Of a DNA stretch of 64,000 bases, positions 1 through 64,000 are shown piece after piece. The DNA lies in contig JAFQQQ010000002.1 of the NCBI GenBank assembly GCA_017410525.1, forward strand, positions 62,001 to 126,000, read 5' to 3'. Each line of letters begins with the position of its first letter. The stretch's first letter is position 1. The translations under genes were made by a program, and so were the position numbers. The DNA is from Bacilli bacterium (GTDB lineage: Bacteria; Bacillota_I; Bacilli_A; RF39; UBA660). The notes under the pieces were generated by a model. That model did not search any database. It was not told where the DNA came from and worked only from the letters and a program-made list of their open reading frames with translations.

Positions 1-768
1 ACAAAACAATATATATATGAGGCTAAAAAAAATAATATAGAGATACTTAAACCAGATATAAATTTAAGTGATAGGAAATATAAAATAGAACATAGTGGTA
101 TAAGATATCCACTTTCTAATATAAGAAATGTAGGTACTCAGGGTTCTGAACTTATAATTAAAGAAAGAGAGTTGGGATTATATACAGATATATTTGATTT
201 TATAAAAAGATGTTATGGTAAAAGTGTTACTAGAAAAACTTTAGAATCGCTTATATATGCAGGTGTATTTGATAATTTTGGTTATAATAAAAATACTCTT
301 ATAAATAATTTAGATTCAATTATAAATTATGGTGAATTAATTAAAGATTTAGATAAAGAATTTGCTTTACAACCGGAAATAATAAGTTATGAAGAATATA
401 CTAAAAAAGAATTGATGGAACAAGAACTTAATGTATTTGGATTTTATTTAACTAATAATCCAATAACTGAAATAAAATTAAAATATAAGAACATAGTTAA
501 TTTAAGTGAGATAAGTTCTTATTTCGATAAAAATATAAATACAATTGTGTATGTAGATAGATTAAAAGAAACAACTACTTCTAAAGGAGATAAGATGTGT
601 TTTATAAGTGGTAGTGATGAAATATCAACAGTAGATGTAGTTTTATTTCCTAAAGTTTATGAAAAATATAATAACATAAAACAAGGAGACATAGTATTTA
701 TAAAAGGTAAAGTAGAGAAGAGATTTGATAAAAATCAAGTAGTTGTAAACTCAATAGAAAAGTTATAA
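1..768 (+). CDS. dnaE: DNA polymerase III alpha subunit, C-terminal part (partial)
   Basis: The frame is open from the first base, so this is the last 255 residues of a gene that starts before the window; the in-frame TTG at 172 is not the real start. The visible part matches the tail of bacterial replicative polymerase alpha subunits: a segment reading EILKPDIN, then GIRYPLSNIRNVG and GLYTDIFDFI leading into the helix-hairpin-helix region. A C-terminal OB-fold follows (about residues 170-255, with VVLFPKVYEKY and IKGKVEKR). The polymerase active-site Asp residues lie upstream and are not seen. The length and lack of an N-terminal exonuclease cannot be judged, so DnaE rather than PolC is chosen from the C-terminal sequence. 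Confidence 0.9.
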   Translation, partial: TKQYIYEAKKNNIEILKPDINLSDRKYKIEHSGIRYPLSNIRNVGTQGSELIIKERELGLYTDIFDFIKRCYGKSVTRKTLESLIYAGVFDNFGYNKNTLINNLDSIINYGELIKDLDKEFALQPEIISYEEYTKKELMEQELNVFGFYLTNNPITEIKLKYKNIVNLSEISSYFDKNINTIVYVDRLKETTTSKGDKMCFISGSDEISTVDVVLFPKVYEKYNNIKQGDIVFIKGKVEKRFDKNQVVVNSIEKL

Positions 769-856
769 ATTTATAACTTTTTTGTTTATTTGTTGAGAGC
801 AAGTATTTAAAATGATATAATTATACTGATATTATGATTAATGGTAAGGAGAGGTT

Positions 857-1294
857 ATGAAACAAATAAAACATATTGGAGCTTATGGATTAGTAATTAA
901 AGATAATAAAATATTGTTAATAAAGAAAAAAGGTGGACCATATGATGGTAAATTAGATTTACCTGGCGGTACTATTGAATTTGAAGAATCAATAGAATCT
1001 GCTCTAAAAAGGGAATTATTAGAAGAAGTAGGAATAGAAATATTAGATTATAATTTGTTTGATGTAGTATCAACTAATATAAAATGGACTTATAAAGATG
1101 AATTAGTAGAAACAAAACATATCGCAATATTATATTTAATAAAAGATTATAAAAATGATATAAAAGAAAATATTGAAATAACAGAAATAAATGATGATTC
1201 AATGGGCGCTGAATATTTTGATATAGATAAATTAACACAAGAACAATTATCTAATATTGCTTTAATAAGTCTACAAAAACTTAAATTTATGTAA
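857..1294 (+). CDS. NUDIX hydrolase
   Basis: This 145-residue protein carries the NUDIX box at about residues 37-60: GGTIEFEE followed by REL, EE and VGI, in the expected G-x5-E-x7-RE-x2-EE-x-G order. The family cleaves a nucleoside diphosphate linked to another moiety, using Mg or Mn held by the box glutamates. The substrate cannot be read from the sequence; small single-domain members commonly sanitise damaged nucleotides. The start is set by an AGGAGAGG ribosome site just upstream. It is followed by its own terminator, so it appears to be a single-gene unit between dnaE and the division genes. Confidence 0.9.
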   Translation: MKQIKHIGAYGLVIKDNKILLIKKKGGPYDGKLDLPGGTIEFEESIESALKRELLEEVGIEILDYNLFDVVSTNIKWTYKDELVETKHIAILYLIKDYKNDIKENIEITEINDDSMGAEYFDIDKLTQEQLSNIALISLQKLKFM

Positions 1295-1304
1295 AAATTG
1301 TATA

Positions 1305-1340
1305 AAAAAGATAATAAAACTCAATTATTATCTTTTTATA
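1305..1340 (+). terminator. Intrinsic terminator after NUDIX gene
   Basis: Inverted arms AAAAAGATAATAA and TTATTATCTTTTT with a short loop, followed by a T-rich tail. Confidence 0.85.
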
Positions 1341-1435
1341 TAATACTTTGTCAAAAAAATAGGTAAAAAATGTTTCATTTTTAAAAGAAGTGTGTTAAAA
1401 TGTTTATAGTAGACGTTAGAATTGGAGGAATAAAC

Positions 1436-1837
1436 ATGGGTTTTATTAAAAACTTGTTTGATAAAGATGAAGTACAAACAGGAAATGGAAATGAATACTA
1501 TGATATAAGTACAGAAGAAGCTGTTACTGAAGAAGGTGGAGCTAAGATGATTCTTTTAGAACCACGTGCTTATTCAGAAGCTCAACAAATAGCAGATCAC
1601 CTAAAGAAAAGAAATACTGTAGTAGTAAATCTTAAAAGAGTTACTAGTGATCAAGCAAAAAGAATCATGGATTTTTTGAGTGGAACAATATATGCTATTA
1701 AAGGTAACATTCAAAAAATAGGTAGTGGTATTTTCTTATGTACGCCAAACAATATTAATGTACAAGGAAAAATAACTGATGAAACTGAAAAAGATACTAA
1801 AGATAAAGATGATGATAATATAAATTACGAATGGTAA
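1436..1837 (+). CDS. sepF: Cell division protein SepF
   Basis: SepF is an FtsZ-binding protein that aligns protofilaments and tethers the Z-ring to the membrane. The N-terminus [12 protein letters not shown] fits the amphipathic membrane-binding helix. The core (about residues 37-110) has the family pattern [12 protein letters not shown], then [19 protein letters not shown] and [11 protein letters not shown] start it at ATG 1436 because GGAGG lies 6 bases upstream and the family helix begins there; an in-frame ATG at 1400 would add 12 residues without a ribosome site. It is followed by divIVA and ileS, the order seen at the tail of the Bacilli dcw cluster, with ylmG and ylmH missing. Confidence 0.95.
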
Positions 1838-1901
1838 AAAAATACTTGAAAAAGAATATTAATTGTGCTATTATATAAAGCACAACGTTTGAGGGATGCT
1901 T

Positions 1902-2375
1902 ATGGATAATAAAACGTTTAGAAATTATACTCCTGAGCAAGTAGATCAATTTTTAGACCAAGTTATTAAACAAGTAGAAAGAATGATAGAAGACAATAAG
2001 GCTAAGAATAGAGAAATTGCTTTAAGAGATAAAAAAATTGAAGAATTGAGTAAGATAGTTGAGGGTACTGCAAATATACAACAAAAACTTGCACAATATG
2101 AAAGAATGGAAGGTACACTTAACAGGGCAATTATGATGGCGCAAAAAACATCAGATCAAATTAAATCAAATGCTCATAGAGAAAGTGAAATAATTTTGAA
2201 TGATGCTAAAATGAATGCTAGTCGTATTGTAAACGAATCATTATTAAAAGCAGAAAGAACTGAATTAGAAGCAGAAATGTTAAAAAGAAATGTAACAATA
2301 TTCAAACGTAAATTAAGAGGTTTAATAGAAGCTCAACTAGAAATGGTTGACGATATTGAAAAAGTAGAGTTTTAA
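1902..2375 (+). CDS. divIVA: DivIVA-domain protein
   Basis: This 157-residue protein is a division or polar-scaffold coiled coil of the DivIVA/GpsB family. The N-terminal segment NYTPEQVDQFLDQVIKQVE matches the DivIVA lipid-binding domain helix, and residues 40-150 form a charged coiled coil. The usual extreme N-terminus, which inserts into the membrane, is shortened to MDNKTFRN. A stop at 1890 and GAGG at 1891-1894 exclude a longer start, and ATG 1902 is preferred over ATG 1896, which would overlap the ribosome site. The sepF-divIVA-ileS context supports the identity. Confidence 0.88.
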   Translation: MDNKTFRNYTPEQVDQFLDQVIKQVERMIEDNKAKNREIALRDKKIEELSKIVEGTANIQQKLAQYERMEGTLNRAIMMAQKTSDQIKSNAHRESEIILNDAKMNASRIVNESLLKAERTELEAEMLKRNVTIFKRKLRGLIEAQLEMVDDIEKVEF

Positions 2376-2377
2376 AG

Positions 2378-2592
2378 TAAATGATAGAGACGTTATAATA
2401 GGAGTTTTTAAGAGAGTCTAAGTTTGGTGAGATTAGATAAAACAAATATTATATAGATCACTCTAGATACTTTTAATGGATAAGATTAAAACGAGTAATG
2501 AACGTTATATCATTTAAAGGTAATAGTAACTATTATGAAATAGGGTGGTACCGTGGTTAATTCACCCCTATGCTTATAATAGTTTTTTTGTT
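2378..2592 (+). promoter_or_regulatory. T-box leader for the ileS operon
   Basis: The hallmark T-box sequence AGGGTGGTACCGTGG sits at 2542-2556. The leader base can pair AATGATA..ACGTT (about 2381-2394) with AACGTTATATCATT (about 2503-2516), closing Stem I. A terminator stem (TAGGGTG with CACCC) and a T-run at 2583-2589 follow. T-box leaders bind uncharged tRNA and permit read-through when the amino acid is scarce; Ile is inferred from the downstream ileS. Candidate Ile specifier codons are ATC at 2457-2459 and ATT near 2488; I cannot choose between them without folding. Confidence 0.9.
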
Positions 2593-2608
2593 TGTTAGGG
2601 GGAAATAT

Positions 2609-2941
2609 ATGATAAAAAAATATCCAGTTATAACTTTGTGTGGTTCAACTAGATTTAAAGATGAATTTATGCAAGTACAGAAAGAATTAACGTTAAAAGG
2701 TTATATAGTTATTTCAGTAGGTTTATTTGGGCATTCAGGAGATAGTGAAGTGTGGGAAAATATGGACGAAGGAACACTTACTAAGACTAAAGAAATGTTA
2801 GATGATATGCACAAAAGAAAAATAGATATAGCTGATGAAATATTTGTAATAAATGTTGGGGGTTATATTGGAGAAAGTACTAAATCAGAAATAGAATATG
2901 CAATATCTAAAAATAAAAAAGTAAATTATTTAGAAAATTAA
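2609..2941 (+). CDS. Nucleoside 2-deoxyribosyltransferase-like / DUF4406-type small protein
   Basis: This 110-residue protein starts with a Rossmann-like segment (VITLCGSTRFKDEF) and ends with ADEIFVINVGGYIGEST and SEIEYA. That layout is shared by nucleoside deoxyribosyltransferase-like and DUF4406 proteins, in which GST and GGYIGES-type loops bind nucleotides. The catalytic role is not proven. ATG 2609 is chosen because AGGGGG lies 6 bases upstream; the frame-open ATG at 2570 falls inside the T-box terminator. It lies between the T-box and ileS with a 19-base gap to ileS, so it should be induced with ileS during isoleucine starvation, an uncommon passenger. Confidence 0.7.
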   Translation: MIKKYPVITLCGSTRFKDEFMQVQKELTLKGYIVISVGLFGHSGDSEVWENMDEGTLTKTKEMLDDMHKRKIDIADEIFVINVGGYIGESTKSEIEYAISKNKKVNYLEN

Positions 2942-2960
2942 AAATAGGGAGGTAAATAAT

Positions 2961-5900
2961 ATGTGTAATTTTGAAGAATTAGATAAAAGAAAAGCAAGCG
3001 AAGTAGAAGGTAGTTTAACTGAGAAATTTTTAAATGAAAATTTGCTTCAAAAAACAATAGAAAATAGAAAAGATGATGAAAACTTTGTATTCTTTGATGG
3101 GCCTGCAACAGCTAATGGTATGCCAGGTATACATCATATGCTTGCTAAGTTACTTAAAGATACTTTTTGTAAATATAAAACAATGAAAGGTTATAGAGTA
3201 CTTAGAAAAGTGGGATGGGATACTCATGGTTTACCAGTAGAAGTTCAAGTAGAAAAAGAACTTGGATTTAGTGGTAAAGGTGATATTGAAAAATATGGTA
3301 TAAAAGAGTTTAATGAGAAATGTAGAGAAAGTGTATGGAAAAATGAAAAGGCATTTGCAGACTTTACAAATAAAATGGGACAATTTATAGATTTAAAAAA
3401 TCCTTATATAACATATAATAATGATTATATTGAAACTGAATGGTGGATATTAAAGAAATTCTTTGATGCTAATTTAATCTATAATGGACTTAAAATATTA
3501 CCATACTGTCCTAGATGTGGTACTGGACTTGCAAGTCATGAAGTTGCTCAAGGTTATAAAGAAATAACTGTTAATACAGTAACTGTACCATTTAAAGTTA
3601 AAGATCAAGATAATACTTATTTACTAATTTGGACAACAACTCCATGGACACTTATGTCAAATGTTGCTGCTTGTGTAAATCCAAATGAAAAATATGTAAA
3701 ATGCTTGTCTAAAGGATATAACTTTATAGTAGCTGAAAAACTTGCTAGTAGAGTTTTAGGTGATGAATATGAAGTAGTAGAAGAATATACAGGAAAAGAC
3801 TTAGAGTATCTAGAATATGAACAATATATGGATTATTTAAGTGTTAATAAGAAAGCATTCTTTGTAACATGTGCTGATTATGTAACTATGGAAGATGGTA
3901 CAGGTATCGTTCATATAGCTCCTGCATTTGGTCAAGATGACTATGAAGTAGGGTTAAAATATGACTTACCAGTATTAAATCCAGTAGATGAAAATGGATG
4001 CTATACTGATGGACCTTGGAAGGGTAGATTAGTTGTTGATAGTGAACTTGAAATAGAAATAATTAAAGAGTTAGCTAGTCAAGATAAAATATTTAAAAAA
4101 CAAAAAATGGTACACAACTATCCACATTGTTGGAGATGTAAAACACCACTTGTTTACTATTCTAAACCAAGTTTATATATTAAAGTTACTGATTATAAGG
4201 ATAAAATTATTGAAGCAAATAAAACAGTTAATTGGTATCCAGATTATGTTGGTGAAAAAAGATTTGGTAACTGGTTAGAAAACTTAAATGATTGGGCAAT
4301 TTCTAGAAATAGATATTGGGGTACTCCAATTCCTTTATGGGAATGTGAATGTGGTCATAAAGAAATGATTGGTTCAAGAGAAGAACTAGTAGAAAAAGCT
4401 ATTGAAGATATAGATACAACTATCGAACTTCATAGACCATATGTTGATGATGTACATATTAAATGTAGTAAATGTGGTAAGTCTATGACAAGAATAAAAG
4501 ATGTTATAGATTGTTGGTTTGACTCAGGTGCAATGCCTTTTGCTCAGGTACACTACCCATTTGAAAATAAAGAATTATTCGAAAGTCAATTCCCAGCTGA
4601 TTTTATAAGTGAAGGTATAGACCAAACAAGAGGATGGTTCTATTCATTACTTGTTATCTCAACATTCATAACAGGAAAAAGTCCATATAAAAATGTACTT
4701 GTAAATGACTTAGTAACAGATAAACATGGTCATAAAATGCATAAGAGTAAAGGAAATGCTATTGAACCATTTACAGTATTAGAAAGATATGGAGCAGATC
4801 CTATTAGATGGTATATGCTTTATACTTCACCGGTATGGACACCACTTAGATTTGATGAAGATGGAGTTAAAGAAGTAAGTTCTAAATTCTTTAGTACTTT
4901 AAAAAATACTTATACATTCTTTAGTATGTATGCAAATATTGATAACATAGATCCAAAAGAATATGAAATAAAATATGAAGATTTAGAAGAAATAGATAAA
5001 TGGTTAATTTCTAAATACAATAAATTAGTTAAAAATGTAACAGAAGCTATGGATAAATATGATGCAACTATTGCTACAAGAGAAATCCAAAACTTTGTTT
5101 CAGAAGATTTATCTAATTGGTATATAAGAAGAAATAGAAGAAGATTTTGGGCTAGTGAGAATGATACAAGTAAACTTGCTGTATATAAAGTAACATACGA
5201 TATATTAGTAGGTATTTGTGAACTTATCGCTCCAATCGCACCTTTTGCTTCAGAAGAAATATATACTAAATTAACTGGTAAAGAATCTGTACACTTATCA
5301 AACTATCCAACTTATAAAGAAGAGTTAATTAATGAAAAAATAGAATCTAGAATGGATTTAGTAAGAGATTTAATTAGTCTTGGTAGAAATATAAGAGAAG
5401 AAGTTAAAATAAAAGTTAGACAACCATTAAGTGAAGCGTTGATAGATGCTAAAAATGAAGATTTAATAAGTGACTTAGTAGATTTAATTAAAGAAGAATT
5501 AAATGTTAAAGATGTTAGATTTATTAAAGATGTAGAAAACTATATGAACTTTACTGTTAAACCAAACTTTAAAGAAGTAGGTAAGGTTTTTGGACCACTT
5601 ATTAAAGATTTCCAAGAAAAATTATTATCTTTAAATAGTAGTGATATAACTAAACTACAAGGTGGAGATGTTATAAAAATGACTGTTGGAGATAAAGAAT
5701 ATGATGTTGATATTAACCATGTAGACATTAGAACAAATTCAAAAGAAGGATTCGATGTAGCTACCGATACTAATAATTTCATAATCTTAAATACTGAACT
5801 TACTAATGACTTAGTTATGGAAGGCATCGCAAGAGAACTTATTTCTAAAGTTCAAAACTTAAGAAAAACTAAAGACTTTGATATAGCTGATAGAATTACT

Positions 5901-6062
5901 TTATATTACAATGGTGATGATGAAGTAACAGAAGCAGTAACTAAGTTTGAAGAGTTTATTAAAAATGAAACATTATCTATTGATATTCAAGTTAAGTTTA
6001 ATCTAAAAGAAGAAGTAGACTTAAATGGACATAGCACTCAGATAGATGTGGAAAGAGCTTAG
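2961..6062 (+). CDS. ileS: Isoleucyl-tRNA synthetase, type 2, with GXHH active-site motif
   Basis: This 1033-residue class Ia synthetase charges tRNA-Ile. The N-terminus has DGPATANGMPGIHHM, the editing domain contains TTPWTLMSN, the catalytic domain has GWDTHGLPVE and WAISRNRYWGTP, the KMSKS loop reads KMHKS (residues 592-596), and the tail carries the anticodon-binding domain. The long C-terminus and absence of a C-terminal zinc finger fit IleRS2 rather than the roughly 930-residue IleRS1. The ATP-binding HXGH signature is replaced by GIHH (residues 56-59, bases 3126-3137). GXHH is the swapped motif reported in mupirocin hyper-resistant IleRS2 enzymes. GGGAGG lies 8 bases before the ATG. 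No second ileS is present here. Confidence 0.96.
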   Translation: MCNFEELDKRKASEVEGSLTEKFLNENLLQKTIENRKDDENFVFFDGPATANGMPGIHHMLAKLLKDTFCKYKTMKGYRVLRKVGWDTHGLPVEVQVEKELGFSGKGDIEKYGIKEFNEKCRESVWKNEKAFADFTNKMGQFIDLKNPYITYNNDYIETEWWILKKFFDANLIYNGLKILPYCPRCGTGLASHEVAQGYKEITVNTVTVPFKVKDQDNTYLLIWTTTPWTLMSNVAACVNPNEKYVKCLSKGYNFIVAEKLASRVLGDEYEVVEEYTGKDLEYLEYEQYMDYLSVNKKAFFVTCADYVTMEDGTGIVHIAPAFGQDDYEVGLKYDLPVLNPVDENGCYTDGPWKGRLVVDSELEIEIIKELASQDKIFKKQKMVHNYPHCWRCKTPLVYYSKPSLYIKVTDYKDKIIEANKTVNWYPDYVGEKRFGNWLENLNDWAISRNRYWGTPIPLWECECGHKEMIGSREELVEKAIEDIDTTIELHRPYVDDVHIKCSKCGKSMTRIKDVIDCWFDSGAMPFAQVHYPFENKELFESQFPADFISEGIDQTRGWFYSLLVISTFITGKSPYKNVLVNDLVTDKHGHKMHKSKGNAIEPFTVLERYGADPIRWYMLYTSPVWTPLRFDEDGVKEVSSKFFSTLKNTYTFFSMYANIDNIDPKEYEIKYEDLEEIDKWLISKYNKLVKNVTEAMDKYDATIATREIQNFVSEDLSNWYIRRNRRRFWASENDTSKLAVYKVTYDILVGICELIAPIAPFASEEIYTKLTGKESVHLSNYPTYKEELINEKIESRMDLVRDLISLGRNIREEVKIKVRQPLSEALIDAKNEDLISDLVDLIKEELNVKDVRFIKDVENYMNFTVKPNFKEVGKVFGPLIKDFQEKLLSLNSSDITKLQGGDVIKMTVGDKEYDVDINHVDIRTNSKEGFDVATDTNNFIILNTELTNDLVMEGIARELISKVQNLRKTKDFDIADRITLYYNGDDEVTEAVTKFEEFIKNETLSIDIQVKFNLKEEVDLNGHSTQIDVERA

Positions 6063-6078
6063 ACTCTTTTTTTGTTGT
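6050..6078 (+). terminator. Intrinsic terminator overlapping the ileS stop
   Basis: AAAGAG and CTCTTT flank the ileS TAG codon and lead into a run of seven T. Confidence 0.7.
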
Positions 6079-6134
6079 AAAAAATATAATATGTGTTATA
6101 ATAATAAACATTCCAAAAAGTTAGTGGGTGATTT

Positions 6135-7265
6135 ATGGGTTATAAGCATGAGAGATTACCTTTAAGTCTTGAAAAAGGTAAATTATATTTAATAAATGAT
6201 AAATTAAAAGAAAAAAAAGAAGAATTAGAATTATTTCTTCAAGATAATAAATATATGAATAGTAAAGAGTTTTCTAAGAATGTATTATTTTCTCAAGAAA
6301 TAAAGGCTAATAATACTATTGAAGGTTATAATGATGACGTTGGACTTGTTTATGATATTTTAAATAAAAAATTAAAGATAAACGATAAAGATAAAGAACA
6401 AAGAATTAGAAATCTTTATAATGGATATAGATTTATTTATACAGATAAAGAAATAAATAAAGAAAATTTAAAGAAATTATATTCTATATTATCTAGAAAT
6501 TTATTAAGCGAAGAAGATATAAAAGAAATGGGAGAGTATTATAGAAATAATCCTGTTTATATATTTTTTAGTAGTAATTTAGATGTGGAACCTGATAAAG
6601 GTATATCTGCTAAAGACTTAGATAAATATATGGAAGAATATTTTAATTATGTTAATAGTAATAATAATCTAAGTTGTAGTACAGATTATTTCATTAAATC
6701 ACAAATAATGCACTTTCAATTAGTATATATACATCCATATTATGATATAAATGGTAGGACATCTCGTACTACTAGTATGTGGTATTTACTAAATAATGAA
6801 GTATATCCTTATATAATATTTAATAGAGCTATAAGTTTAAACAAAAAATTATATTATAAAATAATAAGAGAGGTTAAAGAATATAGGAATGTTACATTCT
6901 TCTTAAACTATATGCTAGATAATGTAAAAATAGAGTTAGAAAAAGAATATATAATGAATATGATAGGTTCTAATTCATCTCATTTAACTGCTGTAGATTA
7001 TCAAACAATGTATTATATATTATCTATGAATGGTTTATTAACTGCTAAAGATTTTATAACATTCTATAATAATCATAATGATAAGAAAAAAGGTATTGAA
7101 ATATATAATACAATGTTAGAACCTTTATTTGATAAAGGGATTATAATAAAGGGTAGAAATACAGATAGTTTTATTAATACAAAAGAAAAAAACTTTATAT
7201 TTGAATTAAATAAAAGTAAGTTTGAAAATGATCCCCAAAAAATAAAAAGATTAAAAATAAAATAG
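6135..7265 (+). CDS. Fic family protein with N-terminal inhibitory motif
   Basis: Fic proteins transfer AMP or related groups from nucleotides onto target hydroxyls. The core motif here is HPYYDINGRTSR (about residues 199-210), against the family HxFx(D/E)(G/A)N(G/K)R: His, Asp, Asn and Arg are kept, but the small residue before Asn is Ile. A class II inhibitory helix is visible at about residue 58 (NNTIEGY, matching S/TxxxEG/N), which normally holds the enzyme off. The C-terminal third (about 285-376) looks like a winged-helix DNA-binding tail, as in many 370-residue Fic proteins. The target is unknown. It forms a single-gene unit between ileS and the convergent rodA. Confidence 0.87.
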   Translation: MGYKHERLPLSLEKGKLYLINDKLKEKKEELELFLQDNKYMNSKEFSKNVLFSQEIKANNTIEGYNDDVGLVYDILNKKLKINDKDKEQRIRNLYNGYRFIYTDKEINKENLKKLYSILSRNLLSEEDIKEMGEYYRNNPVYIFFSSNLDVEPDKGISAKDLDKYMEEYFNYVNSNNNLSCSTDYFIKSQIMHFQLVYIHPYYDINGRTSRTTSMWYLLNNEVYPYIIFNRAISLNKKLYYKIIREVKEYRNVTFFLNYMLDNVKIELEKEYIMNMIGSNSSHLTAVDYQTMYYILSMNGLLTAKDFITFYNNHNDKKKGIEIYNTMLEPLFDKGIIIKGRNTDSFINTKEKNFIFELNKSKFENDPQKIKRLKIK

Positions 7266-7280
7266 TTTTTAATCTTTTTT
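7244..7280. terminator. Bidirectional terminator between fic and rodA
   Basis: AAAAGATTAAAAA pairs with TTTTTAATCTTTT around a short loop, with a T-run on the plus side and the mirrored A-run serving the minus strand. Confidence 0.85.
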
Positions 7281-8406
7281 AATTTCTATATCTAATATTT
7301 TCATTTGATACATTAAATATAATTCCCGCCATAATCATATAACTAAGTAAACTGGATCCACCATAACTAATAAATGGTAGTGTTATACCTGTAATAGGCA
7401 TAAGTCCAATAGTCATACCTATATTTTGTAATTGTTGATATATAAGCATACCTATAATTCCAGAAATAATATATTTGTTTGTATTGTTTGGACTTTCAAT
7501 AGCTAGTCTAACTAATCTTAAATCGAAGAAAGTAATAATGCTTAGAAGTATTATAGAACCTATAAATCCAAAATTATTAGAAAATACTGCAAATATAAAA
7601 TCTGTTTGTGGCTCAGGAAAATATATAGGTGTATTATTTAGGCCATATCCAATTAAACCACCGCTACCAATAGCTGTAATTCCGTTTTCTAATTGATATC
7701 CACTACCACTTGACCAATCAAGTAATCTATCTACTCTAAGAAAGAATGATGAACCAAATATTTTAATGAATAAATCATTATTAAGGAAATATGTTAATAA
7801 AACTAATCCAACTGCAAGTCCAAATATTCCAAATACTAGAATAAACCATCTGTATCTAATACCAGAAATAAATAACATTACAAAAGTAATTAATAAATAA
7901 ATTAATACAACACCTGTATCAGGTTGTAGAAATGTTAGAATAGAAGGAATACCTATGATAATGGCAACTTTAATTAAAAATATAAATTCTTGTTTTACAG
8001 TAGGTTCATTATACTTTTCTTTAAAATCATTAATCATTCTACCAAGAACTATAATTAATATTATTTTCATAAACTCACTAGGTTGAATATTACCAATACC
8101 AGGTATTTTAAACCAACATCTAGCATCGTTAATAGTTGCTCCAAAAAATAAGACTAATATAAGAGATACTATTCCAATTATATATAATATCCAGGCATTT
8201 TTATAAAGGAATTTATTACCAATAAACATAACAAGCCCAATTAAAATAAATCCAACTGTATACCACATAATTTGTTTTAAAACTAAATTAGCCTCATCAG
8301 TAAGAAGATTCTCAGCACTGCCAATAGTAACAATACTAATAATTGCAAATAAAATAATACAAACAAGAATACTTATATCAATTTTAAACTTTGAATTATT
8401 TCTCAT
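7279..8406 (-). CDS. rodA: SEDS-family peptidoglycan polymerase RodA
   Basis: This 375-residue polytopic membrane protein of the FtsW/RodA/SpoVE family polymerises lipid II glycan chains, usually with a class B PBP partner. About ten hydrophobic segments are visible. Family landmarks include GIGNIQPSEFMKI, FLQPDTGVVLIYL, the ENGITAIGSGGLIGYG loop, and the C-terminal GLMPITGITLPFISYGGSS, which together are diagnostic. RodA rather than FtsW is preferred from length and the isolated position. It is transcribed opposite to its neighbours and ends in a shared terminator. A partner PBP is not in the window. Confidence 0.92.
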   Translation of the reverse strand: MRNNSKFKIDISILVCIILFAIISIVTIGSAENLLTDEANLVLKQIMWYTVGFILIGLVMFIGNKFLYKNAWILYIIGIVSLILVLFFGATINDARCWFKIPGIGNIQPSEFMKIILIIVLGRMINDFKEKYNEPTVKQEFIFLIKVAIIIGIPSILTFLQPDTGVVLIYLLITFVMLFISGIRYRWFILVFGIFGLAVGLVLLTYFLNNDLFIKIFGSSFFLRVDRLLDWSSGSGYQLENGITAIGSGGLIGYGLNNTPIYFPEPQTDFIFAVFSNNFGFIGSIILLSIITFFDLRLVRLAIESPNNTNKYIISGIIGMLIYQQLQNIGMTIGLMPITGITLPFISYGGSSLLSYMIMAGIIFNVSNENIRYRN

Positions 8407-8508
8407 ATTATCACCATTATTATCTTACACTTTTTTTATAATTTATACAATAAAAAATAAGATATTTATTTTTTTTTAAAAGTATAGTATAATTAAATAG
8501 GTGATTAC

Positions 8509-8826
8509 ATGGAATTTAGATGGGAATACATTTTGATAATTGCAATTTGTTTAATAATCGCAATCGCAATAACTCGTTCAAAGAAAAAAGATTTTAAATT
8601 AGAGGCAAATAAATTAATAATGTTATTAGGTGGTAAAGATAATGTTATCGATTATGAGTTTAATAAATCTAGATTTATAGTTAATTTAAAAGATGTAACA
8701 AAAGCAAATAAAGAAGGTATTCAAAGAATGGGCGCTCAAGGAATAGTTGAAATTGATAATCAATTAAAAATAATTTTAGGTGAAGGCGCTAAACAAATAA
8801 AAAAACATATAAACGACTTAAAGTGA
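8509..8826 (+). CDS. Membrane-anchored PTS EIIB-like domain lacking the phosphocysteine
   Basis: A single transmembrane helix (about residues 7-24) is followed by an 80-residue domain resembling the glucose-type PTS EIIB fold: IMLLGGKDNVIDYE, FIVNLKDV, then MGAQGIVEIDNQLKIILG and GAKQIKKHI. In active EIIB the phosphorylated Cys lies three residues before a conserved Arg (C-x-x-R). Here the stretch reads NKSR, so Asn replaces Cys, and the domain should not carry phosphate. No EIIA or EIIC is adjacent. A sensory, scaffolding or regulatory role is possible but unproven. The start follows GGTGAT by 4 bases. It has its own terminator. Confidence 0.75.
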   Translation: MEFRWEYILIIAICLIIAIAITRSKKKDFKLEANKLIMLLGGKDNVIDYEFNKSRFIVNLKDVTKANKEGIQRMGAQGIVEIDNQLKIILGEGAKQIKKHINDLK

Positions 8827-8848
8827 TAAAATATATCACTTTTTTTCA
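8820..8848 (+). terminator. Intrinsic terminator after EIIB-like gene
   Basis: AAGTGATA and TATCACTT arms overlap the stop codon and lead into a run of seven T. Confidence 0.85.
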
Positions 8849-8851
8849 TTT

Positions 8852-8868
8852 TTCGACATTATTCGACA
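8852..8868 (-). promoter_or_regulatory. Two tandem Spo0A-type boxes upstream of the histidine kinase
   Basis: TTCGACA occurs at 8852-8858 and again at 8862-8868. Read on the minus strand each is TGTCGAA, the established Spo0A box, and the two starts are exactly 10 bp apart, one helical turn, as in dimer sites. They lie 32 bp before the kinase start and after the upstream terminator. A weak -10 (TATATT, 8880-8885) follows. Spo0A itself is outside the window, so binding is inferred. Confidence 0.55.
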
Positions 8869-8900
8869 AAACTATTTGATATATTTATTTTGGTGATAAA

Positions 8901-10130
8901 ATGAATCTATTTCAAATAATATTTTTAGATGTAGTATTACTTATATTTCCAATTCTTGTATATTTACTTTATTTAACAACTAATAAAAATATAACTAAAA
9001 AGTCTAAAAAAGTATATTTAAGTTTAGTACTAATAACATCTTTCTTTATGCTCTATAATTATGGAGTAGATACACCTAGATTATTACCAGTACTTATATT
9101 AAACTCAATAGTAATACTTTCTTATTTAGAGGATAGATATATAATAGCTAATATACTTTCAATATTAATAATATTTATATATAGCAATTTCTTTAATTAT
9201 ACATTTATTCTTTTTGCAATATATATTTTAATATCTCTTTTATATTTAATAAGAAAGAGAATAAATCTTAAGAATATTTTATTTGTTAATTTAAGTATAA
9301 TTATAAGTAGTATAGTTTATTTTATTTGGGTATATAAATATAATAATGAGTTTTTTAATTTAGATGTAATAATTTATATAATTATTTGTTATTTTTTTAT
9401 AGTTAATTTAATAAGTTTTATGTACGAAACAGGTAAAAAAATACTTGAAACACACCTAACTTATAAAGAATTACAACAAGAAAAACAAATAAGATTAACT
9501 TTATTCAAAATAACACATGAAATAAAAAATCCGATAGCTGTTTGTAAAGGCTATTTAGATATGATAAATGTAAAAGATACAGATCAAGTAGAAAGATATG
9601 TTCCAATAATAAAATCCGAAATAGAAAGATTATTAACAATATTACAAGATTTTTTATTAATAAATAGAGATAATTTAGATTTAGACATAATGGATTTTAA
9701 TATGCTTATAGAAGATACAATACATAAATTAAATCCTTTATTAAAGGATAATAATATTAACTTAAATTTAAATATTTTAGATGATGAAATATTTATAAAT
9801 GGAGATTATAATAGACTTAGTCAAGTATTAATAAACATAATAAAAAATAGTATAGAAGCAATACCAGAAAATCATAAAGGTAAAATAAAGATAAAGACAA
9901 AAATAAAAGATAAAAAATATTATTTAGTAGTAGAAGATAATGGAATAGGAATGGATAAGGAAGTATTAACTAATATTAAAAAACCTTTCTATACAACTAA
10001 GAAAAGAGGTTCTGGTTTAGGCGTTTCTTTAATATATGAAATAGTAGAAGCACACAATGGTAAAATAGAATATTCATCTGAATATGGTAAAGGAACTAAA
10101 GTAACAATACAACTTCCAATTTATGAATAG
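8901..10130 (+). CDS. Orphan multi-pass sensor histidine kinase
   Basis: This 409-residue kinase has a hydrophobic N-terminus with about six or seven transmembrane segments (residues 1-180) and no obvious extracellular domain. A short coiled linker leads to a HisKA domain with the phospho-acceptor in THEIKNPIAVCKGYL (about residue 212). The catalytic domain has the N box LINIIKNSIEAI, the G1 box DNGIGMD, and the G2 box GSGLGVSL. No response regulator is adjacent. The layout is like KinB-type sporulation kinases, and the tandem Spo0A-like boxes upstream fit feedback control. The signal is unknown. The start has GGTGAT 4 bases upstream. Confidence 0.9.
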   Translation: MNLFQIIFLDVVLLIFPILVYLLYLTTNKNITKKSKKVYLSLVLITSFFMLYNYGVDTPRLLPVLILNSIVILSYLEDRYIIANILSILIIFIYSNFFNYTFILFAIYILISLLYLIRKRINLKNILFVNLSIIISSIVYFIWVYKYNNEFFNLDVIIYIIICYFFIVNLISFMYETGKKILETHLTYKELQQEKQIRLTLFKITHEIKNPIAVCKGYLDMINVKDTDQVERYVPIIKSEIERLLTILQDFLLINRDNLDLDIMDFNMLIEDTIHKLNPLLKDNNINLNLNILDDEIFINGDYNRLSQVLINIIKNSIEAIPENHKGKIKIKTKIKDKKYYLVVEDNGIGMDKEVLTNIKKPFYTTKKRGSGLGVSLIYEIVEAHNGKIEYSSEYGKGTKVTIQLPIYE

Positions 10131-10155
10131 AAAACAAGAATACTTGTTTTTTTCT
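10131..10155 (+). terminator. Intrinsic terminator after histidine kinase
   Basis: AAAACAAG, loop AATA, CTTGTTTT, then more T. Confidence 0.85.
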
Positions 10156-10187
10156 TTTACTTTTTATATAATTAAAATGGTGATAAT

Positions 10188-10865
10188 ATGAAGGGTAAAT
10201 TAATAGTAATAGAAGGAACGGATTGTAGTGGTAAAGAAACTCAAACAAAGATGTTGGTAGAAAGATTAGAAAAATTAAATATAAAATGTGTTAGGCGTAG
10301 TTTTCCTATGTATGATACTCCAACTGGTAAAATAGTAGGTGGTCCATATTTAGGTAAAGAATATATTTGTGGGTGTTGGTTTAGTGAGGGAGCGGTTAAT
10401 GTTAATCCTAAAGTTTCTTCTCTATACTATGCGGCAGATAGAAAGTATAATGTGGATAAAATACAAAAGTTATTAAATGAAGGTATAAATGTAATATTAG
10501 ATAGATACACCTATTCTAATTTAGCGCATCAAGGTGGAAAAATAGAAAATAAAGAACAAAGACTTGAAATGTATAACTGGTTAGATAAATTAGAATTTGA
10601 ATTATTAGAACTTCCAAAAGCAGATATAAAAGTATTTTTACACATGCCATATGAAGTGTCTTGTATATTAAAAAAAGACAGGATAGAAAAAGCAGATCAA
10701 CATGAAGCCTCTAAGGAGCACTTATTACTTGCTGAAAGTGCTTATATAGAGATTGCTGAAATATATGGTTTTAAAACTATAGAATGTAATATAGGTGATA
10801 GACCTAAAAAGATAGAAGATATTAATAATGAATTGTATGACTTTGTATATAATAATTTGAAATAA
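10188..10865 (+). CDS. tmk: Thymidylate kinase
   Basis: dTMP kinase phosphorylates dTMP to dTDP with ATP. The P-loop is EGTDCSGKETQT (residues 9-20), a variant of the usual GxDGxGKTTQ that keeps the essential GK. The DR(Y/F) motif appears as LDRYTYSN, with SFPMYDTPTGK and SSLYYAADRKYN as substrate-side landmarks. At 225 residues it is slightly longer than the usual 205-215. It sits alone with a GGTGAT ribosome site and is not near holB, its usual partner in Bacilli. Confidence 0.88.
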   Translation: MKGKLIVIEGTDCSGKETQTKMLVERLEKLNIKCVRRSFPMYDTPTGKIVGGPYLGKEYICGCWFSEGAVNVNPKVSSLYYAADRKYNVDKIQKLLNEGINVILDRYTYSNLAHQGGKIENKEQRLEMYNWLDKLEFELLELPKADIKVFLHMPYEVSCILKKDRIEKADQHEASKEHLLLAESAYIEIAEIYGFKTIECNIGDRPKKIEDINNELYDFVYNNLK

Positions 10866-10908
10866 TTAAAGAGATGTGTTATAATTAACGCTTGAGAAGG
10901 TGCTTAAA

Positions 10909-12930
10909 ATGATTAAAAAATTAGAAAAAGCAATAAAAAAAATTATAAATTATTTAAAGACTAATATATTGATGACTACATTTATTGTAAGTTCACTTAT
11001 AAACGGATGTTTAATTAGGTTTTTTACAGTAGAAAATTATTTTGCAATTAAACCAATACTTGCAGATTCAGTCGTACTGTTAATAATAACAGCATTTGGT
11101 TATTTCTTTAAACCTAAACACCAATTTAAGTATTTCTTAGGATGGAGTATATTTTTTACTCTTATATGTATAATAAATGCTGTATATTACAGTAATTATT
11201 TATCATTCGCATCACTTTCACTATTAAAAACAGCAGGAGAACTTGGTGGGTATGCTGATGCGGTAATAAAAAATATATTAGAAATAAAACAACTTATATA
11301 TTTATGGCAAATATTTGCTCTTTGCTTCGTACACGTTCAATTAAAAAAGAAAAAATATTATTCTAGAGTAAAAGATATTGAAGTAGGAAAAATAAGATTT
11401 TTAAATATGTCTGTTGTTTCTTTGATCGTTTTAGGATTTTTTATTTCAATGTTAACAGGAACAGATATAAGTAGATTAAATAAACAATGGAATAGGTCTT
11501 CTATTGTTATGGAATTTGGTATATATGTATATCAATTTAATGATGTAGTAAGTTCAGTAAGAACTACTGTAAATGAAATGTTTGGATATGATGAATCATA
11601 TAAAACATTTAGAGAATATTATGATGTTAAAGAAGAATTAGGAGAAAATAAATATACTAATCTTTTTGAAGGAAAAAATGTAATTGCGATACATGCTGAA
11701 AGTATTCAAGGATTTACTATGAATCTTGCGTTCAACGGTGAAGAATTAACGCCTAATATAAATAAATTGGCAAAAGAAGGAATTTATTTTTCTAACTTTT
11801 ATGCTCAAGAAAGCGTAGGAAATAGTAGTGATAGTGAGTTTACTTCTTTAAGTTCGCTTTTACCATCTTCTAGTGGTACAGTATTTATGAATTACTTTAA
11901 TAGAGATTATGAAACTATATTAAAGTTATTAAAAGAAGAAAAAGATTACTATACATTCTCTATGCATGGTAATAAAGGAGATGCATGGAATAGAAATGTA
12001 ACATATAGTTACTTAGGATATGATGATTTTTATTATTATACAAAAGATTATGAAATAGATGAAGAAATAGGATTAGGGTTATCAGATAAATCGTTCTTTA
12101 GACAATCTGTTGAAATAATAAAAGAAATAAATAATAAAAACGAGAATTGGTATGGTACACTTGTAATGCTTACAAACCATACTCCATTTAGTGATATTGA
12201 AAAATTTGATTACTTGGTAGATTATAAAACAAGTGAAATTAATTCTGAAACAGGGGAGAAAATAATTACTCCATGGCTTGAAGAAACTAAAATAGGTAAT
12301 TATTTAAAATCAGTTCATTATGCAGATGAAGCTATTGGAGAACTTATAGCTATGTTAGAAGAAGAATTATTAGAAAATACGATAATAGTTTTATATGGAG
12401 ATCATGATTCTAAATTAAAACAATCTGAATTTAGAAAATTATATGAAAGCGAATATTATGAAAGTGTACTTATAAATAAAAACGATACAGTAGGAACTAT
12501 AGATGATTTTACATATGAAATAAATAGAGAAGTTCCGTTTATAATATGGTCACCAGATATAGTAGATACTAAATATAATAAAGAAGTAAAAGAAGTAATG
12601 GGAATGATAGATATTATGCCAACGCTTTCTAATATGTTAGGTGTTAAACCAAAATATGCTCTTGGTAACGATATGTTTAGTATAGATGAAAATATAGTAG
12701 TATTCCCAGATGGAAACTGGATAACTAATAAAATTTATTATAATAGTTCAAAAGGTACATTTAGACAATTGGATTTAGAGACATCTATAGATATGGAATA
12801 TGTAGATAATTATAATAAGTATGCTGAAAACTTAATAAGTTTATCAAATGGCATAATTACTTATGATTTAATTAAAGCATATGAAACAGGACAAGAAACT
12901 GTATTAGAAGAAAAAGGAAAAGTAGATTAA
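10909..12930 (+). CDS. ltaS: LTA synthase family glycerolphosphate transferase
   Basis: This 673-residue membrane protein has five N-terminal transmembrane segments (within residues 20-185) and an extracellular sulfatase-type domain. The family builds polyglycerolphosphate lipoteichoic acid from phosphatidylglycerol. Metal-site landmarks are IAIHAES (Glu), YGDHDSKL (Asp-His) and MLTNHTPF. The nucleophile region reads SVGNSSDSEF, whereas characterised LtaS proteins have GKTSDSEF with a catalytic Thr, so Ser replaces Thr. ATG 10909 is chosen over GTG 10900 because GAGAAGG at 10894-10900 overlaps that GTG. It is followed by its own terminator. Confidence 0.9.
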   Translation: MIKKLEKAIKKIINYLKTNILMTTFIVSSLINGCLIRFFTVENYFAIKPILADSVVLLIITAFGYFFKPKHQFKYFLGWSIFFTLICIINAVYYSNYLSFASLSLLKTAGELGGYADAVIKNILEIKQLIYLWQIFALCFVHVQLKKKKYYSRVKDIEVGKIRFLNMSVVSLIVLGFFISMLTGTDISRLNKQWNRSSIVMEFGIYVYQFNDVVSSVRTTVNEMFGYDESYKTFREYYDVKEELGENKYTNLFEGKNVIAIHAESIQGFTMNLAFNGEELTPNINKLAKEGIYFSNFYAQESVGNSSDSEFTSLSSLLPSSSGTVFMNYFNRDYETILKLLKEEKDYYTFSMHGNKGDAWNRNVTYSYLGYDDFYYYTKDYEIDEEIGLGLSDKSFFRQSVEIIKEINNKNENWYGTLVMLTNHTPFSDIEKFDYLVDYKTSEINSETGEKIITPWLEETKIGNYLKSVHYADEAIGELIAMLEEELLENTIIVLYGDHDSKLKQSEFRKLYESEYYESVLINKNDTVGTIDDFTYEINREVPFIIWSPDIVDTKYNKEVKEVMGMIDIMPTLSNMLGVKPKYALGNDMFSIDENIVVFPDGNWITNKIYYNSSKGTFRQLDLETSIDMEYVDNYNKYAENLISLSNGIITYDLIKAYETGQETVLEEKGKVD

Positions 12931-12960
12931 ATTACTAGAGTTAAATCTCTAGTTTTTATT
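12931..12960 (+). terminator. Intrinsic terminator after ltaS
   Basis: ACTAGAG (12934-12940) pairs with CTCTAGT (12947-12953), followed by TTTTATTT. Confidence 0.85.
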
Positions 12961-13001
12961 TATTAAAATATGGTATAATGAAATAGTAGAAAGAAGGATA
13001 T

Positions 13002-15155
13002 ATGAATACAGATATAATTAAACAAATGAGTAACAATTTAGGAATAACTGAAAAACAAGTTGAAGTAACTTTAAAACTTCTTGAAGAGGGTAATACAATA
13101 CCATTTATTGCTCGTTATCGTAAAGATGTCACAGGCGCTTTAGATGAAGAAAAAATTAAGGCTATAGAAGAAATTTATAGTTATCAAGTAAACTTATTAA
13201 AAAGAAAAGAAGATGTCATAAGAATAATTGATGAGAAAGGTCTTCTTACTGATGAATTAAAAAGTGAAATAATGAATGCAACTAAGTTAGTTGAAGTAGG
13301 AGACTTATATAGACCATTTAAAGAAAAGAAAAAAACTAAAGCTACAGAAGCTATAAAGAATGGATTAGAAGGACTTGCTAAAGAAATAATCGCATTTCCT
13401 GTTAATGGTAGTATTGATAATATTGCTAAAAAATATTTAAATGAAACTGTAAAAACTATAGAAGAAGCAGTACAAGGTGCTAAATATATAATTGCGGAAA
13501 ATATTAGTGATAATGCTAAGTTTAGAAAATCTATTAGAGATAATACTTATAATTATGGTATTATTAAAAGTAAAAAGAAGAAAAATAGCGAAGATGAAAA
13601 TAAAACTTATGATATGTATTATGACTATGAAGAGAAAATTAAATATATAAAACCTCATAGAATACTTGCTTTAAATAGGGGAGAAAATGAAGCCGTACTT
13701 AGTGTATCAATTGAATATGATAAGGAAAGAGTATTGAGTTTTTTAGAAAAAAGATTAATAAAGAATGATAAATCTTTTGTAGTAGATATTGTTAAAGACG
13801 CAATAGAAGATTCTTATAAAAGGTTAATTGAACCTTCAATAGAAAGAGAAATAAGAAGTGATTTAACTATAATTGGAGAAGATGCTGCGATAAGTAACTT
13901 CGCTAAAAACTTAGAATCATTATTACTTACACCTCCTATGAAAGAAAGAATTGTATTAGGATTTGATCCTGGATATGTAAATGGGTGTAAAATAGCTGTA
14001 ATAGATAGAACTGGTAAGTATTTAGATAGTACAGTAGTAAAACCTTTCTTAAAAGGAAATCAAGAAAAGTTAATAGAACAAGCTGAAATAGTGGTTAAAA
14101 CATTAGTAAATAAATATAATGTAGATATAATTGCTATTGGTAATGGTACTGCTTCAAGAGAATCAGAAAAATTCATAAGTAATATGATAAAAAAATATAA
14201 TTTAAACTGTAAATATGTAATAGTAAGTGAAGCGGGCGCTAGCATTTATAGTGCTTCTAAACTTGCTATAGAAGAATTTCCAAATCTTGAAGTAGAAAAA
14301 AGAAGCGCTGTTAGTATTGGTAGAAGATTACAAGATCCATTATCTGAGTTAGTTAAAATACCTCCTGATGGAATAGGAGTAGGACTTTATCAACACGATG
14401 TCTCTCAAAAAAAACTTTCTGATAATCTAGATTTTGTAGTAAGTAAAACTGTAAATAGTGTAGGTGTAAATGTAAATACAGCTTCATCTTCAATTTTAAA
14501 ATATGTATCAGGAATTACTAAAAGAAATATAGATAAAATAATTGAATATAGAAATTCTAAAGGAAGAATCAATAATAGAAAAGAAATAGAAAAATTATTA
14601 AGTGATAAGGTTTATGAACAAGCAATTGGATTTTTAAGAATTACTGAAGGAGATAATATACTTGATTCTACTGGAATACATCCTGAAAGTTATAATGTCG
14701 CTACTGATTTACTTAAAAGTTTAGATATGGATTTAAATGATGTAGGCAGTAATGAATTAATAGAAAAGTTAAATAAAATTAGTCTTGATGAATATAAAAA
14801 TAAATTAAATACTGATATTTATACTTTAGAAGATGTAGTTAAATCTTTAAAAAGTCCTGGTAGAGATCCTAGAGATGAAATGCCGCAACCATTACTTAAA
14901 AGTGACGTACTTGAACTTAGTGATTTATGTGTAGGTATGAAACTTCAAGGTACTGTTAGAAATGTAGTAGACTTTGGAGCATTCATAGATATTGGATTGC
15001 ATGAAGATGGACTTGTTCATATATCAAAAATAACAGATAAATATATTAAACATCCTAGTGAAGTTTTAAGTGTAGGAGATATAGTGGACTGTTATGTAGA
15101 AGAAATTAAATTAGATAAGAAAAAGGTTTCTTTAAGTTTAATTGAACCAAAATAA
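13002..15155 (+). CDS. tex: Tex/YhgF-family RNA-binding protein
   Basis: This 717-residue protein matches Tex transcription accessory proteins. The N-terminal helical part contains VEVTLKLLEEGNTIPFIARY. A YqgF/RNase H-like domain begins near VLGFDPGYVNGCKIAV, a helix-hairpin-helix region contains SVGVNVNTASSSILKYVSGI, and the C-terminal S1 domain (about residues 645-715) reads VGMKLQGTVRNVVDFGAFIDIG. Tex binds nucleic acid and influences transcription and RNA turnover; the precise role in Bacilli is uncertain. It has an AAGAAGG ribosome site and forms a single-gene unit. Confidence 0.94.
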   Translation: MNTDIIKQMSNNLGITEKQVEVTLKLLEEGNTIPFIARYRKDVTGALDEEKIKAIEEIYSYQVNLLKRKEDVIRIIDEKGLLTDELKSEIMNATKLVEVGDLYRPFKEKKKTKATEAIKNGLEGLAKEIIAFPVNGSIDNIAKKYLNETVKTIEEAVQGAKYIIAENISDNAKFRKSIRDNTYNYGIIKSKKKKNSEDENKTYDMYYDYEEKIKYIKPHRILALNRGENEAVLSVSIEYDKERVLSFLEKRLIKNDKSFVVDIVKDAIEDSYKRLIEPSIEREIRSDLTIIGEDAAISNFAKNLESLLLTPPMKERIVLGFDPGYVNGCKIAVIDRTGKYLDSTVVKPFLKGNQEKLIEQAEIVVKTLVNKYNVDIIAIGNGTASRESEKFISNMIKKYNLNCKYVIVSEAGASIYSASKLAIEEFPNLEVEKRSAVSIGRRLQDPLSELVKIPPDGIGVGLYQHDVSQKKLSDNLDFVVSKTVNSVGVNVNTASSSILKYVSGITKRNIDKIIEYRNSKGRINNRKEIEKLLSDKVYEQAIGFLRITEGDNILDSTGIHPESYNVATDLLKSLDMDLNDVGSNELIEKLNKISLDEYKNKLNTDIYTLEDVVKSLKSPGRDPRDEMPQPLLKSDVLELSDLCVGMKLQGTVRNVVDFGAFIDIGLHEDGLVHISKITDKYIKHPSEVLSVGDIVDCYVEEIKLDKKKVSLSLIEPK

Positions 15156-15182
15156 AATTACCTAAAAAAGGTAATTTTTTTG
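15156..15182 (+). terminator. Intrinsic terminator after tex
   Basis: AAATTACC and GGTAATTT arms with a T-run. Confidence 0.85.
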
Positions 15183-15240
15183 TTTTGAAAAAGGAAATTT
15201 GATATTAACACAATATAATATATATAGGAAGTAGTAGAGC

Positions 15241-16131
15241 ATGAATTATTATAATCAAATAAAAGATAACTTAATTAAATGTGAAATATATGATAGAGCA
15301 AAAGATTATTCAAAAGACAGAAATAAAGTAAATGTGTATTTTGAAATAGGAAGATTACTTAGTGAAGCAGGTAAAGAATATGGTAAAAATATAATTAAAC
15401 AATATTCAGAAAAGTTAATGGTTGAAGTAGGTAAGAAATATAATGAAAGAACCTTATATGGAATGAGAAGATTTTACGAAAAATTTAGTAAGCAAAAATT
15501 GAACCCAGTGGGTTCAAAATTGAGTTGGAGTCATTATAGGGAACTATTAACAATTAAAAATATAGATGCTATACAGTATTATATTGAGATTTGTCAGAAA
15601 AACAATTTATCAAAAAGACAATTACAAGAAAAAATTAAAAGTAATGAATATGGCAGATTAACTGAAGAAACTAAAAATAAACTTATAGAATCTAGACAAT
15701 TAGAAGTAATTGACTTAGTTGCTAATCCAATAAAGATTAAAAATAATTCTTTAAATGAATAGATAACGGAATATACTTTAAAACAGTTAATATTAAACAA
15801 TCTAGATGAGTTTTTATTAGAATTAGGTTTTGGATTTACTTATGTGGGGAATGAATTTAAAATTAAATTAGATGATAGATATAATTATATAGATTTATTG
15901 CTTTTTAATATAGAATATAATTGCTATGTCGTTGTAGAACTAAAAGTAACTGAATTAAAAAAAGAGCATATAGGTCAAATACAAGTTTATATGAATTATA
16001 TAGATAATAATTTAAAGAAGTTTACTCATAATAAAACCATTGGTATAATAATTTGTAGAAAAAACAATAGATATGTTATTGAGTATTGTAGTGATAAAAG
16101 AATCTTCTCTAGAGAATATGAATTAATATAA
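15241..16131 (+). pseudogene. DUF1016 / PDDEXK nuclease-family gene (YhcG-like) interrupted by one in-frame TAG
   Basis: The first 173 codons encode the DUF1016 N-terminal domain (NVYFEIGRLLSEAGKEYG, then LSWSHYRELL and LSKRQLQEKI). They end at TAG 15760-15762. Translation of the same frame after the stop continues without a break as ITEYTLKQLILNNLDEFLL, then FTYVGNEFKIKLDDRY, YIDLLLFN and YVVVELKV, the PDDEXK nuclease half. Both halves align with one family protein and nothing is missing, so one substitution (for example AAG to TAG) explains the break. TAG ends other genes here, for example ileS, so recoding is unlikely. A downstream GTG at 15844 could make only the nuclease half. The family is often linked to mobile or defence loci. 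Confidence 0.88.
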
Positions 16132-16155
16132 AAAATACAGATAATTCTGTATTAT
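16130..16155 (-). terminator. Intrinsic terminator for tspO
   Basis: AATACAG (16134-16140) and CTGTATT (16147-16153). On the minus strand the hairpin is followed by TTTTTATA. Confidence 0.75.
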
Positions 16156-16607
16156 AAGTTCATAAAAAATATAGAAATAATAAGTATAGTTGCAAACATA
16201 TTCCAAATAATATAAGGTATAAGTAATTTAGCAGATGTTTTATTTAATTCTTTTGATTCATAATATAAAAATAATGAACTAATAAGTACTACTATTGTAT
16301 CTATAAGTGCTAAAAAAGGACTTTTTATAGTAAAGAAAAGAAATGAAAATATTTGATTAGAAAAATAATTTATAAGTAGTGTTTTATTATAACTCGGGAT
16401 ATCTTTATAATTATTATCTCTATAGATTAAATAAATACTTATAGCTATTAAAATATAAAGAATAGTCCACACAATAGGAAATACTATAGATGGTGGCGCA
16501 AAAAAAGGTTTATTTAAACTTTTATAAAATATAGTATCGCTTCTAAAAATTAAACCGCCTATAAACCACGGCAAAGCAATAAGTAAAAACTTTAAAATTT
16601 TTTTCAT
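16152..16607 (-). CDS. tspO: TspO/MBR family membrane protein
   Basis: This 151-residue protein has five transmembrane helices, as in all TspO/MBR proteins, which bind tetrapyrroles and cholesterol-like ligands. Family landmarks are FYKSLNKPFFAPPSIVFPIVWT and YILIAISIYLIY near the N-terminus and PYIIWNMFATIL near the C-terminus. Its role in bacteria is debated (tetrapyrrole handling or stress signalling). It is alone on the minus strand, with AGGTGTT before its start. Confidence 0.88.
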   Translation of the reverse strand: MKKILKFLLIALPWFIGGLIFRSDTIFYKSLNKPFFAPPSIVFPIVWTILYILIAISIYLIYRDNNYKDIPSYNKTLLINYFSNQIFSFLFFTIKSPFLALIDTIVVLISSLFLYYESKELNKTSAKLLIPYIIWNMFATILIISIFFMNL

Positions 16608-16664
16608 GTAACACCTCTTTACATCTTATTCTAAATGTATTAAAATATTAGTATGGGTGATTAC

Positions 16665-17834
16665 ATGAATATTACTTTAAATAAAAATGATGAAATAGTT
16701 ATGAAATTACTACATTATTTTATAACAATTCAAGGTTATGCTCCTGTAGTTTTACACGGGGCTAAAGATGAAATATGGCTTGAAAAAAGTGATGGAGATT
16801 ATAAAATAATAAGAATAGTTTCTAACTATATACATAATGATGAACAATTAAATTTTGATATATTTAGAACTAAACAAATATTAAAAAGAATAAAAAGAAA
16901 GATGTTTTCTTTTAAAATGGATGCCTTAAGTATATTTGTAAATCTTGGTGATAATGTAAACTTAAAAGATAAAGATTTTGATAACATCAAATGTGCTGAT
17001 GTAAAAGAAATAAGTGATTTATCTAAATATTCTTTTATAATAAATAAGTTTCCAAATATATTAGAAGTTGAAACTGTTAAAGAAGAAGGTATTGAACTTT
17101 TTATAAAATTAACGGATGATATAAATAAGAAAAACTTTGAAGAAACTAAAAAAGCAGAAGATGTATTTTCTAAAAAAACACCAGTTATGACTTATATATT
17201 TATGGGTATATGTATAATATTATACATATTGTCTGCTTTATATTCATCAAATTTTTTAGAATTAAGACCTGGTGTTTTATACAAGTTTGGTGCTTTAGTT
17301 AATTTTAATATGATGAGTAAAGATGTTACGCAACTTTATAGGTTAGTAACTTCGGTATTTTTACATGGTGGACTAATACACTTAATTTGTAATATGTATT
17401 CATTATATATAATAGGTCCTCAATTAGAAAGTTTCTTTGGTAAAATCAAATACACAATAATATTTATTGGTAGTGGTGTTATAGGAAACTTACTTTCAAT
17501 GGCATTTTTGCAAGACACTTATGTATCAGTAGGTGCTAGTGGAGCGATCTTTGGACTTTTAGGTGCTTTGTTATATTTTGGATATCACTATAGAGTTTAT
17601 TTAAGCGGAGTAATAAAAAGTCAAATAATTCCTTTAATAGTATTAAACTTAGCAATAGGATTTATTGGTACTAGCATTAATAATTTAGCGCATATAGGTG
17701 GTCTTATAGGTGGTGTACTTGTATCTATGGCTGTAGGAGTAAAATATAAGAGTGCTAAAGCGGATATTGTAAATGGAATAATAATGACTTTAATATTTGT
17801 AGTGTTCTTGATTTATATGATATTTTTTAGATAG
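16665..17834 (+). CDS. Rhomboid-family intramembrane serine protease
   Basis: This 389-residue protein has a cytoplasmic N-terminal domain of about 170 residues and six or seven transmembrane helices. The catalytic Ser is in VGASGAIFGLLGAL and the catalytic His in NNLAHIGGLIGG. The HGGLIHLICNMYSLYIIGPQLE segment is the conserved L1/TM2 block with its His and Asn. Rhomboids cleave substrates within the membrane; no substrate is evident nearby. I start it at ATG 16665, 4 bases after GGGTGAT. The upstream in-frame ATG at 16653 overlaps that ribosome site. The N-terminal domain is not recognised. Confidence 0.93.
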   Translation: MNITLNKNDEIVMKLLHYFITIQGYAPVVLHGAKDEIWLEKSDGDYKIIRIVSNYIHNDEQLNFDIFRTKQILKRIKRKMFSFKMDALSIFVNLGDNVNLKDKDFDNIKCADVKEISDLSKYSFIINKFPNILEVETVKEEGIELFIKLTDDINKKNFEETKKAEDVFSKKTPVMTYIFMGICIILYILSALYSSNFLELRPGVLYKFGALVNFNMMSKDVTQLYRLVTSVFLHGGLIHLICNMYSLYIIGPQLESFFGKIKYTIIFIGSGVIGNLLSMAFLQDTYVSVGASGAIFGLLGALLYFGYHYRVYLSGVIKSQIIPLIVLNLAIGFIGTSINNLAHIGGLIGGVLVSMAVGVKYKSAKADIVNGIIMTLIFVVFLIYMIFFR

Positions 17835-17853
17835 AATTATTCTATCTTTTTTT
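17829..17853 (+). terminator. Intrinsic terminator after rhomboid gene
   Basis: AGATAGAA and TTCTATCT arms overlap the stop, followed by a run of T. Confidence 0.85.
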
Positions 17854-17875
17854 CATATATTTTATTGGTGATAGA

Positions 17876-18214
17876 GTGAAAAAAATAATATTATTAGTAG
17901 TTTTGTTATTACTTTGTGGTTGTTCTAAAAAACTTACTTGTGTTTATAAAGAAGAATATGAAGATATAAGTATAAATAATAAAATTGTTTTTAATTTTAA
18001 AGATAACACCTACAAACAAGAAGATATAATGGTGTTTGAAGATAATGATAGTGCATCTACTTATTTTAAAGATATTGATGCCTATGTAAAAGAATATAAT
18101 CTTGTATTAGAACAAAATAAAATAATCTCTAAATTAGATGGAGAAATAAAATTAGATGGTACTAAGAAAGAAATAAAACAACAATATGAAGGTTATGATT
18201 ATAAGTGTAAATAA
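17876..18214 (+). CDS. Small lipoprotein of unknown function
   Basis: This 112-residue secreted lipoprotein has a short charged N-terminus, a hydrophobic stretch and a lipobox-like LLCGCSKK, with lipidated Cys at about residue 16. The mature part is about 95 residues, charged, with no family I can name with confidence; it is somewhat like DUF1307/YehR-type lipoproteins. The start is GTG at 17876, because GGTGAT lies just upstream and the frame then begins with KKIILL. It has its own terminator. Confidence 0.75.
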   Translation: MKKIILLVVLLLLCGCSKKLTCVYKEEYEDISINNKIVFNFKDNTYKQEDIMVFEDNDSASTYFKDIDAYVKEYNLVLEQNKIISKLDGEIKLDGTKKEIKQQYEGYDYKCK

Positions 18215-18229
18215 TTATAATCTTTTTTT
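18197..18229 (+). terminator. Intrinsic terminator after lipoprotein gene
   Basis: GATTATAA (18197-18204) and TTATAATC (18215-18222) span the stop codon, followed by seven T. Confidence 0.75.
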
Positions 18230-18230
18230 C

Positions 18231-18256
18231 ATAATTATAAAAAAACTTCATAACAT
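18231..18256 (+). promoter_or_regulatory. Candidate sigma-E-like promoter before the spoVID-like gene
   Basis: CATAACAT at 18249-18256 matches the sigma-E -10 form CATANNNT. ATA at 18231-18233 could be the -35, with a 15-base spacer against the usual 16-18. It is suggestive only because B. subtilis spoVID is sigma-E controlled. Confidence 0.3.
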
Positions 18257-18275
18257 TTATTGATAGGAGATGTTT

Positions 18276-18959
18276 ATGAAAAATATAATACCATTTAAAA
18301 AAGATGTAATTTTTAAAACAAACTTAAGTGAAATAACAAGTATATCTTTAGAAAATACATTAAATTTAAAAGATGACACTATAAGTGGAGATTTTATAAT
18401 AAGTGGAGATTATAAAGTAAGTGATAAAAGTACAAGTGTAGAACCATTTAATTTAAATATCCCATTTGAAATAGTTTTGGATGACAGATTTGAAACTAAT
18501 AAGGCGACTATTGATATAGATGATTTTTATTATGAAATAGTTAATAATAATGTCTTATCTGTTTCAATAGATGTATTAGTAGATCATTTGCAGGAAAAAC
18601 CATTAATAGAAACAGACTATTTAGTAGAGGTTACTCCTGTAAGAACAGTATTAGATTGCGAGGAAGAAGAAATGGAAAATAGTGTAGTAGAAGAAAGATG
18701 TATAGAAAAAGAAGAAGAGTTACCAAAAAGAAATGAAAAAGAAATAGAAGCAAAAATCAATTCAATATTTAGTAATGGAACATTTAATGATGAAGTATAT
18801 GTAACTTATAACGTATTTATAATAAGGGATGGAGACACTCTAGATAGTATTATGGAAAAGTATAATGTTACTCAAGAAGAATTAGAAAAATATAACGATT
18901 TAAGCAATTTAAAATTAGGAGATAAACTAATTATACCTAATAGTTATGAAGGAAATTAG
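18276..18959 (+). CDS. SpoVID-like LysM protein
   Basis: This 227-residue protein has an N-terminal beta-rich domain with FKTNLSEITSISLE and SGDFIISGDYKVS, a pattern resembling the SpoVID coat-encasement domain. An acidic middle follows, and a C-terminal LysM domain (about 180-227) reads RDGDTLDSIMEKYNVTQEEL, then LKLGDKLIIP. SpoVID drives spore-coat encasement in B. subtilis. The next gene is a YsxE-like kinase-fold protein overlapping by 14 bases, which is the spoVID-ysxE order of B. subtilis. ATG 18276 is chosen because AGGAG lies 6 bases upstream. The LysM domain alone is certain; the SpoVID assignment rests on both domains and synteny. Confidence 0.7.
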   Translation: MKNIIPFKKDVIFKTNLSEITSISLENTLNLKDDTISGDFIISGDYKVSDKSTSVEPFNLNIPFEIVLDDRFETNKATIDIDDFYYEIVNNNVLSVSIDVLVDHLQEKPLIETDYLVEVTPVRTVLDCEEEEMENSVVEERCIEKEEELPKRNEKEIEAKINSIFSNGTFNDEVYVTYNVFIIRDGDTLDSIMEKYNVTQEELEKYNDLSNLKLGDKLIIPNSYEGN

Positions 18960-19830
18960 TGAATTATTAAAGAAGAATGATATAAGAGCTTTGAGTTATA
19001 AAAGAAATGGTAATGTTATAATTGCTAATACTAATATAGGTAAAGTAGTAATAAAAAAAAATAAGAATAAAGATTATATTTATAATTATTTAAATACTAG
19101 AAATTTTAATTATTATCCTGAAGTAATAGAAAAAGAAAATTACGTGGTATCTAAATATGTAGAAGATGTAAATATTCCACAGGAACAAAAAATATTAGAT
19201 TTAATAGATTTAGTCTCACTTATGCATAGTAAAACAACTCATTATAAAAATATAAGTGAAGATGAATATAAAAAGATATATGAAGATTTAATGAATAACT
19301 TTGAATATTTATTTGAATATTATAATGATTTAATATCTATAATAGATGATAAAGTGTTTATGAGCCCAAGTGAGTATTTGCTTGCTAGAAATATAAGTGC
19401 GATATTTAAATCTATTGAAATAGGTAAGGGATATGTAGAAAATTGGATAAAAGAAGTAGAAGGTATGAATAAACTTAGAATGAGTATAGTACACAATAAT
19501 TTAGATTTATCTCACTATATTAGAAATAGTTACGATTATTTGGTTAGTTGGGATAAATCTAAAATAGATATACCGGTATTTGATTTATATAATTTATACA
19601 ACAATCATTTTTTAGACTTTGATTTTGTTGAACTATTAAAAAGATATGAACAAACATATCCTTTAAAAAAGTATGAATTAGATTTATTCTTCATACTAAT
19701 AAATATGCCTTCTAAAATAGAGTTTGATGATACTGAATTTAATATGTGTATTAAAATTAGTAATGAAATAGATAAACTTTATAAAAGTAATGAATTAGTA
19801 AATAAATACAATAAAACTATTAGTAATTAA
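18946..19830 (+). CDS. YsxE/CotS-like kinase-fold protein (probably inactive)
   Basis: This 294-residue protein looks like the CotS/YutH/YsxE spore-coat family, which shares the aminoglycoside phosphotransferase fold. An N-lobe-like section (NVIIANTNIGKVVIKKNK) and a catalytic-loop-like section are visible: SIVHNNLDLSHYIR, then YLVSWDKSKID. In active kinases the loop is HGDL; here it is HNNL, so the catalytic Asp is lost, suggesting a pseudokinase. Its 14-base overlap with the SpoVID-like gene implies translational coupling. The spoVID-ysxE pair in B. subtilis is the main reason for the name. Confidence 0.65.
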   Translation: MKEISELLKKNDIRALSYKRNGNVIIANTNIGKVVIKKNKNKDYIYNYLNTRNFNYYPEVIEKENYVVSKYVEDVNIPQEQKILDLIDLVSLMHSKTTHYKNISEDEYKKIYEDLMNNFEYLFEYYNDLISIIDDKVFMSPSEYLLARNISAIFKSIEIGKGYVENWIKEVEGMNKLRMSIVHNNLDLSHYIRNSYDYLVSWDKSKIDIPVFDLYNLYNNHFLDFDFVELLKRYEQTYPLKKYELDLFFILINMPSKIEFDDTEFNMCIKISNEIDKLYKSNELVNKYNKTISN

Positions 19831-19840
19831 TAGTTTTTAT
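19813..19840 (+). terminator. Intrinsic terminator after ysxE-like gene
   Basis: AAAACTATTA and TAATAGTTTT arms overlap the stop codon, followed by T. Confidence 0.8.
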
Positions 19841-19883
19841 TTAGTTTTTAAAAAAAATGTAGTATAATTAAATAGGTGATAAT

Positions 19884-20951
19884 ATGGCAAAAAGAAGAAG
19901 ATTAAGTAAAAAAGGGAAAAAATTCTTTAGTTTATTGAGTGTTATTTTTATAACTATAATTGCTATAGTGATTTGCTATAATTTAGGTGGAGAAAAAACA
20001 ACTACTGAAACTCCAGAAGATAAACCGCAAAAGAAGGAAGAACCTAAGGTAGAAGAAAAATTAAAAATATTGGATTTAGACTCTAATACAAGACCTTATG
20101 CGGTGATGATAAATAATATTAAAACTGTTTGGGGATATCAAAGTGGTATTCAAGATGCTTATATGGTATATGAGATAATCGTTGAGGGCGGATATACTAG
20201 ACTTATGGCATTGTATAAAGATAAAAATTTAGATAGAATTGGATCAGTTAGATCATCTAGACATTATTTTTTAGATTATGCTTTAGAAAATGATGCAATT
20301 TATGTACATTTTGGATGGAGCCCACAAGCGCAAGGTGATATTAAAAAACTTGGAGTAAACAATATTAATTTTATCAGTTATAATGGTTATACTAGAGATA
20401 GAAGTTTAGGTCTTGCTTCTGAGCACACTGCTTTCACAACCACTAAAGATATAATGAATGGTGCAGATAAATATGGTTATAGTAAAACTACTGATGAAAA
20501 ACCATTATTAGATTATAGTGTTAAAACGGTAACCTTATCTAATATGGAGGGCGTAATTCAAGCAAATAAAGTATTTATAGATTATTCAAATAGTAGATCT
20601 ACTTCATTTGAATATGATAGTATTAATAAAGTTTATAAAAGATTTCAGAATAATATAATACATAAAGATTATGTAACTGGATTACAATATACAACAAAAA
20701 ATATCATAACTTATCAAGTGGAAAATTATACTATAAGTGGTGATAATAAAGGAAGACAAACTTTAGAAAATATTGGAAGTGGTACTGGATGGTATATTAC
20801 AGAGGGATATGCAGTGCCAATAACTTGGGAAAAATCTTCAAGAAATAGTAAAACGATTTATAAGTATAATGATGGAACGAAAATAAAAGTTAATGATGGA
20901 AATACTTATATTCAAATACAGCCTAAAGGAAAAGATTTAACAATAGAATAA
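19884..20951 (+). CDS. DUF3048 / YerB-family membrane-anchored protein
   Basis: This 355-residue protein has a basic N-terminus, one transmembrane segment (about residues 15-33), a charged Pro/Glu linker, and an extracellular DUF3048 domain. Landmarks are RPYAVMINNI, QDAYMVYEIIVEGGYTRLMA, DRIGSVRSSRHYFLDYA, and the C-terminal TGWYITEGYAVPITWEK. The family is common in Bacilli and of unknown biochemical role. Typical YerB proteins are lipoproteins; this one has no lipobox. The start follows AGGTGAT. No partner gene is evident. Confidence 0.85.
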   Translation: MAKRRRLSKKGKKFFSLLSVIFITIIAIVICYNLGGEKTTTETPEDKPQKKEEPKVEEKLKILDLDSNTRPYAVMINNIKTVWGYQSGIQDAYMVYEIIVEGGYTRLMALYKDKNLDRIGSVRSSRHYFLDYALENDAIYVHFGWSPQAQGDIKKLGVNNINFISYNGYTRDRSLGLASEHTAFTTTKDIMNGADKYGYSKTTDEKPLLDYSVKTVTLSNMEGVIQANKVFIDYSNSRSTSFEYDSINKVYKRFQNNIIHKDYVTGLQYTTKNIITYQVENYTISGDNKGRQTLENIGSGTGWYITEGYAVPITWEKSSRNSKTIYKYNDGTKIKVNDGNTYIQIQPKGKDLTIE

Positions 20952-21048
20952 ACCTTTATTAAAAAAATTTAAAAAAAGGTAACAAAAACCATTATAATTT
21001 TTGTATATTTATGATATAATGTAATAGTTGCTGAGGTGAATTAGAGGT

Positions 21049-21561
21049 ATGGCAAATTATAATAAAGATCAAGAATACCTATATATTATAGATAATATAA
21101 TGGAAAATAAAGAGTTTAAGAAGATAGAGAATATTAAACATCATAATACAACTAGGTTAGATCATTCAATGAAGGTTTCATATTATTCATATAAGATTGC
21201 TAAAACATTAAAACTTGATTATAAAGAAGTAGCAAGAGGGGGACTTCTTCATGATTTCTATACAGATGAAATAAGCGAATGTGCCAAGATTAAAGATAAA
21301 ATAAAATTATTTTCAACACAACACCCAAAAGATGCTGTAAATAATGCCACAACTTATTTTAATTTATCTGAAAAAGAAATAAATATAATAGAATCACATA
21401 TGTTTCCTGTGGATTATAGGATTCCTAAATATGCGGAAAGTTGGATTGTTAGTTTAGTAGATAAGGCATTAAGTTTTGGAGAGTTTTCTAAAAAGTTTAG
21501 TTATAAATTAAGTTATGGATTTAATTTATACTTATTATTTATATTAAATATTATAAAATAG
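21049..21561 (+). CDS. HD-domain phosphohydrolase-like protein
   Basis: This 170-residue protein has the HD metal-binding set: H in TTRLDHSMKVSYYSY, the HD pair in ARGGLLHDFYTDE, and later histidines in IIESHMFPVDY. Such proteins hydrolyse phosphoester bonds in nucleotides; the substrate is unknown. A TATAAT (21015-21020) and GAGGTGA (21033-21039) precede ATG 21049. A hairpin separates it from the tRNA gene. Possible relatives include small HD proteins of Clostridia and Bacilli. Confidence 0.8.
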   Translation: MANYNKDQEYLYIIDNIMENKEFKKIENIKHHNTTRLDHSMKVSYYSYKIAKTLKLDYKEVARGGLLHDFYTDEISECAKIKDKIKLFSTQHPKDAVNNATTYFNLSEKEINIIESHMFPVDYRIPKYAESWIVSLVDKALSFGEFSKKFSYKLSYGFNLYLLFILNIIK

Positions 21562-21584
21562 GCTTATTTATATAAGCCTTAATT
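21559..21584 (+). terminator. Terminator-like hairpin between HD gene and tRNA-Arg
   Basis: AGGCTTA and TAAGCCT arms, followed by a weak T-rich tail. It may terminate only partly, so the tRNA may share the transcript. Confidence 0.6.
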
Positions 21585-21585
21585 T

Positions 21586-21662
21586 GTATCCGTAGCTCAG
21601 TAGGATAGAGCGATTGCCTCCTAAGCAATAGGTCGTTGGTTCGATTCCAATCGGGTACACCA
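21586..21662 (+). tRNA. tRNA-Arg (anticodon CCT)
   Basis: The cloverleaf closes with acceptor arms GTATCCG and CGGGTAC (one G-T pair), a D-arm around TAGCTCAGTAGGATAGAGC, anticodon arms ATTGC and GCAAT with loop CTCCTAA, and a T-arm with GGTTCGATTCC. The anticodon CCT is at 21620-21622 and reads AGG. CCA is encoded at the end. Position 32 is C, the base that TtcA thiolates in some tRNAs. Confidence 0.96.
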
Positions 21663-21679
21663 TTTTTGTATATATTTTA

Positions 21680-21707
21680 AAAAAGAATAGTTTTATATTC
21701 TTTTTCT
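21680..21707 (+). terminator. Intrinsic terminator after tRNA-Arg
   Basis: AAAAAGAATA and TATTCTTTTT arms with a T-rich tail. Confidence 0.85.
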
Positions 21708-21739
21708 TTATAGTATAATATAACTGTTGGGAGTAATTT

Positions 21740-22570
21740 ATGGAAAAGTATAAAGATGTAGAAAAAAGTATAATAAAAAAATATAGAAAAGAAATATGGA
21801 GTAAATTTGTAAAAGCAGTACAAGAGTATGAACTTATAGAAGAAAATGATAATATTATGGTATGTATAAGTGGTGGTAAAGATTCATTTTTGCTTGCTAA
21901 ATGTTTTCAAGAAATAATTAAACATGGTAAGTTTAAATTTAATGCTCATTATGTAGTAATGAATCCAGGTTATAAATTAGAAAACTTAGAATTAATAAAA
22001 AAGAATGCATTAGAACTTAATATACCAATTGAAATATTTGAAAGTGACATATTTGAAGTAGTTGATAAAGTATCAAGTGAAAGTCCTTGTTATTTATGTG
22101 CTAGAATGAGAAGGGGATTTTTATATAGTAAAGCAAGAGAATTAGGATGCAATAAAATCGCTTTGGGTCATCATTTTGATGATGTAATTGAAACAACTCT
22201 TCTTTCTATGTTTTATGGATCAGAAATTAAAACAATGATGCCAAAACTTCATAGTACTAATTTTAAAGGTTTAGAACTTATAAGACCTTTATATTTAGTC
22301 AAAGAGGAAGATATTATTAGTTGGAGTAAATCTAATGAATTAACATTCTTAAATTGTGCTTGTAAGTTTACAGAAAAAAATTCAAATGATTTTGAAAGTA
22401 CTAGTAAAAGAAAAGAAATAAAACAACTAATAAAGGATTTGAAGAAAATTAATAAAAATATAGATCATAATATATTTAAAAGCTTAGATAATATAAACTT
22501 AAATTGTGTTCTTGGAACTACTAAAAATGGTGTAAAAAAAAGTTTTTTAGAAGATTACGATAAAGAATAA
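21740..22570 (+). CDS. ttcA: TtcA-family tRNA 2-thiocytidine synthetase
   Basis: This 276-residue PP-loop ATPase has the nucleotide motif VCISGGKDSFLL (about residues 41-52). The iron-sulfur-binding cysteines appear as SPCYLCARMRRG and, later, FLNCACKFTEK. GHHFDDVIETTLLSMFYG is the conserved adenylation helix. TtcA makes s2C at position 32 of certain Arg and Ser tRNAs. The tRNA-Arg(CCT) gene with C32 ends 78 bases upstream, and tRNA-Ser(GCT) in this window also has C32. The terminator between tRNA and ttcA argues against a shared transcript. A related PP-loop sulfurtransferase cannot be fully excluded. Confidence 0.85.
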   Translation: MEKYKDVEKSIIKKYRKEIWSKFVKAVQEYELIEENDNIMVCISGGKDSFLLAKCFQEIIKHGKFKFNAHYVVMNPGYKLENLELIKKNALELNIPIEIFESDIFEVVDKVSSESPCYLCARMRRGFLYSKARELGCNKIALGHHFDDVIETTLLSMFYGSEIKTMMPKLHSTNFKGLELIRPLYLVKEEDIISWSKSNELTFLNCACKFTEKNSNDFESTSKRKEIKQLIKDLKKINKNIDHNIFKSLDNINLNCVLGTTKNGVKKSFLEDYDKE

Positions 22571-22620
22571 TATATTTATTATTTTTTTATGATATAATTT
22601 AAATAGTAGAGAGTGATTAT

Positions 22621-23280
22621 ATGGATAATAATATGAGAAAAAAAGCTGCTAATAAGTATTTTAAAGCAGTACAAGAATTAAATGAAGAAAGAAAACATAA
22701 ATTTATTTATATTTTAAGTATTATATTATTTACACTTATTATTATAAAAATAACAATAGGGGAAATAGTAATACCTTTAAACTCTAGAATATTTCCCTAT
22801 AAAGACAATAGATTATATGAAGTATATTTAAATAATTTAAATGTTGAAGTAGAAGTTCAAGATATAAAAAAGATTACAATAATACCTTATTTTCTTTCAA
22901 TAGGTCAATATTATAGTGGTGTTTATCAAGGTAGTTTAGGAATATATGACGATGTTAAAGAAAGTGATTCATATAAATTAAAAATAAATTCTTATGATTG
23001 CTATTCAAAAGTTCCGTCTTTAGAAGAAAATAAAAATATTGAATATAAAATTAGTTGTAATACTGAACAAGATTATATAAGAAAATTGACTAATGATACA
23101 AAATATACTATGTATATAAAACATACTTATAAAGGAAAAGAAACTTATCTTTATGAAGGTTCATTTATAGAAGAAATAACACCCTTTATAATAAAAAAGG
23201 GAAGATATCTTATAGAAATAACAGGAACGTATAAAAATGTAGAAAGCAAAATATATGTTTCGTTTGATAAGAATAACTAA
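22621..23280 (+). CDS. Single-pass membrane protein of unknown function
   Basis: This 219-residue protein has a charged N-terminal 28 residues, one transmembrane helix (about residues 29-48, IYILSIILFTLIIIKITIG), and an extracytoplasmic beta-rich domain of about 165 residues. The latter has two Cys, in YDCYSKVP and KISCNTEQD, that could form a disulfide. I do not recognise a family. It lies between ttcA and the YgjP-like gene, each with its own ribosome site. Confidence 0.65.
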   Translation: MDNNMRKKAANKYFKAVQELNEERKHKFIYILSIILFTLIIIKITIGEIVIPLNSRIFPYKDNRLYEVYLNNLNVEVEVQDIKKITIIPYFLSIGQYYSGVYQGSLGIYDDVKESDSYKLKINSYDCYSKVPSLEENKNIEYKISCNTEQDYIRKLTNDTKYTMYIKHTYKGKETYLYEGSFIEEITPFIIKKGRYLIEITGTYKNVESKIYVSFDKNN

Positions 23281-23326
23281 GTTTATTCTTTTTTTTATAT
23301 GTGTTATAATTATTATAGGTGAAATC

Positions 23327-23962
23327 ATGAGGTATGAATTAAATGGTATAGAGTATGATGTTATAATAGAAAAAAAGAATAATAAAAACTTATATATAAG
23401 AGTAAAAGAAGATGGTAAGATATATGTTACTTGTAATTATTTGGCTACTAAAGGGATGATATTAAAAGTTTTAAATGAAAATACTAAAGCTTTACAAAAA
23501 ATGGTAAAACAGGCTTTAAAACAAAAGGAAAAAAGTAATAAGTTCTTTTATTTGGGTAATTCATATGATATAATTATAAATGAAGATATAAATAGCGTAA
23601 AAATTGAAGATGATAAAATATATATAAAAGATTTGAAAATGCTTGATAAGTGGAAGAAAGAAGAAATTATTAGGGTATTTGATGATAGATTTGTTATAGT
23701 TTTTAATCAATTTAAAGAGAATATAAAGTCTCCAATACTTAAAATAAGAGACATGAAAACTAGGTGGGGAGTTTATAATAGAAAGAACCATACAATTACT
23801 TTAAATGCTAAATTAATAGAATTTGATACTCAAAAAATAGATTATGTTATTATACATGAATTATCACATATAATACATTTTAATCATTCTAAATCATTTT
23901 GGAATTTAGTTAGTAAATATTGTAAGGATTATAAAAAAATAAGAAAAGAGATGAAGGAATAA
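23327..23962 (+). CDS. YgjP-like metal-dependent hydrolase (DUF45)
   Basis: This 211-residue protein has the zinc protease signature HELSHIIHFNHSKSFW (HExxH, then a third His) near the C-terminus and the upstream KTRWGVYNRKNHTITLNAKLI block typical of the YgjP/WLM-like group. The N-terminal half is beta-rich. The start is ATG 23327, which has AGGTGA 7 bases upstream and an extended -10 (TG then TATAAT at 23305-23310); the longer frame from 23255 overlaps the previous gene. The stop codon overlaps the ATG of the next gene (TAATGA), so the two are coupled. Confidence 0.83.
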   Translation: MRYELNGIEYDVIIEKKNNKNLYIRVKEDGKIYVTCNYLATKGMILKVLNENTKALQKMVKQALKQKEKSNKFFYLGNSYDIIINEDINSVKIEDDKIYIKDLKMLDKWKKEEIIRVFDDRFVIVFNQFKENIKSPILKIRDMKTRWGVYNRKNHTITLNAKLIEFDTQKIDYVIIHELSHIIHFNHSKSFWNLVSKYCKDYKKIRKEMKE

Positions 23963-25191
23963 TGAAAGAATCTTTTAAAAAAATTAGATATATTTTATTA
24001 GTGCTAATTTTATTAGTTGTTAATTTTTCAGTTCCAACAAAAGAGGTTGCTGAAGCTAAAACTTTAAGAGATTTAAAGGAAGAATTAGCGCAAAAAGAAG
24101 CTAATTTAAAAGCTGGTGTTAGTGAAAAATTATTAACAGAACAAGAAATAGCTACTAAAAAAGAAAGTATTAATAAAATTAATATAGAAATAGATTCCAT
24201 TCAACAAGAATTAATTAATTTAACTGAGGAGATAGAACAATTAAATGTTGAGATAGTTGAAAAAGAAAAAGAAATAAAAAATATTATTAATTATTATCAA
24301 TTGTCTAGTAGTGAATCTGCTTACTTAGAATATATTTTTGAAGCTGTAGATTTTACAGATTTTATATATAGAATGGCTATAACTGAACAACTTTCTGATT
24401 ATAATGATAAACTAATTGATGAATATCATCAAAAAATAAAAGAAAATGAACAAAAAAAGAAAGATTTAGATGCTAAAACTATTTCGTTAAACGAAAAACA
24501 AAATCAATTGCAAGCAGAATTAGTTTCTTTGGGAGATCAATTAGGCAGTATAGTAGAAGAAAATGTAACTATGGAAGAAGAAATTAGGTCTTTAAAGAAA
24601 GTAATAGATACATATGAAAAAACGTATAACTGTGGACTTGATGAAGACATCAATACCTGCGGTAAAGGAAAGCTACCTGTAGACACTGCATTTTATAGGC
24701 CTGTAAAAACAGGTAGAGTATCAAGCAATTATGGGTGGAGAACATATTGGATAAATGGTGCAGAAAAAACTGATTTTCATTATGGTGTTGACATTTCACG
24801 TACGGGTTATAAAGCACCAGTTAATCCTATTGCCGCTGGACGCGTTGCTTATATAGAAGAACAAACTAAATGTGGAGGTAATAGAGTTTATATTCATCAT
24901 GATGTAAAAGGTCAAAAGTATACTTCGGGTTATTTCCACTTGGCATATATAAACGTTAAAGTGGGTGATATAGTTACTACTGAAAGTGTTATAGGTGGTG
25001 TAGGTGGTATAGAATCTTATGACGGTTGTTCGACTGCCGTACATCTTCACCTTCAAATTTCAACAACTAATATTGAACCACTTAAATTAGGATTTTATTC
25101 TAGATTTACTGCAAGAAGTTTTAATCCAAGAAATGTGTTAAATTTACCTAAAGAAGGTTCTTTCTTCTATGATAAAACAACTAAATATTAA
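23962..25191 (+). CDS. M23 peptidase with coiled-coil N-terminus (EnvC/PcsB-like murein hydrolase)
   Basis: This 409-residue secreted protein has an N-terminal signal/anchor segment (RYILLVLILLVVNFSV), a long coiled coil (about residues 32-215, rich in Glu, Lys and Gln), and a C-terminal LytM/M23 domain. Zinc ligands are visible in DFHYGVDIS and VHLHLQIS, with RVYIHHD and GYFHLAYI nearby. Coiled-coil M23 proteins of this layout act in cell separation and are controlled by FtsEX in other Firmicutes, although ftsEX is not here. It overlaps the YgjP gene by 1 base. The paired Cys at about 222 and 231 may form a disulfide. Confidence 0.9.
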   Translation: MKESFKKIRYILLVLILLVVNFSVPTKEVAEAKTLRDLKEELAQKEANLKAGVSEKLLTEQEIATKKESINKINIEIDSIQQELINLTEEIEQLNVEIVEKEKEIKNIINYYQLSSSESAYLEYIFEAVDFTDFIYRMAITEQLSDYNDKLIDEYHQKIKENEQKKKDLDAKTISLNEKQNQLQAELVSLGDQLGSIVEENVTMEEEIRSLKKVIDTYEKTYNCGLDEDINTCGKGKLPVDTAFYRPVKTGRVSSNYGWRTYWINGAEKTDFHYGVDISRTGYKAPVNPIAAGRVAYIEEQTKCGGNRVYIHHDVKGQKYTSGYFHLAYINVKVGDIVTTESVIGGVGGIESYDGCSTAVHLHLQISTTNIEPLKLGFYSRFTARSFNPRNVLNLPKEGSFFYDKTTKY

Positions 25192-25204
25192 TCGACAAAT
25201 TAAA

Positions 25205-25242
25205 TTAGTCACTACTATTATAATAATAGTGGTGATTTTTTT
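25205..25242 (+). terminator. Hairpin ending the M23 gene and covering the next ribosome site
   Basis: TCACTACTATTA (25209-25220) pairs with TAATAGTGGTGA (25224-25235), with seven T following. The right arm contains the GGTGA used by the cse60-like ORF at 25243, so the hairpin can act as terminator and also hide that ribosome site. Confidence 0.75.
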
Positions 25243-25413
25243 ATGAAGGTAAAATTATTTGATGAATCTCATGAATTAGATTTAGAAAGTAAGATAAATA
25301 AATTTTTAAGTGAAAAAGAAATAGACCTTATAGATATTAAATATCAAGTAGCTATTAACATCTGTGGAGAAGAACAAATATATTGTTTTAGTGCTATGTT
25401 AATTTATAGATAA
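25243..25413 (+). CDS. Cse60-like small sporulation protein
   Basis: This 56-residue ORF runs from ATG 25243 to TAA 25411-25413. It begins MKVKLFDESHELDLESKI, contains IDIKYQVAINICGEEQIYC and ends FSAMLIYR. That pattern is shared by the Cse60 family, a sigma-E-dependent small protein of B. subtilis with no known mechanism. The ribosome site GGTGA is 8 bases upstream and lies within a hairpin arm. I recognise it from memory of the family, so a profile search would settle it. Confidence 0.72.
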   Translation: MKVKLFDESHELDLESKINKFLSEKEIDLIDIKYQVAINICGEEQIYCFSAMLIYR

Positions 25414-25477
25414 TTTTGTTGAATAAAAAATATTATTTTTAAACATCATACTCATAGAATATTAAAGGAGGGATTAT

Positions 25478-27781
25478 ATGTATAATAGTTTTACAGAAGA
25501 ATCAAGAAAAATATTAATGAGAGCAAAAGAAGAAATGAAAAAATTAAAACACCCTTATGTAGGTAGTGAACACTTACTTTTATCTATTTTAAAAGATAAT
25601 AATGAAATAAGTGAAAAATTAAAAGATTATGATTTAGATTATAAAAAATTTAAGAATGAATTAGTAGATATAGTAGGAGTAGGTAGTAAAGAACCAGAGT
25701 GTTTTTTATACACCCCTTTACTTAAAAGAATAATGGAGAATGCTGTTTATGATAGTAAAGAAAATAATAATGGTAATGTAACTATATCTCATCTTTTTTC
25801 TAGTATGTTAGAAGAAGGAGAAGGAATTGCTATTAGAATACTTATTGGCATGGATATTGATTTAGATGATTTATATCAAGAATTTGCTTATAAGCTCCCA
25901 ATTAAAAAAAATAAAAATAAAAAATTACTTATAAATGAATTAGGTGTAGATTTAACTAAGAAAGCAAGTAATAATGAACTTGATCCAGTAGTAGGCAGGG
26001 AAGAGGAAATAAATAGAGTAATAGAAATACTTTGTAGGAGAAAGAAAAATAATCCTATACTTATTGGGGAAGCTGGGGTAGGTAAAACCGCAATTGTAGA
26101 AGAATTAAGTAGAATGATAAGTAATAATGAAGTACCTAATAGTTTAAAAAATAAAAGGATAATAAGTTTAGATATGGCAACAACAGTAGCTGGTACAAAA
26201 TATAGAGGAGAGTTTGAAGAAAGGGTAAATAAAATATTAAAGGAATTAGAAGATAATGATGATATAATTCTTTTTATAGATGAAATACATACATTAGTGG
26301 GGGCAGGAGGAGCAGAAGGTGCGATAGATGCTTCTAATATATTTAAACCCGCACTTGCTAGAAATAAAATGAGATGTATAGGCGCAACTACTACAAGTGA
26401 ATATAAAAAGTTTATTTCAAATGATAAAGCCTTAGATAGAAGATTTCAAAAAGTAGAAATTTGTGTTCCAAGTAAAAAAACAGCAAGAGAAATCTTACTT
26501 AGATTAAGAAATACATATTCTAATTTTCACAAAACTTTAATCAGCGATGAAATAATAGATTATATAATAGAACTATCAGATAAATATATAAAAAATAGAT
26601 ACCAACCGGATAAATCAATAGATATATTAGATGAAGTATCTGCTCATGTATCCCTAAAAGAAAATAAAAAATTAAAAAAATATAATAATCTTACTAAGGA
26701 ATTAAATGAACTTATAAAAACAAAGAAAAGTTATTTAATAAAAAAAGATTACGATACTGCATCTATTTATAAAGAAAAAGAAAACAAACTAATGTCAAAA
26801 ATAAATAAATTAGAATTAGAAATAACAAAAGAAAAAATAAATATAGTAACTAAGGAAGATGTTATTAAAGTAGTAAGTAGAAAAAGTAATGTACCTATAT
26901 TTGAACTTAAAGAAATAGATAAGAAAGATATAATTAATTTTGAAAAAAATTTAAAGGAAAATATAATTGGTAATAAAAAAAATATAGATGAACTTATTAA
27001 AATATATAAAAAATTAAAACTAGGTTTTAAAGATGATAATATGTGCTATTCTATGCTTTTTGTAGGTCCAAGTGGAGTAGGTAAAACAGAACTTGCTAAA
27101 CTTTTCTCGCAAAAAATAAGTAATAGTGTTATTAGAATAGATATGAGTGAATATAGTGAATCTCATACTATAAGTAAGTTAATTGGTTCTCCTGCTGGAT
27201 ATGTAGGTTATGATGACAATAAAAATATATTAGAAGGTGTTAAAGATAATCCTTTTTCAGTAATTATTGTAGATGAACTAGAAAAAGCACACCCAAACAT
27301 AATAAATCTTTTTTATCAAATATTAGACGAAGGTAAATTAAAAGATTCTAAAGGAGAAGATATTTACTTCAATAACTGTATGGTTATAATGACATCTAAT
27401 ATAGGATTTAATAATAATGGTATTGGTTTTAATAATAAAAACAAAATTAGTAATGAATTAAAAGAAACTTTTAGTATTCCTTTTATAAATAGAATAGATA
27501 ATGTACTTACATTTGATCATTTAACTTATGATAATATAAAAAAAATAGTAGAAGAACAAATTAAAAAATTAAAAAACAAATATAAGAAAAAAGATATAAA
27601 ATTGAAAATAAATAATACAGTAATAGACGAAATAATAGATAAATCTAATTATAAAGAATATGGTGCTAGAAAAATAAGTAAAATAATAAAAAATGATTTA
27701 GAAATGTTAATAATAAATTATATACTTGACAATGAATATAATATAAATATAAAAACCATAAAGAAACAAATATTAAATTAA
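25478..27781 (+). CDS. clpC: ClpC-type AAA+ chaperone
   Basis: This 767-residue HSP100 protein unfolds substrates for ClpP. It has an N-domain repeat (about 1-145, SRKILMRAKEEMKKLKHPYVG), a first AAA module with Walker A GEAGVGKTA and Walker B LFIDEIHTLVGAGGAEGAID, a short middle domain with a UVR-like segment (KKDYDTASIYKEKENKL), and a second AAA module with Walker A GPSGVGKTELAK. The C-terminal half has IDMSEYSESHTISKLIGSPAGYVG. The UVR segment favours ClpC over ClpA. No mcsA, mcsB or ctsR is adjacent. AAGGAGGG is a strong ribosome site. Confidence 0.93.
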   Translation: MYNSFTEESRKILMRAKEEMKKLKHPYVGSEHLLLSILKDNNEISEKLKDYDLDYKKFKNELVDIVGVGSKEPECFLYTPLLKRIMENAVYDSKENNNGNVTISHLFSSMLEEGEGIAIRILIGMDIDLDDLYQEFAYKLPIKKNKNKKLLINELGVDLTKKASNNELDPVVGREEEINRVIEILCRRKKNNPILIGEAGVGKTAIVEELSRMISNNEVPNSLKNKRIISLDMATTVAGTKYRGEFEERVNKILKELEDNDDIILFIDEIHTLVGAGGAEGAIDASNIFKPALARNKMRCIGATTTSEYKKFISNDKALDRRFQKVEICVPSKKTAREILLRLRNTYSNFHKTLISDEIIDYIIELSDKYIKNRYQPDKSIDILDEVSAHVSLKENKKLKKYNNLTKELNELIKTKKSYLIKKDYDTASIYKEKENKLMSKINKLELEITKEKINIVTKEDVIKVVSRKSNVPIFELKEIDKKDIINFEKNLKENIIGNKKNIDELIKIYKKLKLGFKDDNMCYSMLFVGPSGVGKTELAKLFSQKISNSVIRIDMSEYSESHTISKLIGSPAGYVGYDDNKNILEGVKDNPFSVIIVDELEKAHPNIINLFYQILDEGKLKDSKGEDIYFNNCMVIMTSNIGFNNNGIGFNNKNKISNELKETFSIPFINRIDNVLTFDHLTYDNIKKIVEEQIKKLKNKYKKKDIKLKINNTVIDEIIDKSNYKEYGARKISKIIKNDLEMLIINYILDNEYNINIKTIKKQILN

Positions 27782-27844
27782 ACATAATAAATCATATAAA
27801 CTTATTTATAATATATCTAAATGAACAGGTAGAAATAGTAAAAT

Positions 27845-27868
27845 AAAAAGGAAGTTATCTTCCTTTTC
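27845..27868. terminator. Bidirectional terminator between clpC and the convergent ATPase gene
   Basis: AAAAGGAAG and CTTCCTTTT arms with a TTAT loop overlap the end of the minus-strand gene. Confidence 0.75.
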
Positions 27869-29198
27869 TTAATTGCAGAATTTTTGCTTTAGGTTTTTCT
27901 ATTGTATTTAAATTATTAATAGCATCTTCTTTAGAACTATCATAAATTCTATTACAAGAATTAATTCCATATATAATATTTTGAATGGTTAATTGTTTTT
28001 GATTATTTACTTTAGCGTCTGCAAATATTCTATCTATAATACTTATAACTAAATCGGGATTACAAACTTTATCATTCCAAGTTCTATGTTTAGTATCTGT
28101 TAGTTTTGTTAATGTGTAAATAATATTGTCCATCGAGTCTAAAAGTTTAATATTGTTATTATTACTATAATCATTAAATGCTTTATTAATTATTTTATAT
28201 AGCATTTCATCGTTAGGTTCATCTACTAATATTTTTTCGAACCTTCTTTTTTAAGAATCATTAGAAAAATATTTTTCATATTCTTCTGTAGTAGTTGTGC
28301 CAATAACTTTTAAACCCTGTCTATCAATAGCTTGTTTAATCATGGCAGCAACATCGTAATCACTTTTATCATGCGTTCCAGCACCATAGGTAGTGTGTAT
28401 TTCATCAATAAAAATTAGAGCATTCTCTTTTGTAGCAATATTAATTAAATTAGTAATTTTATCTTGAAGTGTACCTGAATATTTAGTTCCTGAAAGAAGG
28501 CTAATTAAATCTATTTCAATAATTTTCTTATTTTTTAGAAATTCAGGAACATTATTCTGTTGTATCCTATATGCGAGTTGATCTACAATAGTAGTTTTGC
28601 CAGTACCGCTCGGACCTACTAAAACAGGGCTCTTTTTATCTTGAGCAAGAGCAACTATTAGTTCGTTAACTTCATCATCCCTACCTATAGCAGGTTCATT
28701 TTTAAAAACTTTTTCAGTGAGCAAAGTACTATAATTGGTATTTATATTGTTGTTATTTTTAATAATATTTTCGTTGTTATAACTTTTGTCACTTTCTAAA
28801 TTATATTGATTGTTTTTTACCATCATTCGGTTATTTAATAAAAATACAAATTCTTTAATATCTTTGTTTGATATTTTCTTGTCTTTTAATATTTTTTTAA
28901 CTACTTTAGGAATGTCATCAATTTGTTGATCGTTTTTAAAATTTTGTTTAATAGATAACGCTAAAGAACAAGGCTCAAATATAGCTGAATCTCCATTACC
29001 ACACCAAGGGCTATAAAAGTCTGTATATTTCTTTTTTGAACAAACATCAAAGTAGTAGTAATCAAGATGGAAACTGTCTTGTTTGGTAATAGCAATTCTT
29101 TCTCCATAAAACCTTATATATTGTTTATTATCTTTATATATTGTTCTAGCATATCCTACATTTCCTATAAACAATTTCTCTGCATCATAAAATTTCAT
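27855..29198 (-). pseudogene. ClpA/B-like AAA+ ATPase gene interrupted by one in-frame TAA
   Basis: The minus-strand frame runs from ATG 29198 to TAA 28251-28253. It encodes a 120-residue unrecognised N-terminal domain, an Asn-rich linker, and an AAA+ module with Walker A GPSGTGKTTIVD and Walker B ALIFIDEIHTTYGAGTHD, ending TTTEEYEKYFSNDS. In the same frame just past the stop the text reads KRRFEKILVDEPNDEMLY, the normal continuation of this module (compare SNDKALDRRFQ in the adjacent ClpC), and stays open to 27855. A TTA-to-TAA change or a small local rearrangement explains it. Read through, it would be a single-module ATPase of about 448 residues. The start follows AGGTGAT. Confidence 0.85.
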
Positions 29199-29309
29199 AC
29201 CATCACCTGTATCAGATATTATACATTAAAAAAATCTAATTTTCAATAAAAATAAAATTGATTTTAAAACATTATTTATTCAAAAATTATTTAAAACATG
29301 TTATAATAA

Positions 29310-31316
<2,007 letters not shown>

Positions 31317-31320
31317 TAAG

Positions 31321-33546
31321 ATGAATGAGTGGGTTGGATTTAAGGGAACTAAATGGCAAAAAGAAATAGATGTCAGTGACTTTATTGAAAGAAACTATAA
31401 AGAATATTTAGAAGACGATAGTTTTTTAACTGGTGTAAGTAAAAGAACTTCTAAAATATGGGGTAAGTGTAAAAAATTACTTGCTAAAGAAGCTATAAGT
31501 GGGGTTCTTGATGTAGAAACTTTTATAATGAGTGGTATTGATAATTTTGAAGTTGGATATATCGATAGAAATAATGAAGTAATAGTAGGACTTCAAACTG
31601 ATGCACCTTTAAAAAGAATAGTTAATCCATATGGTGGATATAGAATGGTCAAAAAATCATTAGATGCTTATGGATTCCATTTAGAAAGAGAATTAGAGGA
31701 AAGTTTTAAAGAGTTTAGAAAAACTCATAATGATGGAGTATTTGATGCTTATACAGAAGAAATAAAAAAAGCAAGACATAATCATTTAATTACTGGTCTT
31801 CCTGATGCGTATGGTAGGGGAAGAATTATTGGAGATTATCGTAGACTTGCTTTATATGGGGCAGATTTCTTAATAGAAAAGAAAAAAGAGGATTTAAGTA
31901 AATTAACTGATATAAATGATGTGTCAACTATTCAACTTAGAGAAGATGTTAAAGAACAAATAAGGGCTTTAGAATTAATAAAGAAAATGGTTTCAAGATA
32001 TGGTTTTGATGTATCTAGGCCAGCTGGCAATGCAAAAGAAGCAATACAATGGACTTATTTCGCATATTTAGCAGCTATTAAACAAAATAATGGCGCAGCT
32101 ACTAGTATTGGTAGAAATACATCATTCTTTGATATATATATTGAAAGAGATATAGAAAACGGTATTCTTACAGAGCAAGAAGCACAAGAACTTATAGACC
32201 AATTTATAATTAAATTAAGACTTGTTAGACATTTGAGAACTCCCGAATATAACGAATTATTTGCTGGAGATCCAACTTGGGTAACAGAATCTATAGGTGG
32301 TATGCTAGATAATGAAAAATCGTTAGTGACTAAAACTGCTTATCGTATGTTAAATTCACTTAATAATATAGGTGAGTCAGCTGAACCTAATTTAACAATT
32401 TTATGGAGCAAAAAATTACCAGATAATTTCAAAAAATTTGCTAGTAAAATGTCAATTAAGACACATACTTTACAATTTGAAAATGATGATTTAATGAAGC
32501 CTATATATGGTAATGATTATGCAATTAGTTGTTGTGTGTCTGCTTTAAAACTTGGATATCAAACACAATTCTTTGGTGCTCGCATTAACTTTGTTAAAGT
32601 ATTATTATATGCTTTAAATGGTGGTAGAGATGAAATTACTGGGGATTTAGTTATTGAGGGTATAGATGAGTTAGAAGGAGAATACTTAGATGTAGATGAA
32701 GTATTGAAACAATTTGATAAGGTATTAAAGAAAACTGTAAAAATATATATTGATGCTTTAAACATAATTCACTATATGCATGATAAATATGCTTATGAAA
32801 GTAGTCAAATGGCGTTCTTAAATACTAATTTAGAATATTTAATGGCATTTGGACTTGCTGGTATTTCAATAGTTGCTGATTCTTTTTCAGCTATGCAATT
32901 TGGACATGTAAGAGTTAAAAGAGATGAAAGAGGGTTAACTAATTCATTCGATGTTGAATTTGATTATCCAAGATATGGAAATAATGATGATAGAGTAGAT
33001 ACAGTTGCTAAAAACTTGGTAAAAAGAGTTTATAGAGAATTGAAAAAATATCCTTTATATAAGAATGCAGTTCCAACTCTTTCACTTTTAACAATCACTT
33101 CTAATGTAGTTTACGGTAAACATACAGGTGCTACACCAGATGGAAGAAAATTTGGAGCACCATTCTCGCCAGGGGCGAATCCTTCGCAAGGAGCAGATAA
33201 AAATGGTGCTTTAGCCTCGCTTTCTTCAGTTGCTAAAATACCTTATAAAGATTGTTGCCAAGATGGAGTATCAAATACATTCTCAATCGTGCCTAATGCT
33301 TTAGGCAATGATGAAAACGAAAGAATTAATAATTTAGCTAAAATACTTGATGGGTATTTTGGAAGTGGTGCTCATCATCTAAATGTAAATGTACTTGATA
33401 AAGATTTACTTATAGATGCAATGCATAATCCAACTAAGTATCCAAATCTCACAATAAGAGTATCTGGTTATGCAGTTAATTTTAACAAACTAACTCAAGA
33501 ACAAAAAGAAGAAGTTATAAGTAGGACGTTCCATGAACAAATTTAA
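31321..33546 (+). CDS. pflB: Formate C-acetyltransferase (pyruvate formate-lyase)
   Basis: This 741-residue glycyl-radical enzyme converts pyruvate and CoA to acetyl-CoA and formate under anaerobic conditions. The paired active-site cysteines are in [14 protein letters not shown], and the radical Gly in the C-terminal [14 protein letters not shown] landmarks such as [22 protein letters not shown] fit this enzyme rather than a diol dehydratase relative. AGGAGG lies just before the ATG, overlapping the end of ligA. The activating enzyme gene overlaps its 3' end. Together with ackA this gives acetate-forming fermentation. Confidence 0.97.
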
Positions 33547-34252
33547 AAGTGGATATATACATTCTATAGAAACAATGGGTCTTGTAGATGGTCCAGGTAT
33601 TAGAGTAGTAGTATTTATGCAAGGTTGCCCACTTAGATGTTTATTTTGTCACAATCCAGAAACATGGAATAAAAAATCAAATAATAAAATGACATCTAAA
33701 GAAATAGTAGATGAAGTTAGAAAGTATAGACCATACATAGAAAAAGAAGGCGGAGTAACATTTTCAGGTGGAGAACCATTACTTCAAACAGAATACTTAC
33801 TTGAAATGTTGAAGATGTGTAAAAATGCTGGATTTCATACTTGTATAGACACATCAGGAACGGGGTATTCAAAAGAATATTTAGATGAGGTATTAAAATA
33901 TACAGACTTAGTTATATTAGATATAAAAGCCATAGACAATGTTAGCTATAAACAAGTGACATCTAAAGAAATAGATGAGTTTAATTATTTTGTAGAAAGA
34001 TTAAATGAAAATAATAATAAAACATGGCTAAGACAAGTAATTGTGCCTAATATAAACGACAATGAAGAATATATTATAAAATTAAAAAATTATATAAAAA
34101 TATTTAAAAATATAGATAAAATAGAATTGCTTCCATATCACTCAATGGGTATACAAAAATATCAAAAACTAAATATAAAATATAGATTACTAGATACTCC
34201 AGATATGGATAAAAAAAAGTGCAAAAAATTAGAAGAATTATTGAACAAGTAA
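33533..34252 (+). CDS. pflA: Pyruvate formate-lyase activating enzyme
   Basis: This 239-residue radical SAM enzyme installs the glycyl radical on PFL. The cluster motif is [17 protein letters not shown] (CxxxCxxC, residues 30-37), followed by [10 protein letters not shown] and [10 protein letters not shown]. Its start codon lies inside the pflB 3' end (14-base overlap), so synthesis should be coupled to pflB. It is followed by a terminator. Confidence 0.96.
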
Positions 34253-34262
34253 TTCTTTTTTT
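34233..34262 (+). terminator. Intrinsic terminator after pflA
   Basis: AAGAATTA (34233-34240) and TAATTCTT (34250-34257) flank the stop codon, with seven T. Confidence 0.75.
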
Positions 34263-34287
34263 GCTATAATATTTATAGGTGCATAGT

Positions 34288-34446
34288 ATGGAAGATAAGT
34301 TTACAAATGAAGAAATAAAAAAAGCATTAGAACAAGCAGATGCTAATATAAATTTTGAAGAAGTAATAATACCTAATATAATTAATATTAATAATAAGGT
34401 ATTAAGAAAGGAATTTAAAAATGAACGAAATACAAGACCAAATTAA
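34288..34446 (+). CDS. Putative antitoxin of a Fic module
   Basis: This 52-residue acidic ORF (MEDKFTNEEIKKALEQADAN, then INFEE) ends 26 bases inside the Fic gene. Small VbhA-like antitoxins sit directly upstream of class I Fic toxins and insert an S/TxxxEG/N helix into the active site. Here the best aligned stretch is N-I-N-F-E-E, which keeps the Glu but has Asn and Glu at the flanking positions, so the motif is degenerate. The downstream Fic protein has no obvious inhibitory helix of its own, which supports a partner role. A TATAAT lies at about 34265. No homolog was checked. Confidence 0.55.
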   Translation: MEDKFTNEEIKKALEQADANINFEEVIIPNIININNKVLRKEFKNERNTRPN

Positions 34447-35053
34447 TTGGGATTCATATTTAATACCTGGTAGTAATGTATTAAAAAATAAATTAAATAT
34501 TACAAATTATAATGAATTAAAAGAGCAAGAAAAAAGTTTAGTAAGAAAGAAATTAGCTTATCTCTATCTAAAACCTATAAATGGTAATTTTAATATAGAA
34601 CACCTTTTAAATATACATAAGTTTATATTTGATGAAATATATCCTTTTGCTGGAGAATTTAGAACATGTTCTATGCAAAAGAATACAAAGTTTTGTAATC
34701 CACAGGAAATAGAACATCATTTAAAAGAAGTATTGACCCAAATGAACGATGTGTTTAGTCAGGATATTTCATCAATTCAGGAGTTTGCTTTTAAACTAGG
34801 AAGTTATTATTATGATTTAATTTATACACATCCATTTAGAGAAGGAAATGGAAGAAGCATTAGAGTGTTTATTAGAGACTTTGTTTTAGAAAAAAGTAAA
34901 AATATGTCTTGTGGCCCTTTAGATTTAGATTATACTAAAATAGATAGTAAAAACTTACTTATGGGAACTGTTAATAGATATATTTGTCCTAGTATGATTG
35001 AAGTAGAGTTTATGAAGGGCTTAGTAGAGTTAGAAAAAAACAAAATAAAATAG
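34421..35053 (+). CDS. Fic-domain toxin-like protein with canonical core
   Basis: This 210-residue protein has the intact Fic core THPFREGNGRSIRVF (about residues 143-157; HxFx(D/E)GNGR). The flap region includes FAGEFRT and SMQKNTKFCNPQEIEHHL. Such short proteins are AMP-transferases in toxin-antitoxin modules of the Fic/Doc type. No S/TxxxEG/N inhibitory motif is seen in the N- or C-terminal parts. The first 26 bases overlap the small upstream ORF, so both are probably co-translated. AAGGAATTT is the ribosome site. It is followed by a weak hairpin. Confidence 0.9.
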   Translation: MNEIQDQINWDSYLIPGSNVLKNKLNITNYNELKEQEKSLVRKKLAYLYLKPINGNFNIEHLLNIHKFIFDEIYPFAGEFRTCSMQKNTKFCNPQEIEHHLKEVLTQMNDVFSQDISSIQEFAFKLGSYYYDLIYTHPFREGNGRSIRVFIRDFVLEKSKNMSCGPLDLDYTKIDSKNLLMGTVNRYICPSMIEVEFMKGLVELEKNKIK

Positions 35054-35077
35054 TGTGGATTCATTCTACATTTTTTT
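35052..35077 (+). terminator. Intrinsic terminator after fic module
   Basis: TGTGGA and TCTACA arms (one G-T pair), followed by seven T. Confidence 0.65.
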
Positions 35078-35129
35078 CTTTTAAGTTATTTATATAAATG
35101 ATATAATTATTTATATAGAGAGGTATTTT

Positions 35130-37415
35130 ATGATAAGATATAATCCAAAGATAGATGAAGGTTTAAATCAAAAGCAAGTAGATTATAGAATTAAAAATGG
35201 CGATTATAATTATAACAGTGATGTTAAAACTAAAACCATTGGTCAAATTTTATTCTATAATGTTTTTACTTTGTTTAATATTTTAAATTTATGCTTAGGA
35301 TTTTTAGTGTTTTGTGTTGGATCTTATAAAAACTTATTATTCATTGGAGCAGTTATATGTAATACTCTAATAAGTATAATTCAAGAAATAAGAACTAAAA
35401 GAGCAATTGATAAATTATCTATAGTATCAAGCGTTACTGCTAATGTAATTAGAGAAGGTAAAAGTAAAATAATAAATATTGAAGAAGTAGTATTAGATGA
35501 TATAATTGTTTATAAAAGGGGTAACCAAATAATTGCTGATTCTATAATAAAAGAAGGTGTTGTTGAAGTCAATGAATCATTACTTAGTGGTGAAGAAGAC
35601 TTAATATTAAAAAAAGCAGGAGATATGCTATACTCTGGAAGTTTTGTAGCAAGTGGGAAATGTACCGCTAAAGTAGAAAAAGTTTCTATCAATAATTATG
35701 CAACTAAGATTACTAAAGAGGCAAAATATATAAAAAAAGTTAATTCTGTAATAATGAAAACTTTAAAAAAAGTAATAAAAATAATTTCTATAGTAATAGT
35801 TCCTTTGGGAATATTACTTTTCTTAAAACAATATAGTTTAGATAAAAATATTTCTGAATCAATTATAAATACAGTAGCTGCAATAATTGGAATGATACCT
35901 GAAGGATTAGTATTATTAACTAGTACAGTGCTTGCTGTAAGTGTACTTAGACTTTCTAAAAGAAAAGTACTTGTTCAGCAATTATATTGTATAGAAACAT
36001 TAGCGCGTGTAGATACGATATGTTTAGATAAAACAGGAACCCTTACAGAAGGAATAATGGAAGTAGAAGATGTAATTGTATTAAATGAAAACTATGATTA
36101 TAAAAAAATTTTAAGTGCAATAGCAAAAGAATTATCTGATGATACTCCAACAATGGATGCTATAAGTAGAAAATATAATAAAATATCTAATTTTAAGTGT
36201 TTAGAAGTAGAGCCTTTTTCATCAGAAAAAAAATATTCTAGCGTGACATTTAAAGAAGGTAAATATGTATTAGGTGCGCCAGATATATTAGATACTAGTA
36301 CTAAGATGAAAGAACTAATAAAAAAATATAGTGATAATAGATTAATACTTTTAAAAAATAAAAAAGATAATATAGCTTTAATACTTTTGAAAGATAAAAT
36401 AAGATATAAAGCCAAAAATACTTTAGAATATTTGAAAAATGAAAATGTAGATATAAAAATAATTAGTGGAGATAATGAAAATGTCATAACTAGAATAGCG
36501 AAAAGGGTAGGACTTAAAAATCTTAAATGTATTGATATGTCTAAAAATCATACTAACATGAATCATCAAATAGTGGAAAATTATAATATATTTGCTAGAG
36601 TTAGTCCAGAGCAAAAAAGGGATCTAATTAGAGCATTAAAAAATAATGGACATATTGTAGCAATGACAGGTGATGGAGTAAATGATGTGCTTGCTTTAAA
36701 GGAAGCAGATTGTAGTATTGCTATGGCAAGCGGATCAGATGCTGCAAGAAATGTATCAGAAATAGTATTGTTAGATTCCAATTTTGATGCAGTGCCTAAG
36801 ATACTTGAAGAAGGTAGAAGAACAATAAATAATGTAGAAAGATCAGCATCGCTTTTTTTAACTAAAACTATTTATGCAACATTGCTAGCAATTATATTCT
36901 TATTTCTCCCTATGAACTATCCATTTCAACCAATACAACTTAGTTTAGTTAGTTCAATAACAATAGGAGTACCTGCTTTTATACTTGCTTTAGAACCAAA
37001 TCAAAACAGAATAAATGGTAATTTCTTTCTGAATGTATTAAAAAAATCAATTCCAGGAGGACTTACAATAGTTATTAACATAATAAGTGTAATGATTGTT
37101 TCTAAAATATTTGGGCTAAGTGAAGAAACGACTTCTACTTTATCAGTAATATTAGTAGCAATTACAGGATTTATATTATTATATAAGATTTGTTATAAGT
37201 TTAATCTTTTAAGAAAAATTATGTATATATTATTGATTATTATATTTTTAAGTTGTATTATAGGTTTATCAAAACTTTTTGAATTAGTATTATTGAAACA
37301 AATATTTATTGTGTTTATAGTGTTATTTGCAATTTTAGATGTAGGATTGTTTGATTTTATATCTAATGTTTGTGAGAAAAAGATATTTAAATATAAAGAT
37401 AAAATAATTAAGTAG
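35130..37415 (+). CDS. P-type cation-transporting ATPase (CtpE-like)
   Basis: This 761-residue ATPase has the phosphorylation motif CLDKTGTLTEG (Asp at about residue 299), the actuator segment SLLSGEEDLILKK (TGES-like, with SGE), the MTGDGVNDVLALKEAD hinge and about ten transmembrane segments. The stretch MIPEGLVLLTSTVLAVSVLRL before the phosphorylation site and the LVQQLYCIETLARVD segment resemble mycobacterial CtpE, a calcium-uptake ATPase. The ion is not proven; Ca or Mg are the likely candidates. It is followed 8 bases later by a ZIP transporter, so a metal-homeostasis operon is likely. Confidence 0.85.
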   Translation: MIRYNPKIDEGLNQKQVDYRIKNGDYNYNSDVKTKTIGQILFYNVFTLFNILNLCLGFLVFCVGSYKNLLFIGAVICNTLISIIQEIRTKRAIDKLSIVSSVTANVIREGKSKIINIEEVVLDDIIVYKRGNQIIADSIIKEGVVEVNESLLSGEEDLILKKAGDMLYSGSFVASGKCTAKVEKVSINNYATKITKEAKYIKKVNSVIMKTLKKVIKIISIVIVPLGILLFLKQYSLDKNISESIINTVAAIIGMIPEGLVLLTSTVLAVSVLRLSKRKVLVQQLYCIETLARVDTICLDKTGTLTEGIMEVEDVIVLNENYDYKKILSAIAKELSDDTPTMDAISRKYNKISNFKCLEVEPFSSEKKYSSVTFKEGKYVLGAPDILDTSTKMKELIKKYSDNRLILLKNKKDNIALILLKDKIRYKAKNTLEYLKNENVDIKIISGDNENVITRIAKRVGLKNLKCIDMSKNHTNMNHQIVENYNIFARVSPEQKRDLIRALKNNGHIVAMTGDGVNDVLALKEADCSIAMASGSDAARNVSEIVLLDSNFDAVPKILEEGRRTINNVERSASLFLTKTIYATLLAIIFLFLPMNYPFQPIQLSLVSSITIGVPAFILALEPNQNRINGNFFLNVLKKSIPGGLTIVINIISVMIVSKIFGLSEETTSTLSVILVAITGFILLYKICYKFNLLRKIMYILLIIIFLSCIIGLSKLFELVLLKQIFIVFIVLFAILDVGLFDFISNVCEKKIFKYKDKIIK

Positions 37416-37423
37416 GAGGAAAT

Positions 37424-38209
37424 ATGAATTTTGTTGCTCTTTTATTAACACTCTTGGTAGGAATGTTTATATTATTAGGTAGTTTTATAGGTTTAAATTA
37501 TAAAGATAATAAAAGGTTTACTGATTTTAGTATATCAGTTGCTTTTGGAGTAATAATAAGTTTAATATTGTTTGAATTATTACCTGAAACATTTGAAGTG
37601 TTAAATGGTGAGATAGGTGTAGCTAGAACAATATTTGTAATAATAATTCTTTGTTTGATAGGAATAACTTTGTTAAAATTATTAGATTTATTTGTACCAC
37701 ACCACGAACACGAATCACATCATAAGCATCAACATAGTAGCGATAAATGCCATAATAATCATTTATATCATATAGGGATAATGTCTTCGATAGGGGTTAT
37801 TGCTCACAACATAATAGAAGGTATGAGTTTATATTTAGTATCTAGTACTAGTTTAATATCAGGTGTATTGCTTTGCGTTGGAATAGGGTTGCACAATATT
37901 CCTATGGGGCTTGTAATTTCTTCAACTCTTACATCATCTAATTTTTGTAAAAACAAAATACTAAAAATTAGTTTAATAGTATCAGTCGCTACTTTTATAG
38001 GGGGATTGCTTATGTTTGTAATAGGTGGTGTAAATGAATTAGTAGAAGGTATACTTTTAGGTCTTACTTTAGGAATGTTAATATATATTTCTATATTTGA
38101 ATTATTACACCAAATCTATCATATGAAAAATAAAAAGATAGCTATTATAGGAACAGTAATAGGTGTGTTGTTATTATTGATAAGTGTTTTATTAGGACAT
38201 GCCCATTAA
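37424..38209 (+). CDS. ZIP-family metal transporter
   Basis: This 261-residue membrane protein has eight predicted transmembrane helices. The conserved metal-binding helices read VIAHNIIEGMSLYL and GIGLHNIPMGLVISS, the defining ZIP motifs. A cytoplasmic loop between helices 3 and 4 is His-rich (HHEHESHHKHQHS). The ZIP family takes up Zn, Fe or Mn. AGGAGG precedes the start, 8 bases after the P-type ATPase gene. The strongly His-rich loop is consistent with zinc. Confidence 0.93.
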   Translation: MNFVALLLTLLVGMFILLGSFIGLNYKDNKRFTDFSISVAFGVIISLILFELLPETFEVLNGEIGVARTIFVIIILCLIGITLLKLLDLFVPHHEHESHHKHQHSSDKCHNNHLYHIGIMSSIGVIAHNIIEGMSLYLVSSTSLISGVLLCVGIGLHNIPMGLVISSTLTSSNFCKNKILKISLIVSVATFIGGLLMFVIGGVNELVEGILLGLTLGMLIYISIFELLHQIYHMKNKKIAIIGTVIGVLLLLISVLLGHAH

Positions 38210-38230
38210 AAATTATATAATTTATTTTGA

Positions 38231-38257
38231 AGATCGTTCTTAAGAACGATTTTTTTG
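38231..38257 (+). terminator. Intrinsic terminator after ZIP gene
   Basis: A perfect palindrome ATCGTTCTTAAGAACGAT with seven T. Confidence 0.9.
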
Positions 38258-38295
38258 TCAAAATTTAAATTTTTTCAAAAAATTTTTTCAAAAAA

Positions 38296-38323
38296 AAAGG
38301 AAATTTAAAAGTTTTGTAGAATG
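38296..38323 (+). promoter_or_regulatory. Sigma-H-like promoter of the bacteriocin operon
   Basis: AGGAAAT at 38298-38304 and GAAT at 38319-38322 match the sigma-H -35 (AGGAWW) and -10 (GAAT) elements. The distance is the same as in the element before the spoIIAA-like gene (52297 and 52318), and the intervening bases are also nearly the same (AAAAGTTTT in both). The -10 region also reads TGTAGAA, one base from a Spo0A box. Confidence 0.7.
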
Positions 38324-38345
38324 ATATATATGAGGAGGTGATAAT

Positions 38346-40421
38346 ATGAAAAAATATCCAATAGTTTTACAAGATGAAATTAAAGACTGTGGAGTATCAT
38401 GTATTCAGATGATTTTAAAATATTATGGTGGATATGTGAAAAAATCTAATTTACTTGAAATGACAAAAACTAGTAAAAAGGGAACAACCGCTTTTAATAT
38501 TAAAGACACTTTAATAAATTTAGGATTTAATTGCAAAGGCATTAAATGTGATTTAAATGATATAAATAAAGATAATATAGTTTTACCTTGCATTGCTAGT
38601 GTAACTATTAACAATTCCTATAAACATTTCATAGTTATTTATGAAATTAATTTTAGGAAAAAATATTTAGTAATAGGTGATCCTGCAGACAAAGTAAAGA
38701 AAATTAAATATGAAGATTTTATAAAAATATTCAATAATATATTATTAATCTTTTACCCTATAAAAACATTAACTATAGAAAAAGAAGTATCTCAATCGAC
38801 TTTTATATTTAATTTGTTAAAACCACATAAAAAGATATTAATTAATATATTTATTTTATCGATTTTTATAACCTTATTTTCTATAATAACTTCTTTTTAC
38901 ACAGAGTATATGTTTAACTCGCTTAATTATTTTTCAAGAAAATATTTATTATTTATATTTTGTATCTTCTTTTCTATTTATATACTAAAAATATTTTCTG
39001 ATTACTTTAGAAATAAACTATTATTATTTATTAATCAAAAATTAGATCTTGTACTTACTTTGGATGTTTTTGAAAAAATTATTAAACTTCCTTATAACTA
39101 TTACCAAAATAGAACTACTGGTGATGTAATATCCCGTATTTGTGATTTAGAATCAGTAAGAGAAATGATAAGTAAAGTAGCATTATCTATCTTTGTAGAT
39201 TTACCTTTAACTTTAATATCTTTAATTGTTTTATATTTTATTAATAAAACTTTATTTACAATAAGCTTAATAATATTTGTACTATATTTTATTATAATTA
39301 TCATTTTTAGAAGAATTTTTAATGATTATATTAAAAATATACAAGTAAAAAAAGGAGAATCAACATCTTTAATGATTGAGTCTATTAGCGGATTTGAAAC
39401 AGTTAAAGGAATGCATATTGAATCCTATATTAAAGACAAGTTTGAAAAAAGATATGTTAAATACTTAAAAGATGTTTTTAAGTTTCAAAATTTATTTTTC
39501 TTACAGAATTTATTTAAAGAAATAATAGATAATATAGGTTTTATAATTATAACTTTAATAGGTTGTCTTTTAGTTATAAATGATAGTATGAATATAGGAA
39601 AGCTTCTAACATTTACATCTTTACTTGTTTATTTTCTAGAACCTATAAAAAATATTATTAATTTAGATACTATAATAAAAGAAGCCAAAAATGCATTAAA
39701 AAGAATTCTAGATATCATTACTTATAAAGAAGAAAAAAGTGGTTTAGTAGGTAATTTTTGTAATGGAGATATAGAATTCAAAAATTTAGAGTTTTCTTTT
39801 AATGATAGAGATTATGTTTTAAAAAATATAAACCTAAAAATAAAGAAAAGTTCTAAAGTTATTGTTGTAGGTAAGAGTGGTAGTGGAAAAAGTACTTTGT
39901 TTAAAATACTTATGAGATTTTATAAATCAAAAAATAATAAAGTGTTTATAAATGATATAGATTTGAATAATTATAATATAAATATATTAAATAATAATAT
40001 TTTATATGTAGGTCAAAATGAGATATTGTTTAATGATACCATTTATAACAATTTAGTATTTGGTAATAGTAAAAGTTCTAATGTTTTAGATGTTTCAAAA
40101 ATTTGTTTTGTAGATGAACTTTTAGATTCTAATTTAGGATATAATATGATGATAGAAGAAAATGGATTTAATTTATCTGGCGGTGAAAAGCAGAGAATTG
40201 TACTTGCTAGAGCGTTATTAAAAAAGTTTAATATACTTATAATTGATGAAGGATTGAGTCAAGTAGATGTAAATATGGAAAGAAAAATATTAAAAAATAT
40301 ATTTGATAAATTTAAAGATAAAACTATTATATTTATATCTCATAGATTAGATAATTTAGATTTATTTGACAATTTAATAAAAATAGAGAATGGAGTTGTA
40401 GATAATGTATGTAGGGGATAA
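38346..40421 (+). CDS. Bacteriocin-processing ABC exporter (C39 peptidase type)
   Basis: This 691-residue protein joins an N-terminal C39 cysteine peptidase (about 1-135: Cys15 in KDCGVSC, His in YKHFIVIYE, and VIGDPADKV with the Asp), a six-helix transmembrane domain (about 155-440) and a C-terminal ATPase (about 470-691: Walker A GKSGSGKST, signature LSGGEKQR, Walker B ILIIDE). These PCAT exporters cut double-glycine leaders and export the mature peptide. Two double-glycine precursors lie just downstream. GAGGAGGTGAT is an unusually complete ribosome site. It overlaps the next gene by 17 bases. Confidence 0.95.
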   Translation: MKKYPIVLQDEIKDCGVSCIQMILKYYGGYVKKSNLLEMTKTSKKGTTAFNIKDTLINLGFNCKGIKCDLNDINKDNIVLPCIASVTINNSYKHFIVIYEINFRKKYLVIGDPADKVKKIKYEDFIKIFNNILLIFYPIKTLTIEKEVSQSTFIFNLLKPHKKILINIFILSIFITLFSIITSFYTEYMFNSLNYFSRKYLLFIFCIFFSIYILKIFSDYFRNKLLLFINQKLDLVLTLDVFEKIIKLPYNYYQNRTTGDVISRICDLESVREMISKVALSIFVDLPLTLISLIVLYFINKTLFTISLIIFVLYFIIIIIFRRIFNDYIKNIQVKKGESTSLMIESISGFETVKGMHIESYIKDKFEKRYVKYLKDVFKFQNLFFLQNLFKEIIDNIGFIIITLIGCLLVINDSMNIGKLLTFTSLLVYFLEPIKNIINLDTIIKEAKNALKRILDIITYKEEKSGLVGNFCNGDIEFKNLEFSFNDRDYVLKNINLKIKKSSKVIVVGKSGSGKSTLFKILMRFYKSKNNKVFINDIDLNNYNINILNNNILYVGQNEILFNDTIYNNLVFGNSKSSNVLDVSKICFVDELLDSNLGYNMMIEENGFNLSGGEKQRIVLARALLKKFNILIIDEGLSQVDVNMERKILKNIFDKFKDKTIIFISHRLDNLDLFDNLIKIENGVVDNVCRG

Positions 40422-40839
40422 ATTAGATGTTTATAATGATTCGTCAATAATTTTAGAAAAAAAGATTCATAAAAAAATTATTTCTTGGGTTACAATTTTG
40501 GTTATATTACTTGTTTTGTTAGTTGTGTTTTCAATGGTACCTTTTAATATTTATAAACCTGTTATAGGTAAAGTAAATATCACCGACAATAAAACTTTTT
40601 TGGAATTAGATTTAAATTATAGTGGTTTTCCAGTTAATCGTTATAATAAATTATATATAAGAAATAAAGAATATAATTATAAAATTGTAAGTATAGAAGA
40701 TAATATTTTATTGCTTGATATAAATTTAGATGAAAGTCTAAAAATACAAAACAACATAGTGAATGTGAACGTTTTAAAAAATAGAACTACAATATTTAAA
40801 ATAATAAGAAATAAAATAAAGAAGGGATTTGGTGTATGA
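40405..40839 (+). CDS. Small membrane accessory protein of the bacteriocin exporter
   Basis: This 144-residue protein has one transmembrane helix (about 28-48, VTILVILLVLLVVFSMV) and an extracytoplasmic beta-rich domain. The position, right after the exporter, and the topology resemble a shortened HlyD-like adaptor that normally links a peptide exporter to the outside, but it lacks the usual long coiled coil. An immunity role is an alternative. ATG 40405 overlaps the exporter end and the first peptide gene starts inside its final bases, so the operon is tightly coupled. Confidence 0.65.
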   Translation: MYVGDKLDVYNDSSIILEKKIHKKIISWVTILVILLVLLVVFSMVPFNIYKPVIGKVNITDNKTFLELDLNYSGFPVNRYNKLYIRNKEYNYKIVSIEDNILLLDINLDESLKIQNNIVNVNVLKNRTTIFKIIRNKIKKGFGV

Positions 40840-40976
40840 AAAATTTAAATGATAAAGAACTTATGAATGTAGAAGGCGGGGCAATAAAACTAGGAATCGC
40901 CTTTGGTATAGCTGCTGGTGTAACTTTTATAATAGGAATAATTGATGGTTTATTTAGACCATTAAGATGTAATTAG
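40836..40976 (+). CDS. Double-glycine bacteriocin precursor peptide 1
   Basis: This 46-residue peptide has the leader MKNLNDKELMNVEGG with Gly14-Gly15 at the cleavage site. The mature part, about 31 residues, is hydrophobic and Gly-rich, starting AIKLGIAFGIAAG. It has consecutive GxxxG motifs at residues 20, 24 and 28 and a single Cys45 near the end. Such peptides are class II bacteriocins, cleaved by the C39 exporter encoded two genes upstream. The start ATG overlaps the last codon of the accessory gene, with GGTGT upstream. Too short for standard gene callers. Confidence 0.82.
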   Translation: MKNLNDKELMNVEGGAIKLGIAFGIAAGVTFIIGIIDGLFRPLRCN

Positions 40977-40984
40977 GAGGTATT

Positions 40985-41155
40985 ATGAGAGAATTAAAAG
41001 ATAAAGAGTTAATGAATATAGAAGGTGGGTCTAATTGGCTTACTGCTTCTTTCTTTAATGCTGCTGCGCGCGCTATGGATACATTAATGAATGTAGGTAG
41101 AAGTTTGGGTTCTGCCATAAGAAGAGCTTTTAGTGGAAAAGTTTGCTCTGTTTAA
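40985..41155 (+). CDS. Double-glycine bacteriocin precursor peptide 2
   Basis: This 56-residue peptide has the leader MRELKDKELMNIEGG, nearly the same as peptide 1, with Gly14-Gly15. The mature part is about 41 residues, amphipathic and basic, with Trp18, an AxxxA motif (26-30), a GxxxG motif (38-42) and one Cys54. The pair of leaders and the helix-packing motifs suggest a two-peptide class IIb bacteriocin. AGGAGG lies 7 bases before the ATG and overlaps the stop of peptide 1. No similarity search was possible. Confidence 0.82.
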   Translation: MRELKDKELMNIEGGSNWLTASFFNAAARAMDTLMNVGRSLGSAIRRAFSGKVCSV

Positions 41156-41306
41156 AAATAAAGTTGTACAAGCTATACTAATTACAATAACAATGCCTTT
41201 ATGGCTAACAGTATTATCTTATATCTTTTCTTTTCTAATTCAAGCAGGAAGAATTATAGGAACATTTATAAGATTTGTTGGTGAAGGAGGTATGTGTTTA
41301 TTTTGA
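41133..41306 (+). CDS. Putative bacteriocin immunity or third small hydrophobic peptide
   Basis: A frame open from GTG 41133 to TGA 41304-41306 encodes 57 residues. It overlaps peptide 2 by 23 bases. The encoded protein is strongly hydrophobic (ILITITMPLWLTVLSYIFSF, then RIIGTFIRFVG), has no double-glycine leader and ends at the operon terminator. A small membrane immunity protein is expected here. There is no clear ribosome site at the GTG, and an internal ATG at 41193 is an alternative start, so the call is tentative. Confidence 0.4.
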   Translation: MEKFALFKNKVVQAILITITMPLWLTVLSYIFSFLIQAGRIIGTFIRFVGEGGMCLF

Positions 41307-41328
41307 GAGATTATAAATCTCTCTTTTT
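41304..41328 (+). terminator. Intrinsic terminator of the bacteriocin operon
   Basis: GAGAGATT (41305-41312), ATA loop, AATCTCTC (41316-41323), then T. After it, before the rpsU promoter, only a seven-codon ATG frame (from about 41348) with a ribosome site is seen, possibly a relic. Confidence 0.85.
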
Positions 41329-41440
41329 AATAAGTAGGAGAAATTAAATGAAAAATAGTATCCAAAAACAATAAAATAGGTATTATTTTAATTGAAGAAG
41401 ATTAAAAATGATAAAAATGCTTTAAAAATAAAAGTTTTTC

Positions 41441-41469
41441 TTGTATATTTTGAAATTAGGTGTTATAAT
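41441..41469 (+). promoter_or_regulatory. Promoter of rpsU
   Basis: TTGTAT (41441-41446), 17-base spacer, TATAAT (41464-41469) with an upstream TG (extended -10). Confidence 0.75.
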
Positions 41470-41498
41470 ACTGATAGATTTGTGAAAGGAGGGATTAT

Positions 41499-41693
41499 AT
41501 GTCAAAGGTAATAGTAAGAAATGGTAATGTTGATGGTGCTTTACGTACTATGAAACAAAAGAATGCAAGAGACGGCCTCCTAAAAAAAGTTAGAGAGAGA
41601 CAAGAAGGTTATAAAAAGCCAGGAGTTAAACGTAGAGAGAAAAAAGAAGAAGGAATTAAAAATTCTAGAAAAAGACAAAGAGAAAATTATTAA
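41499..41693 (+). CDS. rpsU: 30S ribosomal protein bS21
   Basis: This 64-residue basic protein starts MSKVIVRNGNVDGALRTMKQ and ends in a Lys/Arg/Glu-rich helix (KKPGVKRREKKEEG), the bS21 pattern. It binds the 30S platform near the 16S 3' end and helps initiation. AAAGGAGGG lies 6 bases upstream. It is followed by yqeY, as in many Bacilli. Confidence 0.95.
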   Translation: MSKVIVRNGNVDGALRTMKQKNARDGLLKKVRERQEGYKKPGVKRREKKEEGIKNSRKRQRENY

Positions 41694-41718
41694 GAGCTTT
41701 ATAAGCTCTTTAATTTTA
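41693..41718 (+). terminator. Hairpin between rpsU and yqeY
   Basis: AAGAGCT and AGCTCTT arms with TTATA loop and a weak T-rich tail. It may be an attenuator within an rpsU-yqeY transcript rather than a full stop. Confidence 0.6.
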
Positions 41719-41732
41719 GAAAGGTAACTAGT

Positions 41733-42176
41733 ATGAAACAGAATTTATTAAATGATTTGGTTGTTGCTATGAAAAGTCAAGATAAGGAAACATTAAGTGT
41801 TCTTAGAATGGTTAAAGGAGCTATTCAATTAGAAGAAATAAATAAAAAAAGTGAATTATCTGATGAAGATTTTATAGGTGTAGTTAGCAAACAAATTAAA
41901 ACAAGAAAAGAATCAATTGCTGAATTTGAAAAAGCAGGTAGAACTGATTTAGTAGATCAAACAAAAAAAGAAATAGAAATACTAAATAAATATATGCCTG
42001 AGCAATTAAGTGAAGAAGAAGTACTTAAAGTAATTGATGAAGCTTTTAATGCACTTAATCCACAAACTCAATCTGATATGGGAAAATTAATGGGATATGT
42101 AACTCCTAGATTAAAAGGTAAAGCAGATATGAGTTTTGTAAGTAAAACAATTAAAGAGAAATTATCTAATATATAA
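41733..42176 (+). CDS. yqeY: GatB/YqeY-domain protein
   Basis: This 147-residue helical protein has the YqeY layout: LLNDLVVAMKSQDKETLSVLRM at the N-terminus, KQIKTRKESIAEFEKAGR in the middle, and a GatB tail-like C-terminal domain (LMGYVTPRLKGKADMSFVSKTI). The domain resembles the tRNA-binding tail of GatB, but the role of stand-alone YqeY is not established. The rpsU-yqeY order is widely conserved. AAAGGTAA precedes the ATG. Confidence 0.94.
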   Translation: MKQNLLNDLVVAMKSQDKETLSVLRMVKGAIQLEEINKKSELSDEDFIGVVSKQIKTRKESIAEFEKAGRTDLVDQTKKEIEILNKYMPEQLSEEEVLKVIDEAFNALNPQTQSDMGKLMGYVTPRLKGKADMSFVSKTIKEKLSNI

Positions 42177-42555
42177 TTGACAATTAAAAATAAAAATAAA
42201 AATAGTATTATATAGTAAATATATAGATGTAAGAGAATTTTAAATAGCAAGAAAAATAATATATACAAGGAATTATATATATAATTAGAAATGTCGGAAT
42301 AACGAACTTATATTGAATGATAAAAAAATAATTTTTTTAAATAATTTTTTTGGATATATTTGATTAGTTGTGATGGAATTCATAGTGTTTTTAAAATATC
42401 AAAATAATGTGAAATAAAAAAATCAAAAATAAAAAAAGCTTTAAGAAAGTTGAGAAGAAGAGGCTTAATTTTTAAAATCAATAAATAGGAAAGTGTTTCT
42501 AAAACATTGATTTTTTTTTATTAAAAGTGTATTATATTTATATCGAGGTGAAAAT
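42177..42555. other. Non-coding AT-rich stretch between yqeY and lysS
   Basis: About 380 bases without a supportable gene. It begins with TTGACA at 42178-42183 and A-rich short repeats (AAATAAAA). TGTCGGA near 42292 is one base from a Spo0A box but isolated. A terminator-like pair AAAATCAAT (about 42474-42482) and ATTGATTTT (about 42508-42516) with T-run lies near the end. GAGGTGA serves lysS. No RNA family is recognised. Confidence 0.5.
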
Positions 42556-44025
42556 ATGAGAGAATTAACAGAACAAGAAAGAGTTAGAATTGAAAAACTT
42601 GACGAAATAAGAGAATATACTAACCCATATCCAGAAAGATTTGAAAAAACTCATTCTATAAAAGAAGCGAGAGATTTAGAGGACGGTACTAAAAATGTTA
42701 GTATAGCAGGTAGAATTGTTTTCATGAGAAAAATGGGTAAATTAAGCTTTGTACGCATTAGAAACTTAGAAGCAGATATTCAAATACAATTAAAGGCAGA
42801 TACTACTGATGAAAAAGATTACGAGTTCTTTAAAAGATTAGTAGATTTAGGTGACTTTATAGGTGCTACGGGAGAAATAATTACTACTCAAACAGGAGAA
42901 AAAACTTTATTAGCAAGTACAATTACTTTTTTAGGGAAAGCTTTAAAACCATTGCCAGAAAAGTTTCATGGATTAACTGATACTGAAATGAAATATAGAG
43001 AAAGATATGTTGATCTTATTTCCAATGAAGAATCAAGAAAAGTATTTTTAGGAAGAAGTAAATTTTATGCTTTTTTACATAAATATTTAAGAGAAAATGG
43101 ATTTTTACAAGTAGAAACACCTATTATGCAAAATGCTGTGTGTGGTGCTGCAGCAAGACCTTTTTATACACATCATAATGCACTTGATGTAGATTTTAAT
43201 TTAAGAATTGCACCTGAAACTTATTTAAAACAATGTATAGCAGCAGGATTTGATAGAGTTTATGAACTTGCTAAATGTTTTAGAAATGAAGGAATGGATA
43301 CACAACATTTACAAGAATTTACTCAAGTTGAATGGTATGTATCTTATTGGAATTTTGAAGATAATATAAAATTTTATAAGGGTTTTATAAAAGCATTGTT
43401 AATGGATCTTGTAGGAACTACTTCAATTGAATACCAAGGTGTAACACTTGACTTTGGAAAAGAAAATTGGGATAGAGTAAATTATGTAGAAAAGATGAGA
43501 GAAATTCTTGGAGTTGATTTTTTAAGTGTAGAAGAACCATCTGAACTTAAAGATATAATTGTTAATAAAGGATTATTTACTTATGCAGAATTAGATGAAT
43601 ATAAATCTGTAAGTCAAATAGTTGATTTTGTCTATAAAAAAACTATAAGAGAAAAAATTGTACAACCAACTATAATGTATAATTATCCGTCTGCTTTAAT
43701 ACCACTTGCTCGTCGCAATGATCAAGATGAAAGAATTATAGATGTATTTCAAGTTGTTGCATGTGGTACAGAACTTTGTAAGGCTTATTCAGAACTTGTA
43801 AATCCAATACAACAAAGAAATGCTTTTGAAGATCAATTAAAAGCAAAAGAGCAAGGTGATGAAGAAACAATGGAACTTGATGAAAGTTTTATGGGGGCTA
43901 TGGAGCAAGGTATGCCACCAATTTCTGGTTTAGGTTTTGGTGTAGATAGATTAATGATGTTAATATATAATCAACCATCTATTAGAGATGTTGTATTATT
44001 CCCAATGATGAAAGATAAAAAATAA
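42556..44025 (+). CDS. lysS: Lysyl-tRNA synthetase, class II
   Basis: This 489-residue class II enzyme has an N-terminal OB-fold anticodon domain (about residues 50-150: VSIAGRIVFMRKMGKLSFVRIR) and a catalytic domain with motif 1, motif 2 (YELAKCFRNEGMDTQHLQEFTQVEWY) and motif 3 (PISGLGFGVDRLMMLIYNQPSIRDVVLFP). It charges tRNA-Lys. GAGGTGA precedes the start. ackA follows after 13 bases, so they are probably co-transcribed. Confidence 0.96.
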   Translation: MRELTEQERVRIEKLDEIREYTNPYPERFEKTHSIKEARDLEDGTKNVSIAGRIVFMRKMGKLSFVRIRNLEADIQIQLKADTTDEKDYEFFKRLVDLGDFIGATGEIITTQTGEKTLLASTITFLGKALKPLPEKFHGLTDTEMKYRERYVDLISNEESRKVFLGRSKFYAFLHKYLRENGFLQVETPIMQNAVCGAAARPFYTHHNALDVDFNLRIAPETYLKQCIAAGFDRVYELAKCFRNEGMDTQHLQEFTQVEWYVSYWNFEDNIKFYKGFIKALLMDLVGTTSIEYQGVTLDFGKENWDRVNYVEKMREILGVDFLSVEEPSELKDIIVNKGLFTYAELDEYKSVSQIVDFVYKKTIREKIVQPTIMYNYPSALIPLARRNDQDERIIDVFQVVACGTELCKAYSELVNPIQQRNAFEDQLKAKEQGDEETMELDESFMGAMEQGMPPISGLGFGVDRLMMLIYNQPSIRDVVLFPMMKDKK

Positions 44026-44038
44026 AAAAGGAGAGATT

Positions 44039-45232
44039 ATGAAATTATTATGTGTTAATGCAGGTAGTTCATCATTAAAATTTCAAGTATATGAAATGCC
44101 TGAAGAAAAAGTTTTAATAAATGGATATATTGAAAAAATAGGCGCTGAAGATTGTTTTTGGACAGTTAAAGTTAATGGGGAAAAAATAAAAAGATCTAAA
44201 TATTTAAAAGATCATACAGAAGCTGCTAAAGTTTTAATAGATGAATTATTAGAAAATAAAGTAGTAGAATCTTTAGATGAAATAAAAGGTGTAGGACATA
44301 GAGTATTACACGGTGGAGAAAAATATTCTGATTCAGTTATTATCACAGATGAAGTTATTGAAGATGTAGTAAACTTAACTAAATTAGGCCCGCTTCATCA
44401 TCCAGGTAATTTAGCAGGTATAAGAGCTATGAAAGAAGCATTCCCAAATGTTCCAATGGTTGCTGTTTATGATACTGCTTTCCATGCAACAATGCCTAAA
44501 AAACATTTTCTATTTCCAACTCCTTATGAGTGGTATGAAAAATATGGAGTAAGAAAATATGGTTTCCATGGGACAAGCCATAAATATATAACTACACAAA
44601 TGAAAGAAAAATTAGGAAAAGAAAATGTTAACTTAATTATTTGTCATATTGGTAGTGGATCTAGTATTGCTTGTGTTAAAGAAGGTAAATGCTACGATAC
44701 AACCATGGGATTAACACCACTTGATGGGCTTATGATGGGAACAAGAAGTGGTGCTATAGATCCATCTATACTTGAATTTGTTTGTAAAGAATCTGGTAAA
44801 GATGTATCAGAAATAACAAATGAATTAAATAAGAAAAGTGGTTTCTTAGGTGTTTGTGGTCAAGCAGATTGTAGAGATGTAGAAGAGCTTATGGCCGGTG
44901 GAGATGAAAAAGCTTCTTTAGCATACGATATGTATACTGATAGAGTTGCTAAATACATTAGTGAATATTTCATTAAATTAGATGGTAAAGTAGATGCTAT
45001 AGTATTTACAGCAGGTGTAGGAGAAAATGGCCCACAATTCAGAAGTGTAGTACTTAGAAAATTAAATGCTTTAGGTATTTATGAAAATGAAGAAATGAAT
45101 AATAAAGTTGCGAGATATTTAGAAATATCAGAAGGCAAAATAAGTACAGATGATTCTAAAGTAGATGTAATTGTACTTCCTACTGATGAAGAAGCAATGA
45201 TCGTAAAAGATACTTATGAATTAGTAAAATAA
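44039..45232 (+). CDS. ackA: Acetate kinase
   Basis: This 397-residue ASKHA kinase makes ATP and acetate from acetyl phosphate. Landmarks are LCVNAGSSSLKFQVYEM at the N-terminus, RVLHGGEKYSDS, KYGFHGTSHKYI with the catalytic His region, and VFTAGVGENGPQFR. AAGGAGAG is the ribosome site. With PFL it gives an acetate/formate fermentation; phosphotransacetylase is not in the window. It ends at a bidirectional terminator. Confidence 0.97.
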   Translation: MKLLCVNAGSSSLKFQVYEMPEEKVLINGYIEKIGAEDCFWTVKVNGEKIKRSKYLKDHTEAAKVLIDELLENKVVESLDEIKGVGHRVLHGGEKYSDSVIITDEVIEDVVNLTKLGPLHHPGNLAGIRAMKEAFPNVPMVAVYDTAFHATMPKKHFLFPTPYEWYEKYGVRKYGFHGTSHKYITTQMKEKLGKENVNLIICHIGSGSSIACVKEGKCYDTTMGLTPLDGLMMGTRSGAIDPSILEFVCKESGKDVSEITNELNKKSGFLGVCGQADCRDVEELMAGGDEKASLAYDMYTDRVAKYISEYFIKLDGKVDAIVFTAGVGENGPQFRSVVLRKLNALGIYENEEMNNKVARYLEISEGKISTDDSKVDVIVLPTDEEAMIVKDTYELVK

Positions 45233-45262
45233 AAACGTTAAAAGAATTTAACGTTTTTTTAT
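45231..45262. terminator. Bidirectional terminator after ackA
   Basis: AAACGTTAAA and TTTAACGTTT arms with a T-run on both strands. Confidence 0.85.
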
Positions 45263-45648
45263 ACGATTGGATTTTCTACATCGGATACATTTTCAGTATT
45301 TGATAAACTAACAACATAAAGAGCAATAATTCCACTTATAATAATAAACAAAGAAGCAATTAATTGTAGATTATATGGTTTTAAATCTTCTCCTTCTTCT
45401 TCAGAAATTTTACGTAAAACTATATTTACATATAAAAAAACAAAAGAGAGAATTAGTATTAATTTTCTATTAAATAGAGTTATTTTTAAGGAATCTTTAG
45501 GAGTAAATAAAGGTTCTTTTTCTTCTATTTCTAGCTTTTGATTATAGGTGATAATGATAGAAATAATTGCTGTGATAACAGTAAAGAAAAGTGCTATTAA
45601 TTGTATATTAATTGCTTCTGTTTCTTGATTTTTGTGGTATTTGGACAT
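45259..45648 (-). CDS. Small four-helix membrane protein with internal duplication
   Basis: This 129-residue protein has four hydrophobic segments in two similar halves. The first half contains INIQLIALFFTVITAIIS and the second YNLQLIASLFIIISGIIA, so it looks like an internal repeat separated by a charged loop. I recognise no family. A GGTGAT ribosome site precedes the start. It ends in the shared terminator with ackA. Confidence 0.65.
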   Translation of the reverse strand: MSKYHKNQETEAINIQLIALFFTVITAIISIIITYNQKLEIEEKEPLFTPKDSLKITLFNRKLILILSFVFLYVNIVLRKISEEEGEDLKPYNLQLIASLFIIISGIIALYVVSLSNTENVSDVENPIV

Positions 45649-45691
45649 AGCATCACCATTATAATTATATGTATAAAAAAATTAAGAAATA

Positions 45692-46552
45692 TTAATTATT
45701 TCTTAATCTATAAAAGTTAAATGATGGTTTGTTTGATAGTCTAAACTTATATTTACTAGTACCAATACCGCTTGAAATATAAAGTTTTGTATTTCCTAAA
45801 TCATAGTAATCATTTGTGTAAACTTTTGCATATTTATCTTTAATAATTCCACCTATAAATGGAAGTTTTACTTGACCACCATGTGTATGTCCAGCAAGTA
45901 TTAAATTAAATTTAGAATAATCTATATCATCAATAACATCAGGTTCATGTGTCAATAATATAGAATATTTATATTCAACATTTATTTCTTCATAAATAGA
46001 AGTTAATGTTTTCTTTATATGATTTTTTTTATAATTTGAACTAATACCTACAAGAAGTAATGGGTCTAATCCATTGCTATAAATAAGTTCGTGTTTATCA
46101 TTTAAATCAATAAAATTACTTGCGCTAATAACATCTTCCCATCTATTTGTTTTAAGGTCATCTTCCCCTTTAATTGCATATTTATCAATATTACAATCAA
46201 TTTGATTAAGTAATTTAATAACATCTTCGTAATCATTTTTTTTATATTTAATATTGCTATCAAATAAATCTCCAGTAAGTACGACAATATCTGGTTTAAG
46301 TAGGTTAATTTCTTCAACGATTTCTTTTAATTCTTCTTTAGATGTGGTGACTTTATAATGAATGTCACTTATTTGTACTATTTTTAATCCATAAAAGTTT
46401 TTAGGTAGATTAGAATCAATAATCGCTCTTTCTTTAATAACAAGACCATTAGTTCCTAAAAATCTACTATAAAGACAAAAAGAGCTAATGACAAGTATTA
46501 AAAAAGATATAATTTTTACCCATTTTCTTATTCTTACTTTTTTGATAGCCAT
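45692..46552 (-). CDS. Membrane-anchored metallophosphoesterase with altered GNHD motif
   Basis: This 286-residue protein has one N-terminal transmembrane helix and a calcineurin-like phosphoesterase domain of the YkuE/YaeI kind. Motifs are QISDIHYK (D-x-H), VVLTGDLFD (GD), LLTHEPD (H) and LAGHTHGGQVKLP (GHxH). The third motif, normally GNHD, reads GEDD, so the Asn metal ligand and the catalytic His are both changed. It may be inactive or use another geometry. ATG 46552 is chosen because GGTGAT lies 3 bases upstream; an upstream ATG (46576) lacks this. Confidence 0.85.
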   Translation of the reverse strand: MAIKKVRIRKWVKIISFLILVISSFCLYSRFLGTNGLVIKERAIIDSNLPKNFYGLKIVQISDIHYKVTTSKEELKEIVEEINLLKPDIVVLTGDLFDSNIKYKKNDYEDVIKLLNQIDCNIDKYAIKGEDDLKTNRWEDVISASNFIDLNDKHELIYSNGLDPLLLVGISSNYKKNHIKKTLTSIYEEINVEYKYSILLTHEPDVIDDIDYSKFNLILAGHTHGGQVKLPFIGGIIKDKYAKVYTNDYYDLGNTKLYISSGIGTSKYKFRLSNKPSFNFYRLRNN

Positions 46553-46662
46553 AGTATCACCATAACAATTATACAATAAAAAGTAATTAAAAACAACAAG
46601 GTACTATTGAATTATTTTTAATAATAATATATAATTATTTTAGTATAATAGGTGGTGATGAG

Positions 46663-48171
46663 ATGAAACTTAATAATAAAGGCTTTGCAATATCAACAAT
46701 AATGTATATGATATTAATAATGGCTGTAATATTAATAACTTTAACACTCACACTTTTAAGTAGTAGGAAATTAATTTTAGATAAATCAAAAGAAGAAGCG
46801 AGAACTAATATTTATAGTGTATATAATGTTTCATATAGAGAAGCATTAAATGTATTAAAAAGTGAGGCTATAGCTTATGCATCTAAAAATAGTATAGAAA
46901 AAGAAAGTATAAAAATAGAAAATTTAAATTCCTCTATAGAAAAACAAATTTTAGATGCTTATCAATTATCTGAAAAATATTTAACTTTATCAAGAAATAA
47001 TAGTTCTTATGATGTATATTTAGGAAAAAGTGATATTGTTACTAGTGTTAGTCAAAAAGTAGAAAATTTAATTGATATAGTAGATTATAAGATTTATGGT
47101 AATAGTGTGCAGGGAAGTGTGCCTACATCTAGTTCTCCTGTTGAAATTGAAAGTGTAGGAGATTTAGTAATAGATGAATCAGATGATAATTATGGCAAAT
47201 ATAAGATTCCAATTACAATAAGTGGGAACAATTTACTTGATCCAAATTCTAAATTAAGCGCTGTTCCATTAAAGTTCTATTTAGGAATAGATTTAACGGG
47301 TATGGAGGAACCTTATTCACTAAGAATCGAGTTAAAAGATAATAAGGAAGTGCCTAATGGAGTATATTTTGGACTAGTTTATAAAAATTCACAGGATGCT
47401 ACTCAGGCGAGTGCTGCTTGGCTAATAAGTAATGGTGTTCTGCAGTATAATTTTAAAACTTCTAATGATGTAAACACAAAATATGGAGTTGGCTTATCTG
47501 TATATCCTGGAACACAACAAAATTGGGATAAAATAATGGATGCATTTGAAATTTCTTTATACAAAGGCGAATATACAGAAGATACAATGCCTCAATATGA
47601 ACCTTATATAGGAACTACAATTAATATATATTTAGATAATCCATTGAGGAAAATAGATGAATATGAAGATTATATAGATTTTTCAAATAATATATATATT
47701 AAAAAGATAAATGAATATATAATAACGGGGAAAGAAAGTGAAATATCTCATAAGTGGGCATACTCTGGAGGATATGGATATGAAATTAGGAGTAACGTAT
47801 TAAATTCAGTTGGAATCCCGGGTAAGACTATTGCTATGTGTAATTATTTCCCTTATTTTAATACTAAAAATGTAAGGGCAGATCATGTAAGATTAATTAC
47901 CGATCTTAGTAGTTATGGATATATTGCTATAAGCGATGTTAATTATCCGGGTAAAGATTATGTAGATGCTTTTGTTACAAATTTACAAAATTTATATAAT
48001 AGTGGAAATCCCGTAAAAGTCCAATATCCATTAAAGGCTTCTTCGTCTATTGAAATTGACTTACCAAGAATTCCGACTGGTTTAGGATATGATAGTATTT
48101 TATCTGTTGATACAAAGACAAAACCTACTAATCTAGAATTCACTGTAATACAAAAAATAAAACAACTTTAG
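46663..48171 (+). CDS. Prepilin-like protein fused to a phage tail-type domain
   Basis: This 502-residue protein begins NNKGFAISTIMYMILIMAVI, a type IV prepilin-like signal with the cleavage-type Gly-Phe followed by a single hydrophobic helix, then a helical region (about 40-150). From about residue 150 it has KIYGNSVQGSVPTSSSPVEI, SVGDLV and INIYLDNPLRKIDEYEDYID, sequence typical of the tail and fibre proteins of Firmicutes phages. Such chimeras probably anchor an extracellular adhesin or pilin-like fibre. No pilus assembly genes are adjacent. GGTGGTGAT is the ribosome site, with TATAAT at 46644-46649. Confidence 0.72.
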   Translation: MKLNNKGFAISTIMYMILIMAVILITLTLTLLSSRKLILDKSKEEARTNIYSVYNVSYREALNVLKSEAIAYASKNSIEKESIKIENLNSSIEKQILDAYQLSEKYLTLSRNNSSYDVYLGKSDIVTSVSQKVENLIDIVDYKIYGNSVQGSVPTSSSPVEIESVGDLVIDESDDNYGKYKIPITISGNNLLDPNSKLSAVPLKFYLGIDLTGMEEPYSLRIELKDNKEVPNGVYFGLVYKNSQDATQASAAWLISNGVLQYNFKTSNDVNTKYGVGLSVYPGTQQNWDKIMDAFEISLYKGEYTEDTMPQYEPYIGTTINIYLDNPLRKIDEYEDYIDFSNNIYIKKINEYIITGKESEISHKWAYSGGYGYEIRSNVLNSVGIPGKTIAMCNYFPYFNTKNVRADHVRLITDLSSYGYIAISDVNYPGKDYVDAFVTNLQNLYNSGNPVKVQYPLKASSSIEIDLPRIPTGLGYDSILSVDTKTKPTNLEFTVIQKIKQL

Positions 48172-48196
48172 TATTGTAAAAAAATTAAATTTGTTT

Positions 48197-48433
48197 TATA
48201 ATATATAAAAACTTTGAACTTGAGGAGTAATATATTAAGTAGTTACAAGAGATGGAAAGTATTAGCTGAGAACTTTTCTTAATGAAAGATGTATGAAGGT
48301 AGCAAGGGAGTTGAATACTTAAGTAAATAGAGCATTCCGGTTATTCCGTTAAAATATTAAGGTATAGAAATATACAAATTAAGGTGGTACCACGTAACTT
48401 ACGTCCTTATATTAGGATGTGAGTTTTTTATTT
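48197..48433 (+). promoter_or_regulatory. T-box leader for valS with promoter
   Basis: TATAAT at 48197-48202 is a probable -10. The T-box core AAGGTGGTACCACG lies at about 48381-48394. Stem I can close through TTAAGTA (about 48235-48241) and TACTTAA (48315-48321). The terminator pairs CTTACGTCCT with AGGATGTGAG, then six T. Val is inferred from valS; possible specifier codons are GTA near 48299 or GTT near 48310. Confidence 0.88.
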
Positions 48434-48447
48434 GAAAGGGTGATATT

Positions 48448-50970
48448 ATGTTAGATAAAAAATATAATCATATTGAAGTAGAAAAAGAAAAATACAATAA
48501 TTGGAAAGAAAAAGGATATTTTGAAGCAGGCGATTTAAGTAAGAAACCATACTGTATAGTTATTCCACCACCTAATGTAACAGGTAAACTACACTTAGGT
48601 CATGCTTGGGATACCACTTTACAAGACATTATGATTCGTTATAAAAAATTAGATGGCTTTGACACATTATGGTTACCTGGAATGGACCATGCAGCAATCG
48701 CTACTGAAGCAAAAGTAGTTGCTAGACTTAAGGATAATGGAATCAATAAATACGAATTAGGAAGAGTTGCCTTTCTTGATGAATGTTGGAAATGGACTCA
48801 TGAATATTCAGATAATATAAGAAAACAATGGGCTAAACTAGGACTAGCTTTAGATTATAGAAAAGAAGCATTTACTTTAGATGAAAATCTAACTAAAGCA
48901 GTTAAGTATGTATTCAAAAAACTATATGATGAAGGTTTAATATATAGGGGAGAAAAAATAATAAATTGGGATCCGGTTGCTAAAACTGCTTTAAGTAATG
49001 AAGAAGTTATTTATAAGGATGATGAAGGTGCTTTTTATCACTTAAAATATTTTATAGAAGGTAGTGATGAATATTTAGAAGTAGCTACAACTCGTCCTGA
49101 AACTTTATTTGGTGATACTGCAGTAGCTGTTAATCCTGAAGATAAAAGATATAATCATTTGATTGGTAAAAATGTTATACTTCCAGTACTTGATAAATTA
49201 ATTCCAGTAGTAGGTGATGAACATGCTGATATGGAATTTGGAACAGGTGTTGTTAAAATAACTCCTGCTCATGACCCTAATGACTTTGAAGTAGGTAATC
49301 GTCATAACTTAGAAAGAGTAATTGTTATGAATGAGGATGCTACTATGAATGAAAACGCTGGTAAGTATGTTGGTATGACAAGAGAAAAATGTAGAGAAGA
49401 ATTAGTTAAAGATTTAACTGAATCAGGAATACTTATTAGTATAGAAAAAATGACTCATAGTGTAGGTCATAGTGAAAGAACAGACGCAGTAGTTGAACCA
49501 TATCTTTCTAAACAATGGTTTGTTAAGATGAGACCTCTTGCTGATAGAGTTTTAGATAATCAAAAAGATAAAGATACTAAAGTAAACTTTGTTCCTTCTA
49601 GATTTGAAAAAACTATGAACCACTGGATGGAAATAACTTATGACTGGTGTATATCTCGTCAACTTTGGTGGGGGCATAGAATACCTGCTTGGTACAAAGA
49701 TGATGAAATATATGTAGGCATTGATGCTCCAGAGGGAGAAGGTTGGGTACAAGATAACGATGTGCTTGATACATGGTTTTCAAGTGCACTTTGGCCTTTT
49801 GCGACATTAGGATGGCCAGAAAAAACAGATGACCTGGATAGATATTATCCAAATGATGTACTTGTAACTGGTTATGATATTATACCTTTCTGGGTAAATA
49901 GAATGACTTTCCAAGGATTACACTTTACTGATACAAGACCATTTAGGGATTGTTTAATACATGGGTTAATTCGTGATAAACAAGGTAGAAAGATGAGTAA
50001 ATCTTTAGGTAATGGTGTAGATCCTATGGATGTTATAGAAGAGTATGGATGTGATTCATTAAGATATTTCCTTGCTACTTCAAGTGCTCCTGGAATGGAT
50101 TTAAGATATGATGAAGAAAAAGTTAAAAGTACATGGAATTTCATTAATAAACTTTGGAATGCATCTAGATTTGTACTTATGAATATAGAAGATTTAAATA
50201 CTGATATTTATACATTAGATAATTTAAGCATAAGTGACAAATGGATATTAAATAAATTAAATAATTTAATAAAACTATCAAGAAAACACATGGAAAAATA
50301 TGAATTCAATGTAGTAGGTAGTGAACTATATTCATTTGTGTGGGATAATTTCTGTGATTGGTACATAGAACTTGCTAAACATAACATGAATAATACTACT
50401 AAGAGTGTACTTTTAAAAGTTTTAACAGATATACTTAAATTACTCCATCCATTTATGCCATTTGTTACAGAAGAAATATATTCTATGTTACCAATAAAAG
50501 AGGCAAGTTCTATAATGTTAAGTAGTTACCCTAAATATGAAAAAGAAATTAATTTTGATGTTGAATTAGATTATACATTAGATTTAATTACTAAAGTTAG
50601 AAAAATTAAATTAGAAAATAATATTAAAGAATACTATATTTATTATAAAGAATTAGATAATATAGTAATAATTTCTAGTATGTTAAAATTAGATAATAAT
50701 AATTTTATTACTGAAAAAAATGAATTAGATGAAATAGTAATAGATAAAAATGTTTCAATTCTTTATGATGGTTCTAATAACAAAGAAAAAGAATTAGAAA
50801 ATCTATTAAAAGAAAAAGAAAGATTAGAAAATAGTATTACTAGAAGAGAAAAATTATTATCTAACGAGAATTATGTATCTAAAGCTCCTGCTAATATAGT
50901 AGAGCAAGAAAGAAAAAATTTAAGTTTAGAAAAAGAAAACTTAGAAGCAATTTTAACTAAATTGAAATAA
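48448..50970 (+). CDS. valS: Valyl-tRNA synthetase
   Basis: This 840-residue class Ia enzyme charges tRNA-Val. The HIGH motif reads [16 protein letters not shown] and the KMSKS motif [13 protein letters not shown]. The editing domain contains [15 protein letters not shown]. Near the end, [27 protein letters not shown] forms the C-terminal coiled-coil arm that grips tRNA. The length fits bacterial ValRS. It lies 15 bases after the T-box terminator and has its own terminator. Confidence 0.97.
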
Positions 50971-50980
50971 TATTTTACAA

Positions 50981-51010
50981 AAAAAGAAAAGAAATGCTTT
51001 TCTTTTTTTC
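50981..51010 (+). terminator. Intrinsic terminator after valS
   Basis: AAAAAGAAAAG and CTTTTCTTTTT with loop AAATG. Confidence 0.85.
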
Positions 51011-51043
51011 AAAATATGCTATAATAAATATTAGGGTGATGAT

Positions 51044-51586
51044 ATGAGCTTTTTAGAAGAGATAAGAATGAGTTTAAAAAGCAATCCTAATTTAACAGAT
51101 GAAATAAGAAATAAATTATTTGAACTTATTGTTGTTTTTAATAAAAAAATACCAGATATTAACTTATCTAGATTAAATGAAAAATTAAAAACAGTTAAAT
51201 TAGGTAAATTAAGTAAATTTGAAAGAAAAGGTACATATTATTACGACGTATTTAAAAATGAAATATTATTTTCTAAAGAATTAGAAAGTAATTATGATAT
51301 AGATCATTTACTTACTAAAGCTATACTTCAAATGAGTACTAGTACAGAAACATTTACAGGATTTAATTCTGATGATAGATTAAGAGCTCTTAATTTAGCT
51401 TATACAGAAATACTTGCTAATTACATAGTTGGGAATGAAGGGGATTCTGATTTAGAAGAAGAAATGTTAGTGACTAATCTTTTAAGTCATATTGTTGGCA
51501 AAGATACTATGTTTAACTCATATTTTACAAATAATGGAGAACCTATTATAAAAGCTATGCAAGATGCGGAGGTTGGATTGATATGA
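51044..51586 (+). CDS. Unknown soluble protein, first of an overlapping pair
   Basis: This 180-residue protein is predicted soluble and mostly helical, with a short beta stretch (YYYDVFKNEILFSKEL) and DIDHLLTKAILQMS. No domain is recognised. The stop TGA overlaps the ATG of the next gene by 4 bases (ATGA), so the two are translationally coupled and probably act together. AGGGTGAT precedes the start. Confidence 0.6.
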   Translation: MSFLEEIRMSLKSNPNLTDEIRNKLFELIVVFNKKIPDINLSRLNEKLKTVKLGKLSKFERKGTYYYDVFKNEILFSKELESNYDIDHLLTKAILQMSTSTETFTGFNSDDRLRALNLAYTEILANYIVGNEGDSDLEEEMLVTNLLSHIVGKDTMFNSYFTNNGEPIIKAMQDAEVGLI

Positions 51587-51921
51587 CAAGTATAGTAAAA
51601 GATAGACCAAGTGATATAATATTAGAATCTTTAAATAGAATGAATGCTGCTAAATTGAACGGTGCTTTAACAAAAGATGAATTAGCTAAAATAATTACTC
51701 TTGAAGGAAGTATGTTTGCTAATTTAGTTAGTAGAGGATTAAAGACAGAAGAAGAAGTAGAAGACTTTGAGAAAGAAATACCTAATGGTAAAGCAAACTA
51801 TTTTAGTTTTGAACATGAAGATTTAGATGTTGCTTATGGAACTATTAAACAAGCCAATACAGCAGCTTTATATGATAGAGAAAATTTAACTAGACATTCT
51901 AGATTATCAAAGAGATTATAA
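51583..51921 (+). CDS. Unknown small helical protein, second of an overlapping pair
   Basis: This 112-residue acidic, helical protein contains RMNAAKLNGALTKDELAKI and LVSRGLKTEEEVEDFEKEI. No known domain is seen. It is translated from ATGA overlapping the previous gene and ends at a terminator. Confidence 0.58.
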   Translation: MTSIVKDRPSDIILESLNRMNAAKLNGALTKDELAKIITLEGSMFANLVSRGLKTEEEVEDFEKEIPNGKANYFSFEHEDLDVAYGTIKQANTAALYDRENLTRHSRLSKRL

Positions 51922-51947
51922 AAGTTATGCACATATAACTTTTTTTC
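51919..51947 (+). terminator. Intrinsic terminator after the unknown pair
   Basis: AAAGTTAT and ATAACTTT with loop GCACAT and seven T. Confidence 0.85.
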
Positions 51948-52018
51948 TTGACTTAAAAAGTTATATATAATACAATTAACTTGTAGAAAAGAAGATATAA
52001 ATCGGATTGGAGGTTTAT

Positions 52019-52276
52019 ATGAAAAAAGATTTAGAGTTAGTTAAATTTAATCTAACTCCAAGTATGTCTTTTGAACTTATTAAATTCAATAAATTAAAAA
52101 AAGAATTAAATAAATTAAAAGAACTTTACAATCTAGATAAAAATGAAGAACTGCTATTAAAAATTAAAGACTTAGAGAATGAACTTATAAAATGTAGAAA
52201 TACGTTTATAAGAGAATTTAGACTTAATAACCAAGATGAAATAACTACATATTTACAAATAAAAGATCAATTTTGA
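52019..52276 (+). CDS. Small coiled-coil protein
   Basis: This 85-residue charged protein has a leucine-rich helical core (KLKKELNKLKELYNLDKN, then LLLKIKDLENELIK) consistent with a coiled coil, and no known domain. ATG 52019 is chosen because GGAGG at 52009-52013 lies 5 bases upstream; the in-frame TTG at 52007 overlaps it. It ends in a hairpin, just before the sigma-H-like promoter of the next operon. Confidence 0.55.
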   Translation: MKKDLELVKFNLTPSMSFELIKFNKLKKELNKLKELYNLDKNEELLLKIKDLENELIKCRNTFIREFRLNNQDEITTYLQIKDQF

Positions 52277-52287
52277 TCTTTTTTTTG
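52261..52287 (+). terminator. Intrinsic terminator after coiled-coil gene
   Basis: AAAAGATCAA and TTGATCTTTT arms with a long T-run overlap the end of the gene. Confidence 0.85.
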
Positions 52288-52294
52288 ATGAAAA

Positions 52295-52322
52295 AAAGGA
52301 AATTGAAAAGTTTTATCGAATA
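52295..52322 (+). promoter_or_regulatory. Sigma-H-like promoter of the spoIIAA/sigF-like operon
   Basis: AGGAAAT at 52297-52303 and GAAT at 52318-52321 form a sigma-H-type promoter with 21 bases from start to start. The element before the bacteriocin exporter has the same elements at identical spacing. B. subtilis spoIIA is also read by sigma-H. The sequence across the -10 (TATCGAA) is one base from a Spo0A box. Confidence 0.72.
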
Positions 52323-52354
52323 ATATATGTGAAGGGTAAAAGATATTCTAGTTT

Positions 52355-52361
52355 TGTCGAA
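52355..52361 (+). promoter_or_regulatory. Spo0A box TGTCGAA
   Basis: An exact TGTCGAA lies between the sigma-H-like -10 and the spoIIAA-like start. GTTTTATCGAAT (ending at 52321) and GTTTTGTCGAAT (ending at 52362) form a direct repeat 41 bp apart. In B. subtilis Spo0A boxes are upstream of spoIIA; this one is about 34 bp downstream of the predicted -10, so it may repress or serve a second promoter. Confidence 0.5.
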
Positions 52362-52412
52362 TCTGTATAAAAAGAAATAAATATGTGCTAAATTAAATAG
52401 GAAGGTGAATAT

Positions 52413-52760
52413 ATGCTTAATGTAGGGATTGAATTTAGAAAAGGAATTTTATTTGTAAGACTTAAAGGCCATTTAAATAAAGATACTATAGATAAATTAA
52501 ATAAAAGAGTTACTAAAGTTGTAAAAGAAAATGGAATAAGAAACATAGTATTTAATTTTAGTAATTTAAAATCAATAGATATAAAGGGAATAAATGCTAT
52601 ATTTTATAATTATGAACTAGTCAAAAGAAATGAAGGTAGAAGTTTAATGTGTGGTAATAACGATAATATAAGAAAAAAATTAAAAAGAAGTAGATTAATT
52701 AATTATGTATATGAAACAAGTAGTGAATTAACTGCTTTAAAACTATTAAACTTGAGGTGA
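52413..52760 (+). CDS. SpoIIAA-like STAS protein lacking the phosphorylatable serine
   Basis: This 115-residue single STAS domain has the right order of strands and helices (GILFVRLKGHLNKDT, NIVFNFSNLKSID, SLMCGNNDNIRKKLK). In SpoIIAA the phosphorylated Ser58 lies in DSSG; here positions 56-59 read DIKG, so Ser57 and Ser58 are Ile and Lys. It cannot be switched by an anti-sigma kinase in the normal way. The sigma gene starts 4 bases after its stop, and no spoIIAB gene lies between. It may have become a constitutive partner or kept a different role. AGGAAGGTGA precedes the ATG. Confidence 0.8.
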   Translation: MLNVGIEFRKGILFVRLKGHLNKDTIDKLNKRVTKVVKENGIRNIVFNFSNLKSIDIKGINAIFYNYELVKRNEGRSLMCGNNDNIRKKLKRSRLINYVYETSSELTALKLLNLR

Positions 52761-52764
52761 TAGT

Positions 52765-53421
52765 ATGGATGAAATAACTAATTTAATAATGAATAATGAA
52801 AGATTAATATATAGTATTGCTAATTACTTTAAAAACTATAATAGTAAGGAAGATTTGTATCAAGCTGGGTGTTTAGGTCTTATTACTGCCTATAAAAAAT
52901 ATAATCCTAATATGAACTCAAAATTTACAACCTATGCTTATCCTTATATATTAGGAGAAATGAGAAAACTAGTTAGGGAAGATAAAGGATTAAAAATAAG
53001 TAGGGAAATAACTAAATTAAACTTAAAAATAGAAAAAGCGTATGTACTTTTAACTCAAAAACTAATGAAAGAACCAAGCGTAGAAGAGATAGCTCGCTTT
53101 TTAGAAATACCTGAATTCTATGTAGCAGAAGCAATACTTAGTTTAAATAAAATTAAAAGTATTGATGAACCTGTAAATGACGAAGGTAGGGATTTTACTT
53201 TACAAGATGTAATTGGTAAAAGTGAAAATATAGATGAATTAATTATGTTAAAAGAACTAATTCAAGGGTTAAATAATGAAGAAAAAGCAATTATTGATAA
53301 TAGGTATATGAAAGATTATACACAAAGTGAAACATCTAAGTTAGTAGGGATGAGTCAAGTACAGGTTTCAAGAAAAGAACAAAAGGTATTACAAAAACTA
53401 AAACAAAAGATGTTAGCTTAA
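52765..53421 (+). CDS. RNA polymerase sigma factor, SigF/SigG type
   Basis: This 218-residue sigma-70 family factor has regions 2 (SKEDLYQAGCLGLITAYKKY and FTTYAYPYILGEMRK), 3 (KEPSVEEIARFLEI) and 4 (YTQSETSKLVGMSQVQVSRKEQKVLQKL). The GMSQVQVSR segment is the signature of sporulation sigma factors F and G, and of the related SigB. The STAS gene directly upstream and the sigma-H-like promoter point to SigF. The usual spoIIAB gene is missing. Its stop overlaps a terminator hairpin. SigG is not excluded. Confidence 0.85.
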   Translation: MDEITNLIMNNERLIYSIANYFKNYNSKEDLYQAGCLGLITAYKKYNPNMNSKFTTYAYPYILGEMRKLVREDKGLKISREITKLNLKIEKAYVLLTQKLMKEPSVEEIARFLEIPEFYVAEAILSLNKIKSIDEPVNDEGRDFTLQDVIGKSENIDELIMLKELIQGLNNEEKAIIDNRYMKDYTQSETSKLVGMSQVQVSRKEQKVLQKLKQKMLA

Positions 53422-53440
53422 ATTAACTTTAAGCTTTTTA
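53415..53440 (+). terminator. Intrinsic terminator after sigma gene
   Basis: AGCTTAAA (53415-53422) and TTTAAGCT (53428-53435), followed by T. Confidence 0.8.
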
Positions 53441-53459
53441 TATAAAGGAGATAAGAAAA

Positions 53460-54290
53460 ATGACGAATAATGTAATTGTGGTACAAGATATACCAATAAA
53501 TATATCAATTGAAAATGAAGAAGATTATATTTGTATAACAGATATAGCTAAAGTAAAAATAGGAAAATCAAAAATAGATGATATAATTAGGAACTGGTTA
53601 AGGAACAGAAGTACTTTAGAATTTTTAGGAACCTGGGAAAAAATATATAATTTAAATTTTAAACCCGCCGAATTCGACGGGTTTATAAGAGAATCCGGGT
53701 TACATACTTTTACGCTTAGTGTAACAGAATGGGTAGAAAAAACAAATGCAAAAGGTATTTATGTAAAGAGAGGTAAATATGGTGGTACTTATGCTCACAA
53801 AGATATTGCATTCGAGTTTGCTTCTGCTATAAGTCCTGTGTTTAAATTATATTTAATAAAAGAATTTCAAAGGTTAAAAAATTTAGAAAGTAATAATATA
53901 CAGTGGAGTGCAAAAAGATTACTGACAAAGAATAATTATTTAATACATACTGATGCGATAAAAAATTATATATTACCAAACAATGATTATTATAAAAATA
54001 AAAAATGGTTAAAATATGCAGAAGAAGCGGATATACTTAATGTAATAATATTTAATACCACTGCAAAAGAATGGAGAAAGTTAAATCCGGAATTATCTAA
54101 AACTTCAAATATAAGAGATTTTGGGACTATAAATGAATTAACAGTTTTATCGAACTTAGAAACACATAATGCTGAGTTAATAAAAGAAGGATTAACTAAA
54201 GAGGAAAGATTTGATAGATTAAGTCAGATTGCTAAATATCAGTTAAATATTTTAAATAAGGCAGAAGAAGTTAATCAATTATCAATATAA
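53460..54290 (+). CDS. KilA-N domain protein
   Basis: This 276-residue protein has a KilA-N domain (about residues 20-150: DYICITDIAKVKIGKSK, then NWLRNRSTLEFLGTWEK, FDGFIRESG and GRYGGTY-like KYGGTYAHKDIAFEFASAIS). The family binds DNA and is common in phages, mobile elements and some gut bacteria. The C-terminal half (about 155-276) is a conserved but unnamed helical region. AAGGAGAT lies 8 bases upstream. The gene includes an unusually GC-rich palindrome at 53661-53684. It probably arrived by transfer. Confidence 0.88.
   Translation: MTNNVIVVQDIPINISIENEEDYICITDIAKVKIGKSKIDDIIRNWLRNRSTLEFLGTWEKIYNLNFKPAEFDGFIRESGLHTFTLSVTEWVEKTNAKGIYVKRGKYGGTYAHKDIAFEFASAISPVFKLYLIKEFQRLKNLESNNIQWSAKRLLTKNNYLIHTDAIKNYILPNNDYYKNKKWLKYAEEADILNVIIFNTTAKEWRKLNPELSKTSNIRDFGTINELTVLSNLETHNAELIKEGLTKEERFDRLSQIAKYQLNILNKAEEVNQLSI
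53661..53684 (+). repeat. 24-base near-perfect palindrome inside the KilA-N gene
   Basis: The arms AAACCCG and CGGGTTT flank a GAATTC centre; 11 of 12 base pairs match. It is clearly more GC-rich than the surroundings. The encoded residues (KPAEFDGF) are a conserved part of this protein family, so coding constraint may explain it. Confidence 0.6.
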
Positions 54291-54333
54291 AAACAATATG
54301 TTTATAAATAAGAGAAAAAATATTGATTTTGTA

Positions 54334-54362
54334 TTGAAATGCAAAATGATTTATGCTATAAT
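54334..54362 (+). promoter_or_regulatory. Promoter of tRNA-Ser
   Basis: TTGAAA (54334-54339), 17-base spacer, TATAAT (54357-54362), with TG one base before the -10 (extended). Confidence 0.8.
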
Positions 54363-54376
54363 CTATATATGGCGAT

Positions 54377-54467
54377 GGAGTAGTACTCAAGAGGCTGAAG
54401 AGGCGCCCCTGCTAAGGGTGTAGACCGGGCAACTGGTGCGAGGGTTCAAATCCCTCCTGCTCCGCCA
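54377..54467 (+). tRNA. tRNA-Ser (anticodon GCT)
   Basis: Acceptor arms GGAGTAG and CTGCTCC close the cloverleaf. Anticodon stem CGCCC/GGGTG holds the loop CTGCTAA (anticodon GCT). A long variable arm (ACCGGGCAACTGGT) is typical of serine tRNAs. The T-arm is GAGGG TTCAAAT CCCTC, and CCA is encoded. It reads AGC and AGT codons. Position 32 is C, a TtcA-type target in other bacteria. Confidence 0.97.
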
Positions 54468-54475
54468 GATGGATT

Positions 54476-54500
54476 TAAACCCTTTTATAGGGTTTTTTAT
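54476..54500 (+). terminator. Intrinsic terminator after tRNA-Ser
   Basis: AAACCC and GGGTTT arms followed by T. Confidence 0.85.
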
Positions 54501-54536
54501 TTGTACTTTTTATGGTATAATGAATTAGGTGATGAT

Positions 54537-55232
54537 ATGAAAAACAAAGTATATGGTTATTTATCTGTTTTTTGTTATGTAGTATCATTTTTAATTTTGC
54601 TTTTTTGTATAAATGTAAAATTAATACCTAGTTTTTATTTAAATACACAAGGTAGATTAGTCTTACTTTCAATTGTATGTATAATGATTTATATAAGTGG
54701 ATATATACTTGTAAATAAATTAAACTATACAAAAAAAATATTAAGAGTAAACTTGATAATATATTTTTTAATATATACAGTTACAATATTTTCATTAACA
54801 TTATTTGATGAAATATATGGTAGACAAGGGTTAATAATAATAGATTGGGATAAAAACTTATTAAATAATTATTTAACTAATTCATTTAATTTAAAACCTT
54901 TTCATACAATCCATTTATTTATTAAAGGATATATAGACGGAATTGTAAGTTATAAAAATTTTAGTATAAACGTTATAGGTAATTTAACTGCATTTATGCC
55001 ATATGGATTATTTTTACCAATCATATTTAAAAACATGAGAAAGTATTATAATTTTTTAATAATTATGATATTAATAGTTGTTGTAATAGAATTATTACAG
55101 TTTGTTACTATGTCGGGTTCTTGTGATATAGATGATTTAATTTTAAATGTACTAGGTGCAAGTATAATATATTTCGTATCTAAAATTAAAATTATAAATA
55201 AATTAATAAATAAAATATTCTTATTTGAGTAG
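54537..55232 (+). CDS. VanZ-family membrane protein
   Basis: This 231-residue protein has about six transmembrane segments. VanZ landmarks are INVIGNLTAFMPYGLFLP and IELLQFVTMSGSCDIDDLILNVLGA. VanZ family members influence glycopeptide susceptibility in some organisms, but most of them have no known function. ATG 54537 follows GGTGATGAT; the frame-open TTG at 54501 is too far upstream. A PAP2 gene starts 6 bases after its stop, indicating a shared transcript. Confidence 0.85.
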   Translation: MKNKVYGYLSVFCYVVSFLILLFCINVKLIPSFYLNTQGRLVLLSIVCIMIYISGYILVNKLNYTKKILRVNLIIYFLIYTVTIFSLTLFDEIYGRQGLIIIDWDKNLLNNYLTNSFNLKPFHTIHLFIKGYIDGIVSYKNFSINVIGNLTAFMPYGLFLPIIFKNMRKYYNFLIIMILIVVVIELLQFVTMSGSCDIDDLILNVLGASIIYFVSKIKIINKLINKIFLFE

Positions 55233-55238
55233 GTGAAT

Positions 55239-55844
55239 ATGAAGAAGTATTTAAAATGGATTATATGTTTTATATCTTTAATAATTTTTATGTTTTTAGG
55301 TGTATTAGTGTTAACTAAAAATGATATATATTTAGATTATGTTGTTTACAATTTTATATCAAAATATATATCAAACGATTTAACATTTATAGTAAAAAAT
55401 TTAACCCATTTGGCGTCAGCATTTATAGTTATTTTAATAACTTTAATGGTCTTTGTTTTGCATAAAAATAAAAAATATGGGATTTTTATGGCAATAGATT
55501 TAATTTTAATAACAATATTTCAATATGCATTAAAACTTACTTTTTTAAGAGTTAGACCTGTCGATATAAATTTAATAGAGGAAACAGGTTATAGTTTTCC
55601 ATCAGGTCATTCTTTAACTGCCATGGCATTTTATGGGTTTATAATTTATTTAATACGAACATCAAACTTAAATAGAAGAAGTAAAAATATATATACAATA
55701 TTATTTTCTATAATAATACTTGTTGTTGGCCTAAGCAGAGTATATTTGGGAGTACATTTTTTTACAGATGTAGTGGGAGCGTTTAGTTTTTCTTTAGTAT
55801 TCCTAATTATATATACTTACTTAATCAAAGGAAAGGTAAGATAA
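55239..55844 (+). CDS. PAP2-family membrane phosphatase
   Basis: This 201-residue protein has six transmembrane helices and the three PAP2 motifs: KLTFLRVRP (KxxxxxxRP), SFPSGHSLTAMA (PSGH), and GLSRVYLGVHFFTDV (SRxxxxxHxxxD). Relatives dephosphorylate lipid pyrophosphates such as undecaprenyl pyrophosphate, or phosphatidate. ATG 55239 follows AGGTGA; a GTG at 55233 overlaps this site. The neighbouring VanZ gene suggests a role in envelope lipid recycling. Confidence 0.92.
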   Translation: MKKYLKWIICFISLIIFMFLGVLVLTKNDIYLDYVVYNFISKYISNDLTFIVKNLTHLASAFIVILITLMVFVLHKNKKYGIFMAIDLILITIFQYALKLTFLRVRPVDINLIEETGYSFPSGHSLTAMAFYGFIIYLIRTSNLNRRSKNIYTILFSIIILVVGLSRVYLGVHFFTDVVGAFSFSLVFLIIYTYLIKGKVR

Positions 55845-55845
55845 T

Positions 55846-56397
55846 ATGAAATGTGAAAAGTGTAATGGTAAAATAGTAGGTGGCTGTTGTACTAAATGTG
55901 GAGCACTTCAAAATGGAAATAAAATTATGGAGGTAGAAGTAGATAAAAATGAAGATTTAAAATTATTTAATAAAGATTTTGATATAATAAATCAAAATAA
56001 AAACTTATTTTTAATATTTATATTTGGACCACTTTATTTCTCATATAGAGGATATTTCTTATTAGGAACAATACTCGGTATAGTAGATTATTTGTTTCTA
56101 TATTACATGATGAATAATGTATTAGATATAGTTATTTTTATATTTGGACCTACATTTGTGTTTATATTATATATGCTTATAAATAGATTGTTTTATGTCA
56201 TATTTTCTAACTATATATGTCTTTTAATAGATAAATATAAAGTAAAAAAAATAAAAGAAAAATATTCAAAAAATTATAAAAGCGTATTAAAAAAACATAA
56301 ACACAATAAATATTATTTTATATTAACTCTTGTTGTATATTTTGTACTTATTGGATTATTTGTAATAATTAGGGGAATAAAAAACGGATTACTTTAA
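55846..56397 (+). CDS. Zinc-ribbon membrane protein of unknown function
   Basis: This 183-residue protein starts with a zinc ribbon (MKCEKCNGKIVGGCCTKCGA; CxxC, then CxxC), followed by about four transmembrane segments. The topology suggests a cytosolic metal-binding head attached to a membrane domain, as in DUF2628-like proteins. It starts 1 base after the PAP2 stop, so VanZ-PAP2-zinc ribbon form one operon. No function can be named. Confidence 0.75.
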   Translation: MKCEKCNGKIVGGCCTKCGALQNGNKIMEVEVDKNEDLKLFNKDFDIINQNKNLFLIFIFGPLYFSYRGYFLLGTILGIVDYLFLYYMMNNVLDIVIFIFGPTFVFILYMLINRLFYVIFSNYICLLIDKYKVKKIKEKYSKNYKSVLKKHKHNKYYFILTLVVYFVLIGLFVIIRGIKNGLL

Positions 56398-56410
56398 GTA
56401 ATCTTTTTTG
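56386..56410 (+). terminator. Intrinsic terminator after the VanZ-PAP2 operon
   Basis: GATTACTT and AAGTAATC arms overlap the stop, followed by six T. Confidence 0.8.
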
Positions 56411-56413
56411 GTA

Positions 56414-56464
56414 TTGACAAAATTATAAAAAAGTTGTATTATTGTATTAGTTAAGTAACACAAT
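56414..56464 (+). promoter_or_regulatory. Promoter and GntR/YtrA operator
   Basis: TTGACA (56414-56419), 17-base spacer, TATTAT (56437-56442). Directly on it is an inverted repeat ATTGTATTA (56441-56449), GTTAAG, TAACACAAT (56456-56464), 8 of 9 matches. Its location across the start site fits self-repression by the YtrA-type regulator encoded 10 bases further. Confidence 0.75.
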
Positions 56465-56473
56465 GGTGATGAT

Positions 56474-56827
56474 ATGGATTTTAATAATGATAGACCAATA
56501 TATATACAACTTTTAGATAGATTACAGTTTTTGATAGTGTCTGGTAATATTAAGTTAGGTGAAAGAATACCCTCTGTTAGAGATTTAGCTTTTGAGTATA
56601 AAATTAATCCTAATACAGTACAAAAGGCTTTGCAAGAGCTCGAAAATATTGGATTAATTTATACTGAAAGGACTAATGGAAAGTTTGTAACTGATGATAA
56701 AAAGTTAATAGAAAAATATAAAAGCTCTTTAGCTAAAGAACACATTCAAAATTATTTTGAAAATATGTATCAGTTAGGATTTAATAAAGAAGAAGCACTA
56801 GATTATTTGAAAGGAGATAAATTATGA
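56474..56827 (+). CDS. GntR-family transcriptional regulator, YtrA type
   Basis: This 117-residue protein has an N-terminal GntR winged helix (YIQLLDRLQFLIVSGNIKLGERIPSVRDLAFEYKINPNTVQKAL) and a short effector tail, the YtrA subfamily. These repressors regulate adjacent ABC transporter genes, often in response to cell-wall antibiotics. The DNA site is probably the inverted repeat overlapping its own promoter. The stop codon overlaps the start of the ABC ATPase (ATGA). Confidence 0.93.
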   Translation: MDFNNDRPIYIQLLDRLQFLIVSGNIKLGERIPSVRDLAFEYKINPNTVQKALQELENIGLIYTERTNGKFVTDDKKLIEKYKSSLAKEHIQNYFENMYQLGFNKEEALDYLKGDKL

Positions 56828-57519
56828 ATTTGTTGGAATGCAAAAATGTATGCAAAAATTATGGAGCAAAACAAGCACTCAAAAATGTTGATTTAATTAT
56901 ACCAAAAGGAAAAATAATTGGACTTCTTGGTAAAAATGGAAGTGGCAAAACTACTTTAATAAAACTTATCAATGATTTACTTGTTCCAACTAGTGGTGAA
57001 ATATTAATAAATGGTATGTCCATAGGTGTACAAAGTAAAAAAATAATTTCGTATTTACCTGAGAGAACTTATTTAGATAAAACTATGAAAGTAATAGATG
57101 TTATAAATTATTTTGAGGAGTTCTACGATAATTTTGACTCTAACAAAGCAAAGAAACTTATTAAAGATTTAGATTTAGACTTAGATGGTAAATTATCTAA
57201 CATGAGCAAAGGTATGCAAGAAAAAGTTCAACTTGTTCTTGTTATGTCTAGATGTGCAGATTTATATATATTAGATGAACCTTTAGGTGGTGTAGATCCA
57301 GCAACACGGGATTACATATTAGATACAATACTTTCTAATTTTAATGAAGGTGCAAGCGTAATTATTTCAACACACCTAATATCAGATATTGAAAGAATAT
57401 TGGATGAAGTAATATTTATAGATAAAGGTAAGATAATTTTAACTAGTGATACTGATTCATTAAGAGAAAAAGAGAATACAAGTATAGATGAAATATTTAG
57501 GAGGATGTTTAAATGTTAA
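56824..57519 (+). CDS. ABC transporter ATP-binding protein
   Basis: This 231-residue ATPase has Walker A GLLGKNGSGKTTLI, the signature replaced by a weak MSKGMQEK, and Walker B LYILDEPLGGVDPATRD with a conserved H-loop (STHL). It overlaps the YtrA gene by 4 bases and the permease by 7. Such units export peptide antibiotics or serve envelope stress resistance; the substrate is not known. Confidence 0.93.
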   Translation: MNLLECKNVCKNYGAKQALKNVDLIIPKGKIIGLLGKNGSGKTTLIKLINDLLVPTSGEILINGMSIGVQSKKIISYLPERTYLDKTMKVIDVINYFEEFYDNFDSNKAKKLIKDLDLDLDGKLSNMSKGMQEKVQLVLVMSRCADLYILDEPLGGVDPATRDYILDTILSNFNEGASVIISTHLISDIERILDEVIFIDKGKIILTSDTDSLREKENTSIDEIFRRMFKC

Positions 57520-58304
57520 AAAAATCATTAAAATATGATTTAAAGTGGAACTTTAAATTATTAATAGTATTTTATTCAATTGCCTTAGTATTTTCAATCC
57601 TTACAAGAATATTTTTAAGTATAGATGGTTCTACAGTATTTAATGTATTAGGTAAAATATGTAGTGGTGTTACAATAAGTTTTATATTTAATATACTTAT
57701 AAATAATATAATGAGATGTTGGGCTAGATTTACAAAAAACTTATATGGGGATGAATCTTACTTAACTCATACACTTCCAATAGATAAAAAAACAATATTT
57801 GCATCTAAATTCTTGATGGGAATAATAACAATGTTTGTAAGTGTTTTTGTAATATTGCTTACACTGTTTATTGCTTATTATTCTAAGGAAAATATAGAGT
57901 GGATAAAAACATCGTTGAATATACTTGCTAGCATTTATAATAGCACAGTTGTAAAATTATTATTAGTAATATTTATAGTATTCTTCTTAGAAATGGTATT
58001 TACAATATTTACAGGTTATATAGGTATATTACTTGGACATAGAAGTAATAATAAAAGAATGTTAAAATCAGTAGTGTATGGATTTACTATTTATATATTA
58101 ACCCAATCATTAACTTTAATAATTATGTTTATATGCGGACTTTTTAATAAGGATATTATGAATTTATTTACAACTAGTAATATTATAAATATTGATATAT
58201 TAAAAATTATAATGCATGGAGCAATTATCCTTTATATGCTTTATATAATAGTTTACTATGTAATAGGTGTTAAATTATTTAAAAAGGGAATAGATGTAGA
58301 TTAA
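57513..58304 (+). CDS. ABC transporter permease
   Basis: This 263-residue protein has about six transmembrane segments and an N-terminal amphipathic segment (LKKSLKYDLKWNFK), as in ABC-2-type permeases of the Ytr/Bcr groups. The large loop contains LYGDESYLTHTLPIDKK, a feature shared by YtrA-linked permeases. It overlaps the ATPase gene, completing the regulator-ATPase-permease operon. Confidence 0.87.
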   Translation: MLKKSLKYDLKWNFKLLIVFYSIALVFSILTRIFLSIDGSTVFNVLGKICSGVTISFIFNILINNIMRCWARFTKNLYGDESYLTHTLPIDKKTIFASKFLMGIITMFVSVFVILLTLFIAYYSKENIEWIKTSLNILASIYNSTVVKLLLVIFIVFFLEMVFTIFTGYIGILLGHRSNNKRMLKSVVYGFTIYILTQSLTLIIMFICGLFNKDIMNLFTTSNIINIDILKIIMHGAIILYMLYIIVYYVIGVKLFKKGIDVD

Positions 58305-58326
58305 CTAAATGGTTAATCTATTTTTT
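58297..58326 (+). terminator. Intrinsic terminator of the ytr-like operon
   Basis: AGATTAAC and GTTAATCT arms overlap the stop codon, followed by TATTTTTT. Confidence 0.8.
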
Positions 58327-58354
58327 ATGCTATAATGGAATTGTAGGTGATATG

Positions 58355-59638
58355 ATGAAAAAATTAAAAAAAATAATAAGTAATGAGTATTTAATTCATG
58401 TTTTAAAAATAGAAAAAAATATTGAATCAACTCAAGGCAATGTTTATATAATATATACTAAAAATAATAAATATGTATTAAAAATATATTATGATATAAA
58501 TCATGTTAAATCTATGACACAATTACATAATGATATATCAAATAAATTTAATGTACCTAATATTATAAAGAACAAAGATAATAAGTCATATGTTTTTTTT
58601 GATTCTAAATATTTAGTTTTATACTCTTTTTTAGAGGGTATACAAATAGGAAAACTTATTTTAGATAGCGAATTAGTAAAGAAAATTGCTTTAGAATTAA
58701 GAAGAATGCATGATTTCATTAAAGTTAATAATTATAATTTAAATAAAGTCCCTTTTAATGATTATAATTTAAAAAGAAAATCTTTATTACACTTTGATTT
58801 AACTAAAGGTAATATATTTTATAATCAAGGTGAAATTGGTTTTATAGATTTTGATGATGCTAAATATGGGTCATCAGTTTGTGATGTTGCAATCTTAGTA
58901 GCTCTATTATTCTTTTCTAAAAATAGGGGTGTAGATATAGAAGGTTTAAATGTATTTATTGATTCTTATTATGGTAAAGACCTATCTTTAAAATTAAACG
59001 AAATTAAACATATTAGAGAAATAGCTATTAATTGGGTTAATTATACTTTAGAAAATAATGAGTTTAATGCTTCAACAACTGAAAGTTTTGAAGTAAAGAA
59101 AAAATTAATAGAAGAAAATTTATTTAATAAAAAATTAATTCCTTTTAAAGAATGTATTGGTCAAAAATTATATGAAATGTATCAAGATATACCCTTTCAA
59201 GAAATAGGTTCAATAAATGAGTTAAAAGGTGTTTGTTATGAGGAATTTTTAAAAATTTCTAAAAAATATATTGATGAAGAAACAAATATAAACAAACAGT
59301 TTAATACAACAACTAAAAGATATATATTATATATAGATAATTTGCCAGTAGGAGAAGTAGGTATAAGAACAACAATTAATGATTATTGGGAAAATAGAGG
59401 TAGCCAAATATATTATAAAATAAGACTTTCAGAACGAGGTAAAAAATATGGGGATATAATACTTAATTTAGCTTTGAAAGAAGCAAAGAAAATAGGTTTC
59501 AAAAAAATTAGAATAAATTGCGACACAAAAAATATGGCATCAAAAAAAATAATTCTTAAAAATGGTGGAAAAGAGGATATTGTTAATTACAAAACAAAAG
59601 ATGGTTATAGTACAAGTTATATAATTAATATAAATTAA
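58355..59638 (+). CDS. Fusion of an aminoglycoside phosphotransferase-like domain and a GNAT acetyltransferase
   Basis: This 427-residue protein has an APH-type kinase fold (about 1-270): N-lobe Lys in NKYVLKIYYD, catalytic loop LLHFDLTKGNIFYN and metal motif IGFIDFDDAKYG. The C-terminal GNAT domain (about 285-427) has YIDNLPVGEVGIR and the acetyl-CoA loop RLSERGKKYGDIIL. The well-known bifunctional AAC(6')-APH(2'') has the two domains in the opposite order. Substrates cannot be named. ATG 58355 is chosen over 58352 from AGGTGAT spacing. It is the last plus-strand gene before a minus-strand HD gene. Confidence 0.82.
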   Translation: MKKLKKIISNEYLIHVLKIEKNIESTQGNVYIIYTKNNKYVLKIYYDINHVKSMTQLHNDISNKFNVPNIIKNKDNKSYVFFDSKYLVLYSFLEGIQIGKLILDSELVKKIALELRRMHDFIKVNNYNLNKVPFNDYNLKRKSLLHFDLTKGNIFYNQGEIGFIDFDDAKYGSSVCDVAILVALLFFSKNRGVDIEGLNVFIDSYYGKDLSLKLNEIKHIREIAINWVNYTLENNEFNASTTESFEVKKKLIEENLFNKKLIPFKECIGQKLYEMYQDIPFQEIGSINELKGVCYEEFLKISKKYIDEETNINKQFNTTTKRYILYIDNLPVGEVGIRTTINDYWENRGSQIYYKIRLSERGKKYGDIILNLALKEAKKIGFKKIRINCDTKNMASKKIILKNGGKEDIVNYKTKDGYSTSYIININ

Positions 59639-59659
59639 TATTTTAATTTATATTTTTTG
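59627..59659 (+). terminator. Intrinsic terminator after APH-GNAT gene
   Basis: AATATAAATTAA (59627-59638) and TTAATTTATATT (59643-59654), then T. It overlaps the stop codon. Confidence 0.8.
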
Positions 59660-59663
59660 TTAA

Positions 59664-59690
59664 ACAAAAAACGAACTATTACTAGTTCGA
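59664..59690 (-). terminator. Intrinsic terminator for the HD-domain gene
   Basis: CGAACTA (59672-59678) and TAGTTCG (59683-59689). On the minus strand the stem is followed by six T. A second hairpin (GTCGTAG and CTACAAC, 59711-59728) with plus-strand T-run lies between it and the gene. Confidence 0.75.
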
Positions 59691-59735
59691 TTCATATCAA
59701 TGGAGCAAGTGTCGTAGTTATCTACAACTTTTTTA

Positions 59736-60740
59736 TTAAAGCTTATTTTTTAATATTAATTTTTTAGTTGATTCTAAATATTTTTTTCTTTTTTCTAATT
59801 TTTCAGGATGATGGGCTAAAGCATCACATTCTTGTATTTTATATCTCATATATTCTAAATCAATATTGTTTTCTATATCTTTTTTTGTAATTGGTGTATC
59901 ATGCTTTTTTATCAAATAACAAATTTTGTTTATATATTCATTAATAAAACCCAACCTTGTTAATATTGTTTTTGTCATTGTTGCAGAAACATAAGGATGA
60001 TTATGAAAATGTCTAACTTCACCTTCTTGATATGAAAAAGGTTTACCTATATCATGTAATAATAACGAAAGTCTAATATCAAAATTAGTTTCTGACAAAC
60101 TTAGTGCATATAAAGTATGATTCCATACATCTAAATGGTGATGTGGATGATTATGTTCAAACCCTATCATATTTTTGATTTCTGGAATTAATTCAATTAG
60201 AAAATTTAAATTTGAATTAATTGATGCAGCTATATCTGAATCCATCAATATATGATGTAAATTTAATATTTTATTAAAATCAACTTTACTAGATAATTTA
60301 TTAACTATTTCATTACTTAAATAAATTGTTTCAATTTTTGATGTAATGTCATAATATATATAATCTTCAATATCTATATATTCTTTTATTCTTTCTATCT
60401 TTAATAATTGATTGAAATTAATAAATTCATTTTCTATTGCATATTCACTTACTTTTTCTAGAGTTCTAAAATCAGTTCTATCAAGATAAAAACCTACTCC
60501 ATAATGACTCTCTAACAAAGAATCTGGTATACAATAAGTACAAATATACATATCGGCACAAGTATCTAAATAAAATATACTGTCTTTATCTTTAAAAAAA
60601 TGAATATACTTTTTGTCAGCTGTATACAAATGTGTATTAGTATTTTTATTTATTTCAAAAGATTTTCCTACGTTTTTAAAATTTTTATCATTAAATATGT
60701 GTTCTATTTCTTCTTTCTTACAAATTCTATAGACTACCAT
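59736..60740 (-). CDS. HD-domain protein with an unrecognised N-terminal domain
   Basis: This 334-residue protein has an N-terminal domain of about 185 residues (MVVYRICKKEEIEHIF, HLYTADKKYIHFFKDKDSIFYL, YICTYCIPDSLL). Its shape resembles a nucleotidyl- or ADP-ribosyl-type fold, but I cannot assign it. A C-terminal HD domain (about 195-334) follows, with HHHLDVWNHTLYAL, LSLLLHDIGKP and VRHFHNHPYV. HD proteins hydrolyse phosphodiester or phosphomonoester bonds. The start has GAGGTGGTGA upstream and TATAAT on the minus strand near 60770. It is the only long minus-strand gene in this part. Confidence 0.78.
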   Translation of the reverse strand: MVVYRICKKEEIEHIFNDKNFKNVGKSFEINKNTNTHLYTADKKYIHFFKDKDSIFYLDTCADMYICTYCIPDSLLESHYGVGFYLDRTDFRTLEKVSEYAIENEFINFNQLLKIERIKEYIDIEDYIYYDITSKIETIYLSNEIVNKLSSKVDFNKILNLHHILMDSDIAASINSNLNFLIELIPEIKNMIGFEHNHPHHHLDVWNHTLYALSLSETNFDIRLSLLLHDIGKPFSYQEGEVRHFHNHPYVSATMTKTILTRLGFINEYINKICYLIKKHDTPITKKDIENNIDLEYMRYKIQECDALAHHPEKLEKRKKYLESTKKLILKNKL

Positions 60741-60806
60741 TGAAATTTCACCACCTCAAAATTGCATATATTATATCATAATTATTAATTTATTCAAATT
60801 TTAGTC

Positions 60807-60868
60807 AAATATTTTGCTATGACAAAATATTTAACCCCCTAGGTATTTTGACACAACTATCAAAATAC
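60807..60868. repeat. Two adjacent related inverted repeats
   Basis: AAATATTTTG/CAAAATATTT (60807-60832) and GTATTTTGA/TCAAAATAC (60843-60868), separated by a C-rich AACCCCCTAGG. Their stems share ATTTTG. They sit in the 283-base gap between the HD gene and the first toxin-like cassette. No T-run follows either, so they are more likely protein-binding sites or an element end. Confidence 0.55.
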
Positions 60869-60929
60869 AGGTGGTATACAATCCTAATTAATTAAAAAAA
60901 TTTTTATCAATGTTTTTTCGCTTTGCACC

Positions 60930-60958
60930 TTGTTTTTGAGATATACAAATAGTATAAT
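60930..60958 (+). promoter_or_regulatory. Promoter of toxin-like cassette 1
   Basis: TTGTTT (60930-60935), 17-base spacer, TATAAT (60953-60958). Confidence 0.7.
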
Positions 60959-61023
60959 TATATATAGGAACATTTAATGTGAGTGTCGTCCTCCAATCTG
61001 ATAAAGAAAGGAGGTAGATATTA

Positions 61024-61116
61024 ATGAAAACTAAAACTTTCATTGTTAAAGTTTTAAACCTCATTGCTATCATTTTATTACTTTCTACCTTACTGGTACT
61101 AGCAATAAAAAAATAG
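61024..61116 (+). CDS. Small hydrophobic type I toxin-like peptide 1
   Basis: This 30-residue peptide reads MKTKTFIVKVLNL, then a membrane-spanning stretch (IAIILLLSTLLVLAI) and KK. It resembles the short hydrophobic toxins of type I systems. The ribosome site AAAGGAGG is strong but can pair with an upstream CCTCC (60990-60994 with 61010-61014). The 5' GAGTGTC (60981-60987) is complementary to GACACTC just after the stop (61116-61122), allowing the mRNA ends to pair. An antisense RNA overlaps its 3' part. Confidence 0.7.
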   Translation: MKTKTFIVKVLNLIAIILLLSTLLVLAIKK

Positions 61117-61184
61117 ACACTCTTAGATGAGTGTCAAATCGATCATAAGAGGCGACATTCACTTGCAAAATTGAATGTTCCTCG
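61108..61184 (-). ncRNA. Predicted antisense antitoxin RNA 1
   Basis: On the minus strand a -10 TATAAT (bases 61195-61190) precedes about 75 transcribed bases. These end in GACACTC, ATCTAA, GAGTGTC and a T-run, a complete terminator at 61107-61135. It overlaps the 3' untranslated region and stop codon of toxin 1. The same upstream 32-base sequence occurs behind cassette 2. The -35 is poor. Confidence 0.6.
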
Positions 61185-61189
61185 TTTTT
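61149..61189 (+). terminator. Intrinsic terminator of toxin 1 mRNA
   Basis: GAGG and CCTC outer arms with inner ACATTCA/TGAATGT, then T. Confidence 0.75.
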
Positions 61190-61216
61190 ATTATATGCAA
61201 GTTTCCTTGACATATT
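61185..61216 (-). repeat. 32-base direct repeat, copy 1 (antitoxin promoter)
   Basis: A 32-base block identical to 61645-61676. It contains, on the minus strand, ATGTCAAGGAAACTTGCATA then ATAAT, the predicted promoter of the antisense RNA. Confidence 0.9.
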
Positions 61217-61231
61217 CATAATAACATAAAA

Positions 61232-61340
61232 AAGAACTTTTTGCAAGTTCTTTCATTTATATCAAGTTCAAACCTAAAGTTCGAACAGATTCGTCACTGG
61301 AGCGGTTTTAATACACCTTACGGACTATGGTTCTCTTCCT
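61232..61340 (-). ncRNA. Predicted small RNA between the two toxin-like cassettes
   Basis: On the minus strand TTGCAA (61375-61370), 17-base spacer, TATAAT (61352-61347) form a good promoter. The transcript of about 110 bases contains a hairpin GTTCGAAC/GTTTGAAC and ends with AAAGAACTT, GCAAA, AAGTTCTTTTTT. The terminator loop carries ACTTGCAAAA, complementary to TTTTGCAAGT in antisense RNA 1. No RNA family is recognised. Confidence 0.55.
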
Positions 61341-61384
61341 ATTTACATTATAAAATAAATTTATTAAAATTGCAACTTATACTA

Positions 61385-61413
61385 TTGATATATGAACATT
61401 GGTTTGATATAAT
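61385..61413 (+). promoter_or_regulatory. Promoter of toxin-like cassette 2
   Basis: TTGATA (61385-61390), 17-base spacer, TATAAT (61408-61413). Confidence 0.75.
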
Positions 61414-61481
61414 GTTATTGGATACGTTTGAAATACATCAGATGCTTTCCCTTTCTTGAAAAAGAAAGGTGGTGGTTAATT

Positions 61482-61559
61482 ATGACAAAAAGAGAATTAT
61501 CTCAATTTATTATAATTCTACTATTATTTTTTGTAGTAATCACCTTACTATTTAAATAA
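61482..61559 (+). CDS. Small hydrophobic type I toxin-like peptide 2
   Basis: This 25-residue peptide reads MTKRELSQF, then IIILLLFFVVITLLFK, a membrane helix. The ribosome site is inside a hairpin: CCTTTCTT (61450-61457), GAAA tetraloop, AAGAAAGG (61462-61469). The 5' ATCAGATGC (61437-61445) pairs with GCATCTGAT after the stop (61565-61573), the same 5'-3' pairing logic as in cassette 1. An antisense RNA overlaps the 3' end. Confidence 0.72.
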   Translation: MTKRELSQFIIILLLFFVVITLLFK

Positions 61560-61643
61560 TAAAAGCATCTGATTTCACAACTATGTGATTTCAGATGCGT
61601 ACCCATAAAGGGATTGCATTTGATTCCCCAATCAAATGTATCC
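61556..61643 (-). ncRNA. Predicted antisense antitoxin RNA 2
   Basis: The minus-strand -10 TATAAT is at 61655-61650. The RNA of about 88 bases ends in a strong hairpin (GCATCTGA to TCAGATGC, 61598-61565, with an inner TCACA/TGTGA stem) followed by TTTTATTATTT. It overlaps the 3' part of toxin 2 mRNA. Confidence 0.6.
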
Positions 61644-61649
61644 TTTTTT
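61611..61649 (+). terminator. Intrinsic terminator of toxin 2 mRNA
   Basis: CATTTGATT (61617-61625), CCCC loop, AATCAAATG (61630-61638), flanked by GGAT/ATCC, then six T. Confidence 0.85.
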
Positions 61650-61676
61650 ATTATATGCAAGTTTCCTTGACATATT
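61645..61676 (-). repeat. 32-base direct repeat, copy 2 (antitoxin promoter)
   Basis: Identical to 61185-61216. It is the only long exact repeat seen in the window. The sequence to 61786 is otherwise AT-rich, with TATAAT at 61759-61764 for the next gene. Confidence 0.9.
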
Positions 61677-61786
61677 TAATATATCATAAATATTTAATAA
61701 AATCAATTATTCAGTAATATTTTTAATTAATTATATAGAAATTTTTTTATATACATAGTATAATTAAAATAAATATGGAGGTATGT

Positions 61787-63112
61787 ATGGAAAAACAAAT
61801 AACACTTGATTTAATAAATAATTTTAGTAAATCTTATAACAACAATTCAATAAATAAAATTATTGAAAATGCAATAACTGAAAATGGATTAGAAAAAAGT
61901 TGCATTGATAGAAGAATAATTGAAGAAAATCAACCAATATTTAATATTGAATTACCAGATGGTAAAAGATATGACCAAAAAGATAATTATAGATGTTGGA
62001 TTTATTGTGGATTAAATACTATTCAATATGATATGGCAAAAAACTTAAATATTGATTTGAAAGAGTTTTCATTGTCTAATAATTATATTGCGTTTTTTGA
62101 TAAATTAGAAAAATCCAATAATGTTTATGAAAATGTTATAAATTTAGAAAATACTGATTGGGAATATATAGATAAAGAAGATATATTGCAATATTGTGTA
62201 AACGAAGGTGGGCATTGGCAATGGTTTGTATCTATTGTAAATAAATATGGTTTAATACCTTATGAGTATATGCCAGATGTCTTTGAAAGTTTAAGAGTAC
62301 AGAATATAACAGGCTTATTTACTGATAAAGTAAAAAAGGATTGTATTAAATTATTAAATGCAAAAAACATAAATACAAGTATTAATGAGTTAAGAAAAAT
62401 AAAAGAAAAGTTTTTGGAAGAAAATTATATATTTTTATCAAAGATTTTAGGTGAACCTAAAATGAAGTTTGATTATGAATATAAGGATAAGGATTCAAAC
62501 TATATAAAATATGAAAATATTACACCTTGCGAATTTAGAGATAAGTTTTTAAGTATTAATTTAGATGATTTTGTTTCTTTGGGCGATATACCTATGTATA
62601 ATAAAGAATACTATAAGATATATAGAGAAAAATATCTTGGAAATGTTTATCAAAATAGTTATGTTGAATTCTTAAACTTACCTATAAATGAGATAAAGGA
62701 ATTAGCAATTAAGCAACTTAAGGATAATATGCCTGTTTATATAAGAATAAATCTAAGAAAATTTAGAGATAAAAGATCAGGAGTTTTAGACACTAGAATA
62801 TATAATTATAAAGATACATTTGGCTTTGATTTATTAACGAAAGAAGAAGCAATGAATACTCATGATATATATCCTCATCATTGTATGTCGCTATGTGGAG
62901 TAAATCTACTCGATAATAATAAACCTCAAAGATGGAAAATAGAAGATAGTTATGGAACAAGTGAAAAAGTTAATGGTTATTATGTGATGAATGATAATTA
63001 TTTTGATGAATTTGTTTTACAGGCAATTATTAATAAAAAGTATTTATCAAAGGAACAATTAGAATTGTTAAATCAAGAAGCAGTAGAATTTGAAATCAAA
63101 GATCCATTTTAA
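61787..63112 (+). CDS. PepC/bleomycin hydrolase-like cysteine aminopeptidase
   Basis: This 441-residue protein of peptidase family C1B cuts N-terminal residues from peptides. The Cys site reads DQKDNYRCWIYCGLN, with the oxyanion Gln kept. The His site is HHCMSLCGV. The third catalytic residue is Asn in WKVENSWG of typical PepC, but here WKIEDSYG has Asp. Length fits PepC (about 440-450). ATG 61787 is chosen because GGAGG lies 5 bases upstream; the in-frame ATG at 61775 overlaps it. It sits between the toxin-like cassettes and mobilization genes. Confidence 0.85.
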   Translation: MEKQITLDLINNFSKSYNNNSINKIIENAITENGLEKSCIDRRIIEENQPIFNIELPDGKRYDQKDNYRCWIYCGLNTIQYDMAKNLNIDLKEFSLSNNYIAFFDKLEKSNNVYENVINLENTDWEYIDKEDILQYCVNEGGHWQWFVSIVNKYGLIPYEYMPDVFESLRVQNITGLFTDKVKKDCIKLLNAKNINTSINELRKIKEKFLEENYIFLSKILGEPKMKFDYEYKDKDSNYIKYENITPCEFRDKFLSINLDDFVSLGDIPMYNKEYYKIYREKYLGNVYQNSYVEFLNLPINEIKELAIKQLKDNMPVYIRINLRKFRDKRSGVLDTRIYNYKDTFGFDLLTKEEAMNTHDIYPHHCMSLCGVNLLDNNKPQRWKIEDSYGTSEKVNGYYVMNDNYFDEFVLQAIINKKYLSKEQLELLNQEAVEFEIKDPF

Positions 63113-63137
63113 AAGTGCAAAAAATTGCACTTTTTTT
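63112..63137. terminator. Bidirectional terminator between the PepC-like and MobC-like genes
   Basis: AAAGTGCAA and TTGCACTTT arms with AAAA loop and T-runs on both strands. Confidence 0.85.
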
Positions 63138-63446
63138 CTATTTGTGTAAATTTAATTTTATATCTTCTATAATAATATTCAATTCATCAATAATTCTTCT
63201 ATATTTATATTTATCTATAATTCCGTATTTTTCTAAATATGGCATCATTCTTTTTAATTCTTTTTCAAACATTAAAAGTCTATCTCTATATTTATCAAAA
63301 ATTTCAATATTTATTTTTCTAGGTTCATAATACTTTATCAAGTCTCTTATATATTTTGATTGATTTGTCCCTTTTGTTTTTTCTTGTAAAATATTATTTT
63401 CTTTATTATTTAAATAAATTGTTTTTAAAATATTTCTTTTTCTCAT
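63138..63446 (-). CDS. MobC-like mobilization protein
   Basis: This 102-residue protein has an N-terminal ribbon-helix-helix-like part (KRNILKTIYLNNKENNILQ, then TNQSKYIRDLI) and a helical C-terminus. This matches MobC-type relaxosome proteins, which bind near oriT and help the relaxase open DNA. The 110 bases upstream of its start contain three consecutive hairpins. No relaxase is found downstream on the minus strand; the convergent PepC gene comes next. AAAGGAT lies before the start. Confidence 0.75.
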   Translation of the reverse strand: MRKRNILKTIYLNNKENNILQEKTKGTNQSKYIRDLIKYYEPRKINIEIFDKYRDRLLMFEKELKRMMPYLEKYGIIDKYKYRRIIDELNIIIEDIKLNLHK

Positions 63447-63471
63447 TTTTTAATCCTTTCTAAATAGAGGG

Positions 63472-63560
63472 TATGGGATTTCCCATATTAGAATTTGTGG
63501 GAGTACAAATTCAGTGCTTGCTAGTACAGTTATGTACTAGAAAAAACGAAGTGTCCTTAC
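63472..63560 (-). other. Candidate origin of transfer (oriT)
   Basis: Three perfect inverted repeats in a row: TATGGGA/TCCCATA (63472-63487), GAATTTGT/ACAAATTC (63491-63512) and CTAGTACA/TGTACTAG (63521-63540). They are followed by CGAAGTGTCCTTA (63547-63559), which resembles the conserved nic core AAGTGCGCCCT of several Gram-positive plasmids. The place, directly upstream of a MobC-like gene, supports the call. Confidence 0.55.
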
Positions 63561-64000
63561 AAATTATAGAGTTCAATTTTAGGTATTAATATTAAATTAT
63601 CAATTATATTTTTGCCATCTGTGTAAGGGCAATGAATAATTCCATCAAAGTAAAAATGGTCGTGTATTAATTCATTATAATAATCTAGTTCTTCTTTTGA
63701 ATATTCTTTATGTTCTAACTTTTCAAGAGAGAAAACGTGATAATCTTTCATTAATTCTTTTAATTTGTTTGGGCCAACTTGTTCTTTGTAAATTACTCCA
63801 ATTTCATTATCTCTTAATATTTCATAAAGATATTCTATATATCCTGTATTTGTTCTAGATATAAACTCATCAGAGAATTTTATATTTTCAATTTCAATAT
63901 TGTAATTTTCATCTCTAATAATTTCTATAGAATTTATTAATCTACTTATTAATATTTTTTTTGCTTTTCTATTTAAACTATCCCAAATGTAAGAGAAGGC
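63557..64000 (-). CDS. Partial gene, possible serine recombinase C-terminus
   Basis: The minus-strand frame is open to the window edge and gives 147 residues without a visible start. It reads WDSLNRKAKKILISRLINSI, then EIENIKFSDEFISR, which resembles the end of large serine recombinases. The remaining 80 residues (MKDYHVFSLEKLEHKEYS, then DGIIHCPYTDGKNIID) are not recognised. A recombinase next to MobC fits a mobilizable element. The ORF from ATG 63751 alone is only its tail. Low certainty. Confidence 0.45.
   Translation of the reverse strand, partial: AFSYIWDSLNRKAKKILISRLINSIEIIRDENYNIEIENIKFSDEFISRTNTGYIEYLYEILRDNEIGVIYKEQVGPNKLKELMKDYHVFSLEKLEHKEYSKEELDYYNELIHDHFYFDGIIHCPYTDGKNIIDNLILIPKIELYNL

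Follow-up and report, generated by a model that had tools for sequence, protein, structure and literature searches.

A probable spoIIA remnant without SpoIIAB and SpoIIE in an order of Bacilli

Genes and upstream region of the locus

The window (the whole stretch of DNA analysed, 64 kb) contains a two-gene operon in which a SpoIIAA-like STAS gene is followed after a gap of 4 nt by a sigF-like sigma factor gene, with no spoIIAB between them (Table 1). The STAS protein had SpoIIAA (TIGR02886) as its nearest equivalog, at 57.8 bits and so below the curated cut-off of 114.75, and its SpoIIAA fold was supported by an AlphaFold2 model with a pLDDT of 89.8, for which the best PDB match was SpoIIAA 1thn_B (TM 0.92). 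The sigma factor was best matched by the SigB/F/G family (TIGR02980) at 182.5 bits, below the cut-off of 234.35, and scored 169.9 bits against SigF (TIGR02885), also below the curated cut-off of 321.45; SigG of the same genome is a separate gene at C2:122985.

Table 1 Features of the locus and of related sites in the window
Feature	Position	Strand	Evidence
Spo0A box TTTGTCGAA	52353..52361	+	exact match
Conserved promoter region TCTAGTTTTGTCGAA-n-TGTATAA-N15-GTGCTAAATT	52347..52393	+	column conservation, 109 aligned upstream regions
SpoIIAA-like STAS gene, 115 aa, predicted non-phosphorylatable	52413..52760	+	PF01740 5.8e-15; AlphaFold2 model; dN/dS
Beta1-beta2 hairpin EFRKGILFVR, codons 7-16, newly constrained	52431..52460	+	conservation ranks
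DIKG in place of DSSG, codons 56-59 (D56-I57-K58-G59)	52578..52589	+	alignment
sigF-like sporulation sigma factor gene, 218 aa	52765..53421	+	TIGR02980 9.5e-54; TIGR02885 7.4e-50
84-aa coiled-coil-like gene	52022..52276	+	
KilA-N domain protein gene	53460..54290	+	1.3e-21
Other perfect Spo0A box	8862..8870	-	
409-aa orphan membrane histidine kinase gene	8901..10130	+	NCBIfam matches, including sporulation kinase KinD

The coiled-coil-like gene upstream of the operon is kept at that place within the genus only. The KilA-N gene lies directly 3' of sigF and is not found there in the other loci of the genus; its place is occupied in other genera by genes directly 3' of the sigF orthologues which we take, by sequence recognition, to be spoVAC-spoVAD-spoVAE, as in canonical spoIIA loci. 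The distance of sigF from dnaA was about 17% of the chromosome in one near-complete relative.

Two perfect Spo0A boxes were observed in the window against 0.13 expected. The box ahead of the operon, already noticed in a sequence-only reading of this DNA, was recovered in 107 of the 115 relative loci, against 2.1 expected, where it lies near -58 relative to the start codon of STAS, and a second box 26 nt upstream of it was partly conserved. With a 0A box at its promoter and Spo0A encoded in the genome (268 bits, over the cut-off), the operon is a predicted member of the Spo0A regulon. Four loci without a STAS gene (L017, L020, L027 and L029) carry the same 0A promoter directly before sigF, which shows it to be the promoter of sigF, with a STAS gene beneath it that is removable. 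The other perfect box of the window lies about 30 bp before the gene for the 409-aa histidine kinase, which is a candidate Spo0A kinase under Spo0A control.

The sigma-H-like promoter proposed in the same reading was not supported, as the sigma-H hexamers were not conserved across the aligned upstream regions: GAAT and GAAA were split about 48:50 across loci, and the candidate -35 element, also unconserved, lies at a spacing of 16 nt, where about 12 nt would be usual. The element actually conserved is GTATAA-N15-GTGCTAAATT. A sigma-H promoter was therefore not adopted for the operon although SigH is present in the genome, and for that last reason some use of sigma-H at this promoter is still conceivable. 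Sigma-F-type autoregulation was also considered, the GTATAA element being common to the promoters of the operon and of spoIIR; the -10 regions of the two differ.

Conservation of the pair and absence of the partner switch

The STAS gene was detected by the STAS profile in 148 of 193 order genomes (69 of 83 genera), and it directly precedes sigF in every one of the 115 loci that yielded both genes, three genomes being counted twice. SpoIIAB was found in 0 of the 193 order genomes, representing 83 genera, by a profile match at 1e-20 with which the B. subtilis positive control was found. Since the two-gene arrangement is repeated in the 115 relative loci and SpoIIAB is missing from all 193 genomes, it is not a matter of chance. 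Among the 35 family genomes, none was above the cut-off of the SpoIIAB profile and none contained the SpoIIE phosphatase domain (PF07228); all 8 genomes of the same class that carry a complete sigF operon were above the SpoIIAB cut-off. The best SpoIIAB-profile match in the genome of the window was the HATPase domain of the ordinary 409-aa histidine kinase (3.0e-11), and searches there for a diverged SpoIIAB gave histidine-kinase-type HATPase domains only. The missing spoIIAB gene pointed out from the sequence was thereby confirmed for the STAS-sigF gap, for the genome and for the order, and the search for spoIIAB and spoIIE homologs suggested as its check came out in the same direction.

The genomes are drafts derived from metagenomes, that of the window being 1.04 Mb in size and 95% complete, so that SpoIIAB and SpoIIE might seem missing merely through incompleteness. 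This explanation was refuted and keeps practically no weight, as SpoIIAB was recovered from none of the order genomes, 180 of which are ≥90% complete, and as STAS lies right beside sigF, leaving no space for a spoIIAB gene.

Purifying selection acts on both STAS and sigF in the genus and is the stronger on STAS, with median dN/dS of 0.10 for STAS and 0.19 for sigF (dS was near 1 and the values are approximate). At least about 20 genomes without STAS still carry a gene of sigF length, which makes STAS dispensable for sigma-F. No SigF/SigG-like match of any kind was obtained in 7 of 193 order genomes. A shortened STAS gene without sigF was seen in one genome (G064, locus L189), where the best SigF-profile match was weak (8.2e-32); this genome is a possible decaying end state.

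Phosphosite and surfaces of the STAS protein

The loop of B. subtilis SpoIIAA is taken here to be D57-S58-S59-G60, with the first Ser, Ser58, as the phosphorylated residue. The DIKG motif was found at 56-59 exactly as it had been read, but the assignment of the lost serine had to be shifted by one residue: phospho-Ser58 of B. subtilis aligns with Ile57 and Ser59 with Lys58. The loop of the solved complex reads DSSG, and 1tid carries alanine at the first Ser. Over 113 distinct order STAS sequences, the phosphosite residue was I, E, N, M, L, K, S, Q, D or others, with Ser in 8 and an intact DSSG in one; the intermediate state expected among relatives, Ser kept without SpoIIAB, was thus observed. 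The suggestion that the losses agree with each other was likewise upheld, the phosphosite having been lost along with both SpoIIAB and SpoIIE.

Conservation ranks of the STAS positions were compared on 91 clusters. Positions 57 and 58 ranked 107 and 102 of 113, respectively. The residues of the SpoIIAB face (E20, F54, S57, S58 and R66) are invariant in 8 of 8 SpoIIAA proteins of SpoIIAB-containing Bacilli; the same positions ranked 102-110 of 113 in the order STAS and are among its most variable ones. The B. subtilis equivalent of R66, R67, is reported in both the SpoIIAB and the SpoIIE interfaces (PMC11418112). The hairpin residues E7, G11, F14 and R16 ranked 9, 4, 7 and 6 of 113, respectively, and are, together with E105, nearly invariant in the order STAS; no conservation of E7 and G11 was seen in the eight SpoIIAA proteins of SpoIIAB-containing Bacilli. 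Going by the modelled fold and the order of its strands, the tip of the hairpin is expected at the end opposite the phosphosite. Judged from the alignments, constraint is gone from the SpoIIAB-facing residues and has moved to the beta1-beta2 hairpin. Because the SpoIIAB face is variable and the new hairpin residues are nearly invariant, this STAS protein is neither decaying nor an ordinary SpoIIAA, and its partner has probably changed.

Two other identities for the partner arrangement were weighed against these surfaces. The place of SpoIIAB may have been taken by an anti-sigma factor that is unrelated to it or has diverged strongly, or by a histidine kinase through its kinase domain. The weak HATPase similarity of the window's 409-aa kinase and the small coiled-coil gene just upstream of the operon would agree with a replacement, which is quite improbable nonetheless: that kinase shows the usual HisKA-HATPase domain layout, and similar scores are reached by many histidine kinases; the small gene does not occur beyond the genus and was rejected as the anti-sigma factor for that confinement; and STAS is under no constraint at its SpoIIAB-facing residues. 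The STAS protein might alternatively be a direct, phosphorylation-independent regulator of sigma-F, as an anti-sigma factor or a chaperone in SpoIIAB's stead. Strict adjacency with tight spacing to sigF, a constraint in the genus stronger than that on sigF, and the new conserved surface E7/G11/F14/R16/E105 point to such a role, while several lineages have dispensed with STAS but retained sigF and the promoter, and sigma-F compared with five SpoIIAB-containing relatives gave no clear domain pattern as to a loss of SpoIIAB contacts and no clear matching change; moreover, we know of no STAS protein that binds a sigma factor directly. On balance, direct regulation is possible but doubtful.

Cascade, control of sigma-F and comparison with known systems

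The genome of the window retains Spo0A, SigH, SpoIIGA, SigE, SpoIIR, SigG and a split SigK. SpoIIGA adjoins SigE, and SpoIIR was recognised by PF09551 at 129 bits, over the cut-off; a YlbJ-like match (TIGR02871) was below the cut-off and reads through stop codons. Two RpoD-like primary sigma factors of 357 and 373 aa (L094 1306-2379 and L097 2072-3193, respectively) are also encoded. The spoIIR gene is the canonical sigma-F target, and its promoter GWATAAA...CAnnATT, conserved in the family, resembles what we take to be sigma-F/sigma-G promoters; this conservation is consistent with a working relay from sigma-F through SpoIIR and SpoIIGA to sigma-E.

The split sigK lies outside the window, on contig C1 of the same genome (G000 C1:33184-40821; loci L132 and L202-L204), with its N-terminal half at 40375-40821 and its C-terminal half at 33184-33567. 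A 589-aa serine-recombinase-like gene stands at the junction, in a skin-like element of about 6.8 kb. The N-terminal half is adjoined by a small gene (C1:39477-39719) similar to the 84-aa gene upstream of the operon.

With the rest of the cascade in place, an outright loss of sporulation is unlikely in this organism, as judged from its gene content. To our knowledge, no cultured organism exists from the order, and spore formation there is a prediction. A slower course, in which the order is gradually losing sporulation and the operon is a disappearing relic, would account for genomes of about 1 Mb, the STAS genes lost or truncated in some of them (G064), the seven genomes lacking SigF/SigG-like matches and the disappearance of SpoIIE and SpoIIAB. 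It is nevertheless unlikely in view of the purifying selection on STAS and sigF, the promoter conserved across the order and the retention of the full sigma cascade with SpoIIR and Spo0A; spore formation is also predicted by Field et al. 2024 (PMC10868615) within its RF39 set.

The locus is probably a spoIIA remnant that has no SpoIIAB/SpoIIE switch, in which sigma-F is set mainly by Spo0A-driven synthesis and STAS acts independently of phosphorylation. Spo0A~P, presumably as a direct activator, would bind the conserved 0A box and drive the STAS-sigF pair; sigma-F availability would be set mainly by synthesis, without a post-translational switch, and sigma-F would then trigger spoIIR, SpoIIGA and sigma-E as usual. 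The STAS protein, as a SpoIIAA descendant that can apparently no longer be phosphorylated, most likely serves a phosphorylation-independent partner, since the SpoIIAB face is lost and the opposite hairpin is constrained; sigma-F would be the first candidate for that partner. The earlier proposal of control by transcription only is plausible, but it leaves unexplained a constraint on STAS above that on sigF. Uncompartmentalised sigma-F activation is lethal in B. subtilis (PMC11418112), and purely transcriptional control would therefore need another source of forespore specificity. A wider formulation, by which the whole order runs sigma-F without partner switching and STAS has been reassigned through its new surface to act directly on sigma-F or on another partner, is put forward tentatively and stands below an even chance.

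Activation of sigma-F in the forespore by SpoIIE, SpoIIAB and SpoIIAA is the textbook case of a division event turned into a cell-specific programme. In this order some other arrangement must stand in for the switch, and a gut-bacterial order with the cascade but without the switch raises the question of the minimal way to start the forespore programme. Relatives with Ser retained, with Ser replaced and without STAS, all behind the same conserved promoter, amount to a natural deletion series, so that the question could be put to the test by rebuilding these states in laboratory B. subtilis.

Reduced or absent spoIIAB and spoIIE, with spoIIGA present, was reported for order RF39 by Field et al. 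2024 (PMC10868615), who predicted these bacteria to form spores under a different regulation. To judge from its class (Bacilli), its gut genomes of about 1 Mb, its single very large family and its SpoIIGA, the lineage studied here is very probably RF39, and the loss of spoIIAB and spoIIE is, as far as its RF39 data extend, already published. The RF39 set of that paper is one of KEGG presence/absence only, in which no treatment of the retained STAS gene, the phosphosite, the altered conservation or the promoter was found. In a literature search, no description was found of the retained STAS, the lost phosphosite, the new constraint, the 0A promoter or the STAS deletions; the STAS rewiring, the promoter and the STAS-deletion cases appear to be new.

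The locus resembles spoIIA of B. subtilis (spoIIAA-spoIIAB-sigF) in the STAS gene immediately 5' of a gene for a SigF-type sigma factor, the SpoIIAA fold, the control by Spo0A (here predicted from the box) and the spoVA genes downstream in relatives. It differs from spoIIA with SpoIIE in having no SpoIIAB, SpoIIE or phosphoserine, in its unconstrained SpoIIAB-facing residues and new conserved hairpin, and in the lack of a conserved sigma-H promoter. With RsbV/RsbW/SigB and related partner switches it shares the pairing of a STAS protein with a group-3 sigma factor, whereas those switches depend on an anti-sigma kinase and on a Ser that can be phosphorylated, neither of which is present here.
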